In this document: positions 1 through 36,661 of the stretch, in pieces
Position numbering within the stretch: position 1 is the stretch's first letter
Layout: each line of letters opens with the position of its first letter
Source: Akkermansia muciniphila
GTDB lineage: Bacteria > Verrucomicrobiota > Verrucomicrobiia > Limisphaerales > BJHT01
Length of the DNA: 36,661 bases
NCBI GenBank assembly: GCA_945861535.1
Contig: CAMAUZ010000078.1
Coordinates: 1 to 36,661 of the forward strand
Reading direction: 5' to 3'
Made by a program: the position numbers and the translations under genes
The notes under the pieces: model-generated
Databases searched by the model: none
The model's input: the letters and a program-made list of their open reading frames with translations, nothing else
What the model was told of the DNA's origin: nothing

Positions 1-158
1 CCAGTCGCGGGCGAGGTCGGGAATGCTTCCAACCGGCCAGCATGACGGCGCAAGGCGTCGGCGATGTCCAGCAGGCGCAATCCCTCGCCGGTCGCGGCGT
101 TGGCAAGGGCGAGCAGTTGGGCGCGGCGGGCTTCAACTTCGGCGGCGTAAGTGGTCAT
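1..158 (-). CDS. Partial CDS running off the left edge, unknown
   Basis: Reading the minus strand from an ATG at 158 gives at least 52 codons without a stop up to the window edge, starting MTTYAAEVEARRAQLLALAN. The visible part is Ala/Leu/Arg-rich and likely alpha-helical. It lies 83 bp downstream of the helicase gene in the same direction, so it is probably part of the same element. I do not recognise a family. Codon use matches the neighbours, but the short length keeps confidence moderate. Confidence 0.5.
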   Translation of the reverse strand, partial: MTTYAAEVEARRAQLLALANAATGEGLRLLDIADALRRHAGRLEAFPTSPAT

Positions 159-187
159 CGTGGTTTTACGGTGGATTGCCCAACGGT

Positions 188-228
188 CCGTCAGTCCGTC
201 AGGAATGCGACGGCTGACGGGCTGACGG
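188..228. repeat. 15-bp inverted repeat between helicase gene and partial CDS
   Basis: Two 15-base arms at 188-202 and 214-228 are complementary with one G-T wobble and flank an 11-base spacer. Each arm itself contains a CCGTCAG unit twice (spaced by one base), so the structure is both inverted and directly repeated. It sits in the only sizeable gap after the helicase gene. It could be an attenuator or weak terminator, or a protein-binding site of the element. There is no T-run on the minus side, so factor-independent termination is unlikely. Confidence 0.45.
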
Positions 229-241
229 GCTGTTTCTGTGT

Positions 242-1600
242 TCACGGCGTGGTGATGATCCATTTTCGGCTGTCCTCGTGGCGGTCCTGTCGCACGCGGT
301 CGGGAATCTTCTTGGCCAGCCGGCCGAGATAAACGCCGCAGGCGGTGGGCCACGACAGGAGCTTGCGTGCCTCAAACGAGCATCGGCTGTCGGTGCTGGT
401 CAGGATGGTTTCCAGTTCGCCGGCGGTTCCGTTCCATGTTCCGGCGGCTGGGGTTTGAAACAATTCGCCGTCTATCAGCATCAGCAGCTTCTGCTCGGGG
501 GCGAGGGAGTCGATTGCTTGGACAAGCTCGGGGTGATGGTAGTGCCGAACGCCGAAGCGACTGCTGCGGAGCGGTTCGGGAATTGTCCACGTCGTCAGGA
601 AATGAACGAAGGCCGGCAGATCGGATTGCAGCGCCTGCCAGAATTGCCGCCGTTCCTCGTTGCTGTCGGTGGGTACCGGCATCGGGCGCTTGAATGCCTT
701 CAGCAGGACCAGCTTGTCCTCAAGGCTGTCGTCGAGTGGCGGCAGCACCATCAGGTTCTCGGGTTCATCGTTGACCGTGATGGTGACACGCCAAAAGGGT
801 GTCAGTCCGTTGACGGCGCGGCGTCCCTTGTCATGGAGTCGGTGGGTTTCGTTGACGCAGAAGCTTTTGATGGATGAACCGAAATTCCGACGGGCGCGGA
901 TGTCCGTGGAGGACTGGTCATCCTCGATCATCAAGTGTTCGGCCTCGAACAGGTCGGCATTGAACGGGGTTTGACCGGCCATGAATTGGTACGGCTTGGC
1001 GGAGCGCCCACCGAGCAGCGTGGTGATTTGATTTTGCAGGAGGCTTTTGCCGCAGTCGTGCGGACCGCAGAGGGCCAGGACTTGGCCGGGGCGGCGGATG
1101 CCGGCGGCGAGGGCTTCAACCGCCGTTTTCAGCCAGCCGAACAGGTAGGGGCGCTGGTCGCAGTCACCATCCAAGAAAAGGCCATCAATGAGCGCGCCCA
1201 ACGTGTGCCAGTTGCCGGCGATGGGTTTGATGAGCTTGGCCGATTCGGTCACAAGGACGCGGCGGTCAGAGATTTCAAAACAGCCAGCCTGATACCCGGC
1301 GAGCGGGCCGGCATAGACCACGTCGCGCCGCTGTTGAATGTCGATAAGGCGGAGGTCGAGCGGGCTGACTTCGGACCCGAGTGTTTTGCGCGGTGAGATG
1401 CCACGGGACCGGAGCAGGCGCTTGATTTGCGTCTCGTTCATCAGAATCCATCCGCCGCGCTCGTTGGGCGTCCAGTAGGCGGAGCGGGTTGAATCGAAAT
1501 AGATGGGCGGCGCTTCTGTTATCGGTGCGGACGTGAGCGGTTCCGATTGCAGTTCATCGGTGCCGATAGCTTCGGCGAGCAGGTCGAGGTCGAGGTTCAC
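242..1600 (-). CDS. SF3/D5-type helicase (primase-associated, virulence-E-like), mobile element
   Basis: A 452-residue protein of the replication module. Near residue 190 a Walker A motif GPHDCGKS is followed about 50 residues later by a Walker B strand ending in IEDDQSS, then a sensor-like region TITVNDEPENLMVLPP. This order fits superfamily 3 / virulence-associated-E-like phage and plasmid helicases that unwind DNA beside a primase. The open frame continues upstream to 1813, but I chose the GTG at 1598-1600. It overlaps the stop of the primase gene by four bases (GTGA), a classic translational coupling, and the longer N-terminus is Arg-rich shadow sequence. The primase and helicase, fused in many phages, are here two coupled genes. 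Confidence 0.8.
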   Translation of the reverse strand: MNLDLDLLAEAIGTDELQSEPLTSAPITEAPPIYFDSTRSAYWTPNERGGWILMNETQIKRLLRSRGISPRKTLGSEVSPLDLRLIDIQQRRDVVYAGPLAGYQAGCFEISDRRVLVTESAKLIKPIAGNWHTLGALIDGLFLDGDCDQRPYLFGWLKTAVEALAAGIRRPGQVLALCGPHDCGKSLLQNQITTLLGGRSAKPYQFMAGQTPFNADLFEAEHLMIEDDQSSTDIRARRNFGSSIKSFCVNETHRLHDKGRRAVNGLTPFWRVTITVNDEPENLMVLPPLDDSLEDKLVLLKAFKRPMPVPTDSNEERRQFWQALQSDLPAFVHFLTTWTIPEPLRSSRFGVRHYHHPELVQAIDSLAPEQKLLMLIDGELFQTPAAGTWNGTAGELETILTSTDSRCSFEARKLLSWPTACGVYLGRLAKKIPDRVRQDRHEDSRKWIITTP

Positions 1601-2625
1601 AAGATCGCCTTTTGTTCGGGGTGGGGAGCGAGATAGAGCAGGTCTTGCAGTCCATCGCCGGTCGCGCCGATGGTGCGGGCGACTCCGGGCAGACGAGACA
1701 GGCGGGACGGGTTTTTGTTTTTGCCGTCCACGCCGAAGCGGGCCAGCAGCGCGAGCAGTTTGGCAACGGCGGCGCGGTATTCGTCGGCGTTGGCGGCCTC
1801 GACTCGCACCCATGCGTGAACGGATTTTCCGCCGGAGGTAAGCACGGCGGAGATAGGAAGCGGGAGCCGGGCCAGCAACGGCAGTTGTAGTTCGATAGGA
1901 ACACTGTCGATTTCCACCAAGGCGAACCGATGCGCGGTCACGTTGGCGTCGCCGATGCCTTGCCCGTCGAGGCTATTCATCCTCAACCAAGCGCCACCGG
2001 GGCGCGGCGGCAGGGGTTCCAGCAACCGTCCCTGCCATTCGTTTTGAGGCAGTGTGACTCCACCATTGCCGGGGCGGGCCTTGCCGTCGGCGAAAATGCT
2101 CTCGGTGACGACGTTTGCGAATTCGTGGTCCTCGAAAAGCTGGCTGATTAGATAGCTTCCCTGTCGGTGCCAGTGCTCGCCACCGGGGCGAATGATAGGC
2201 GGCAGTTTGCACGGGCTGGCGGCGCGGAGATCATTGGCGGTGCAGCGGAATCCGCGCAGATAGTTTTCCACGGCGCTGGCCGGGTCGATGCGTAGGATGG
2301 GGCGCGGGGCCAGTGCAACTTGCGGTCGAGCCGCTGGCGCTGGCCGGTAGTCGTCGCCCAGCAAATGCCCGCGCGGCTTTTGATGTTGGGCGGTGGTGGC
2401 GGACGTGACTTTGTGAATGAGTTCCCGCTCAGTCCACGGCGGGACGCAGCGCGGGTTGTAATCTCTGCGAAGCAGATCGAGCGCGTCGGACGGATGCAGA
2501 GCGAATCCGTGAACCAACGCGCACGCGGCGGCGAAGGTCTGCGGGTGTCCGCCTTGGCCAGACACCGCGCCGGGGATTTTTTCGAGATACAACCGCGCGC
2601 GGTCAAGCGGGGTGAGTGTTACCAC
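1597..2625 (-). CDS. Primase-polymerase-like protein (PriCT-like + AEP-type domain)
   Basis: A 342-residue protein. The first about 75 residues (RARLYLEKIPGAVSGQGGH, then LVHGFAL and PPWTERELIHKV) match the small helical domain common in phage and plasmid primases. The C-terminal half carries motifs of archaeo-eukaryotic-type primases: an acidic strand ALVEIDS, SGGKSVHAWV (the S-x-H motif), and KNPSRLSRLPGV. It probably primes replication of the element with the helicase encoded immediately downstream. The start is a GTG at 2623-2625 that overlaps the stop of the preceding tiny ORF. The family assignment rests on motifs only. Confidence 0.75.
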   Translation of the reverse strand: MVTLTPLDRARLYLEKIPGAVSGQGGHPQTFAAACALVHGFALHPSDALDLLRRDYNPRCVPPWTERELIHKVTSATTAQHQKPRGHLLGDDYRPAPAARPQVALAPRPILRIDPASAVENYLRGFRCTANDLRAASPCKLPPIIRPGGEHWHRQGSYLISQLFEDHEFANVVTESIFADGKARPGNGGVTLPQNEWQGRLLEPLPPRPGGAWLRMNSLDGQGIGDANVTAHRFALVEIDSVPIELQLPLLARLPLPISAVLTSGGKSVHAWVRVEAANADEYRAAVAKLLALLARFGVDGKNKNPSRLSRLPGVARTIGATGDGLQDLLYLAPHPEQKAIL

Positions 2626-2786
2626 GAGCCACCGCCTGCCACGAAAGTGACTTTTGAGTTATGGCGGGAACGAGGGGCGAGGAAGTCGCGGACGCGCAGG
2701 CCAGGTTGCCAGCCTCGGCGGATTGCCTTTTCAACCTTCGCGTGAGCCGAACCGCTGGCACGGGAGAATCGTAGTCCGGTTTTCAT
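2619..2786 (-). CDS. Small basic protein (55 aa), unknown, mobile element
   Basis: The ATG at 2784-2786 is preceded by an AAAGGGGA purine run at good ribosome-binding distance, one of the better sites in this element. The predicted 55-residue protein begins MKTGLRFSRASGSAHAKVEK and is Arg/Lys-rich. Its stop overlaps the GTG start of the primase gene. Its own start overlaps the stop of the 48-codon ORF upstream in an ATGA arrangement. This chain of overlaps argues for a real translated gene or a coupling leader peptide. No family is recognised. Confidence 0.5.
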   Translation of the reverse strand: MKTGLRFSRASGSAHAKVEKAIRRGWQPGLRVRDFLAPRSRHNSKVTFVAGGGSW

Positions 2787-2929
2787 TGGTCCCCTTTCGA
2801 TAGGTTGGAAATGGCGGTTTCGAGGCGGGCGTGCCACGCCGCGAAAATCCAAAAGACTGAGCGCGGGAAAGATAGCGCCACGCGGGCAGTGCGGAGCAGA
2901 GTAAGGCGGGCGCGCATTTGAGTTTTCAT
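2783..2929 (-). CDS. Small ORF (48 aa), possible coupling peptide, mobile element
   Basis: An ATG at 2927-2929, nine bases after the stop of the DNA-binding protein gene and preceded by AAGG, opens 48 codons. The product starts MKTQMRARLTLLRTARVALS and has a short hydrophobic stretch around FWIFAAW. Its TGA overlaps the ATG of the next small ORF (ATGA). The conservation-like overlap pattern is the main support. It may simply keep ribosomes moving from the regulator gene to the primase. Confidence 0.4.
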   Translation of the reverse strand: MKTQMRARLTLLRTARVALSFPRSVFWIFAAWHARLETAISNLSKGDQ

Positions 2930-2937
2930 GCGTCGCC

Positions 2938-3180
2938 TTATGCTTTGAGGAACCGCTCAAGCTCGGCCTTGGAAATGAGCTTGTGCCGCAAGTGCCCGGT
3001 GCTTTTCAGCTTGCCACGCTGGACGAGCCGCCAAACGGACACGTAGCTGATGCCCATCATCGCGGCGCACTCGCGGAGGCTGAATGCCAGACGCGGGAGC
3101 GGCGCGGGGGTGGCAGTTTGGGGCGGGTTGTTTCCGGCAGTTACCGGAACCATCACGGGCGGACTAGGGTTGTCTTTCAT
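2938..3180 (-). CDS. AlpA/MerR-like helix-turn-helix DNA-binding protein (excisionase-like)
   Basis: An 80-residue protein with a Pro-rich N-terminal arm and a C-terminal winged helix: FSLRECAAMMGISYVSVWRL followed by VQRGKLKST, HLRHKLISKAELERFL. This is the pattern of AlpA/Xis-type proteins (helix_turn_helix_17 style), which act as excisionases or replication regulators in small integrated elements. It lies between the unknown protein and the primase genes. A perfect 7-bp inverted repeat touches its start codon and may be its own operator. Confidence 0.75.
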   Translation of the reverse strand: MKDNPSPPVMVPVTAGNNPPQTATPAPLPRLAFSLRECAAMMGISYVSVWRLVQRGKLKSTGHLRHKLISKAELERFLKA

Positions 3181-3204
3181 GCGCCCAAATCATCGCATGG
3201 GCGC
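3181..3204. promoter_or_regulatory. Inverted repeat adjoining the start codon of the HTH gene
   Basis: Arms GCGCCCA (3181-3187) and TGGGCGC (3198-3204) are perfectly complementary around a 10-base spacer and end right at the ATG of the helix-turn-helix gene. On the mRNA, the structure would occupy the ribosome-binding region. It could serve as an operator for the encoded DNA-binding protein or as a translational control hairpin. The remaining gap up to 3317 shows nothing else convincing. Confidence 0.4.
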
Positions 3205-3317
3205 TTTTCCGAATTGAGGCTGGGGGGGCGTGCTAAAAGGTAGCGGAAAGCTGCTCGGCGGCAGGGAAGTTCTGCTGGCCGGAAGGGGAAGTATGCTCAA
3301 CGGCAGTGGTGCCGTGC

Positions 3318-4004
3318 TCAGTCCGCTTTTTGCGGACGTGGTTTGCCTCCAAGACTTTTTTTCAATCGAGCCGGGGGGCTTGCGTTTTTCGTCGTGGAAT
3401 CCAGAGCGGCGGCGGCAGCAGTTTTCGTTGCATCGGCGTTAGCCCATCTTTTCTTTCCCCCCTTCGCCCGTCCCTCGCGTGCAATGTTCGCCCGCCAGTG
3501 GCGAAAGGCTTCAGCGAGTTCAAAAATCTCAGTAGGAGTTGCGCGGACAGGATTCTTCCACCTCACAAACTCGCTTTTCCAAAATGACGGCTGCGTTGCT
3601 TTTAGAAAATCCCTGAAAACTTTTTCCCGGTCGGTGTTGCTGTCACCGTGGGGGATAAACTGCCTGAGTATCTCATGAAATTTTAGGGGACAATCCGTCG
3701 CGCCAAGAACCTCGCTGATAGCTATGGTATCGCTTGGCGGTGCCGGCGGGGCGATTATATCCATCTCCCGGCGTAACAGTTCACGCCTGCTGTCCTGCCA
3801 TAGGTCAATGGATTGGGCGGCTAGCGTCCTGAGTGTTTCAGCGGTGCAGGGACGTCCGGCGGCAAGCAAACCAGCGGCGAGCGTGGCGGCCAAGGCGGCG
3901 GCGGTGTTCACGTCGGGCAAGCTGGCGCGGATGTTCGCTTGCAACGTTGCCTCGGGGCTTGTGTGTGGTATGGCGGCGGTTTTAGGGACGGGCTTGGCTT
4001 TCAT
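3318..4004 (-). CDS. Hypothetical basic protein (228 aa), mobile element
   Basis: The ATG at 4002-4004 lies 11 bp after the integrase stop, so the two genes are probably cotranscribed. The N-terminal 80 residues are Ala-rich and helical. The middle contains VLGATDCPLKFHEILRQF and DREKVFRDFLKA. The C-terminal about 50 residues are a Lys/Arg/Ala-rich tail starting near GRAKGGKKRWANAD, probably disordered and nucleic-acid-binding. I recognise no family. Position suggests an element-specific accessory or regulatory factor. Confidence 0.6.
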   Translation of the reverse strand: MKAKPVPKTAAIPHTSPEATLQANIRASLPDVNTAAALAATLAAGLLAAGRPCTAETLRTLAAQSIDLWQDSRRELLRREMDIIAPPAPPSDTIAISEVLGATDCPLKFHEILRQFIPHGDSNTDREKVFRDFLKATQPSFWKSEFVRWKNPVRATPTEIFELAEAFRHWRANIAREGRAKGGKKRWANADATKTAAAAALDSTTKNASPPARLKKSLGGKPRPQKAD

Positions 4005-4015
4005 CGTGCGAGGTT

Positions 4016-5170
4016 TTAAGCGGCGGCGGCAGCGGGCATTTCCACGATGTTATCGGGGGTCGGTGCGAGCATCGTGGCCGGTGTTTTTCCGAACGAGACT
4101 TTTGCCGCCATGTCGGCGCTGTGCTCGTCGCGTAAGTGTCCGTAAACTCGCATCGCCAGCGCGCCACCGTCCTTGTGGCCGAGCCAGCGGGAGACGGTCG
4201 GAATGTCCACGCCGGATTCAATACAGCGCGTGGCGAACAGGTGGCGCAAGTCGTGATGCGTGAGCCGTGCCATGCCGGCGGTTTCGGCGGCGCGGTCCAT
4301 CGCCTTCTGGCATTCGTGAACGAGCATGACGGGGGCGGATTGCAGGGCGGCGGGACGCGATGCACGGAGGCGTTGAAGCAGTTCCCGCATTTCGGGAATC
4401 ATCGGGACAAAGCGGGCGGTGCCGTTCTTGGTGACGCGCAGGTGAACCTGCCCTTTGTCGAAATTCACGTCGTGCCATGTCACGTGCGCGGCCTCGTCTT
4501 TGCGAAATCCACCGAAGGCGAGGAACTGGACGAGATCGGCGCAATCGCGACTGAACCGACCGCCGCCGTCTGCAATGGCGGCGACGAATTGCAGGAACTG
4601 TTCGTGGGTCGGCAGGTTCAACTTGCGCTCGGTGGGGCGGGCGCGATTGATGCCTCGGGCCGGGTTTTTGTAACGGACTCCGCTGGCGACGCCGAGATCA
4701 ATTACCATTTGCAGGGTGGCGAGCGTGTTATTGAAAACGCTCGGGCTGTAGGCTTCGCTGAACTTTCGCGCCCATGACTTGCACTCGTCGGTTTTGAGGT
4801 TCGCGATGCGGGTCGCCTTGATGGCGGGCCAGCTTTTGAGCAGGGCGACGATGGTCTTGCGCCGATAGACTTTCGCGCCGGGTTTCAACTTGGTGTCGCC
4901 GGCGAGGTTTTTCTCAAACAGTGCCAGCGCATCGCCGAAGGTGGCGTCGCGCTCCATAAGGCGCTCGCTGCTTTCGAGTCGGGCGCGTTCCTCCTGTTCA
5001 ACATCGCGGAGCTTAATCTTGGCGACGGAGAAGGTGTGCGTATCGAGGGAACGCCAAACGAGCTTGCCGCCCGCCCGAAGGCGCGCATAGTAGCTCCCCG
5101 ATGGCACGTAGCGCACCAAGTTCGGAACCGGGGTTTTCTGCCACTTCACTCCGCCCAAATCGTTTTTCAT
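4016..5170 (-). CDS. Tyrosine recombinase (site-specific integrase)
   Basis: A 384-residue phage-type integrase that would catalyse integration and excision of the element. The N-terminal arm-binding/SAM-like region spans roughly residues 50-180 (DECKSWARKFSEAYSPSVFN). The catalytic domain follows with Arg in FGGFRKDEAAHVTW, the Lys hairpin VTKNGTARFVPM, the HDLRHLFATRC motif, and WLGHKDGGALAMRVYGHL containing the GH pair and the nucleophilic Tyr. All catalytic positions are present, so it is probably active. The start ATG lies only six bases behind a consensus-like -10 box, suggesting a leaderless mRNA. The gene begins 81 bp from the tRNA-Ile2 gene. Confidence 0.92.
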   Translation of the reverse strand: MKNDLGGVKWQKTPVPNLVRYVPSGSYYARLRAGGKLVWRSLDTHTFSVAKIKLRDVEQEERARLESSERLMERDATFGDALALFEKNLAGDTKLKPGAKVYRRKTIVALLKSWPAIKATRIANLKTDECKSWARKFSEAYSPSVFNNTLATLQMVIDLGVASGVRYKNPARGINRARPTERKLNLPTHEQFLQFVAAIADGGGRFSRDCADLVQFLAFGGFRKDEAAHVTWHDVNFDKGQVHLRVTKNGTARFVPMIPEMRELLQRLRASRPAALQSAPVMLVHECQKAMDRAAETAGMARLTHHDLRHLFATRCIESGVDIPTVSRWLGHKDGGALAMRVYGHLRDEHSADMAAKVSFGKTPATMLAPTPDNIVEMPAAAAA

Positions 5171-5175
5171 GGTCG

Positions 5176-5199
5176 GAGTATAGAAAGTGAGTATAGAAA
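5176..5199. repeat. 11-bp direct repeat overlapping the integrase promoter
   Basis: GAGTATAGAAA occurs at 5176-5186 and again at 5189-5199, a 13-bp period covering the -10 box and most of the spacer. Direct repeats at this place are typical of operator sites or integrase arm sites. Which protein binds is not visible. Confidence 0.5.
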
Positions 5200-5205
5200 A
5201 GTCAA
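5177..5205 (-). promoter_or_regulatory. Sigma70-type promoter of the integrase gene
   Basis: On the minus strand TTGACT (5200-5205) is followed after exactly 17 bp by TATACT (5177-5182). Both hexamers differ from consensus at one position. Transcription would start about at the A of the integrase ATG (5170), which leaves no room for a ribosome-binding site, so the mRNA is predicted to be leaderless. Confidence 0.7.
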
Positions 5206-5251
5206 AGTCGGATAAATTGCGCTATCGTAAGTGCCTCATTTGCAGCTTGTT

Positions 5252-5327
5252 GGTCCCATAGCTCAGCGGTTAGAGCAGGCGACTCATAATCGCTTGGTCA
5301 CTGGTTCAAATCCAGTTGGGACCACCA
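5252..5327 (+). tRNA. tRNA-Ile2 (anticodon CAU, lysidine type), CCA encoded
   Basis: A full cloverleaf can be drawn: acceptor GGTCCCA/TGGGACC, D-arm GCTC/GAGC, anticodon stem GGCGA/TCGCT with loop CTCATAA (anticodon 5285-5287), T-arm ACTGG/CCAGT, discriminator A and encoded CCA. The CAU anticodon alone could mean methionine. However, the D-arm to variable-loop stretch closely matches my memory of Escherichia coli ileX, so I assign the AUA-reading isoleucine tRNA whose C34 is turned into lysidine by TilS. It stands directly beside the element's integrase gene and is a likely integration landmark. Confidence 0.88.
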
Positions 5328-5400
5328 TCGGTGGCTAGCTTCTGCGAATTTCTCCTCCACTCTTCCGCTTCCCGCCGCTCGCTGCGACGGCGCGATCCGG

Positions 5401-5438
5401 AAAAACAAAACGGGGACAAGGTGTGAACCCTGTCCCCG
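5401..5438 (-). terminator. Rho-independent terminator of the MFS/oxidoreductase cluster
   Basis: On the minus strand, 34 bp after the transporter stop, an 8-bp perfect GC-rich stem (CGGGGACA/TGTCCCCG, extended by two more pairs after one mismatch) with a six-base loop is followed by TTTTGTTTTT. This is a strong intrinsic terminator for the leftward transcript. It also shields the tRNA gene. Confidence 0.85.
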
Positions 5439-5471
5439 TGAAGTCTCCGGCGTTCAACGCCGCGGAGTATC

Positions 5472-7088
5472 TCAGGCCTCCATCGGACCGGAGGTGCCGC
5501 CGGTCAGTTCCTCGGCCAGATGGACCGGTTTGTAACCGCCGATGGTCTTGAAGTAGAGGAACAGCAGGAGGTAGATGATCGCCATGGTGGCCGGAATCCA
5601 CGCGTCGGCTTTGAGTGTGCGGCGGTCGCCCTTGCGATCGGATTCGACCACGAGTTCCTGCTCCTTGGTGCGAGTCTTGGAGTCCCGGGCTTCGCCGAGC
5701 TTTTTCCCGTCAAGGCCCACTGCCGAGGTGATATCAAGGTTGAGGAATTGCGAGGGCTTTTCGGCCTTGAACTTCTCGTACACGGCCGCATCGGCCGTTT
5801 TCAGTTCCTCACCGGCGAACCGATCTTTGCAGTAACCCAGGCCCGGGCCGCCGATGAGACCGGCCGAAAGCATCCCGATGCCGCCCATGATGGACATGGC
5901 GACCGCGCCGGTCTGCGGGAAGCGATCACCGACGACCGCGAGCATCGTGGGCCAGAAGAAGGTCTTGCCGACCGCGTAAATGCCGAGGGCGACGAGGGCC
6001 ATCCCGAAGGTCTCCATGCCGCTGGCGAGGTTCAGGCCGATGCAGGCAATGACCGAGCAGGCGAACAGCAGGCCGATCGGTGACAGCTTGAGGGTGCGTT
6101 CAATGAAGTGGGCGCAGAACCGGAGGCCGAACATGATGGCCGAGGTCCAGATGAACAGATACTTGCCCTGTTCCGAGGTGAAGAGGTTGCCGGTGATGTT
6201 TTGAATCCAGCCGTCCGTGCCCAACTCGACCGCGCCGACCAACCCGTGGGCGACGAACAACACGAAGAGCACAAACGACCCGATCGAAAACTTCGTGATC
6301 ACCGCCACGACCACCAGCAACACCCCGCCCAGGGCGTAACCGATGTTCTTGGCCTGCTCAGGAGCGAACGGCTTGACAATATCCCCCAGGAACAGCGCCA
6401 GCAGCGAGCAGACGATGATCGAACCGATGATGCCGACGTCCTTGAACATTTCCACGAAGCTCGCGCCCTTGGCCGCGGCTTCCGATTTCGGAAACGTCTG
6501 GCCGAAGAACATGATCGCGTAGAGCGCGGTCGGAATGAGGTAGAGCGCCAACTGGATTTTCCACCCCACTTGCATCTTGTCATCCAGCACCCATCCCGCG
6601 ACCGAGCCGAGCACCATGCCGGCGGGCCAACTGGCGTGGAGGATGTTCAGATAGTGCGTGCGGTTTTTCGGAAACAGCGTGGCGACCAGCGGATTGGCCA
6701 CGGCCTCGAGCGTCCCGTTCGCAAAGGCGAAGATGAACATGCCCCAGAACAGGTAGTTGTAGGCGTTTTCCGGGGTGCTGGCGGCAAAGGTCACCACCGC
6801 CGAGAGGACGTGGCAGAGCAGCGCGACCCCGACCAGCTTGCCATAGCCAATCTTGTCCACGATCACGCCGCCGATGATGATGCCGAAGCAGAAGCCGGAG
6901 AAACCGCCGCCGCCGATGGCCCCGAGTTGCGCGCCGGTGAAGCCGAATTCCTTGCCCCAGTTGTCGAAAATACCGCCGCGGATGGCGAAGCCGACGCCGG
7001 CGGCGAGAATCGCCATGAAGCCGGCCCAGAGGAGTCGATTGGCATTGGCCGCAATCGGCCCGCCGTTGGTGGATGTGTCGTTGCTCAT
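5472..7088 (-). CDS. MFS transporter, sugar/nucleoside permease type
   Basis: A 538-residue polytopic membrane protein with about 12 hydrophobic segments, beginning with [19 protein letters not shown] and typical MFS loop motifs such as [14 protein letters not shown] between the second and third segments. It resembles the sugar or nucleoside proton symporters common in Verrucomicrobia and Planctomycetes. Unusually, about 80 hydrophilic residues ([10 protein letters not shown] to [10 protein letters not shown]) separate the last two membrane segments and form a soluble loop. The gene lies downstream of a Gfo/Idh/MocA oxidoreductase in the same direction, so it probably imports a sugar derivative handled by that enzyme. 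The substrate cannot be told from sequence. Confidence 0.82.
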
Positions 7089-7131
7089 ACTTTGTTCGTT
7101 GTTTTGGTTTGGGTTCTACAGGGGAGAGGGT

Positions 7132-7410
7132 TCAGTAAACGCTGTCGTGGGTGCCAAAGGTGACAAGAATAACCGCGTCGTGATCGGCCTCGCGATGCCA
7201 CTGAAACAGTACGCGGCAATCATATCCGCAACTGCACGCGAAGTGCCCGGCCAGTGCGCCGCTGAGGGGGTGGGTTTTCAAGCGCGGGTCGAGCGGGTTG
7301 GTCGCCAGGCGGGCGAGAGTTTCATCGACGCATTCACGACGGGCCGCGTCCCGTTTGACGTGACGTGCATAAGCCCGGTCGAACCGGGGCGTGGAGACGA
7401 GTTGCGGCAT
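7132..7410 (-). CDS. RelE/YafQ-family mRNA interferase toxin
   Basis: A 92-residue protein with the compact RelE-superfamily pattern: STPRFDRAYARHVKRD at the N-terminus, DPRLKTHPLSGALAGHFAC in the middle, and the terminal strand VILVTFGTHDSVY, whose GTHD.VY ending is characteristic of YafQ/RelE toxins that cut mRNA on the ribosome. It starts 10 bp after the stop of a 76-codon gene that encodes the likely antitoxin. The order antitoxin then toxin is the usual one. Confidence 0.85.
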   Translation of the reverse strand: MPQLVSTPRFDRAYARHVKRDAARRECVDETLARLATNPLDPRLKTHPLSGALAGHFACSCGYDCRVLFQWHREADHDAVILVTFGTHDSVY

Positions 7411-7420
7411 CCGAGGTTTC

Positions 7421-7651
7421 TCATCCTTCCTCGTCCGCGAGCCGATGAAGCCGCGGCAACATTTCTTCGACAGGCTCGGCTTTCAGTTTCCCGGCCTGAT
7501 AATCCCGCAGCGCCTTCTTCGCATACGCCGCGGTCTCCTTCCGCCACGCCTCGATGCGCCGTTTGCGCCCGATCTCGAGCAGCAACTCCTGATCTTCCCC
7601 GGACAACTGTCCGAAGAGGGTCAGAGCTTGGTTGAGCGTCGCGGTGGCCAT
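7421..7651 (-). CDS. Putative antitoxin partner of the RelE-like toxin
   Basis: A 76-residue, highly charged, helical protein (MATATLNQALTLFGQLSGED, then KRRIEAWRKETAAYAKKALR) directly preceding the toxin gene with a 10-bp gap. No named DNA-binding fold is obvious. The size, charge and position match small antitoxins of RelE-type modules, which wrap and inhibit the toxin and repress the operon. It follows the oxidoreductase stop by 12 bp, so it may also be read from that gene's promoter. Confidence 0.72.
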   Translation of the reverse strand: MATATLNQALTLFGQLSGEDQELLLEIGRKRRIEAWRKETAAYAKKALRDYQAGKLKAEPVEEMLPRLHRLADEEG

Positions 7652-7663
7652 GCGGGAAAACTA

Positions 7664-8788
7664 TCACAGTGTGAACGTCGGCAGTTTCACAATCGCCCCG
7701 CCCTTGAGCGCGGACTCGTGCGCGCACAGGCCGGTGCCGGTCCAGTTGGCGGACTGTTTCGCATTCGGAAACGGCGCGCGCTGCTCGACCAGCGCCATCG
7801 CGAATTCATGCGCCAGGTGCGGGTGACTGCCGCCGTGACCGCTGCCTTGCGTGAAGCTCAGGTGCGTCTTCTTGCTCGAGTCATACACGCCTTGCGTCGT
7901 GTATTTCGCGATGCCCTTGGGCAGGCGCTTGGCGAAATCGGGGCATTTGATCGCCTTGGGGATCTTCGGTTCCGGCAGCTTGGCGGTGTGCAAGATCAGC
8001 GGGTCGTGCTCGACCAGCGGCCACTCAACGCTCTTCTTGGTGCCGTAAACATTGATGCTCTCGCGATATTGCCGCGCCAGATCGAACAGCGAGCGGATGA
8101 TCCGGGCGTTGACATCCGTGCCGGCAAACTTGATGTGCGCCGTCTCGACTGCGAAGGGCGAGCCGTAGCATTTGATGAGGTCGGGCCGCACCGTGCCCGA
8201 GCCGAAGCAGCTCACGTATTCGGCGGGCTGGCCGATCAATCCCGCCACCGGCCCCACGCAGTGCGTGGCGTACCACATGGGCGGCAGACCGGGCCAGTAA
8301 TTCGGCCAGCCATCCATGTCCTGCTGATGCGTCGCCTCGACGAACTGGAGTTTGCCGAGATCGCCTTTGTCCAGCAGCTCCTTCATGAAGAGATACTCGC
8401 GGGCGTACACGACGGTCTCCATCATCATGTAGGTCAGCCCCGTCTTCTCCACGAGGTCCACGATCTTCTTGCAGTCCGCGAGGCTGGTGGCCATCGGCAC
8501 CGTGCAGGCGACGTGTTTGCCGGCCTTCAGCGCGGCGATGGACATCCAGGCGTGATCGGGAATCGGCGAGTTAATGTGGACCGCGTCCACGGCCGGGTCT
8601 TTGAGCAATTCCGCGTACTCGGTGTAGCGGCGCTCGACGCCGAAATAATCGCCGACGCTCTTGAGTTTGTCCTCGTTGCGCTGGCAGATGGCGTAACAGG
8701 TGGTGTGCGGGTGCTTCTGCCAGAGGGGAATGAATTCTGCGCCAAAGCCGAGGCCGACGATGGCGATGTTAAATTTTCGGTTGCTCAC
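7664..8788 (-). CDS. Gfo/Idh/MocA-family oxidoreductase with altered EKP motif
   Basis: A 374-residue NAD(P)-dependent sugar-type oxidoreductase. The Rossmann fold starts with FNIAIVGLGFGAEF, followed by the strand PAVDAVHINSPIPDH and the segment AGKHVACTVPMATS. In the family this last segment usually reads ..CEKPMA.., where the Lys is catalytic. Here TVP replaces EKP, so the reaction may differ or use other residues. The C-terminal half has the usual substrate-binding region (MDGWPNYWPGLPPMWY, then HCVGPVAGLIG). The frame is open up to a TTG at 8842, but the GTG at 8786-8788 gives the family-like start MSNRKFNIAIVG. The cluster with an MFS transporter suggests sugar-derivative catabolism. 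Confidence 0.82.
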   Translation of the reverse strand: MSNRKFNIAIVGLGFGAEFIPLWQKHPHTTCYAICQRNEDKLKSVGDYFGVERRYTEYAELLKDPAVDAVHINSPIPDHAWMSIAALKAGKHVACTVPMATSLADCKKIVDLVEKTGLTYMMMETVVYAREYLFMKELLDKGDLGKLQFVEATHQQDMDGWPNYWPGLPPMWYATHCVGPVAGLIGQPAEYVSCFGSGTVRPDLIKCYGSPFAVETAHIKFAGTDVNARIIRSLFDLARQYRESINVYGTKKSVEWPLVEHDPLILHTAKLPEPKIPKAIKCPDFAKRLPKGIAKYTTQGVYDSSKKTHLSFTQGSGHGGSHPHLAHEFAMALVEQRAPFPNAKQSANWTGTGLCAHESALKGGAIVKLPTFTL

Positions 8789-8959
8789 AAAATTCAGATG
8801 ACCGGGCAAACCTTCCCGCTCGGCCCGCGAAAAAGTTTTCAAACCGAAAACCCGGCTGCGGAAGTGCGGCGCATGACACCCGTGCCCCCACGAAGTGTCA
8901 AACGAAAACTACCCGAAAACCGGGGCTGCGACGCACCGGGCCGGATCCATGCCAGAGTG

Positions 8960-9038
8960 GGTAGGGCGCGTCTGTCCTCAGCGCGCCGGGGGGACGCCCA
9001 ACACCTCCGCGGCGCGCTGAGGACAGACGCGCCCTACC
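8960..9038. repeat. 79-bp palindromic dispersed repeat (28-bp perfect arms)
   Basis: Arms at 8960-8987 (starting GGTAGGGCGCGTCTGTCCTC) and 9011-9038 are perfect reverse complements around a 23-base loop. A second 79-bp copy with slightly decayed arms lies at 20231-20309 inside the CzcA-like gene, so this is a mobile or dispersed family, not a local terminator. No T-run follows on either side. The rest of the 8789-9156 gap holds nothing else that I can identify. Confidence 0.9.
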
Positions 9039-9156
9039 TGCGGCGGCCCCTTTCCCCTGCCGGCATTGGCACTCCATGTATCTCCTTCCTGCCCACTTTC
9101 GCCCTGATTTCCTGAATTCTGATGCACCGCGCCGCCGCGGATGCTACGAAAAGCCC

Positions 9157-10206
9157 ATGAGTCAAACGGCCAACGTGCATATCGCGTCCAACATACCCCT
9201 GCCGCCCCCACGCGCGCTCGCGGCGGAAACTCCGCCCACAGACGCGCAAACCGCCTTCGTCAGCGACGCGCGCCAGCAGCTTCGCGCGATCCTCTTCGGC
9301 CGCGACCCCCGCTTCCTCGTCGTCGTCGGTCCGTGCTCCATTCACGACCCCGCCGCCGGTCTCGACTACGCCCGTCGCCTCGCCGCCCTGGCCCGCGAAC
9401 TCAGCGACCGACTGTGCCTTGTGATGCGCGTCTATTTCGAGAAACCCCGCACCACCGTCGGCTGGAAGGGCCTCATCATGGACCCGCAACTCGACGGCAG
9501 TTGCGACATCCCCACCGGCCTCCGCCTCGCGCGCCGCATCCTGCGCGACGTCATCGACCTCGGCCTGCCCACCGCCACCGAACTCCTCGATCCCATCACG
9601 CCGCAATACATCGCCGACCTCATCTGCTGGAGCGCCATCGGCGCGCGCACCACCGAGTCCCAGACCCACCGCCAGATGGCCTCGGGCCTCTCGATGCCGC
9701 TCGGTTTCAAGAACGGCACCTTTGGCCACATCCAACCCGCGATCAATGCCATCAAGGCCGCCATGCAGCCCCAGACCTTCCTCGGCGTCAGCGAAGACGG
9801 CGTCGCCTCCGCCGTGACCACCTCGGGAAATCCCGACTGCCACCTCATCCTGCGCGGCGGCGAAAGCGGCGCGAACTACGGCGCCGACAACGTCCTCGAA
9901 ACCCGCGACGCCCTCGAAGCCGCCAAGCTCCGGCCCGCCATCATGATCGACTCCAGCCACGGCAACTGCGCCAAAGACCACCGCCGCATGCCCGACGTCT
10001 TCCGCGAAATCGTCCGCCAGCGCGTCGCCGGCGAAACCGCCATCATCGGCGCGATGCTCGAGAGCAACCTCGTCGGCGGCAGCCAGAAATTTCCGCAGCC
10101 CCTCCACCAACTCGTCCGCGGCCAGTCCATCACCGACGCCTGCATCGACTGGGAAACCACCGAGAAACTCCTGCGCGAGGCGCACGCAGCGTTGAAGCCG
10201 GCGTGA
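9157..10206 (+). CDS. aroF: 3-deoxy-7-phosphoheptulonate (DAHP) synthase, type I
   Basis: A 349-residue enzyme that condenses phosphoenolpyruvate and erythrose 4-phosphate, the first step of the shikimate pathway. The family signatures are all present: VVVGPCSIHD near residue 55, MRVYFEKPRTTVGWKG, GARTTESQTHRQMASGLSMP, GFKNGTFG, LRGG, and DSSHGNCAKDH. Length matches the E. coli AroF/G/H enzymes, and the isozyme letter used here is nominal. The start is the ATG at 9157 (MSQTANVHIASN). The in-frame upstream ATG at 9076 would add an unconserved 27-residue leader. There is no strong ribosome-binding site. No other aromatic pathway gene is adjacent. Confidence 0.93.
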   Translation: MSQTANVHIASNIPLPPPRALAAETPPTDAQTAFVSDARQQLRAILFGRDPRFLVVVGPCSIHDPAAGLDYARRLAALARELSDRLCLVMRVYFEKPRTTVGWKGLIMDPQLDGSCDIPTGLRLARRILRDVIDLGLPTATELLDPITPQYIADLICWSAIGARTTESQTHRQMASGLSMPLGFKNGTFGHIQPAINAIKAAMQPQTFLGVSEDGVASAVTTSGNPDCHLILRGGESGANYGADNVLETRDALEAAKLRPAIMIDSSHGNCAKDHRRMPDVFREIVRQRVAGETAIIGAMLESNLVGGSQKFPQPLHQLVRGQSITDACIDWETTEKLLREAHAALKPA

Positions 10207-10249
10207 TTGATCGGGGCGCCCGCATCCCGCGACAAATCGATGGAAAGAT

Positions 10250-10392
10250 CATAAACCTCGGATGAACACGGGTGCATACAGATAGGAAAAGAAAACCGGA
10301 GACGGCGTGGATCACCCTGTGAATGCCGCGAATCCTTCCCCTCTTCATCCGTAGCCACCCGTGTCCATCCATGGCTAAAAAATTCTTCCCCT
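10250..10392. repeat. Dispersed-repeat remnant (inverted GGATGAACACGGGTG / CATCCGTAGCCACCCGTG)
   Basis: Around 10260-10280 and 10345-10385 two stretches in opposite orientation resemble the common CACGGATGAACACGGAT-type dispersed repeat, the second followed by CATGGCTAAAAAATTCTTCC. The pair looks like a decayed palindromic insertion between the DAHP synthase gene and the hydrolase gene. It makes the true start of the hydrolase ambiguous. Confidence 0.45.
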
Positions 10393-10403
10393 CCCTCCGC
10401 GAC

Positions 10404-11321
10404 ATGCAACCCACCCCCCGCCACCTCGCGACGCTCCTCGCCGTGACCACACTCCTCACTCTCACCACCGTCGTGGCAGACGCCGCCAACCCTGCCACCA
10501 ACGAGTTCAAACTCTGGCCGCGCGAAGTCCCCGGCGACGCCACCTTCAAAGCTCCGCCACCGGGCAAAACCCCGCCGCGCAACGACGGCACCCTCCGCCT
10601 CACCCTCGTCACCGATCCCACTCTCACGCTCTTCCGCGCACCCACCAACCTCGCCCACGGCACCACCGTCCTCATCTGCCCCGGCGGCGCTTACAACATC
10701 CTCGCGTGGGACAAGGAAGGCACCGAGGTCGCCGAATGGCTCAACACGCTCGGCGTCACCGCCGCCGTGCTCAAATACCGCGTCCCCCGCCGCGCCACGG
10801 ACCAGCAACACACGGCCCCACTTCAGGACGCCCAGCGCGCCCTGCGCCTCCTCCGCCAGCACGCGACCGAATGGGGCATCGCCCCGCAGCGCCTCGGCAT
10901 CCTCGGCTTCTCCGCCGGCGGACACCTCGCCGTCATGGCCGCCACCCAATCGGCTCAATCCACCTATCCGAAACAAGACGCCGCCGACGACCTCGGCTGC
11001 CGCCCCGATTTCCTCATCCCCATCTACCCCGCCTATCTCGGCGACGAGAAAACCATCGGTCCGCTCAGTCCCCTGGTGCGCGTCACCAAGGAAACCCCGC
11101 CCACCTTCCTCGCCGTCACCCACGACGACAGCCTTCGCGGCGTCAACGCCGCCCTGCTCTACCTCGAACTCAAACGCGCCAACGTCCCCGCCGAACTCCA
11201 CATCTACACCAAGGGCGGCCACGGTTACGGCCTGCGCCCCTCCGCCAATCCCGTCTCCCACTGGCCCCAGCGCTGCGAAGAGTGGCTCCGGGCCGGTGGG
11301 TGGCTGACGGCCAAGCCGTGA
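10404..11321 (+). CDS. Secreted alpha/beta hydrolase (BD-FAE/prolyl-oligopeptidase-like esterase)
   Basis: A 305-residue protein beginning with a probable Sec signal peptide (HLATLLAVTTLLTLTTVVADA). Behind it is an alpha/beta-hydrolase fold: the oxyanion strand TTVLICPGGAYNILAWDKEG, the nucleophile elbow ILGFSAGGHLAVMAA (G-x-S-x-G), the acid region VTHDDSLRGV and the catalytic His in TKGGHGYGLRP. Such enzymes are esterases acting on acylated polysaccharides in the periplasm. I start at the ATG at 10404, which puts the signal peptide at the N-terminus. The earlier ATG at 10371 lies in dispersed-repeat sequence. Confidence 0.85.
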   Translation: MQPTPRHLATLLAVTTLLTLTTVVADAANPATNEFKLWPREVPGDATFKAPPPGKTPPRNDGTLRLTLVTDPTLTLFRAPTNLAHGTTVLICPGGAYNILAWDKEGTEVAEWLNTLGVTAAVLKYRVPRRATDQQHTAPLQDAQRALRLLRQHATEWGIAPQRLGILGFSAGGHLAVMAATQSAQSTYPKQDAADDLGCRPDFLIPIYPAYLGDEKTIGPLSPLVRVTKETPPTFLAVTHDDSLRGVNAALLYLELKRANVPAELHIYTKGGHGYGLRPSANPVSHWPQRCEEWLRAGGWLTAKP

Positions 11322-11363
11322 CTGCTCAGTCCGGGGGGCAGGCGCGCGTTCCGCAACTCTCGG

Positions 11364-11493
11364 CAACCCCGCCGGGGTTGTGGCATGGCACCACCGCCGG
11401 GCCGCAACCCCGTTGGGCTTGTTGAATAATGAACCGCTTTCCCAAGGTAGCTCGTTCCTCGCAACCCTGGGCGGAGGCCGCAACCCCGTTGGG
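11364..11493. repeat. Cluster of GCAACCCCGTTGGG-type repeats
   Basis: GCCGCAACCCCGTTGGG occurs at 11401-11417 and again at 11477-11493. A related perfect palindrome CAACCCC-GCC-GGGGTTG lies at 11364-11380. They fill the gap after the hydrolase gene. Read on the minus strand they encode NPNGVA-like peptide, a pattern I associate with dispersed non-coding repeats in such genomes. I do not call a gene. Confidence 0.6.
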
Positions 11494-11520
11494 ATTCTTC
11501 GTTGGAATCACCGCAAGGCA

Positions 11521-11697
11521 TTAGGACTTGTCTGGAATCGTCGGCTTGATCACACCGTCCGCCAATGCCGGATTCCGGTAACGCTCCCGCAGCTGAGTAC
11601 GGTCCTTCAGGCCGAGGTGGGTGCTGATTTTCAGCGTTGCCCAAGGCCCCAGCCTGACCCAGCAGACGAATGAGCACCTCGACTGGCGAGGTGCCGC
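11521..11697 (-). pseudogene. Frameshifted remnant of a C-terminal winged-helix domain
   Basis: On the minus strand one frame gives TSPVEVLIRLLGQAGALGNA. After a shift of one base near 11632 a second frame continues ISTHLGLKDRTQLRERYRN and then PALADGVIKPTIPDKS plus a stop. Together these look like the end of the winged-helix domain found at the C-terminus of Fic-type and AAA_4-type regulators. The upstream part of the gene is missing. I see it as a decayed fragment. The gap to 11806 contains nothing further. Confidence 0.5.
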
Positions 11698-11806
11698 GGA
11701 TTGCAGTCGGCGACCGAGCACACCAACAGTCTGCGGGCCAGCCTTGGGACCGCGAAAGTGATGGCGGAAACTCCCGCTGCATTCTAGGAACCTCGGCAGA
11801 ATTTTT

Positions 11807-14575
11807 ATGACCGACCTCCGACACCACCTGGTCCTCACGCCGCATGGTCGGTTGCTGTGCGATGCGGTGCCGACCCTCGACGCGCCGCAGGCGGAGATCG
11901 CCGAACTGCCGGCGATCATGGAGGGATTTGCGAATTCGTCCGCGCGCGGGCTGCTGGCGCTGGCGGCGGTGCGCAAGGCAGGCGGCGGGTGGCCGGCGGA
12001 GTTTGTTTTTTGGCGCGAGCTGGCGGAGGCATATCTCACGGCGCTGGCGCACGCGCCGGAGCCGGCGGAGGGGCAGGCGTCCGCCGCGGTCGCGCCGCCG
12101 GCGGAGTTGTTTTTCGGGCTGACGTTGCGCATCCCGGCGATGCGCGGGGCGGAATATGCGGCGCCCGAGGTTTTCGCGGCGCTGTGGAATGAACTGGATG
12201 TGCTGGCGCGCGAGGAGGCACGGAAGGCGGGCGGGTTGAAGGTGTGGCTTGGGAAGATCAATCCCGCGCTGCATTTGCTGGGCAAGGTCACGTTTCATCT
12301 CGCCGAAAACAAACGCTCGCCGGAGACGCCGTTCGCGTTCATGGCCACGTTCACGCACCGGCTTTCCGCGCAGGAAAAGCCCGTGCATCTGCCGCTGGCG
12401 CGGGCGTTGCAGGATTATGCGGGCGCGAAGAATCAGGCGGCGTTGCGCGCGCTGCTCGAGCCGGTGCAGCGCGCCGCCGAGCGCAGCCCGTGGGCGCGCG
12501 AGGCGCTCGAGAGCCGGCGCGTGTTCGCAGCGCAGGCGTGGACGCCGGCGCAGGCGCACGCGTTTCTGCGCGAGGTGCCGGCGCTCGAGGAAAGCGGCAT
12601 CATCACGCGCATTCCCAACTGGTGGCGGGCCGGGCGCGGGCCGCGGCCCAAGGTCAGCGTGCGCATCGGCGATCAGAAAAACTCGGGCTTCGGCGTCGAG
12701 AGCCTGCTGCGGTTCTCGGTCGAGACCTCGCTCGATGGCGAGCCGCTGACAGAGGCCGAATGGGCGGCGTTGATGAAATCCACCGACGGCCTCGTGCTGC
12801 TGCGCGGTCAGTGGGTCGAGGCGGATCGCGACAAGCTCCAGAGCGTGCTCGAACACTGGCGGCAGGTGGAGGCGGGCACGGCGGGCGAGGGCGTTTCGTT
12901 CCTCGAGGGAATGCGCCTGCTCGCGGGCGTGCGGCTCGGGGACGCGACCGGAGACGAGGCCACGACCGAGGCTGCGGATTGGTCGCAGGTTGTCGCCGGC
13001 GGCTGGCTGCGCGAGGCGCTGGAACAACTGCGGCAGCCGGACCAGGCGGCGGCGTTTGATCCCAACCAGCATCTCCACAACGCGCGCCTGCGGCCGTATC
13101 AGGAGGCCGGCGTGAAGTGGCTGTGGTTCCTGCAAAATCTCGGCCTCGGCGCGTGCCTGGCGGATGACATGGGCCTGGGAAAAACGATCCAGGTGATTGC
13201 GTTGCTGCTGGAATTCAAGCACGGGGCGGCGTCTGCAACGACCGCCCGAAGCAATGTCGGCGCGGCGGGTGTCGCCGGCCCGACCTTGCTCATCACGCCC
13301 GCGTCGCTGCTCGCGAATTGGAAAAGCGAACTCGCGCGTTTCGCCCCGGGCCTGCGCGTCGCCTTTGCGCATCCGTCCGAGACGCCCGCCGCCGAGTGGC
13401 GCGACGAGGCCGCGGCAAAAGCGTTCATCGACGGGAAGGATGTGATTGTCACCACCTACGGCAACGTGACGCGGCTCGACTGGCTGGCCGCGCGCGACTG
13501 GCGGCTGATCGTCATCGACGAGGCGCAGGCGATCAAAAATCCCGGGGCCAAGCAGACCCGCGCGCTCAAGCGCCTGCGCGCCCGCGCCCGCATCGCGTTG
13601 AGCGGCACGCCGGTCGAGAACCGTCTCGGCGATCTGTGGTCGCTCTACGATTTTCTCAACCCCGGCCTGCTCGGTTCCGCGCCCGAGTTCTCGCGCTACG
13701 TGAAGGCCATCCAGACGGCCCCGCGCCCGGACTTCGCGCCGCTGCGCCAGCTCGTGCGCCCGTATCTGCTGCGTCGCCTCAAGACCGACCGCAGCATCAT
13801 TTCCGACCTGCCGGACAAGACCGAGCTGACCGCCTTCTGCGCGCTCAGCAAAAAGCAGGCGGCGCTCTACGAAAAAAGCGTGGGCGAACTCGCGGAGAAA
13901 CTCGACGAGGCCGAGCAAGGTATTCAGCGCCGCGGCCTCGTGCTGGCGTTCCTCATGCGCTTCAAACAAATCTGCAACCACCCCAGCCAGTGGCTCGGCG
14001 ACGCAGCTTACGGCGCGGAGGACAGCGGGAAATTCCAGCGCCTCGCCGAACTCAGCGACGAGATCGCGTCGCGCCAGGAGAAGCTCCTCGTCTTCACCCA
14101 GTTTCGCGAGATGACCGAGCCGCTGGCCGCGCACCTCCGCGCCGTCTTCGGCCGCCCCGGCCTCGTCTTGCACGGCTCGACGCCGGTGAAGGAGCGGCAA
14201 AATCTCGTGAGCGCCTTCCAGCGCGACGACGGCCCGCCGTTCTTCGTGCTTTCGCTCAAGGCGGGCGGCACCGGCCTCACGCTCACGGCGGCCAGCCATG
14301 TGATCCACTACGACCGCTGGTGGAATCCGGCCGTGGAAAACCAGGCCACCGACCGCGCCTTCCGCATCGGACAGAAGAAAAACGTGCTGGTCCACAAGTT
14401 CGTCTGCCGCGGCACCATCGAGGAGCGCATCGACGCGCTCATCACCGAGAAAAAACAACTCGCCGACGCCGTGCTCGGTGCGGAAGGTGGCGCGGAATCC
14501 ATGCTCACCGAAATGTCCAACGACGAACTCCTGCGCTTCGTGGCGCTGGATTTGAAGGCCTCGGCGGGCGACTGA
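11807..14575 (+). CDS. SNF2-family DEAD/DEAH-box helicase (bacterial Swi2/Snf2 ATPase)
   Basis: A 922-residue ATP-dependent DNA translocase. Residues 1-420 form the bacterial SNF2-associated N-terminal region. The ATPase core begins with RPYQEAGVKWLWFLQNLG and the Walker A segment LADDMGLGKT near residue 455, then VIDEAQAIKN near 570 and ALSGTPVENRLGDLWSLYDF. The helicase C-terminal lobe carries LVFTQFREM, LHGSTPVKER, SLKAGGTGLTL and the SNF2 signature HYDRWWNPAVENQATDRAFR-IGQ. It is followed by a SWIM zinc-finger gene in the same direction. This pairing is known from Bacillus ywqA/ywqB and many other bacteria and suggests a joint role in chromatin-like remodelling or repair. Confidence 0.93.
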   Translation: MTDLRHHLVLTPHGRLLCDAVPTLDAPQAEIAELPAIMEGFANSSARGLLALAAVRKAGGGWPAEFVFWRELAEAYLTALAHAPEPAEGQASAAVAPPAELFFGLTLRIPAMRGAEYAAPEVFAALWNELDVLAREEARKAGGLKVWLGKINPALHLLGKVTFHLAENKRSPETPFAFMATFTHRLSAQEKPVHLPLARALQDYAGAKNQAALRALLEPVQRAAERSPWAREALESRRVFAAQAWTPAQAHAFLREVPALEESGIITRIPNWWRAGRGPRPKVSVRIGDQKNSGFGVESLLRFSVETSLDGEPLTEAEWAALMKSTDGLVLLRGQWVEADRDKLQSVLEHWRQVEAGTAGEGVSFLEGMRLLAGVRLGDATGDEATTEAADWSQVVAGGWLREALEQLRQPDQAAAFDPNQHLHNARLRPYQEAGVKWLWFLQNLGLGACLADDMGLGKTIQVIALLLEFKHGAASATTARSNVGAAGVAGPTLLITPASLLANWKSELARFAPGLRVAFAHPSETPAAEWRDEAAAKAFIDGKDVIVTTYGNVTRLDWLAARDWRLIVIDEAQAIKNPGAKQTRALKRLRARARIALSGTPVENRLGDLWSLYDFLNPGLLGSAPEFSRYVKAIQTAPRPDFAPLRQLVRPYLLRRLKTDRSIISDLPDKTELTAFCALSKKQAALYEKSVGELAEKLDEAEQGIQRRGLVLAFLMRFKQICNHPSQWLGDAAYGAEDSGKFQRLAELSDEIASRQEKLLVFTQFREMTEPLAAHLRAVFGRPGLVLHGSTPVKERQNLVSAFQRDDGPPFFVLSLKAGGTGLTLTAASHVIHYDRWWNPAVENQATDRAFRIGQKKNVLVHKFVCRGTIEERIDALITEKKQLADAVLGAEGGAESMLTEMSNDELLRFVALDLKASAGD

Positions 14576-14579
14576 TTTT

Positions 14580-14640
14580 TAATTTCGAAGCTCGAATGTC
14601 GAATGACGAATGGCGAAATGAAACCACGGATGCACACCGG
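14580..14640. repeat. Dispersed TTCGAA/TCGAATG-type repeat between SNF2 and SWIM genes
   Basis: Right after the SNF2 stop comes a run of near-repeats (CGAAGCTCGAATGTCGAATG, then ACGAATGGCGAAATG) followed by AACCACGGATGCACAC. These short A/T-richer strings stand out from the surrounding GC-rich code and match a dispersed repeat style seen in several bacterial groups. The rest of the gap to 14813 is G/C-rich and shows no ORF or terminator. Confidence 0.5.
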
Positions 14641-14813
14641 GCGGCGCAGCCGCAACCAGAGCGGAGCGCGGCCGGTCCCCGGTCGCGCTTCGCTTTGGTC
14701 GCGGCGTCGCCACGCTGCGTTCATCAGTTTCCCGCCGTGGTTCTCCTCTTCCCCTTTTTCAGTTCGCGTTTAGAAAACTTCCGCAAACTCACAACCCTCA
14801 ACCCCACCCACTC

Positions 14814-15779
14814 ATGTCCTGGTATTCCTTCCGTCCCTACGTTTCCGTTGCCGAACGCCGCCGTCAGGCCGCGAAAGCCGCGCAGAAAATGGCCAAGGGC
14901 GGGCGCTCGCTCGCACCCGTGCAACCGGCCGGCCGCGCCATCGCCACGACCTTCTGGGGCAAGTCGTGGTGCGACAATCTCGAGTCCTACAGCGATTACG
15001 CGAACCGCCTGCCGCGCGGCCGCAGCTATATCCGCAACGGCTCGGTGATCGACCTCCAGATCGCGGCGGGCAAGATCACCGCGCTGGTGCAGGGCAGCAG
15101 CCTCTACAAAATCGGGATCGAAATCAGCGCGCTGCCCAAGCAGCCGTGGACGGAATTCACCAGCCGTTGCGCGGGCAAAGTGACCAACCTGCTCGACCTG
15201 TTGCAGGGCCGGCTCTCGCAGGAAATTCTCCAGGAGATTTCCACGCCCGGCCGCGGACTGTTTCCCGCGCCCAAGGAAATCAAGCTGTCCTGCTCGTGCC
15301 CGGACTGGGCCGACATGTGCAAGCACGTCGCGGCCGTGCTCTACGGCGTCGGCGTGCGGCTCGATGAAAAGCCCGAGCTGTTCTTCACCCTGCGCGGCGT
15401 GGATGTGCAGGACCTCATCACCTCCGCGAGCGTGACCGCCACCACGTCCCTGACCGGCGCGCCGGCCGACACGGCGATCGCCGACGCGGATTTGAGCGCG
15501 CTCTTCGGTGTCGAGTTGGAGGCCGCAAGCGCCGCACCCGCACCGCCGCCGCCGACCACCAAAGCCGCCGCGAAATCACCGGTGAAGCGGACTGCGAAAT
15601 CATCCGCAAAATCATCCGCGAAGCCGGCCGCAAAACCGGCCGCGAAACCGCCGGTGAAATCGCCAGCGACCGCTCCCGCGCCAGGAAAACCCAAGCCGTC
15701 CGCCAAGCCCAAGGCGATGGCGAAAAAGCAGCCCGCGCCGAAGGCGGGCGCGAAGAAAACGAAACCCACGGCACCTTGA
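14814..15779 (+). CDS. SWIM zinc-finger protein with histone-H1-like tail, SNF2 partner
   Basis: A 321-residue protein. The N-terminal 150 residues follow the SWIM-protein pattern (FWGKSWCDNLESYSDYANRL, then GRSYIRNGSVIDLQI). The SWIM metal motif CSCPDWADMCKHVAAVLY (C-x-C...C-x-H) lies near residues 161-178. After about residue 240 the chain becomes a low-complexity Ala/Lys/Pro tail of repeated AKS, AKP and PVKS units, like eukaryotic H1 and bacterial HC1-type DNA-binding tails. It probably binds DNA together with the upstream SNF2 ATPase. The ATG at 14814 gives the conserved start MSWYSFRPYVSVAERR. The tail may be variable between strains. Confidence 0.88.
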   Translation: MSWYSFRPYVSVAERRRQAAKAAQKMAKGGRSLAPVQPAGRAIATTFWGKSWCDNLESYSDYANRLPRGRSYIRNGSVIDLQIAAGKITALVQGSSLYKIGIEISALPKQPWTEFTSRCAGKVTNLLDLLQGRLSQEILQEISTPGRGLFPAPKEIKLSCSCPDWADMCKHVAAVLYGVGVRLDEKPELFFTLRGVDVQDLITSASVTATTSLTGAPADTAIADADLSALFGVELEAASAAPAPPPPTTKAAAKSPVKRTAKSSAKSSAKPAAKPAAKPPVKSPATAPAPGKPKPSAKPKAMAKKQPAPKAGAKKTKPTAP

Positions 15780-16090
15780 GGTTGCGAGCCGCCCAGCGGG
15801 CCGCGGCCGAATTCACACTTCCCGTGCATGCGGATCTCGGCGCGCCTGAAGGCGACCGCCGTCAGCGACTTCGGGAAGCGACCGACTACTTCGCAGGCGC
15901 GACTTACATCTGGAGCGCGGCCGTTGAACCAGAACAGCCTGGCAGCATTGGCACACCCGGTTGAACAGTCCGGCCGGACCAAACACGGGGACATCAAACC
16001 GAAGCCGGTTCGGGCCGGTGCGCCCGTATTTGCGAGGCGGCGCACATATCCCTTGCCGCCGTTCCGCCCCGGTGTTACCCGTCCCCCCGC
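15780..16090. other. Intergenic region without recognisable gene
   Basis: This 311-bp stretch between the SWIM gene and the metal-efflux operon has only short overlapping open frames on both strands with no start signal or family match. Several short inverted pieces (for example CCGGCCGG and CCGGTTCGGGCCGG near 15972-16018) suggest decayed repeat sequence. No clear promoter for the downstream operon could be picked out. Confidence 0.4.
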
Positions 16091-16486
16091 GTGAAATCGG
16101 CCCGTCACATCATCAGCCTGCTCCTCCTGCTCGTGTGGCTGCCTTGCACGGTGCATTGTCAGATCGAGTCCCTCGGCCTCTTCGGCTCCCAAGCCGATTG
16201 TTGTGAGCGCGGTGATGCCAGTTCCGGCGGCCCCGCCGACTGCCACCAGTGCAACGTCTGCCAGTCCGTCGAGTCGGGCGGTTACTTCTTCATCAAACAC
16301 ACGCTCCTGCTGCCCATCATTTTCGACTTCGTCGCTGAGGTGCTGAGCGACGAGACCCCCGACCCCGCCCGCTTCCGTCCCCCGCACGCCGCCGACCCCG
16401 ACACGTGTCCCCGCTTCCTCGCCACCAGTTGGCAATTCCATCTGCGCGCCTCCTCGCCTCCCCGCGCACCGTCCCCCCTCGCCTAA
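16091..16486 (+). CDS. Small secreted Cys-rich protein of the metal-efflux operon
   Basis: A 131-residue protein starting at a GTG (MKSARHIISLLLLLVWLPCT) with a clear signal peptide ending near VHC. The mature part has clustered cysteines (ADCCERG, then DCHQCNVCQSV) suited to metal binding. The C-terminal third is Pro-rich. It precedes the CzcC-like gene by about 130 bp in the same direction. I do not recognise a family. The position and cysteines suggest a periplasmic metal sensor or chaperone. Confidence 0.6.
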   Translation: MKSARHIISLLLLLVWLPCTVHCQIESLGLFGSQADCCERGDASSGGPADCHQCNVCQSVESGGYFFIKHTLLLPIIFDFVAEVLSDETPDPARFRPPHAADPDTCPRFLATSWQFHLRASSPPRAPSPLA

Positions 16487-16615
16487 GCAAACCTCGCGGT
16501 TTGCTCCTCTCCCGGCCCCGTCGTGTCCGCACACGGCGGCGGTGTCCCTTTTCATGCTCTGTCATGCCCGTGTCCGTGATCCATTCCTGAACTGAAACTT
16601 GTGAACCGAAAAATT

Positions 16616-17926
16616 ATGAAGCCCCTTTGCCTGCTCCTTTTGCCCGTCCTGCTGGTGTCCCCCGTCAATGCCGTCGAACCCACCCCCGACGGCACCAACG
16701 CCGTCCCGGTCGCCCCCATCCTCACCCTCGACGCCCTCGTCACCGAGGTGCTCGACCGCAATCCCGAACTCGCCTTCTACCGCGCCGAAGTCGCCGCCGC
16801 CAAGGGCGCGCAACGCACCGCCAAGTCCCTCCCCAACCCCGAACTCACCACCACCCTCGGCTCCAAACGCGTCACGGACACCGCCGGCAATGTCCTCGGT
16901 GAAGGCGCATCCTGGTCCGTTGCCCTGCAACAGCCCTTCGAGTGGCCCGGCCGCCTCGCGCTCCGCAAAGCCATCGCCAGCCGCCAGGTCGCCCTCGCGG
17001 AACTCGGTCTGGAAAACTTCCGCGCCGCCCTCGCCGCCCGCGCGCGCAATCTCGGCTTCAGCGTCGCCGTCGCCCAGCAGCAGGCCGACGCCGCGCTGGA
17101 AGTCTCGCAGCGCCTCCAAGCCCTCGCCGACGTCGTCGTGCAGCGCGACCCCGCCGGCGTCACGCCCAAGCTCGAACAACGCATCATCGAAGCCAGCGCC
17201 ATCGTCGCCCGCAAACGCGCCACCGACACCCTCGTCGCCGTACGCGGCGTGCTCAACGAACTCAACCTCCTCCGCGGCCAGCCCCTCGCCAGCACCATCC
17301 GCCTGGCCGATGGGCCGCTCGCCCTCGCACCTGCGCCCGATCTCGGCGAACTCCTCGCGCTCGCCCGCACCAACAACTTCGACCTCCGCCAGCGCGTCGC
17401 CGAACTCGAGCAGCAGGGCTTCCGCGTGGACCTCGCGAAAAACGAGCGCTACCCCGCCGTCACCGTCGGCCCGTTCATCGCCACCGAGCACGCGAACGAC
17501 TCCCAGCGCATCATGGGCGTCGGCGTCTCCTTCCCGCTGCCGCTGTGGAACCGCAACGCCGGCGGCATCGAGGTCGCGCAAGCCCGCCGCGACCAGGCGC
17601 AGACCGCCCTCGACGTGGCCCAACGCGAGGTCGAGCGCAAAGTGAGCGAGGCCTTCCTCCATTACTCCGCCCGCGTCAGCGAACTGTCCCGCACCCGGCC
17701 CGACGCCGCGCAGGACTTCCGCGAAACCGCCGACCTCGCCGACCGGCATTACCGCCTCGGGGCCGTGCCCCTCACCACCTACATCGAAATGCAGAAGCAA
17801 TACCTCGAAGCCCTCGCAGCGCTGCTCCAAACCAAGCAGAGCGCCCTCGAAGCCGGCGCGCAATTGCACCTGCTCACCGGCCGCAGCCTTGACGCGCCGG
17901 GCGTCCTCCCGCCCGCGAAGGATTGA
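16616..17926 (+). CDS. CzcC-like outer-membrane efflux protein (TolC family)
   Basis: A 436-residue TolC-family protein forming the outer-membrane channel of the efflux pump. A signal peptide (MKPLCLLLLPVLLVSPVNA) is followed by two related halves, each with the coiled helix pattern of OEP repeats: LVTEVLDRNPELAFYRAEVA near residue 45 and LLALARTNNFDLRQRVAELE near residue 240. The second half ends with EMQKQYLEALAALLQTKQSA. I start at the ATG at 16616; the GTG at 16601 would add five residues before the signal peptide. The stop is directly followed by the ATG of the adaptor gene, so the genes are coupled. Confidence 0.88.
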   Translation: MKPLCLLLLPVLLVSPVNAVEPTPDGTNAVPVAPILTLDALVTEVLDRNPELAFYRAEVAAAKGAQRTAKSLPNPELTTTLGSKRVTDTAGNVLGEGASWSVALQQPFEWPGRLALRKAIASRQVALAELGLENFRAALAARARNLGFSVAVAQQQADAALEVSQRLQALADVVVQRDPAGVTPKLEQRIIEASAIVARKRATDTLVAVRGVLNELNLLRGQPLASTIRLADGPLALAPAPDLGELLALARTNNFDLRQRVAELEQQGFRVDLAKNERYPAVTVGPFIATEHANDSQRIMGVGVSFPLPLWNRNAGGIEVAQARRDQAQTALDVAQREVERKVSEAFLHYSARVSELSRTRPDAAQDFRETADLADRHYRLGAVPLTTYIEMQKQYLEALAALLQTKQSALEAGAQLHLLTGRSLDAPGVLPPAKD

Positions 17927-18673
17927 ATGAAAACCATCTCCTCGCTCGGTTGCCTGCTCGTGCTCGCCCTCGCCCTCGCCGGCTGCCGCGACCGCCCGGC
18001 GCCGCCCGCCGCCGATGACGCCAAGCCCAAGGACGACAGCGGCATCGCCTTCACGCCCAAGGCCGGCCTGTCCGTCCCCGAGGATGTTGCCCGGCACATC
18101 GGCTTGCAACTGGCCGCCGTGACCGAACGCAAGGTCAGCGGCCAGCTCGGCTTCACCGCGCAGGTGTATGCCGAGGCCGGGCCGCCGGCGCGACGGGTCG
18201 CGCTCGGGAGCGCGTGGGTGGAGGCACGCTTCGCGCAGTCCCTCCCGGGCGGCACGGACATCGTGGCCATCACCGCCGGCGGCCACTCCCGCACCGGCGT
18301 GGTCACCCGCGTGGTGCCCGCCGCGAACCCCGACTCGCCCGCCGAAATCCTGCTCGAACTCCGCGCCGGGCCGGGGGAACTCAAGGTCGGCGACTTTGCG
18401 CGCATCACCGTCGCCACCGGAGGCCGGGAAGCCGTGACGGTGGTGCCGCGCGCCGCCGTGTTGCGCACCCCCGCGGGCCACTTCGTTTATGTCGTCAACG
18501 GCAGGCACCTCATCCGCGCCCCCGTGACCGTGGGCGGCGAACAGGATGGCTTCGTGGAACTCACAACCGGTCTGCTCGCCGGTGACAAAATCGCCGTGGC
18601 CGGCGTGGCGATGCTGCGGCTCGCCGAATTGCACCACACCAACGGCGGCGATGCCTGCTGCGTTCCCCACTGA
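17927..18673 (+). CDS. Short CzcB-like periplasmic adaptor lipoprotein
   Basis: A 248-residue protein with a lipoprotein signal (ALALAGC). It shows the beta-barrel and membrane-proximal parts of RND adaptors: LGSAWVEARFAQSLPGGTDI, VVTRVVPAANPDSPAEILLE and VVPRAAVLRTPAGHFVYVVN. Typical CzcB/CusB proteins have 370-520 residues with a lipoyl domain and a helical hairpin. Those parts are largely missing here, although the frame is intact and lies tightly between czcC- and czcA-like genes. The C-terminus ends in a small metal-binding tail HHTNGGDACCVPH. It may be a genuine minimal adaptor or a deletion form. Confidence 0.8.
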   Translation: MKTISSLGCLLVLALALAGCRDRPAPPAADDAKPKDDSGIAFTPKAGLSVPEDVARHIGLQLAAVTERKVSGQLGFTAQVYAEAGPPARRVALGSAWVEARFAQSLPGGTDIVAITAGGHSRTGVVTRVVPAANPDSPAEILLELRAGPGELKVGDFARITVATGGREAVTVVPRAAVLRTPAGHFVYVVNGRHLIRAPVTVGGEQDGFVELTTGLLAGDKIAVAGVAMLRLAELHHTNGGDACCVPH

Positions 18674-18676
18674 CCC

Positions 18677-21600
18677 ATGCTTAATCGCCTCCTCGAAGCC
18701 TCCCTCCGCCAGCGGCCCGCCGTCCTGCTCGCCACCGCCGTCCTCGTCGCCGTGGGCGGCTGGGCCGCGCTCCGGCTGCCGCTGGACGCCGTGCCGGACA
18801 TCACCAATCCGCAGGTGCAAATCAACGTCGCCGTCGCCGGACTGGCGCCCGAGGAGATCGAGATGCAGGTCACCTACCCGCTCGAAAATCAAATGAGCGG
18901 TATCCCCGGCATGATCGAGCTGCGCTCGCTCTCCAAGTCCGGCCTCGCGCAGGTCACCATGATTTTTGAGGACGGCACCGACCTGTATCGCGCCCGCCAG
19001 CTCGTGAGCGAACGCCTCCAGCAGGTCACGCAAGACCTGCCCCCCGGCCTCACGCCCAAGCTCGCCCCCATCGCCACCGGCCTCGGCGAAATCTTCTACT
19101 ACGGCGTGGACTACCGCGCCGACGCCACCAACAAACCCGCCGCGCGCCGTGACCAACTGATGGCGCTCAAGCTCATTCAGGACTACCAAATCAAACCGCT
19201 CCTGCGCCAGACCCCCGGCGTCGCCGAGGTCAACACCAGCGGCGGCTACGAGAAGGTGTTCGTCATCCAGCCCGACCCTGCGCGGCTCCTGAGCGTCGGC
19301 CTGACGCTGCCCGACCTCGCCGCGAAGGTCGCCGAGAACACCCGCAACGCCGGCGGCGGCCTCGTGGAACTGGGCGGCGAGCAAATCACCATCCGCGCCA
19401 ACAGCCGCGTCACGCACGCCGACCAGCTCGCCGAGCTGCCCCTCAAATTCGGCGCGGCCGTCCAGCCCATCCTGGTGCGCGACGTCGCCACCGTCGGCAT
19501 CGGCACCGGCTTCCGCATCGGCGCGAGCACGGAGAACGGCGAGGAATCCCTGCTCGGCGCGGCCATCATGACGGCGGGCGAAAACTCCCGCCTCGTCTCC
19601 CTCGCCGTCGCCGAGAAGCTCCGGGAAATCCAGCCCAAGCTCCCGCCCGGCGTCGAAATCCACACGCTCTACGACCGCAGCGACCTGGTGAACCGCACCA
19701 TTCACACCGTGATGACCAACCTCGCGGAAGGCGCGCTGCTCGTGGTCGTCGTGCTCTTCCTGCTGCTGGGCAACGTCCGGGGTGCGCTCATTGTCGCCGC
19801 CGCCATTCCGCTCGCGATGCTCCTGGCGATGGTGGGCATGGTCGAACTGCGCATCCCCGGCAACCTGATGAGCCTGGGCGCCATTGACTTCGGCCTCATC
19901 ATTGATGGCGCGGTCGTGATGGTGGAAAACATCCTGCGCCGGCTCGGTGAAAAGCAGCGTCAGCTTGGCCGCGCGCTCACCGCCCCGGAGCGCCTGGCGG
20001 GCGTGCTCACGGCGGCGAAGGAAGTCGCCCGCCCGATGTTCTTCGGCGTGCTCATCATCACCGTGGTCTATGTGCCGATCCTCGCGCTCGAGGGCATCGA
20101 GGGGAAGATGTTCAAGCCGATGGCCCTCGTGGTGATGCTCGCGCTCGGCGGCGCGCTGGTGCTGGCCGTCACGCTCATGCCGGTACTGTGCTCGCTCTTC
20201 CTGACCGGTAGCCGCCGAGGCAACGACAATGGTAGGGCGCGTCTGTCCCAGCGCGCCGCCGGGGTGTCCGCACCGTCCGACGGCGCGCTGAGGACAGCCG
20301 CGCCCTACCCAGAGCCAGAATTGCCGCCCGTCTCCACTGTCACCGGGCGCGCCCCTGCCGCCGAGCACAGTCAAATGGTTCCCCCTCTCCCAGCGGGAGA
20401 GGGTAGGGGTGAGGGCGAACGCGTGGACCACCAAACACCGCCCGTTGAGCACCAAGGCTCGACCGCCGGCCACGACGACAACTGGCTCGTCCGCCAGACC
20501 AAGCGCCTCTACACCCCGTTGCTCGACTTCGGCCTCCGGCACCGCGCCTGGATCGTGCTGCCGTCCCTCGCGCTCTGCGTGGTCGCCGCGCTGCTGTTCG
20601 CGCGGCTCGGCGCGGAGTTCATCCCCCAGCTCGATGAAGGCGACGGCGTTTTCCAGCTCGTCAAATCGCAGAGTGCCGGTCTCCAAAGCTGTCTGGAGAT
20701 TCAGAAACAATCCGAGCGCCTCCTCCGCGCCGAGTTCCCGGAACTCAAAGTCGTCTTCTCCCGCATGGGCGCGGCGGAAATCGCCACCGATCCGATGGAC
20801 CCCAGCGACGCCGACACTTATCTCATGTTCCAGCCCCGCGCGACGTGGCGGAAAGAGAACGGCCGGCCCATCACCAAGGAGCGCCTCATGGAACTGATGC
20901 AACAAAGCCTCGCCCAAAAAATCCCCGTCCAGGCCATCCTCCCCAACCAGCCCATCCAGATGCGCTTCGACGAAATCATGGCCGGCGCGCGCGCCGAGCT
21001 GGCGTGCAAAATCTTCGGCGACGACTACGCCACGCTCGAACGCCTCGCCGAGGAAGTCCGCGACGTGCTGCGCCAAATCCCCGGCGCGGGCGAAGTGGAG
21101 TTCGACAAGATTGGCCGCGTCCCCCAAATCGAAATCACGCCCGACCGCGCCGCGCTGCGCCGTTACAACCTCCACGCCGACGACGTGAACAAGGTCGTCG
21201 AGACCGCGCTGGCCGGCGCGTCCGTCGGCTTCATTCAGGACGGCAACCGCCGTTTCCCCATCGTCGTCCGCCTCGCGGAGGAACAGCGCTCCGACCTGGA
21301 CCTCATCCGCCGCCTGCCCGTGGGCGTGGACGGCGGCGGCCTGCTCACGCTCGGCCGCCTCGCCACCATCACCAACCTGAACCAGATCGGCATGATCAAG
21401 CGCGAGAACGCCCAGCGCCTCGTCACCCTCCTCATCAACGTGCGCGGGCGCGACACCGCCAGCTTCGTCGCGGAAGCCCAGGCCGCGGTGCAGGCGCAGG
21501 TCAAATTCCCCGAAGGCTACTACCCCGAGTTCGGCGGGCAGTTCCGCAACCTGGTGAAGGCCAAGCAGCGCCTGCTGATTGTCGTGCCGCTGGCGCTGGC

Positions 21601-22135
21601 CTTCATCTTTGTGCTGCTCTTCCTCAGTTTCGGCTCCGTGCGGCAGGCCGCGCTCATCTTCGTGTGCGTCCCGCTGGCCGTCACCGGCGGCGTCTTCGCG
21701 CTGTGGGTGCGGGAAATGCCCTTCACCATCAGCGCTGCCGTCGGCTTCATCGCGCTCTCGGGCATCGCCGTCCTCAACGGCATCATGCTCATCAGCTTCA
21801 TCAACCAGTTGCGCGACCAAGGCCGCAACCTGCGCGACGCCGTGATGGAAGGCACCCTCACCCGGCTCCGCCCCAAACTGATGACCGCGCTGGTCGCCAG
21901 CTTCGGCTTCGTCCCGATGGCGCTGGCCACCGGCGCGGGCGCGGAAGTGCAGCGCCCGCTCGCCACCGTCGTCATCGGCGGCATCATTACCTCCACCTTC
22001 CTCACCCTCGTGCTGCTGCCCGTCCTCTACGAGTGGATGGAGAAACGCTTTCGCCCGGACGCCCGCAGTGGCACTGTGGAAACGGGACCACCCGACGCTC
22101 CCGCCAACCGCCAGCCGTCGGAAACCAGTCACTAA
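18677..22135 (+). CDS. czcA: CzcA-type heavy-metal RND efflux pump with 85-residue repeat-derived insert
   Basis: A 1152-residue inner-membrane proton/metal antiporter (family usual about 1040). The N-terminus LPLDAVPDITNPQVQINVAV and the fourth-helix motif IDFGLIIDGAVVMVEN are typical. This matches the DFG-x3-DGA-x3-VEN pattern of pumps for Zn, Co, Cd or Ni rather than Cu/Ag. The second half shows LGAEFIPQLDEGDGVFQL and the usual C-terminal helices. Between SLFLTG (about residue 510) and DDNWLVR (about 600) lies an extra hydrophilic stretch encoded by two palindromic repeats (20231-20309 and 20381-20420) that keep the frame. It falls in a cytoplasmic loop. The pump is probably functional, but this is unproven. 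Confidence 0.93.
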   Translation: MLNRLLEASLRQRPAVLLATAVLVAVGGWAALRLPLDAVPDITNPQVQINVAVAGLAPEEIEMQVTYPLENQMSGIPGMIELRSLSKSGLAQVTMIFEDGTDLYRARQLVSERLQQVTQDLPPGLTPKLAPIATGLGEIFYYGVDYRADATNKPAARRDQLMALKLIQDYQIKPLLRQTPGVAEVNTSGGYEKVFVIQPDPARLLSVGLTLPDLAAKVAENTRNAGGGLVELGGEQITIRANSRVTHADQLAELPLKFGAAVQPILVRDVATVGIGTGFRIGASTENGEESLLGAAIMTAGENSRLVSLAVAEKLREIQPKLPPGVEIHTLYDRSDLVNRTIHTVMTNLAEGALLVVVVLFLLLGNVRGALIVAAAIPLAMLLAMVGMVELRIPGNLMSLGAIDFGLIIDGAVVMVENILRRLGEKQRQLGRALTAPERLAGVLTAAKEVARPMFFGVLIITVVYVPILALEGIEGKMFKPMALVVMLALGGALVLAVTLMPVLCSLFLTGSRRGNDNGRARLSQRAAGVSAPSDGALRTAAPYPEPELPPVSTVTGRAPAAEHSQMVPPLPAGEGRGEGERVDHQTPPVEHQGSTAGHDDNWLVRQTKRLYTPLLDFGLRHRAWIVLPSLALCVVAALLFARLGAEFIPQLDEGDGVFQLVKSQSAGLQSCLEIQKQSERLLRAEFPELKVVFSRMGAAEIATDPMDPSDADTYLMFQPRATWRKENGRPITKERLMELMQQSLAQKIPVQAILPNQPIQMRFDEIMAGARAELACKIFGDDYATLERLAEEVRDVLRQIPGAGEVEFDKIGRVPQIEITPDRAALRRYNLHADDVNKVVETALAGASVGFIQDGNRRFPIVVRLAEEQRSDLDLIRRLPVGVDGGGLLTLGRLATITNLNQIGMIKRENAQRLVTLLINVRGRDTASFVAEAQAAVQAQVKFPEGYYPEFGGQFRNLVKAKQRLLIVVPLALAFIFVLLFLSFGSVRQAALIFVCVPLAVTGGVFALWVREMPFTISAAVGFIALSGIAVLNGIMLISFINQLRDQGRNLRDAVMEGTLTRLRPKLMTALVASFGFVPMALATGAGAEVQRPLATVVIGGIITSTFLTLVLLPVLYEWMEKRFRPDARSGTVETGPPDAPANRQPSETSH
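20231..20309. repeat. Second copy of the 79-bp palindrome, in frame inside czcA
   Basis: This segment has the same total length as the copy at 8960-9038, with arms 20231-20257 and 20282-20309. The left arm lacks one base and the right arm has one substitution compared with the intergenic copy. It is read through in frame by the pump gene and contributes residues such as GRARLSQRAAG. Confidence 0.9.
20381..20420. repeat. CCCTCTCCC-type palindromic repeat in frame inside czcA
   Basis: CCCTCTCCC (20383-20391) and GGGAGAGGG (20395-20403) form a perfect 9-bp stem with a three-base loop, followed by TAGGGGTGAGGGCGAAC. This is a widespread style of dispersed bacterial repeat, different from the 79-bp family. 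Both repeats sit in the same loop of the pump gene, so that site seems tolerant to insertion. Confidence 0.75.
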
Positions 22136-22144
22136 ACAAAACCT

Positions 22145-22489
22145 ATGAAAACCCCCGCCCCCACCCTCGCCCTCGCCCTCCTGCTCGCCGCCGCCCTCAC
22201 CGCCTGCACCAAGGACGAACCCACCGCCCCCGCCGGGACGGCCCCCAAAGCTGGCGAGAAAACTCCCGCGGCCGCCGCCGCGAAACCCGGTCCGGCCGCC
22301 CGACCTTACCCGCTCAAGATTTGCGTCGTCTCGAACGAGGCGCTGGACAGCATGGGCAAGCCCTACGTTTTCACCCACGAGGGGCAGGAAGTGAAACTGT
22401 GCTGCGACAGTTGCCTGAAGGACTTTAAGCAGGAGCCGGCCAAGTTCCTCAAGAAGCTGGCCGACGCCCGGCTGCAGCCGCAGAAATAA
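22145..22489 (+). CDS. Metal-binding lipoprotein with YHS/TRASH-like Cys motif
   Basis: A 114-residue protein with a lipoprotein signal ending LTAC, an Ala/Pro/Lys-rich linker, and a compact domain of about 50 residues: YPLKICVVSNEALDSMGKPY, then FTHEGQEVKLCCDSCLKDF. The paired CCDSC cysteines and the first Cys recall YHS/TRASH-type metal domains found with efflux systems. It starts 9 bp after the pump gene and is certainly in its operon. It probably handles metal in the periplasm. Confidence 0.78.
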   Translation: MKTPAPTLALALLLAAALTACTKDEPTAPAGTAPKAGEKTPAAAAAKPGPAARPYPLKICVVSNEALDSMGKPYVFTHEGQEVKLCCDSCLKDFKQEPAKFLKKLADARLQPQK

Positions 22490-22564
22490 GCACCCATTCT
22501 TCGGCGCGCGACCCACTCACCGCGCGCCGAATCACCAACCCAAACCAACCGCCGGAAACCCACC

Positions 22565-23062
22565 ATGAAAATCCACTCCCTGGCCCTCGCCCTCCTCGTC
22601 GCCGGCACTCTCACCGCCTGCAAGCAAGACGAACACGCCGGCCACGACCACAAGCCCGGTGAGAAACACGGCGACGCCAAACCCAAGGCCGCCCAGCTCC
22701 TCGCCGGTCCCCAGGGCGGCAAACTGCTCGCCAACACCGCCCCGCGCGCCGAGTTCCTCATCGGCGCGGACCGGCGCGTCACCATCACCTTCTACGACGC
22801 CCAGCTCAAACCCGTGCCCGCCAGCGGCCAGGTCGTCGCCGTCACCGCCGAGCCGAAGTCCGGCAAGGTGACGCTCACGATGGAAGCCAAAGACGGCACC
22901 TTCGTCTCCAAGGAACCGCTGCCCGCCGGCGCAGGCCACCCCCTCGTCGTCCAAGTGAAGGCCACCGCCGATGCCATCCCGCAAAATTTCCGCCTCACTC
23001 TCGACCTCAGCGACTGCGGCGGCTGCAAGCTCAAGGAATACGCCTGCATCTGTGGCCATTGA
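22565..23062 (+). CDS. Metal-binding lipoprotein, His-rich with C-terminal Cys cluster
   Basis: A 165-residue protein with a lipoprotein signal ending LTAC, followed by a His-rich segment (DEHAGHDHKPGEKHGDAKPK), a beta-rich middle (PQGGKLLANTAPRAEFLIGA, then VTITFYDAQLKPVPASGQVV) and a Cys-rich end DCGGCKLKEYACICGH. The His and Cys clusters are suited to bind soft divalent metals. It follows the TRASH-like lipoprotein by 75 bp and closes the efflux operon. I know no named family. Confidence 0.72.
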   Translation: MKIHSLALALLVAGTLTACKQDEHAGHDHKPGEKHGDAKPKAAQLLAGPQGGKLLANTAPRAEFLIGADRRVTITFYDAQLKPVPASGQVVAVTAEPKSGKVTLTMEAKDGTFVSKEPLPAGAGHPLVVQVKATADAIPQNFRLTLDLSDCGGCKLKEYACICGH

Positions 23063-23072
23063 ATTGGCCCGA

Positions 23073-23089
23073 TGCGCCAATGTGGCGCA
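23073..23089 (+). terminator. Weak hairpin after the metal operon
   Basis: TGCGCCA (23073-23079) pairs perfectly with TGGCGCA (23083-23089) over a three-base loop, eleven bases after the last stop. No T-run follows directly, so it may act as a weak or factor-assisted terminator only. Confidence 0.35.
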
Positions 23090-23134
23090 CCGACCAGCCC
23101 GTTTTGCTGACTTTTCCCACCCTGAGTGCATCTG

Positions 23135-23559
23135 GACGGTAAAATCTGGGTGCCAGACGGCAAAATCACTGTCGCAGACCACAAAACGGAGGTGTCAGAC
23201 CATAAAATGCAGCACCTCGACGGCGTCTAGCTCCCGCATTTTATGGTCAACGTGTCGCCGCGGTCCGTCAACGTGTCGTCACGGCCCGTCAACGTGTCGT
23301 CACGGCCCGTCAACGTGTCGCCACGGTCCGTCAACGTGTCGCCACGGTCCGTCAACGTGTCGCGGAGGTCCGTCAACGTGTCGCCGCGGTCCGTCAACGT
23401 GTCGCGGAGGTCCGTCTAGGTGCCGAGCCGGATGGTCTAGGTGCCGCGTTGGGCGGTCTAGGTGCCGCGTTGGGCGGTCTAGGTGCCGTGTTGGGGGTCT
23501 AGGTGCCGCTCCGGATGGTCTAGGTGCCGTGTTGGGTGGTCTGTCGCCCAGTGCGGGTG
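23135..23559. repeat. 21-bp repeat array with orientation switch (about 19 units)
   Basis: Four units of 21 bp start with GAC (23135-23218), for example GACGGCAAAATCACTGTCGC. After a 27-bp spacer the array runs in the reverse orientation: eight units starting GTCAACGTGTCG (23246-23413), six starting GTCTAGGTGCCG (23414-23538, one of them 20 bp long), and one decayed unit. In the GAC orientation each unit is seven codons, for example DHKMQHL, DRPTRHL and DGPPRHV, so the sub-types are related. One-base length changes and stop codons (TAG in the second sub-type, TGA when two of the first sub-type are read in the GAC orientation) show that the right part is not a single coding frame. Confidence 0.85.
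23198..23248. repeat. Hairpin at the orientation switch of the 21-bp array
   Basis: GACCATAAAATGC (23198-23210) and GCATTTTATGGTC (23236-23248) form a perfect 13-bp inverted repeat with a 25-bp spacer, exactly where the repeat units change direction. It is thus the turning point of the array and may also stop transcripts from both sides. Confidence 0.75.
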
Positions 23560-23870
23560 GATGGGGCGGATAAGAAGCAAGCCCACCGGCTGGATAGGAA
23601 AGCTGGGATAATGCACGGTCCGACCGATCCCGAATCCGTAACCCACCGGGTAAGACTTAACCCCTACCTCATCATGCCCTGCAGCGAGGCCATTATCCTC
23701 CGTGCGCAAGCCACCAGTGAAACCCAAGCCGCCATTGCCGCCACCTGGGTTTGGGAGGAAAAGACGGTGACGCTGATTTGAGCAGCGGAAGGCGGACCAG
23801 TTCGCTGGCAGGCGGGGGCCGGTCTTCAAGGCGTTCCGACCCGATCACACGAGGGCGAGCGACCGCCGGC
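23560..23870. other. Intergenic region, nothing recognised
   Basis: Between the repeat array and the end of the motor operon (311 bp) I see no supported gene, strong hairpin or promoter. The minus-strand frame running through it depends on array sequence and lacks a start signal. The motor operon has no clear intrinsic terminator here. Confidence 0.45.
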
Positions 23871-25049
23871 TCAATCCAGCGACTTCTTCGGGGGCGCGAT
23901 GGTGATCGTGGTGGGCGGTTTGGGCGCGGCAGCGACCACGGGTGGCGGGGGCGGGGGCGGCGGCGGCGGCGGCGGCGGGCGGGTGCTGGGTGGGGGCGGG
24001 GGCGGCGGCGGCGGGGGTTCCTTGATGCGGTTGACGACGAAGGGCAAATTTTCCGTGCCGAACACCGCCTGGGTGCTGAATTCCCAGCCGGCCGGGATGC
24101 CGTAGCGGGTGCATTGCTCGCGCGCCTTGAGGTAGGTCGAGATGGAGGAGGGATCGACTTTGAACCACATCACCGCCTTGGGCCGCGCGCGCAGCTTGAC
24201 CAGAAACGAGCGGAACTTCGATTCGTTGTCATCCAACTGGTCCTCCGTCTCGCCGCCGCCGGCCTTGGGCCGGATTTGCATGGCGATGCGGTCGGCCATT
24301 TCGTTCAGGGGAAAGATCGGCTCCATGAAATCATCGCTGATCATCGCGGCCAGCAGCAGGTCGCGGGTCTCCTTGTGGTTGTACACGGTGGTCACCTGGC
24401 CGTTGTTCTCGGTGCGGTTGGTGAAGACGAGGTTGAACTTGCTCTTCTCGAACTCATCCATCACCCGCTTCCGGATCACGGCGTCGGTGATCATATAGAC
24501 TTTGTTGCTGAGGACGGAGGCGTTGAAGAACTCGGCCCCGGCGGGAATGGGTTTGGAAATGGGCACGCGAATATCGACGGGCGGCGGCCCGACGACCACG
24601 GGCGTGTTGTCGAGCTGCGCCTTGAGCTTGTCCCGTTCGGTCTGGAGGGCGGCCATCTCCTTCTTGATTTTCTCCTCGGCCTTGCGCTTGTCGGCGACCT
24701 CGGTTTTCAACTGGGTGAGGTCATCGAATTTGACGCCCTGCTTCTCCAAGGTGGCTTGAAACTGGCGCAAGTCCTGGGCGCGGCCTTTGACCTTGTCGTC
24801 TATGGTCTCCTCGTCCACGCCGAGTTTCTTCAGGTCCTCCTCGGTCTTGGTCAACTGCACCTTGGCGGCCTCAATGTCGGTCGGGGTGGTCTTGGAGAGG
24901 CTTTCCTCGATCTGCGTGGAGGTCTGTCCGACCTGCAATTGCACGACCAACATGACGAGCAGGAGCGTGCCGACGACGTCGGTCATGTTGTCCATCATCA
25001 TGTCCATGTTCACGGCCTCGTCGAGGTCCTCGCGTTTGTGCTTTGCCAT
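23871..25049 (-). CDS. ExbD/TolR/MotB-like motor B subunit with proton Asp, Pro-rich tail
   Basis: A 392-residue protein. After a charged start a single membrane helix follows (NMTDVVGTLLLVMLVVQL). Asp24 at its N-terminal end matches the proton-carrying Asp of ExbD/TolR/MotB. Residues about 50-165 are a long coiled coil (KVQLTKTEEDLKKLGVDEET and on). About 170-335 are a globular, probably periplasmic, domain. The C-terminus has two proline runs (10 and 13 residues) before the end KPPTTITIAPPKKSLD. It is the third gene of the motor operon, 48 bp after the second B-like gene. The globular domain is not one I recognise. No OmpA-type peptidoglycan motif is visible. Confidence 0.72.
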   Translation of the reverse strand: MAKHKREDLDEAVNMDMMMDNMTDVVGTLLLVMLVVQLQVGQTSTQIEESLSKTTPTDIEAAKVQLTKTEEDLKKLGVDEETIDDKVKGRAQDLRQFQATLEKQGVKFDDLTQLKTEVADKRKAEEKIKKEMAALQTERDKLKAQLDNTPVVVGPPPVDIRVPISKPIPAGAEFFNASVLSNKVYMITDAVIRKRVMDEFEKSKFNLVFTNRTENNGQVTTVYNHKETRDLLLAAMISDDFMEPIFPLNEMADRIAMQIRPKAGGGETEDQLDDNESKFRSFLVKLRARPKAVMWFKVDPSSISTYLKAREQCTRYGIPAGWEFSTQAVFGTENLPFVVNRIKEPPPPPPPPPPSTRPPPPPPPPPPPPPVVAAAPKPPTTITIAPPKKSLD

Positions 25050-25097
25050 GGTGGGGGAAGGGGTTGGGGGTTGGGAAAAATGGGGCGGGCCGCCGGG

Positions 25098-25883
25098 TTA
25101 CTTCATGAACTTCTCGAACTCGTTGATATCGACCAGCCCGCTGCCGGGGATGGGCATCTTGCTGGTGTTCAATTTGTACTGACCCTCGGCCCAGCCGGCC
25201 CCGCGCTGGTAGGTGTTCCAGCCATTGGAGCGCACCAGGAAGAGGATCTGATGATTTTTCTGGAGGCCGATGGACGCGAGCCAGCCGTTGAGTTCCTTGT
25301 CGGCGCCAATGGTGCTGGTGGGGAAGCGATATTGCTCGGTCTTGTTCTTATGGACGATCAGCGAGTCGCCGGACGCCTCGACCACGTACAAACGCCGGCC
25401 CACGCCGAAGCCGGAGCCGCCGCCCTGCACCTTGAGCATCGGCACCATGTCCTCGGGCTTCTTCATGCGGGCGGCCAGCTCCTTCTTGAGCTTCTCGATC
25501 TCCAGTTTCACGGCGGGCTGCTCCTTTTCGATGTTGCCCAAGACGATGGCGAGGTTCTCGAGTTCGCGCTGCAGCCGCGCCTTCAACGCGTCGGACTGAT
25601 CCTTGCCCGCCACGCTTTCCTGCAACTGGATCAGCTTCCGCTCGATTTCCTCGAGGGCGGTGAGGTGGTCGCGCACCGTCTTCATCTGGCTCAGCTTTTT
25701 CTGCAGCTTCATCATCTCCTCGGCCAGCGGGTTTTTCGCCTTGGCGTTGGTGGTGCTCTCGGTGGCCTTCAAGATGCACAGGATGCAAATCATGACCACG
25801 ACCGCGCCGGACAGGCACGCGAGGATGCTCAGGAACGGAAACAGCGACACCTGCGCCACCGAACTGGCTTTGATTCTGGCCAT
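25098..25883 (-). CDS. ExbD-like motor B subunit lacking the proton Asp
   Basis: A 261-residue protein with the topology of ExbD: short cytoplasmic start, one membrane helix (SLFPFLSILACLSGAVVVMI), a coiled coil (about residues 50-150, LAEEMMKLQKKLSQMKTVRD) and a C-terminal domain (RRLYVVEASGDSLIVHKNKT, then GLVDINEFEKFMK). The PFLS segment aligns with the P-x-[LI]-D start of the ExbD/MotB helix, but Ser19 stands where the proton-binding Asp is normally found. Together with the Asp-containing neighbour it suggests a heterodimeric B unit. It lies 40 bp downstream of the A-subunit gene. Confidence 0.68.
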   Translation of the reverse strand: MARIKASSVAQVSLFPFLSILACLSGAVVVMICILCILKATESTTNAKAKNPLAEEMMKLQKKLSQMKTVRDHLTALEEIERKLIQLQESVAGKDQSDALKARLQRELENLAIVLGNIEKEQPAVKLEIEKLKKELAARMKKPEDMVPMLKVQGGGSGFGVGRRLYVVEASGDSLIVHKNKTEQYRFPTSTIGADKELNGWLASIGLQKNHQILFLVRSNGWNTYQRGAGWAEGQYKLNTSKMPIPGSGLVDINEFEKFMK

Positions 25884-25923
25884 GGCAATCAGCTAATCAT
25901 CGAACGTCAGGTTAAACCAATCA

Positions 25924-28900
25924 TTACCCTTTGCCCATCATCCGGCTGAACACGCCGCCCGGCTTCTGTTGTTGGACGATGACCTGTTTGCCGTTCAATT
26001 CGGTCAGCGTCTGGTTCAACGCGGCGATGCCCTGCTGGAGGGTGGCCAGTTGGGCGGTGGCCCCGCGCATCACTTCCTCGACCGCGCGGCTGGCGTCCTG
26101 CTGGAGTTTGCCGACGCTCGCTTCCACCGAGCGGGCCACGGTGGCCTGATGTTCCTGCGCGTGGCGGTCGAGACCGCTGAGCTGTTGTGTGGCGGCGCGG
26201 ACGGTCTCGCCGAGCGTGGCCAGATGCTGCGTCGCCGGGCGCAACGCTTCTTCCAAACCCTTGATCGAATCGCGTTGCAGGCGCGCGAGGTTTTCCTCCA
26301 CGCCGCGCCGCGTGGTTTCCTGCCCCTCGCGGGCCTGGCGGTCCAGCGCGCCGACGTGATCCGACACGACGCGCAGGCTGTCCGCGAGCGAACCAAACTG
26401 CACGACCACGGGCCGCAGGGTCTCTTCGAGAGACTTGGCAGTGTCGCGCTGGAGCTTGGCGGCGGCTTCTTCCATCGCCCGTTGCGCCGCGCTCTGTTGG
26501 TCGCGACCAGCACGATCCAGCGTGGTGAGCTGGGTGACGGCAGCCTTCACGCTCTCACCCAACGTCCCGAGCTGCTGCGCGGCGGGACGCAACGCCTCTT
26601 CGAACGCCTTGACGGAATCGCGCTGCAACCGGCTGACGGCCTCTTGCATCGCCCGTTCGGCGGCGGCCTGCTGCTCGCGCGCCTGCCGTTCGAGCGCCGC
26701 GGTGGAATCGTTCACGGTCTTGACCCCGGTGGCCAGCGCGGCCAGTTGCGTGGCCGCGGGCCGGAGCGCGTCTTCCAGCGCCTTGGTGGTCTCGCGTTGC
26801 AACTGGGTGGCGGCCTCCTGGGCCGAACGCAACGCGGCGGTCTGCTGCTCGCGGCTCTGTTTCTCGAGCGCCTGGGAATTGTCCGCGGCGGTCTTGACGA
26901 GGCCCGCCAACGCGGCGAGCTGGACGGAGGCCGGCCGCAGCGCTTCCTCGAGCGCCCGGGCGCTCTCCTGCTGCAACCGCGTCGCGGCTTCTTGCGCGGC
27001 GCGCTCGGCCTTGGCCTGTTGGTCGCGGGTCTGCTGTTCGAGGGCGGCGGTGGAATCGCTCACGGCCTTGACGCCCGTGGCCAGCGCGGCGAGCTGCGTG
27101 GCGGCGGGCCGGAGCGCATCCTCCAGCGCCTTGGTCGTTTCGCGTTGCAACTGCGCGGCCGCTTCCTGCCCCGCGCGCAACGTGGCGGTCTGCTGCTCCC
27201 GGCTCTGCTTCTCCAGCGCCTGCGAATTGTCCGCGGCGCTCTTGACGAGGCCCGCCAGCGCGGCGAGCTGCACGGACGCGGGCCGCAGCGCTTCCTCGAG
27301 CGCCTTGGAACTGTCGCGCTGCAACTGCGCCGCCGTCTCCTGGGCCGCGCGTTCCGAACTCGCCTGCTGCTCGCGCGTCCGCTGTTCCAGCGCGGACACG
27401 GCGGAGATGGCCGATTTCACGCCCTCCGCCAGCCCGGCGAAATGCTGCGTCACCGGCTTGGTGGATTCCTCGAGCGTCTTGCTCAGTTCGCGCTGCAACT
27501 GCGTAGTCGTGGTCATGAACGTCTGCTGCGCCGCCGCGTGCTGTTCGCGCGACTGCTTCTGCAACGCCGCCGATTCCTCGACCGCCTGTTTGGCCGTCGC
27601 GCCAATCGCCGCGAGCTGGGTCACGGCCGGCTTCATCACTTCTTCCATCGCCTTTGCCGATTGATCGGCCGAGGCCTTGATCGATTCGCCGAGAATCTTC
27701 GAGGCGTCCTGTTGCACGCGGGCGATGGATTCCTGCAACGCCTTCTGCACCCCGATCTGATGTTCGCTGGCCTGTTTCTCCAGCGTCGCCACATGCCCGG
27801 CCGTGGCCTGCACCGCGGCACTGAGCAACGTTACCTGGTGAACGGCGGGCTTGAACGTGTTCTCGATGGCCTTCGAGGTCTCGGAGACCGCGCCCTTCAT
27901 CGCCTCGGCGATCACCTTGCTCGAATCCTCCTGCAACTTCGCCAGCGTCTGCTTCACCGACGCATCAATCTGCGCCTGCTGGGTGGCCGCCACCTTCTCG
28001 AGCGACGCGACATGGTCGCCCGCCTTCTTCAACGTGCCGCTCAGGCTCTCCATGCTTTCGCCCGCTGTCTTCCCGAGGTCGCCGATGGTTTTGGCCGCGC
28101 TCTCTTGGAACGTCGTGACCGCTTTGGTAAAGGACTCCTGCACCAGCTTCTGATTCTCCGCCGCCCGTCGCTCCATCCCCTCGCTCTGCGTGCGGATGAG
28201 CGTGCTCGCCCCGTCCAGCCCGGTGAGAAACTGCGTGTGCGCCCGCGTCAGCGACGCCGTCAACACATCCGCCAGCGCGCCCATGTCGCCGCCGGCGGCG
28301 TTCGAGCCGTCGTTCAACCGCGGCATCAGGATGTCGTTACAGTACGCGTCGATGTGGTTGAGGTTGTCCTCCTCGACCTTCTGCAACGACGAGAGCGGGA
28401 TGCTCAGACAGATCGCGTAAATCAGCGCCAGCAGTGTGGTGTCGAACGACGTGCCCAGGCCGCTCGTCACCTTGCCCATCGACGACATCAGCTCCGAGGC
28501 GTTGCCGCCCGACGCGCCCATGACGCCTTGGAAGTTCCCGATGGCGTCCGACAAACCCAGAACCGTGCCGACGAACCCCAGAATCGGGATCGCCCACACC
28601 AGCACGCGCAACATCGTGAAACTGCCGCCGATGCGCGCCCCGTCGATGTTCGACTGGTTCTCCATCATCGTGGAGACATCCGAGTTCACCTGCCGCACCT
28701 CGAACAACTCGAGCGCCTTGCGGATGCGGTTGACCATCATGCTGTCCCGCAGCTTGACCGGCAGCGAATACACATGGGTGATGAACACATGGATGTTCGA
28801 CTTGTTGATCTCCCGCCCGAGGTTCTGCGGCACCACATCCAGCATTAACGCGTTGCGCTGGTGTTTGAGCTTCAGAAATTTCAGCACCAGAATCCCGACG

Positions 28901-29238
28901 CCCCACCCGAAGCAGATTGACTCCGCAAAGTTCACCCAGGTCCGCAGGTAGAGGATCTGGAAATAGAACGATTTCGGGAACGGCAGCGCCGGCAGATAAA
29001 TCAGCGCAAACACGCCGAGGCCGATCGCCATCGCCATCCACACGTTGGCGTTGCACGGGTCCGTCTCCTTCCAACCGGCGCGCCCCGCCGTCGAGGCCGC
29101 CGGACCTTTGCCGTCATCCTTCGGCGCCGCGGGCACCGTCAGCTTCGTCCCGCACCCGGGACAGTTAACCGTCGTGCCGGTGTGCTCCGGCTCGACCATC
29201 AATTTCATCGCGCAGACCGAACAGTGGAATCGAATCAT
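25924..29238 (-). CDS. MotA/TolQ/ExbB-type motor A subunit with zinc ribbon and long repeated coiled-coil tail
   Basis: A 1104-residue protein. Residues 1-40 form a CxxC zinc ribbon (FHCSVCAMKL, then NCPGCGTKLTVPA). About 65-125 contain two membrane helices. About 205-290 carry the TolQ/ExbB core: WAIPILGFVGTVLGLSDAI and GLGTSFDTTLLALIYAICL, the classic third and fourth helices of the proton channel. From about residue 400 to the end stretches a cytoplasmic helical tail of roughly eleven related units, most of 58 residues (for example LRPAATQLAALATGVK and LEKQSREQQ). Known ExbB/TolQ proteins have 220-250 residues. The long tail recalls ZorA of Zorya defence, but no ZorC or ZorD genes are near. 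Transcribed first in a three-gene operon. Confidence 0.85.
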   Translation of the reverse strand: MIRFHCSVCAMKLMVEPEHTGTTVNCPGCGTKLTVPAAPKDDGKGPAASTAGRAGWKETDPCNANVWMAMAIGLGVFALIYLPALPFPKSFYFQILYLRTWVNFAESICFGWGVGILVLKFLKLKHQRNALMLDVVPQNLGREINKSNIHVFITHVYSLPVKLRDSMMVNRIRKALELFEVRQVNSDVSTMMENQSNIDGARIGGSFTMLRVLVWAIPILGFVGTVLGLSDAIGNFQGVMGASGGNASELMSSMGKVTSGLGTSFDTTLLALIYAICLSIPLSSLQKVEEDNLNHIDAYCNDILMPRLNDGSNAAGGDMGALADVLTASLTRAHTQFLTGLDGASTLIRTQSEGMERRAAENQKLVQESFTKAVTTFQESAAKTIGDLGKTAGESMESLSGTLKKAGDHVASLEKVAATQQAQIDASVKQTLAKLQEDSSKVIAEAMKGAVSETSKAIENTFKPAVHQVTLLSAAVQATAGHVATLEKQASEHQIGVQKALQESIARVQQDASKILGESIKASADQSAKAMEEVMKPAVTQLAAIGATAKQAVEESAALQKQSREQHAAAQQTFMTTTTQLQRELSKTLEESTKPVTQHFAGLAEGVKSAISAVSALEQRTREQQASSERAAQETAAQLQRDSSKALEEALRPASVQLAALAGLVKSAADNSQALEKQSREQQTATLRAGQEAAAQLQRETTKALEDALRPAATQLAALATGVKAVSDSTAALEQQTRDQQAKAERAAQEAATRLQQESARALEEALRPASVQLAALAGLVKTAADNSQALEKQSREQQTAALRSAQEAATQLQRETTKALEDALRPAATQLAALATGVKTVNDSTAALERQAREQQAAAERAMQEAVSRLQRDSVKAFEEALRPAAQQLGTLGESVKAAVTQLTTLDRAGRDQQSAAQRAMEEAAAKLQRDTAKSLEETLRPVVVQFGSLADSLRVVSDHVGALDRQAREGQETTRRGVEENLARLQRDSIKGLEEALRPATQHLATLGETVRAATQQLSGLDRHAQEHQATVARSVEASVGKLQQDASRAVEEVMRGATAQLATLQQGIAALNQTLTELNGKQVIVQQQKPGGVFSRMMGKG
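25990..28010. repeat. 174-bp (58-codon) tandem repeats in the motor A gene
   Basis: The coding sequence of the tail repeats every 174 bp. Two neighbouring blocks of 348 bp (about 26700-27047 and 27048-27395) are almost identical and represent two-unit super-repeats, so recent duplication or gene conversion is likely. Units toward both ends are more diverged, and the first two (upstream) units are somewhat longer. Boundaries are approximate. Confidence 0.8.
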
Positions 29239-29266
29239 GACGTTTTCAGGGGGTTTGCTGGGGTGC

Positions 29267-29296
29267 TTTGTGCCCGATGCCGCCCCGACGTGTCAA
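29267..29296 (-). promoter_or_regulatory. Candidate promoter of the motor operon
   Basis: On the minus strand a perfect TTGACA (29291-29296) is followed after 18 bp by CACAAA (29267-29272), a poor -10 match, 28 bp before the ATG of the A-subunit gene. The good -35 hexamer and the position support it. The weak -10 keeps confidence low. I could not find a convincing promoter for the divergent leuS gene. Confidence 0.35.
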
Positions 29297-29407
29297 CGGG
29301 CAACTCGGCAAGGGGGGAGCTGCGCTGCCGCGCCGGCCGCACTCCGGCCGTAGGAAATGGAATCTGCCATTGCTCTGTCGGTATCCTTTCCCCAACATCC
29401 GCGCCCG

Positions 29408-32400
29408 ATGTCGAGTGTGCGCAGACAATATCCGTTCCAGTTGATCGAGCCCAAATGGCAGCGATTTTGGGATGAGCAGCAGACTTTTCGCGCGTGGAAT
29501 CCGGGTGAAAAAATTCCGGTGAGTCATCCGTTTTCCAAACGGCATGGCGGCGCGGATGCGGCGCGGGTGCCGAAGTATTACATCCTCGACATGTTTCCGT
29601 ATCCGAGCGGCGCGGGGCTGCACGTCGGGCATCCGGAGGGGTACACGGCGACGGACATTCTGGCGCGTTACCGGCGCGCGCGCGGTTTCAATGTGCTGCA
29701 TCCGATGGGCTGGGATTCGTTTGGTCTGCCGGCCGAGCAGTACGCGGTGAAGACAGGGCAGCATCCGCGCAAGACCACGGAGGCGAACATCACGACCTTC
29801 AAGCGGCAGATTCAGTCGCTGGGTTTCAGCTACGACTGGTCGCGCGAACTGGCGACGACGGACCCGGAATACTTCCGCTGGACGCAGTGGATCTTTCTTC
29901 AGATTTACCACGCGTGGTTCAATCCGGAGACTAATCGAGCGGAGCCGATCAGCACGCTGCGGTTGCCGGAGGAATGCGACACGGAGGAAAAGCGCCGCGC
30001 TTATCGCGACTCGAAGCGACTCGCCTATGTGAGCGAAGCGCCAGTGAACTGGTGCCCCGAACTCGGCACGGTGCTCGCCAACGAGGAGGTCATCGACGGC
30101 AAGAGCGAGGTCGGTGGCTTCCCGGTGATCCGCAAGCCGATGCGGCAATGGTTGCTGCGCATCACGGCCCTGGCCGAGCGGCTGCTCAACGATCTCAAGA
30201 CCATCGAGTGGAGTCATTCGCTGAAGGAGATGCAGCGGAATTGGATCGGAAGGAGCGACGGGGCGGAGGTGGAATTCAGAATCCAGAATTCAGGATTCAG
30301 AATCACCGTGTTCACGACGCGGCCGGACACGCTGTTCGGCGCGACGTACATGGTGCTGTCGCCGGAGCATAAGCTGGTCGCGGGCATCACGACCGCCGCG
30401 CAGCGCGACGCGGTGAAGCAGTATCAGCAGTTTGCAACGACCAAGTCCGACCTCGAACGCACGGAACTGGCGAAAGACAAGACCGGCGTCTTTACCGGCG
30501 CGTTCGCACTCAATCCGGTCAACGGCGAGAAGATTCCCATCTGGATCGCGGACTACGTGTTGGCGAGCTATGGAACGGGCGCGATCATGGCGGTGCCGGG
30601 GCACGATGCGCGGGATCTGGAGTTTGCGCGGAAGTTCGCGTTGCCGGTGCGCGTGGTGGTGCAGGCGCCGGACGGGAAGGATTCCACCGGCTTTCTGGAC
30701 GACGGCGTGGCGGTGAACTCGGACTTTCTCAACGGCCTGCGCACGCCGGAAGCCAAGGCTAAAATCAGCGCCTGGCTGGAGGAAAAGGGGCTCGGCAAAA
30801 AGACCATCAATTACAAGTTGCGCGACTGGCTCTTCAGCCGGCAGCGGTATTGGGGCGAGCCGTTTCCCATAGTGTGGAAGCGCGATGCGGGCGGGAATTT
30901 GTATCACGAGGCGGTGGCGGAACATTTGCTGCCCGTGCTGCCGCCGCAACTGGAGGATTACAAACCGACCGCCGACGGGCGTCCGCCGCTCGCCCGCGCG
31001 GAATCATGGGTCAAGTTGGCCGAGGGCGTCGAACGCGAGACGAACACGATGCCGCAGTGGGCGGGGAGCTGCTGGTATTACCTGCGCTATCTGGACGCCA
31101 AAAATCTAAAGCGCGGCTGGGACAGTGTGACGGAAAAATACTGGATGGGCAGTTTGCTTCCGCACCTGCCGAAGACCACACGGGAGATGCACGAGCAGAT
31201 CGGACGCGTGGTGCAATGCGCGATTACCCGTCCCCAAGGCCCGCGCGCGGAGGCCATCATCGGGCGCGTGACGCCGGCGGTGGCGACGCAGGTGCGCGCG
31301 GCGACTGGGCTGGATGTGAGCGGATATTTTTTCCGGCTGGACAGTTACGGAGTGCGCCATTCGTACCTTCAGCATCATGTGGCCGCACTGGAGGCGGCGC
31401 GCGGCCAGCGGGCGGTGATGCCGGAAGATTTTCAGAAACTGCCCGCGATTTACGCCGCGCCCGACCGCATCGAGGATGGAGGCACGAACAACAACGGGCG
31501 GCGCGTGGTAAGATTCATCAAGCGCACAAACGGAATTGTGGTCGTGGTCGAGGAAGTTCTCACCGGGAGGGAATGCCTGGCCTTGCAAACGATGTTCATC
31601 CGAACGGCTGAAGCGGCGGGGGGGAAATTGCAACCGGCGAGTGATGCCGCCATCGGAGCCCCACTCTTTACGGCCGATACCGACCGGTCTGAGGCGGAGC
31701 TTATCAGCGCGGATGCGGAGGTCAATTCCTGCCTCGGCGTGGACCTCTACGTCGGCGGCACCGAACACGCGGTGTTGCATCTGCTCTACGCGCGGTTCTG
31801 GCACAAGGTGCTGTACGACCTCGGCCATGTCTCGACGGCCGAGCCGTTTTTCAAGCTCGTCAATCAGGGGCTGATCCTCGGCGAGGACGGGCAGAAGATG
31901 TCGAAGGCGCGCGGCAATGTGGTGAACCCGGACGCCGTGGTGGCGGAATACGGCGCGGATTCGCTGCGGTTGTACGAGATGTTCATGGGGCCGCTGGAGA
32001 TGGTGAAACCGTGGAACACCAAGGGGGTCGAGGGCGTTTATCGTTTTCTCGGGCGCGTGTGGCGGCTGTTCGTGGATGAGGAAAGCGAGACGGCCTTCGA
32101 GCAAAACCTGGCGGCCGATCCGGCGCGGGGCGCGGAGTTTCTCCAACAAATTCAGCCGCACCGGGGGATCACGAACTGCGAGCCGACGGGTGCGCAGTTG
32201 AAAACGTTGCACGCGTGCATCAAGACGGTGACGGAGGATCTGGACCATCTGGGTTTCAACACGGCGATCTCGGCGTTGATGGTGTTCACGAACGAAGCGA
32301 TGACGTGGGAGACGCGGCCGAAGCGGGTGCTGCGGGAGTTTCTTCTGTTGTTGCAGCCGTTCGCGCCGCATCTGGCCGAAGAGCTGGCGCAGATCATCGG

Positions 32401-32668
32401 CGCGCAGGACAGCCCGGAGCTGCGCACGCTGGCGTATGATCCGTGGCCGAAGTTCGATCCGGCGCTGCTGGTCGAGGCGACGCTCGAGATTCCCGTGCAG
32501 GTGAATGGCAAACTGCGCGGCGTGGTGGTGGTGCCGACCGAGGCGACAGGGCCGCAGATCGAGGCGGCGGCGCTGGCGGATGAGAAGGTGAAGGGGTTCA
32601 TCGCCGGCAAGACGATCAAGAAAATCATCGTCGTGCGCGGCAAGCTGGTGAACCTCGTGGTCATGTGA
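29408..32668 (+). CDS. leuS: Leucyl-tRNA synthetase with inserted PBECR-like nuclease domain
   Basis: A 1086-residue class I synthetase charging tRNA-Leu (usual bacterial length 800-880). Signatures: [20 protein letters not shown] with the HIGH-type motif HVGH near residue 72, editing domain with [16 protein letters not shown] and [19 protein letters not shown], then [33 protein letters not shown], and [13 protein letters not shown] near 830. The synthetase is complete, but between EKYWM and GVDLYVGG, normally adjacent, about 197 residues are inserted (31148-31738). A dispersed-repeat string encodes [10 protein letters not shown] in the editing domain. I start at the ATG at 29408 ([20 protein letters not shown]); an ATG at 29357 adds a 17-residue unconserved leader. 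The gene is divergent from the motor operon. Confidence 0.95.
30273..30304 (+). repeat. AATTCAGAATC-type dispersed repeat within leuS
   Basis: AATTCAGAATCCAGAATTCA followed by GGATTCAGAATC is a run of about three near copies of AATTCAGA, a style of short repeat otherwise seen between genes. Here it is read in frame as [10 protein letters not shown] at the beginning of the editing domain, just before [12 protein letters not shown]. It replaces rather than lengthens the usual sequence there. Confidence 0.65.
31148..31738 (+). other. In-frame PBECR-like (phage RNase-superfamily) domain inserted in LeuRS
   Basis: About 197 codons with no counterpart in leucyl-tRNA synthetases separate EKYWM from GVDLYVGG. 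The insert contains [84 protein letters not shown] and [13 protein letters not shown]. This order (R-H....H, R-G-Q...D, P-D-x-I, K-x2-N-G, V-E-E-V, T-M-[FY]) is what I know from the phage Barnase-EndoU-ColicinE5/D-RelE-like (PBECR) domains, normally found at the end of phage head-morphogenesis and polyvalent proteins. All hallmark positions seem retained, so catalytic activity is possible. It does not look like an intein: there is no Cys or Ser splice start and no terminal HN. Confidence 0.75.
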
Positions 32669-32697
32669 TCGCGCGACCGGAAACCGCGGACAACCGA

Positions 32698-32838
32698 ATG
32701 AACAAGCTCACGCGACAGGAACAACTGGTGCTGGTCACGGTGCTGTTGCTGCTCGTGGTCGGGTGGGTGGTGAAGGTGTACCGCACGGCGAATCCGCCAG
32801 TGGGAAAACCAATTGAAAGCACCCGGACAAAACCATGA
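32698..32838 (+). CDS. Small single-pass membrane protein (46 aa)
   Basis: An ATG at 32698, 30 bp after leuS, opens 46 codons: MNKLTRQEQLVLVTVLLLLV continues into GWVVKVYRTANPPVGKP. One membrane helix is followed by a short polar tail. Its stop overlaps the ATG of the next gene (ATGA), which supports real translation. The start resembles the N-terminal membrane anchor of ComEA-like proteins in this group, but no helix-hairpin-helix domain follows, so it may be a stand-alone peptide or a truncated form. Confidence 0.6.
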   Translation: MNKLTRQEQLVLVTVLLLLVVGWVVKVYRTANPPVGKPIESTRTKP

Positions 32839-33278
32839 ACGCGCCGATTTTCGAAGACGGGGTCGAGCGGATTTTGAAGCAGGACGTGCGCTATCATCGC
32901 GACGCGTACTATTTTTTGCGCGAGGCGCTGGACTACACGCAGAAGGTGACGGGCAAGCGCAACCAGAACCGCCCGACCAAGCATGTCAGCGGCCAGGAGT
33001 TGCTCGAGGGCATCCGGGGTTATGCGCTGGAGGAGTTCGGGCCGATGGCGATGGCGGTGCTGGAGGAGTGGGGCGTCAAGGGCTGCCCGGATTTCGGCGA
33101 GATCGTGTTCAACATGGTCGAGACCAACCTGCTGGCGAAGACGGAGACGGATAGCCGGGAGGATTTTCGGAACGGGTATGATTTTGTGACGGCGTTTCGG
33201 ACACCGTTCCTGCCGGCGCGCGGCGGGCGGCTGCCCGAACCGGAGACGCAGTCGAATGACGCGTCGGCTTCGCCGTGA
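32835..33278 (+). CDS. Minf_1886-type conserved protein (Verrucomicrobia/Planctomycetes)
   Basis: A 147-residue protein of unknown function. The pattern ILKQDVRYHRDAYYFLREAL, HVSGQELLEGIRGYALEEFG, GCPDFGEIVFNMVE and KTETDSREDFRNGYDF matches the Verruc_Plancto-restricted family known as Minf_1886. This is the best taxonomic clue in the window. It is coupled to the small membrane protein by an ATGA overlap and lies in the leuS direction. The C-terminal 20 residues are variable and polar. Confidence 0.88.
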   Translation: MNAPIFEDGVERILKQDVRYHRDAYYFLREALDYTQKVTGKRNQNRPTKHVSGQELLEGIRGYALEEFGPMAMAVLEEWGVKGCPDFGEIVFNMVETNLLAKTETDSREDFRNGYDFVTAFRTPFLPARGGRLPEPETQSNDASASP

Positions 33279-33387
33279 GCCTCGGGGCGGGGGCCGAACC
33301 GGCGGTGGGTGACGGTGCCGGGCGAACGCATTGGCGCGCGAGCCATGGCCGGGCGGGCGATCTTTTTTCCACAGCAACTGATTTTTT

Positions 33388-36003
33388 ATGAAGTCTGATT
33401 CCAACCTCGGAACCACCGTCGCCCCCACCGCGGAAATCCCCGCCCTGCCGCCCGGCGTGCGCATTACAACTCTCGCAAACGGCCTGACCGTGATCGTGCG
33501 CGAGGATCACAGCGCGCCGGTCGTGGCCGTGCAGGCATGGTGCAAGGCGGGGAGCATTCACGAGGGGAAATGGCTGGGGGCGGGCTTGTCGCACGTGCTG
33601 GAGCACATGTTGTTCAAGGGCACGACCACGCGCGGCGCCGGGCGCATCGATCAGGAGGTGCAGGACGCCGGAGGCTACATGAACGCGTACACGTCGTTCG
33701 ACCGCACGGTCTATCACATCAACGTCCCGAACACCGGCGCGCGGGTGGCCATCGACATCTTGTGCGACATCATGCAGAACGCGACGTTGCCGCCGGAAGA
33801 GCTGGCGAAGGAGATGGACGTGATTCGCCGCGAGATGGACATGAATCAGGACGATCCGGGACGGCGCTCCGGGCGGCGGCTCTTTGAAACGGCTTACACG
33901 CAGAGCTCGTATCGCCTGACGGTCATCGGGTATCCGGACATTTTCAACGAGCTGAAGCCGGAGGACATCCGCAATTACTATCACGAGAAGTACGCGCCGA
34001 ATAACCTGTTCTTCGTGGTCGTGGGGGACATCCAAGCGGAGGAAGTCGTCGCGCAGATTAGCGGATGTTTTTCCAAGACCAAGGCCCGCGCGATTCCGCC
34101 CGCGTTCCTGCCGGCCGAGCCAACCCAGACCGCGCCACGCGAGATCGTCGAGCATTCCCCCATCGAGCTGGCGCACCTCCATTTTAGCTGGCACATCCCG
34201 GACATCCGCCACGCGGACGTGCCGGCGCTCGACGTGCTCGCGAACTTGTTGGGCGGCGGGCGCAGCTCGCGACTGTATCACGAGGTCCGGGAAAAACAGG
34301 GCCTCGTGACATCGGTGGACGCTTGGACCTACAGCCCCGGCAATCCCGGACTTTTCGGCGCGAGCGCCACCTGCGAGTGGGAGAAATTCCACGACACAAA
34401 GGGGGCCATCCTGCGCGAAATCGAGCGGCTGCAAAACGAAGCCGTTGCCCCCGAGGAACTGGCGAAAGTGGCGAAACAGTTTTTCACCTCCACGTTGGCA
34501 ACGCGGAAAACGATGCAAGGGCAGGCTCAAGATTTGGGATCGAACTGGATTTCCGCCACTGATCTGAACTTTTCGGAACGCTACTTGGCAGCAGTGCAAC
34601 GCCTCACACCGGCGGATTTGCAACGCGTCGCGCGCCAGTATTTGTCCGTCTCGAACCGCACGCTGTTCGCGTTGCTGCCCGAGACGGCGCTCCGCTGCCA
34701 ATCCGAATCGGTCACGATGACGCGGGAACAAGGCGTGCAGAAATTCGAACTGGCCAACGGCCTGCGACTCTTGGTGCGGGAAGATCACCGGCTGCCCTTT
34801 GTGCAATTTCGCGCGGTGTTCCGCGGCGGCGTGTTTACGGACACCAAGGAAACCAGCGGTGCCAGCCATCTCATGAGCCGCCTGATGATGAAAGGGACCA
34901 AACACCGGACCAGCGAGCAGATCGCGACCGAGATCGAATCCCTCGGCGGCTCGCTCGACACCTACGGCGGCAACAACAGTTTCGGCGTGAGCGCCGAGGT
35001 GCTCAGCGTGGATCTCGATGCCGGATTGGAGCTGTTGAGCGATGTGATTCTGAATCCGAATTTTCCGGAGGCAGCGTTCGAGCGGGAGAAGGAAGTGCAG
35101 ATTTCCCAAATCCGCTCGCAAAACGACCAACTCCTGTCGTGCGCCTTCCAGATGGCGAAACAGTCCCTCTTCGGCCCATCCGGCTACGGCCTCGATCCTC
35201 TCGGCGAAGTCGCCGCCATGCAGAACCTCCAGCACGAACAAGTGGTCGCGCTGTATCAACGCCTTGCGGTTCCGAACAACTGTGTCCTTGCAGTCTTTGG
35301 CGACATTGATCCGATCAAACTGCGGGACGCCGTGGCCGGGACTTTTGCCGATTGGAAGCCCAACGGCGTCGCTATCGCGGAACTCCAGGCTCGCATTGCG
35401 GCATCAGCCGAGGCCACCAGCGCAGCGAAATCCCCGCGGATCAACGCCACGCGCGATAAAAAGCAAGCGGTCGTCGTGTGCGCCTTTCGGACTACGACCT
35501 TGCTCCACGAAGATCATTACGCCCTCGAGTTAGTTGAAGAAGCGTGCAGCGACCTCGGCTCGCGGCTGTTCCTGCGTATTCGGGAGTCGCTAGGTTTGGC
35601 CTATTACGTAGGCGCGCAAAACTTCTCTGGCTTGACCCCCGGCTACTTTGCGATCTACGCGGGAACCGACCCCGAAAAGACGGCACTTGTCGAACAGGAA
35701 ATCCTCAAGGAAGTCGCGCTCCTCGCCAAAGAAGGCCTCACCGCCACCGAACTCACCCGCGCTAAGGCCAAACTCAGCGGCCAGAAGAAAATTTCGAAAC
35801 AAGATCTCGGTGGCACCGCCAGCAACGCCGCCTTAGATGAACTTCACGGACTGGGTTTCCAACATACCGACCGCGAAACCGCGATCTACGAATCCATAAC
35901 CCCCGACCAGATTCGATCTGTGGTCGCTCAATACCTCAATCCTGAGCATGCTGTTGTTGCCTTGATCACCCGGGATCCGCAAGGTGCTGTCGGTAGTCCT
36001 TGA
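33388..36003 (+). CDS. M16-family zinc metallopeptidase, two-domain fusion (PqqL/insulinase-like)
   Basis: An 871-residue protein made of two M16 halves. The first (residues 20-440) has the inverted zinc motif HVLEH near residue 69 in GLSHVLEHMLFKGTTTRGAG and the downstream Glu region LPPEELAKEMDVIRREMDMN. The second half (450-860) starts FELANGLRLLVREDHRLPF but has HLMSR where HxxEH is expected. It is therefore probably the inactive partner half, as in processing-peptidase pairs. No signal peptide is seen, so the location is likely cytoplasmic unless it has a non-classical anchor. The start ATG at 33388 follows a T-rich stretch without a clear ribosome site. Confidence 0.92.
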   Translation: MKSDSNLGTTVAPTAEIPALPPGVRITTLANGLTVIVREDHSAPVVAVQAWCKAGSIHEGKWLGAGLSHVLEHMLFKGTTTRGAGRIDQEVQDAGGYMNAYTSFDRTVYHINVPNTGARVAIDILCDIMQNATLPPEELAKEMDVIRREMDMNQDDPGRRSGRRLFETAYTQSSYRLTVIGYPDIFNELKPEDIRNYYHEKYAPNNLFFVVVGDIQAEEVVAQISGCFSKTKARAIPPAFLPAEPTQTAPREIVEHSPIELAHLHFSWHIPDIRHADVPALDVLANLLGGGRSSRLYHEVREKQGLVTSVDAWTYSPGNPGLFGASATCEWEKFHDTKGAILREIERLQNEAVAPEELAKVAKQFFTSTLATRKTMQGQAQDLGSNWISATDLNFSERYLAAVQRLTPADLQRVARQYLSVSNRTLFALLPETALRCQSESVTMTREQGVQKFELANGLRLLVREDHRLPFVQFRAVFRGGVFTDTKETSGASHLMSRLMMKGTKHRTSEQIATEIESLGGSLDTYGGNNSFGVSAEVLSVDLDAGLELLSDVILNPNFPEAAFEREKEVQISQIRSQNDQLLSCAFQMAKQSLFGPSGYGLDPLGEVAAMQNLQHEQVVALYQRLAVPNNCVLAVFGDIDPIKLRDAVAGTFADWKPNGVAIAELQARIAASAEATSAAKSPRINATRDKKQAVVVCAFRTTTLLHEDHYALELVEEACSDLGSRLFLRIRESLGLAYYVGAQNFSGLTPGYFAIYAGTDPEKTALVEQEILKEVALLAKEGLTATELTRAKAKLSGQKKISKQDLGGTASNAALDELHGLGFQHTDRETAIYESITPDQIRSVVAQYLNPEHAVVALITRDPQGAVGSP

Positions 36004-36073
36004 GCATTTCTTAGTTCACCAAGACAACTGCATCTGTCTCCATCTTTCCTCTGTCCAACTTTCCGTCAGGCCC

Positions 36074-36110
36074 AAAAAAAATGCCGAGGCAAAAGCCTCG
36101 GCATTTTATC
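36074..36110. terminator. Bidirectional intrinsic terminator between the M16 gene and rRNA operon
   Basis: ATGCCGAGGC (36081-36090) and GCCTCGGCAT (36095-36104) form a perfect 10-bp stem with an AAAA loop, flanked by seven A on the left and TTTTAT on the right. In the minus direction it ends the rRNA transcript with an eight-T run (36073 excluded). In the plus direction it ends the M16 gene transcript. Confidence 0.92.
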
Positions 36111-36119
36111 AGTAAAGAA

Positions 36120-36232
36120 TTGGCGACAACCTACTCTCGCGGAAGCTATACAACCACTACCATCGGCAATGCTGCGTTTGACGGCCGAGTTCGGGAAGGG
36201 ATCGGGTCGGACCGCAGCTTCATAGTCACCAA
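36120..36232 (-). rRNA. rrf: 5S ribosomal RNA
   Basis: The minus strand reads TTGGTGACTATGAAGCTGCG through CCGAACTCGG to GCGAGAGTAGGTTGTCGCCAA, the standard 5S pattern. Both ends pair (TTGGTGAC with GTCGCCAA) and the CCGAACTCGG block is in place. It lies 12 bp from the terminator and about 74 bp from the 23S end. The ends may be off by one to three bases. Confidence 0.93.
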
Positions 36233-36306
36233 AAAATCGAAAAGAACAGCCGTTCCCTGAAAACTACACACAGGGTAATAAAGCCAATTCGCCTTAATTT
36301 AAAACT

Positions 36307-36661
<355 letters not shown>

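Follow-up and report, generated by a model that had tools for sequence, protein, structure and literature searches.

A PBECR3 domain within one loop of leucyl-tRNA synthetase and its apparent movement between leuS genes

The leuS gene and its insert

The window (the whole stretch of DNA analysed here, 36,661 nucleotides) carries on its plus strand a leuS gene at 29357-32668, a single open frame without a stop that codes for a leucyl-tRNA synthetase (LeuRS) of 1103 aa from the first ATG, or 1086 codons if counted from the ATG at 29408. The protein matched the bacterial LeuRS family TIGR00396 (leuS_bact) with an E value of 7.6e-290 in the NCBIfam search, and the LeuRS motifs HVGH, TTRPDT of the editing domain (residue 320 on) and KMSKA (847 on) could be located in it. 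Between YWMG and GVDLYVGG, at a position where a single residue separates WM from VD in Thermus LeuRS (1h3n), lies an insert of 195 aa coded by 31151-31735; its span depends on the borders used, and becomes 197 codons (31148-31738) when counted from YWM to VDLY. An earlier note made from the DNA alone had described an interruption of about 197 codons in one open leuS frame of 1086 codons and had assigned it to the PBECR domains, and both observations were borne out, the frame and insert lying at the positions given above and a profile search returning the Pfam family PBECR3 (PF18812) for the window insert at 54.7 bits (E 1.2e-14), above the gathering cut-off of 30. PBECR3 was the sole Pfam family to match this insert at E 1 or better, no NCBIfam family did so at the same threshold, and PBECR3 was matched in all seven LeuRS inserts that we found. 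An assembly error or chance is very unlikely as an explanation, since the insert has the same site and frame in seven LeuRS genes from seven genomes. That a complete PBECR3 domain sits in frame within one LeuRS loop and is mobile between leuS genes we consider close to certain. The features of the locus are as follows.

29357..32668 (+): leuS, leucyl-tRNA synthetase with insert, 1103 aa (open frame, TIGR00396, motifs)
31151..31735 (+): insert, residues 599-793, between YWMG and GVDLYVGG (same site in 7 genomes)
31277..31606 (+): PBECR3 core, PF18812 positions 6-109 of 115 (Pfam match)
31157..31621 (+): part of the insert that folds independently, model residues 23-177 (AlphaFold2)
31355..31360 (+): Arg667-His668 in model helix 85-95, invariant in 7/7, predicted active site (alignment and model)
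31373..31375 (+): His673, second invariant His (alignment)
31550..31555 (+): Glu732-Glu733 (VEEV), invariant in 7/7 (alignment)
31589..31591 (+): Thr745 in the last model strand (162-172), invariant in 7/7, predicted active site (alignment, model and the available part of PMC5512222)
31622..31735 (+): C-terminal tail of low confidence, with a T-[SA]-[ED] motif common to the 7 inserts and a remnant in the genome G001
30911..31138 (+): divergent tract upstream of the insert, recombination footprint (67% identity to G001, against 94% elsewhere in leuS)

Elsewhere in the window, a frame of 1104 aa at 25924-29238 (-) codes for a MotA/TolQ/ExbB domain and, after it, a long stretch that is repetitive and resembles a coiled coil, a phage-type integrase is coded at 4016-5170 (-), and an SNF2-type helicase with DUF3670 at 11807-14575 (+).

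Predicted fold and active site

Modelled alone with AlphaFold2 from an alignment of eight sequences, the insert gave a confident separate domain, with ten-residue pLDDT means of 87-94 over model residues 31-170 and ends of low confidence; independent folding, for which the earlier note had proposed a structure prediction, is therefore predicted with high confidence. Three helices (85-95, 98-103 and 111-122) are followed by strands at 126-132, 138-146, 149-158 and 162-172. Comparison of this model by VIA-align placed BrnT first (Z 7.7, rmsd 2.9, 75 of 77 residues), followed by RelE proteins and contact-dependent inhibition (CDI) toxins at Z 5.0-5.5, values that are moderate, a best Z of 7-8 being common according to the tool. 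Foldseek returned no match to the model in the PDB at E 0.001 or better, and among predicted viral proteins it was matched at that threshold by six large phage proteins, three of which are named nuclease (best E among these 3.5e-9). Searched by sequence, the PDB gave one chance-level match to the insert (E 0.89) and none to the insert profile.

Alignment showed that R667, H668, H673, E732, E733 and T745 are invariant in the seven inserts. H668, H673 and T745 correspond to H70, H75 and T147 of the insert numbering; in the model, helix 85-95 contains H70, and T147 belongs to strand 162-172, the fourth of the last sheet. The PBECR active site, as described in the available part of PMC5512222, consists of a His in a helix and a C-terminal Thr, and the RNase activity of the PBECR3 family is itself a prediction there. 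Among the six other inserts, those apart from G019 share only 29-41% identity with the window insert, and the predicted catalytic residues are still kept. Eight free relatives of the domain, picked out of 21 collected, have eight invariant columns, and in five of these, the two His columns among them, every LeuRS insert has the same residue as the free relatives (hypergeometric p 0.0026); the Thr and EE columns vary among these eight relatives, and the window and G019 inserts are without the Gly of a KEHG motif that is present in the other copies. The model and alignment together point to a predicted BECR-type RNase fold with its predicted catalytic residues retained.

The full-length LeuRS model (pTM 0.29) was too poor for placing the insert against tRNA. 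The point of entry of the insert is where the VDLYVGG strand starts, at its N-terminal end, with GG.EHA at the opposite end, and in the class I Rossmann fold the active site is found at the end of such strands opposite the N-terminal one. It is therefore likely that the insert lies on the far side of the sheet, away from the active site, and the suggestion that it is seated next to the active-site loop was not supported.

Distribution and movement between leuS genes

PF18812 matched nine of the 320 genomes of the order, and in seven of them (G000, which is the window genome, G019, G010, G047, G062, G188 and G119) the match is in leuS. Each of these filled genes comes from a different family and has the insert in frame at the same site, so that the search of related leuS genes, another check proposed in the earlier note, did recover it elsewhere. 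The phylum sample gave PF18812 in 17 of 387 genomes, the window genome included, with a LeuRS motif near the match in none of the other 16 loci; the class sample gave it in 14 of 384, four of which are from the order (G000, G068, G188 and G002), and three further new loci of that sample had no LeuRS motif near the match, the weak matches in G877 and G887 falling outside this check. Among the loci checked in both samples, no copy in leuS was found outside the order. A contig search with the window insert alone found no relative, and with the query A2 it found three LeuRS and one other sequence. The three LeuRS records, from Pedosphaera sp. isolate Baikal-deep-G228 and two other verrucomicrobial MAGs, are apparently G010, G119 and G188 and were not counted as independent cases. 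Pedosphaera is placed by NCBI in Pedosphaerales, Verrucomicrobiota, and filled leuS genes are known from a few bacteria related to it. A match in G031 (E 5.9e-4) was rejected as a relative of the insert; it sits on an unrelated frame.

In each of the six carriers other than the window genome, no LeuRS besides the filled gene scored above the family cut-off; since their completeness is 57-93%, a second copy could have been missed in some of these genomes, hardly in all. The LeuRS that carries the insert is therefore probably functional. The carriers are patchy, four genera (g1, g4, g67 and g76) having both filled and unfilled genomes with the insert in one member each, and the genus mates examined (G001, G004, G075, G190, G192, G193 and G116-G118) have no PBECR3 domain. 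Both observations bear on the idea that the domain was domesticated as an RNA-binding module, in which the BECR fold would bind tRNA or rRNA and tune LeuRS (its affinity or its location at the ribosome) without cutting. Such a role would agree with the presence of the insert within the only LeuRS found in six genomes, and the accessible text of PMC5512222 proposes an RNA-binding function for the PBECR domain of gp30 of phage Mu, which is inactive, but a part integral to tRNA binding should have been retained by all members of those four genera, and the catalytic His and Thr are kept in seven of seven copies. We regard this alternative as decidedly unlikely.

Other departures from the usual LeuRS architecture were also observed in the order. 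The second LeuRS of the window genome (G000:C5:132512-137428; L044:6513-11429, +) shares one open frame of 1638 aa with 2-isopropylmalate synthase (LeuA), which precedes it, and by Pfam the two form a LeuA-LeuRS fusion; this LeuA has matches at E 1e-40 in 25 others of the 58 genomes searched, none of them in a frame longer than 891 aa, and no paper on such a fusion was found among the open-access papers searched, as judged by title and start of abstract. Some LeuRS (L039, L045 and L046, from G062, G068 and G012) have about 60 aa or more before KMSK with no counterpart in others, that of the window included, and LeuRS matches in G071:C86, G126:C68, G111:C33 and G310:C217 lie in frames of 1316-1412 aa, longer than usual.

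In relatives without PBECR3, anything from no residue at all to 47 aa stands between YWM and VDLYVGG, and the sequence of this loop is often of low complexity or resembles repeats. Short repeat-like inserts in frame, such as NFELETLNFELGK and SLSTLNSQLSTKST, occur there in many relatives (L049, L048 and L112-L133), and the four members of genus g67 examined have no loop insert. The longest of these loops, with 47 residues beginning TTGAHAVAGLDQTSETFRRSE, belongs to G001, the sister genome of the window; the PBECR3 insert of G047 ends with TTGARALSGLDQTSETHRRSG, and its DNA is 89% identical to the G001 loop over 61 bases. A profile of the tail and following flank matched 284 of 320 genomes, and the best eight among the matches listed were the seven filled genes and G001. 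G067 matched over positions 14-61 with an alanine- and proline-rich loop, and G314 (positions 11-61), whose sequence was left out of the reading, was another long match among those listed. A tail similar to that of the inserts, HTSETS, is found in one free phage relative. It is probable, judging from this shared tail, that G001 once held a G047-like insert and lost the domain, keeping the insert-like tail; the window holds a G019-like insert instead.

G188 and G075 belong to the same genus. The two are 94-96% identical over 5.6 kb around leuS, and the sole large gap in this region is the insert, with 570 bases in G188 and three in G075. Differences are clustered at both borders, 15 of them in the last 39 bases before the insert, and after it five successive codons that differ at the third base followed by one base in the next 57. 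This pattern indicates that the G188 insert arrived together with the borders of another leuS allele. The window leuS is 93.5% identical to that of G001 upstream and 95.5% downstream, against 67% in a 228-bp tract at 30911-31138, immediately ahead of the insert, where 2dlnL reached 132.7 in a first run of few shuffles (largest of the 20, 23.8) and 134.6 in a second run. Over 30900-31150 the window is 79% identical to G019, a genome of a different family, versus 70% to G001.

Pairwise runs, with only 10 shuffles per pair, gave 2dlnL values beside the insert of 50.0 for G188/G075, 31.5 for G188/G192 and 27.2 for G188/G190. Compared with G004, which is of the same genus, G062 diverges most in a tract at the insert, with a weak signal (33.1), and G119 has no tract at the insert against three genus mates, a case that is either uninformative or older. 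Insert-free control pairs also exceeded their own shuffles, elsewhere in the gene (G118/G116 41.0, at the gene start, where the frames of both reach upstream beyond the start codon; G118/G117 34.3; G075/G192 15.4), and therefore the tracts of G188 and G062 rest also on their position beside the insert; the window tract alone is far above every control pair. Homologous recombination has carried the insert from one leuS gene to another, in at least one case into an empty site, and the empty site of the G188/G075 pair and the conversion tracts speak against vertical inheritance with many losses as a full account. The patchy occurrence, the empty sites and the recombination tracts had not been anticipated in the earlier note. 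Part of a housekeeping enzyme, as these tracts show, can travel between species like a mobile element, and the filled and empty alleles within one genus provide a clean natural experiment.

A shared site, filled and empty alleles and conversion tracts on both flanks would also be expected of an intein-like or homing element. Neither Pfam nor NCBIfam, however, found an intein or homing-endonuclease family in the insert, and PBECR is a predicted RNase, not a DNase, which leaves an element of this kind highly improbable; an intein as such was rejected, the insert being without a Hint or homing domain in both searches.

Selection, phage relatives and function

In the closest pair, the window and G019, the insert (dN 0.213, dS 1.015) resembles the LeuRS body (dN/dS 0.188/1.044 upstream and 0.258/1.136 downstream), and the PBECR3 core alone gave dN 0.161 and dS 1.296, all by NG86 and with dS values near saturation. 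Against the other five inserts the dN of the window insert is 0.60-0.96, and in the comparison with G010 it is 0.601, versus 0.155 and 0.226 for the body. These estimates indicate that the insert is constrained like the enzyme body in the closest pair only and changes faster in others. The LeuRS body itself, compared between the window and G001 (dN/dS 0.020/0.251 upstream, 0.019/0.138 downstream), is under strong constraint despite the second LeuRS of the window genome.

The loop is a tolerant site, and this is the main support for regarding the insert as a tolerated passenger, that is, for a loop that accepts nearly any in-frame DNA and a PBECR3 domain spread by chance recombination with no benefit, the main rival of the tethered RNase that we prefer. 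A passenger would explain why the domain occurs rarely and patchily, why the genus mates examined lack it, why G001 apparently deleted all of it except for the tail, and why most insert pairs diverge far more than the LeuRS bodies. It would not explain why the core is under purifying selection in the closest pair, why predicted catalytic residues are invariant in strongly diverged copies, or the repeated gain of the same domain family at one site, which is unexpected under neutral uptake. On balance we find a passenger rather unlikely, with an appreciable chance of being correct.

Free PBECR3 relatives were found in a phage head protein and in large phage or polyvalent-like proteins, and in G068 a 548-aa frame (L040:1194-2840, -; G068:C240) ends in PBECR3 and is Mu-type portal-like by reading of its sequence. 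Since G068 is of the same order, local phage donors may exist, and the phage-type character attributed to the insert in the earlier note is likely correct; a phage-type origin is likely as well. The phage and plasmid collections yielded six records only, with 50-55% of the query matched at 33-36% identity; in PHROGs the window insert had no match at E 0.01, and two of the seven inserts had weak matches to each of two families of unknown function. In a tree of 24 of the 28 domains collected, the seven inserts formed one clade in 0% of bootstrap trees. A second tree of 14, leaving out 14 domains that were short, long-branched or distant and were chosen after the first tree, grouped five inserts with an Azospirillum plasmid entry and put G047 and G062 on the side of the phage entries, again with one clade in 0% of bootstrap trees, and a forced single clade was not rejected (p-AU 0.068). 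The phage head and polyvalent-like relatives could also suit a decoy or immunity function, in which the domain would mimic an injected phage RNase and titrate a phage partner or block superinfection with no enzymatic action in the host. No partner gene was found, however, and a decoy need not keep catalytic residues, which makes this very unlikely.

Our first choice, held tentatively, is an RNase tethered to LeuRS, held silent by it and conditionally active on RNA. It is preferred because the catalytic residues persist in copies only distantly related to that of the window and because the same family was taken up repeatedly at one site; PBECR3 in seven of seven inserts, the autonomous fold, the RNase toxins heading the structure comparison, the matches to large phage proteins named nuclease, the purifying selection in the closest pair, the presence in the only LeuRS found in six genomes and the mobility also support it. 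A PBECR3 domain derived from a phage gene would be kept silent by LeuRS until translation or the synthetase is disturbed, for example by phage attack, and would then act on RNA, tRNA-Leu being the obvious candidate; cells gaining the cassette would acquire conditional growth arrest and defence with no extra gene cost. Against this, an RNase that is always active would be toxic when built into an essential enzyme, and neither a mechanism of silencing nor an immunity gene was found. G188 and G075 differ over their 5.6 kb by the insert as the only large gap, and a partner gene could be elsewhere or in both. The faster change of the insert relative to G010, the variable Thr and EE in free relatives, the missing KEHG Gly of the window and G019 copies, the lack of a Foldseek match in the PDB, the moderate Z values, the rarity of filled genes (7/320) and the lack of matches to anti-phage families in PADLOC also count against a tethered RNase. 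A bolder proposal, in our opinion unlikely, is that an essential gene has acquired a mobile allele in the form of a phage RNase domain: a nuclease that is catalytically competent and active only under certain conditions would be carried within LeuRS, spread among species by allele exchange at one loop and turn LeuRS into a suicide or defence switch that cleaves its bound tRNA. The insert offers a direct test of how a dangerous activity stays silent in an essential protein.

An RNase domain of a toxin family inside an essential translation enzyme is a combination of which no description was found among the open-access papers searched; with the terms used, none of these linked LeuRS or another synthetase to PBECR or to a domain described as inserted, nuclease or toxin. 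PBECR domains and synthetase inserts are each known, and it is the combination of LeuRS with PBECR and its movement between species that appear new. With PBECR3 of Iyer et al. 2017 (PMC5512222) the insert agrees in sequence family and predicted fold and in having a His in a helix and a C-terminal Thr. The settings given in the available part of that paper are phage MuF, portal and polyvalent proteins, mobile elements or the domain alone, whereas the insert sits inside a host aminoacyl-tRNA synthetase. The MuF polymorphic toxins of temperate phages, described in the accessible portion of PMC5576092 as phage proteins with variable toxic C-terminal domains, are a possible source and, unlike the insert, are not part of a housekeeping enzyme there. 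RNase toxins of the BrnT, RelE and CDI types have a related fold by structure comparison, at moderate Z, but possess antitoxin or immunity partners, and none was seen for the insert. Inteins and homing elements occur in essential genes with a fixed site, empty and filled alleles and conversion tracts, all of which the insert shares with them; it differs in having no intein or homing-endonuclease family and in that it probably stays in the protein.
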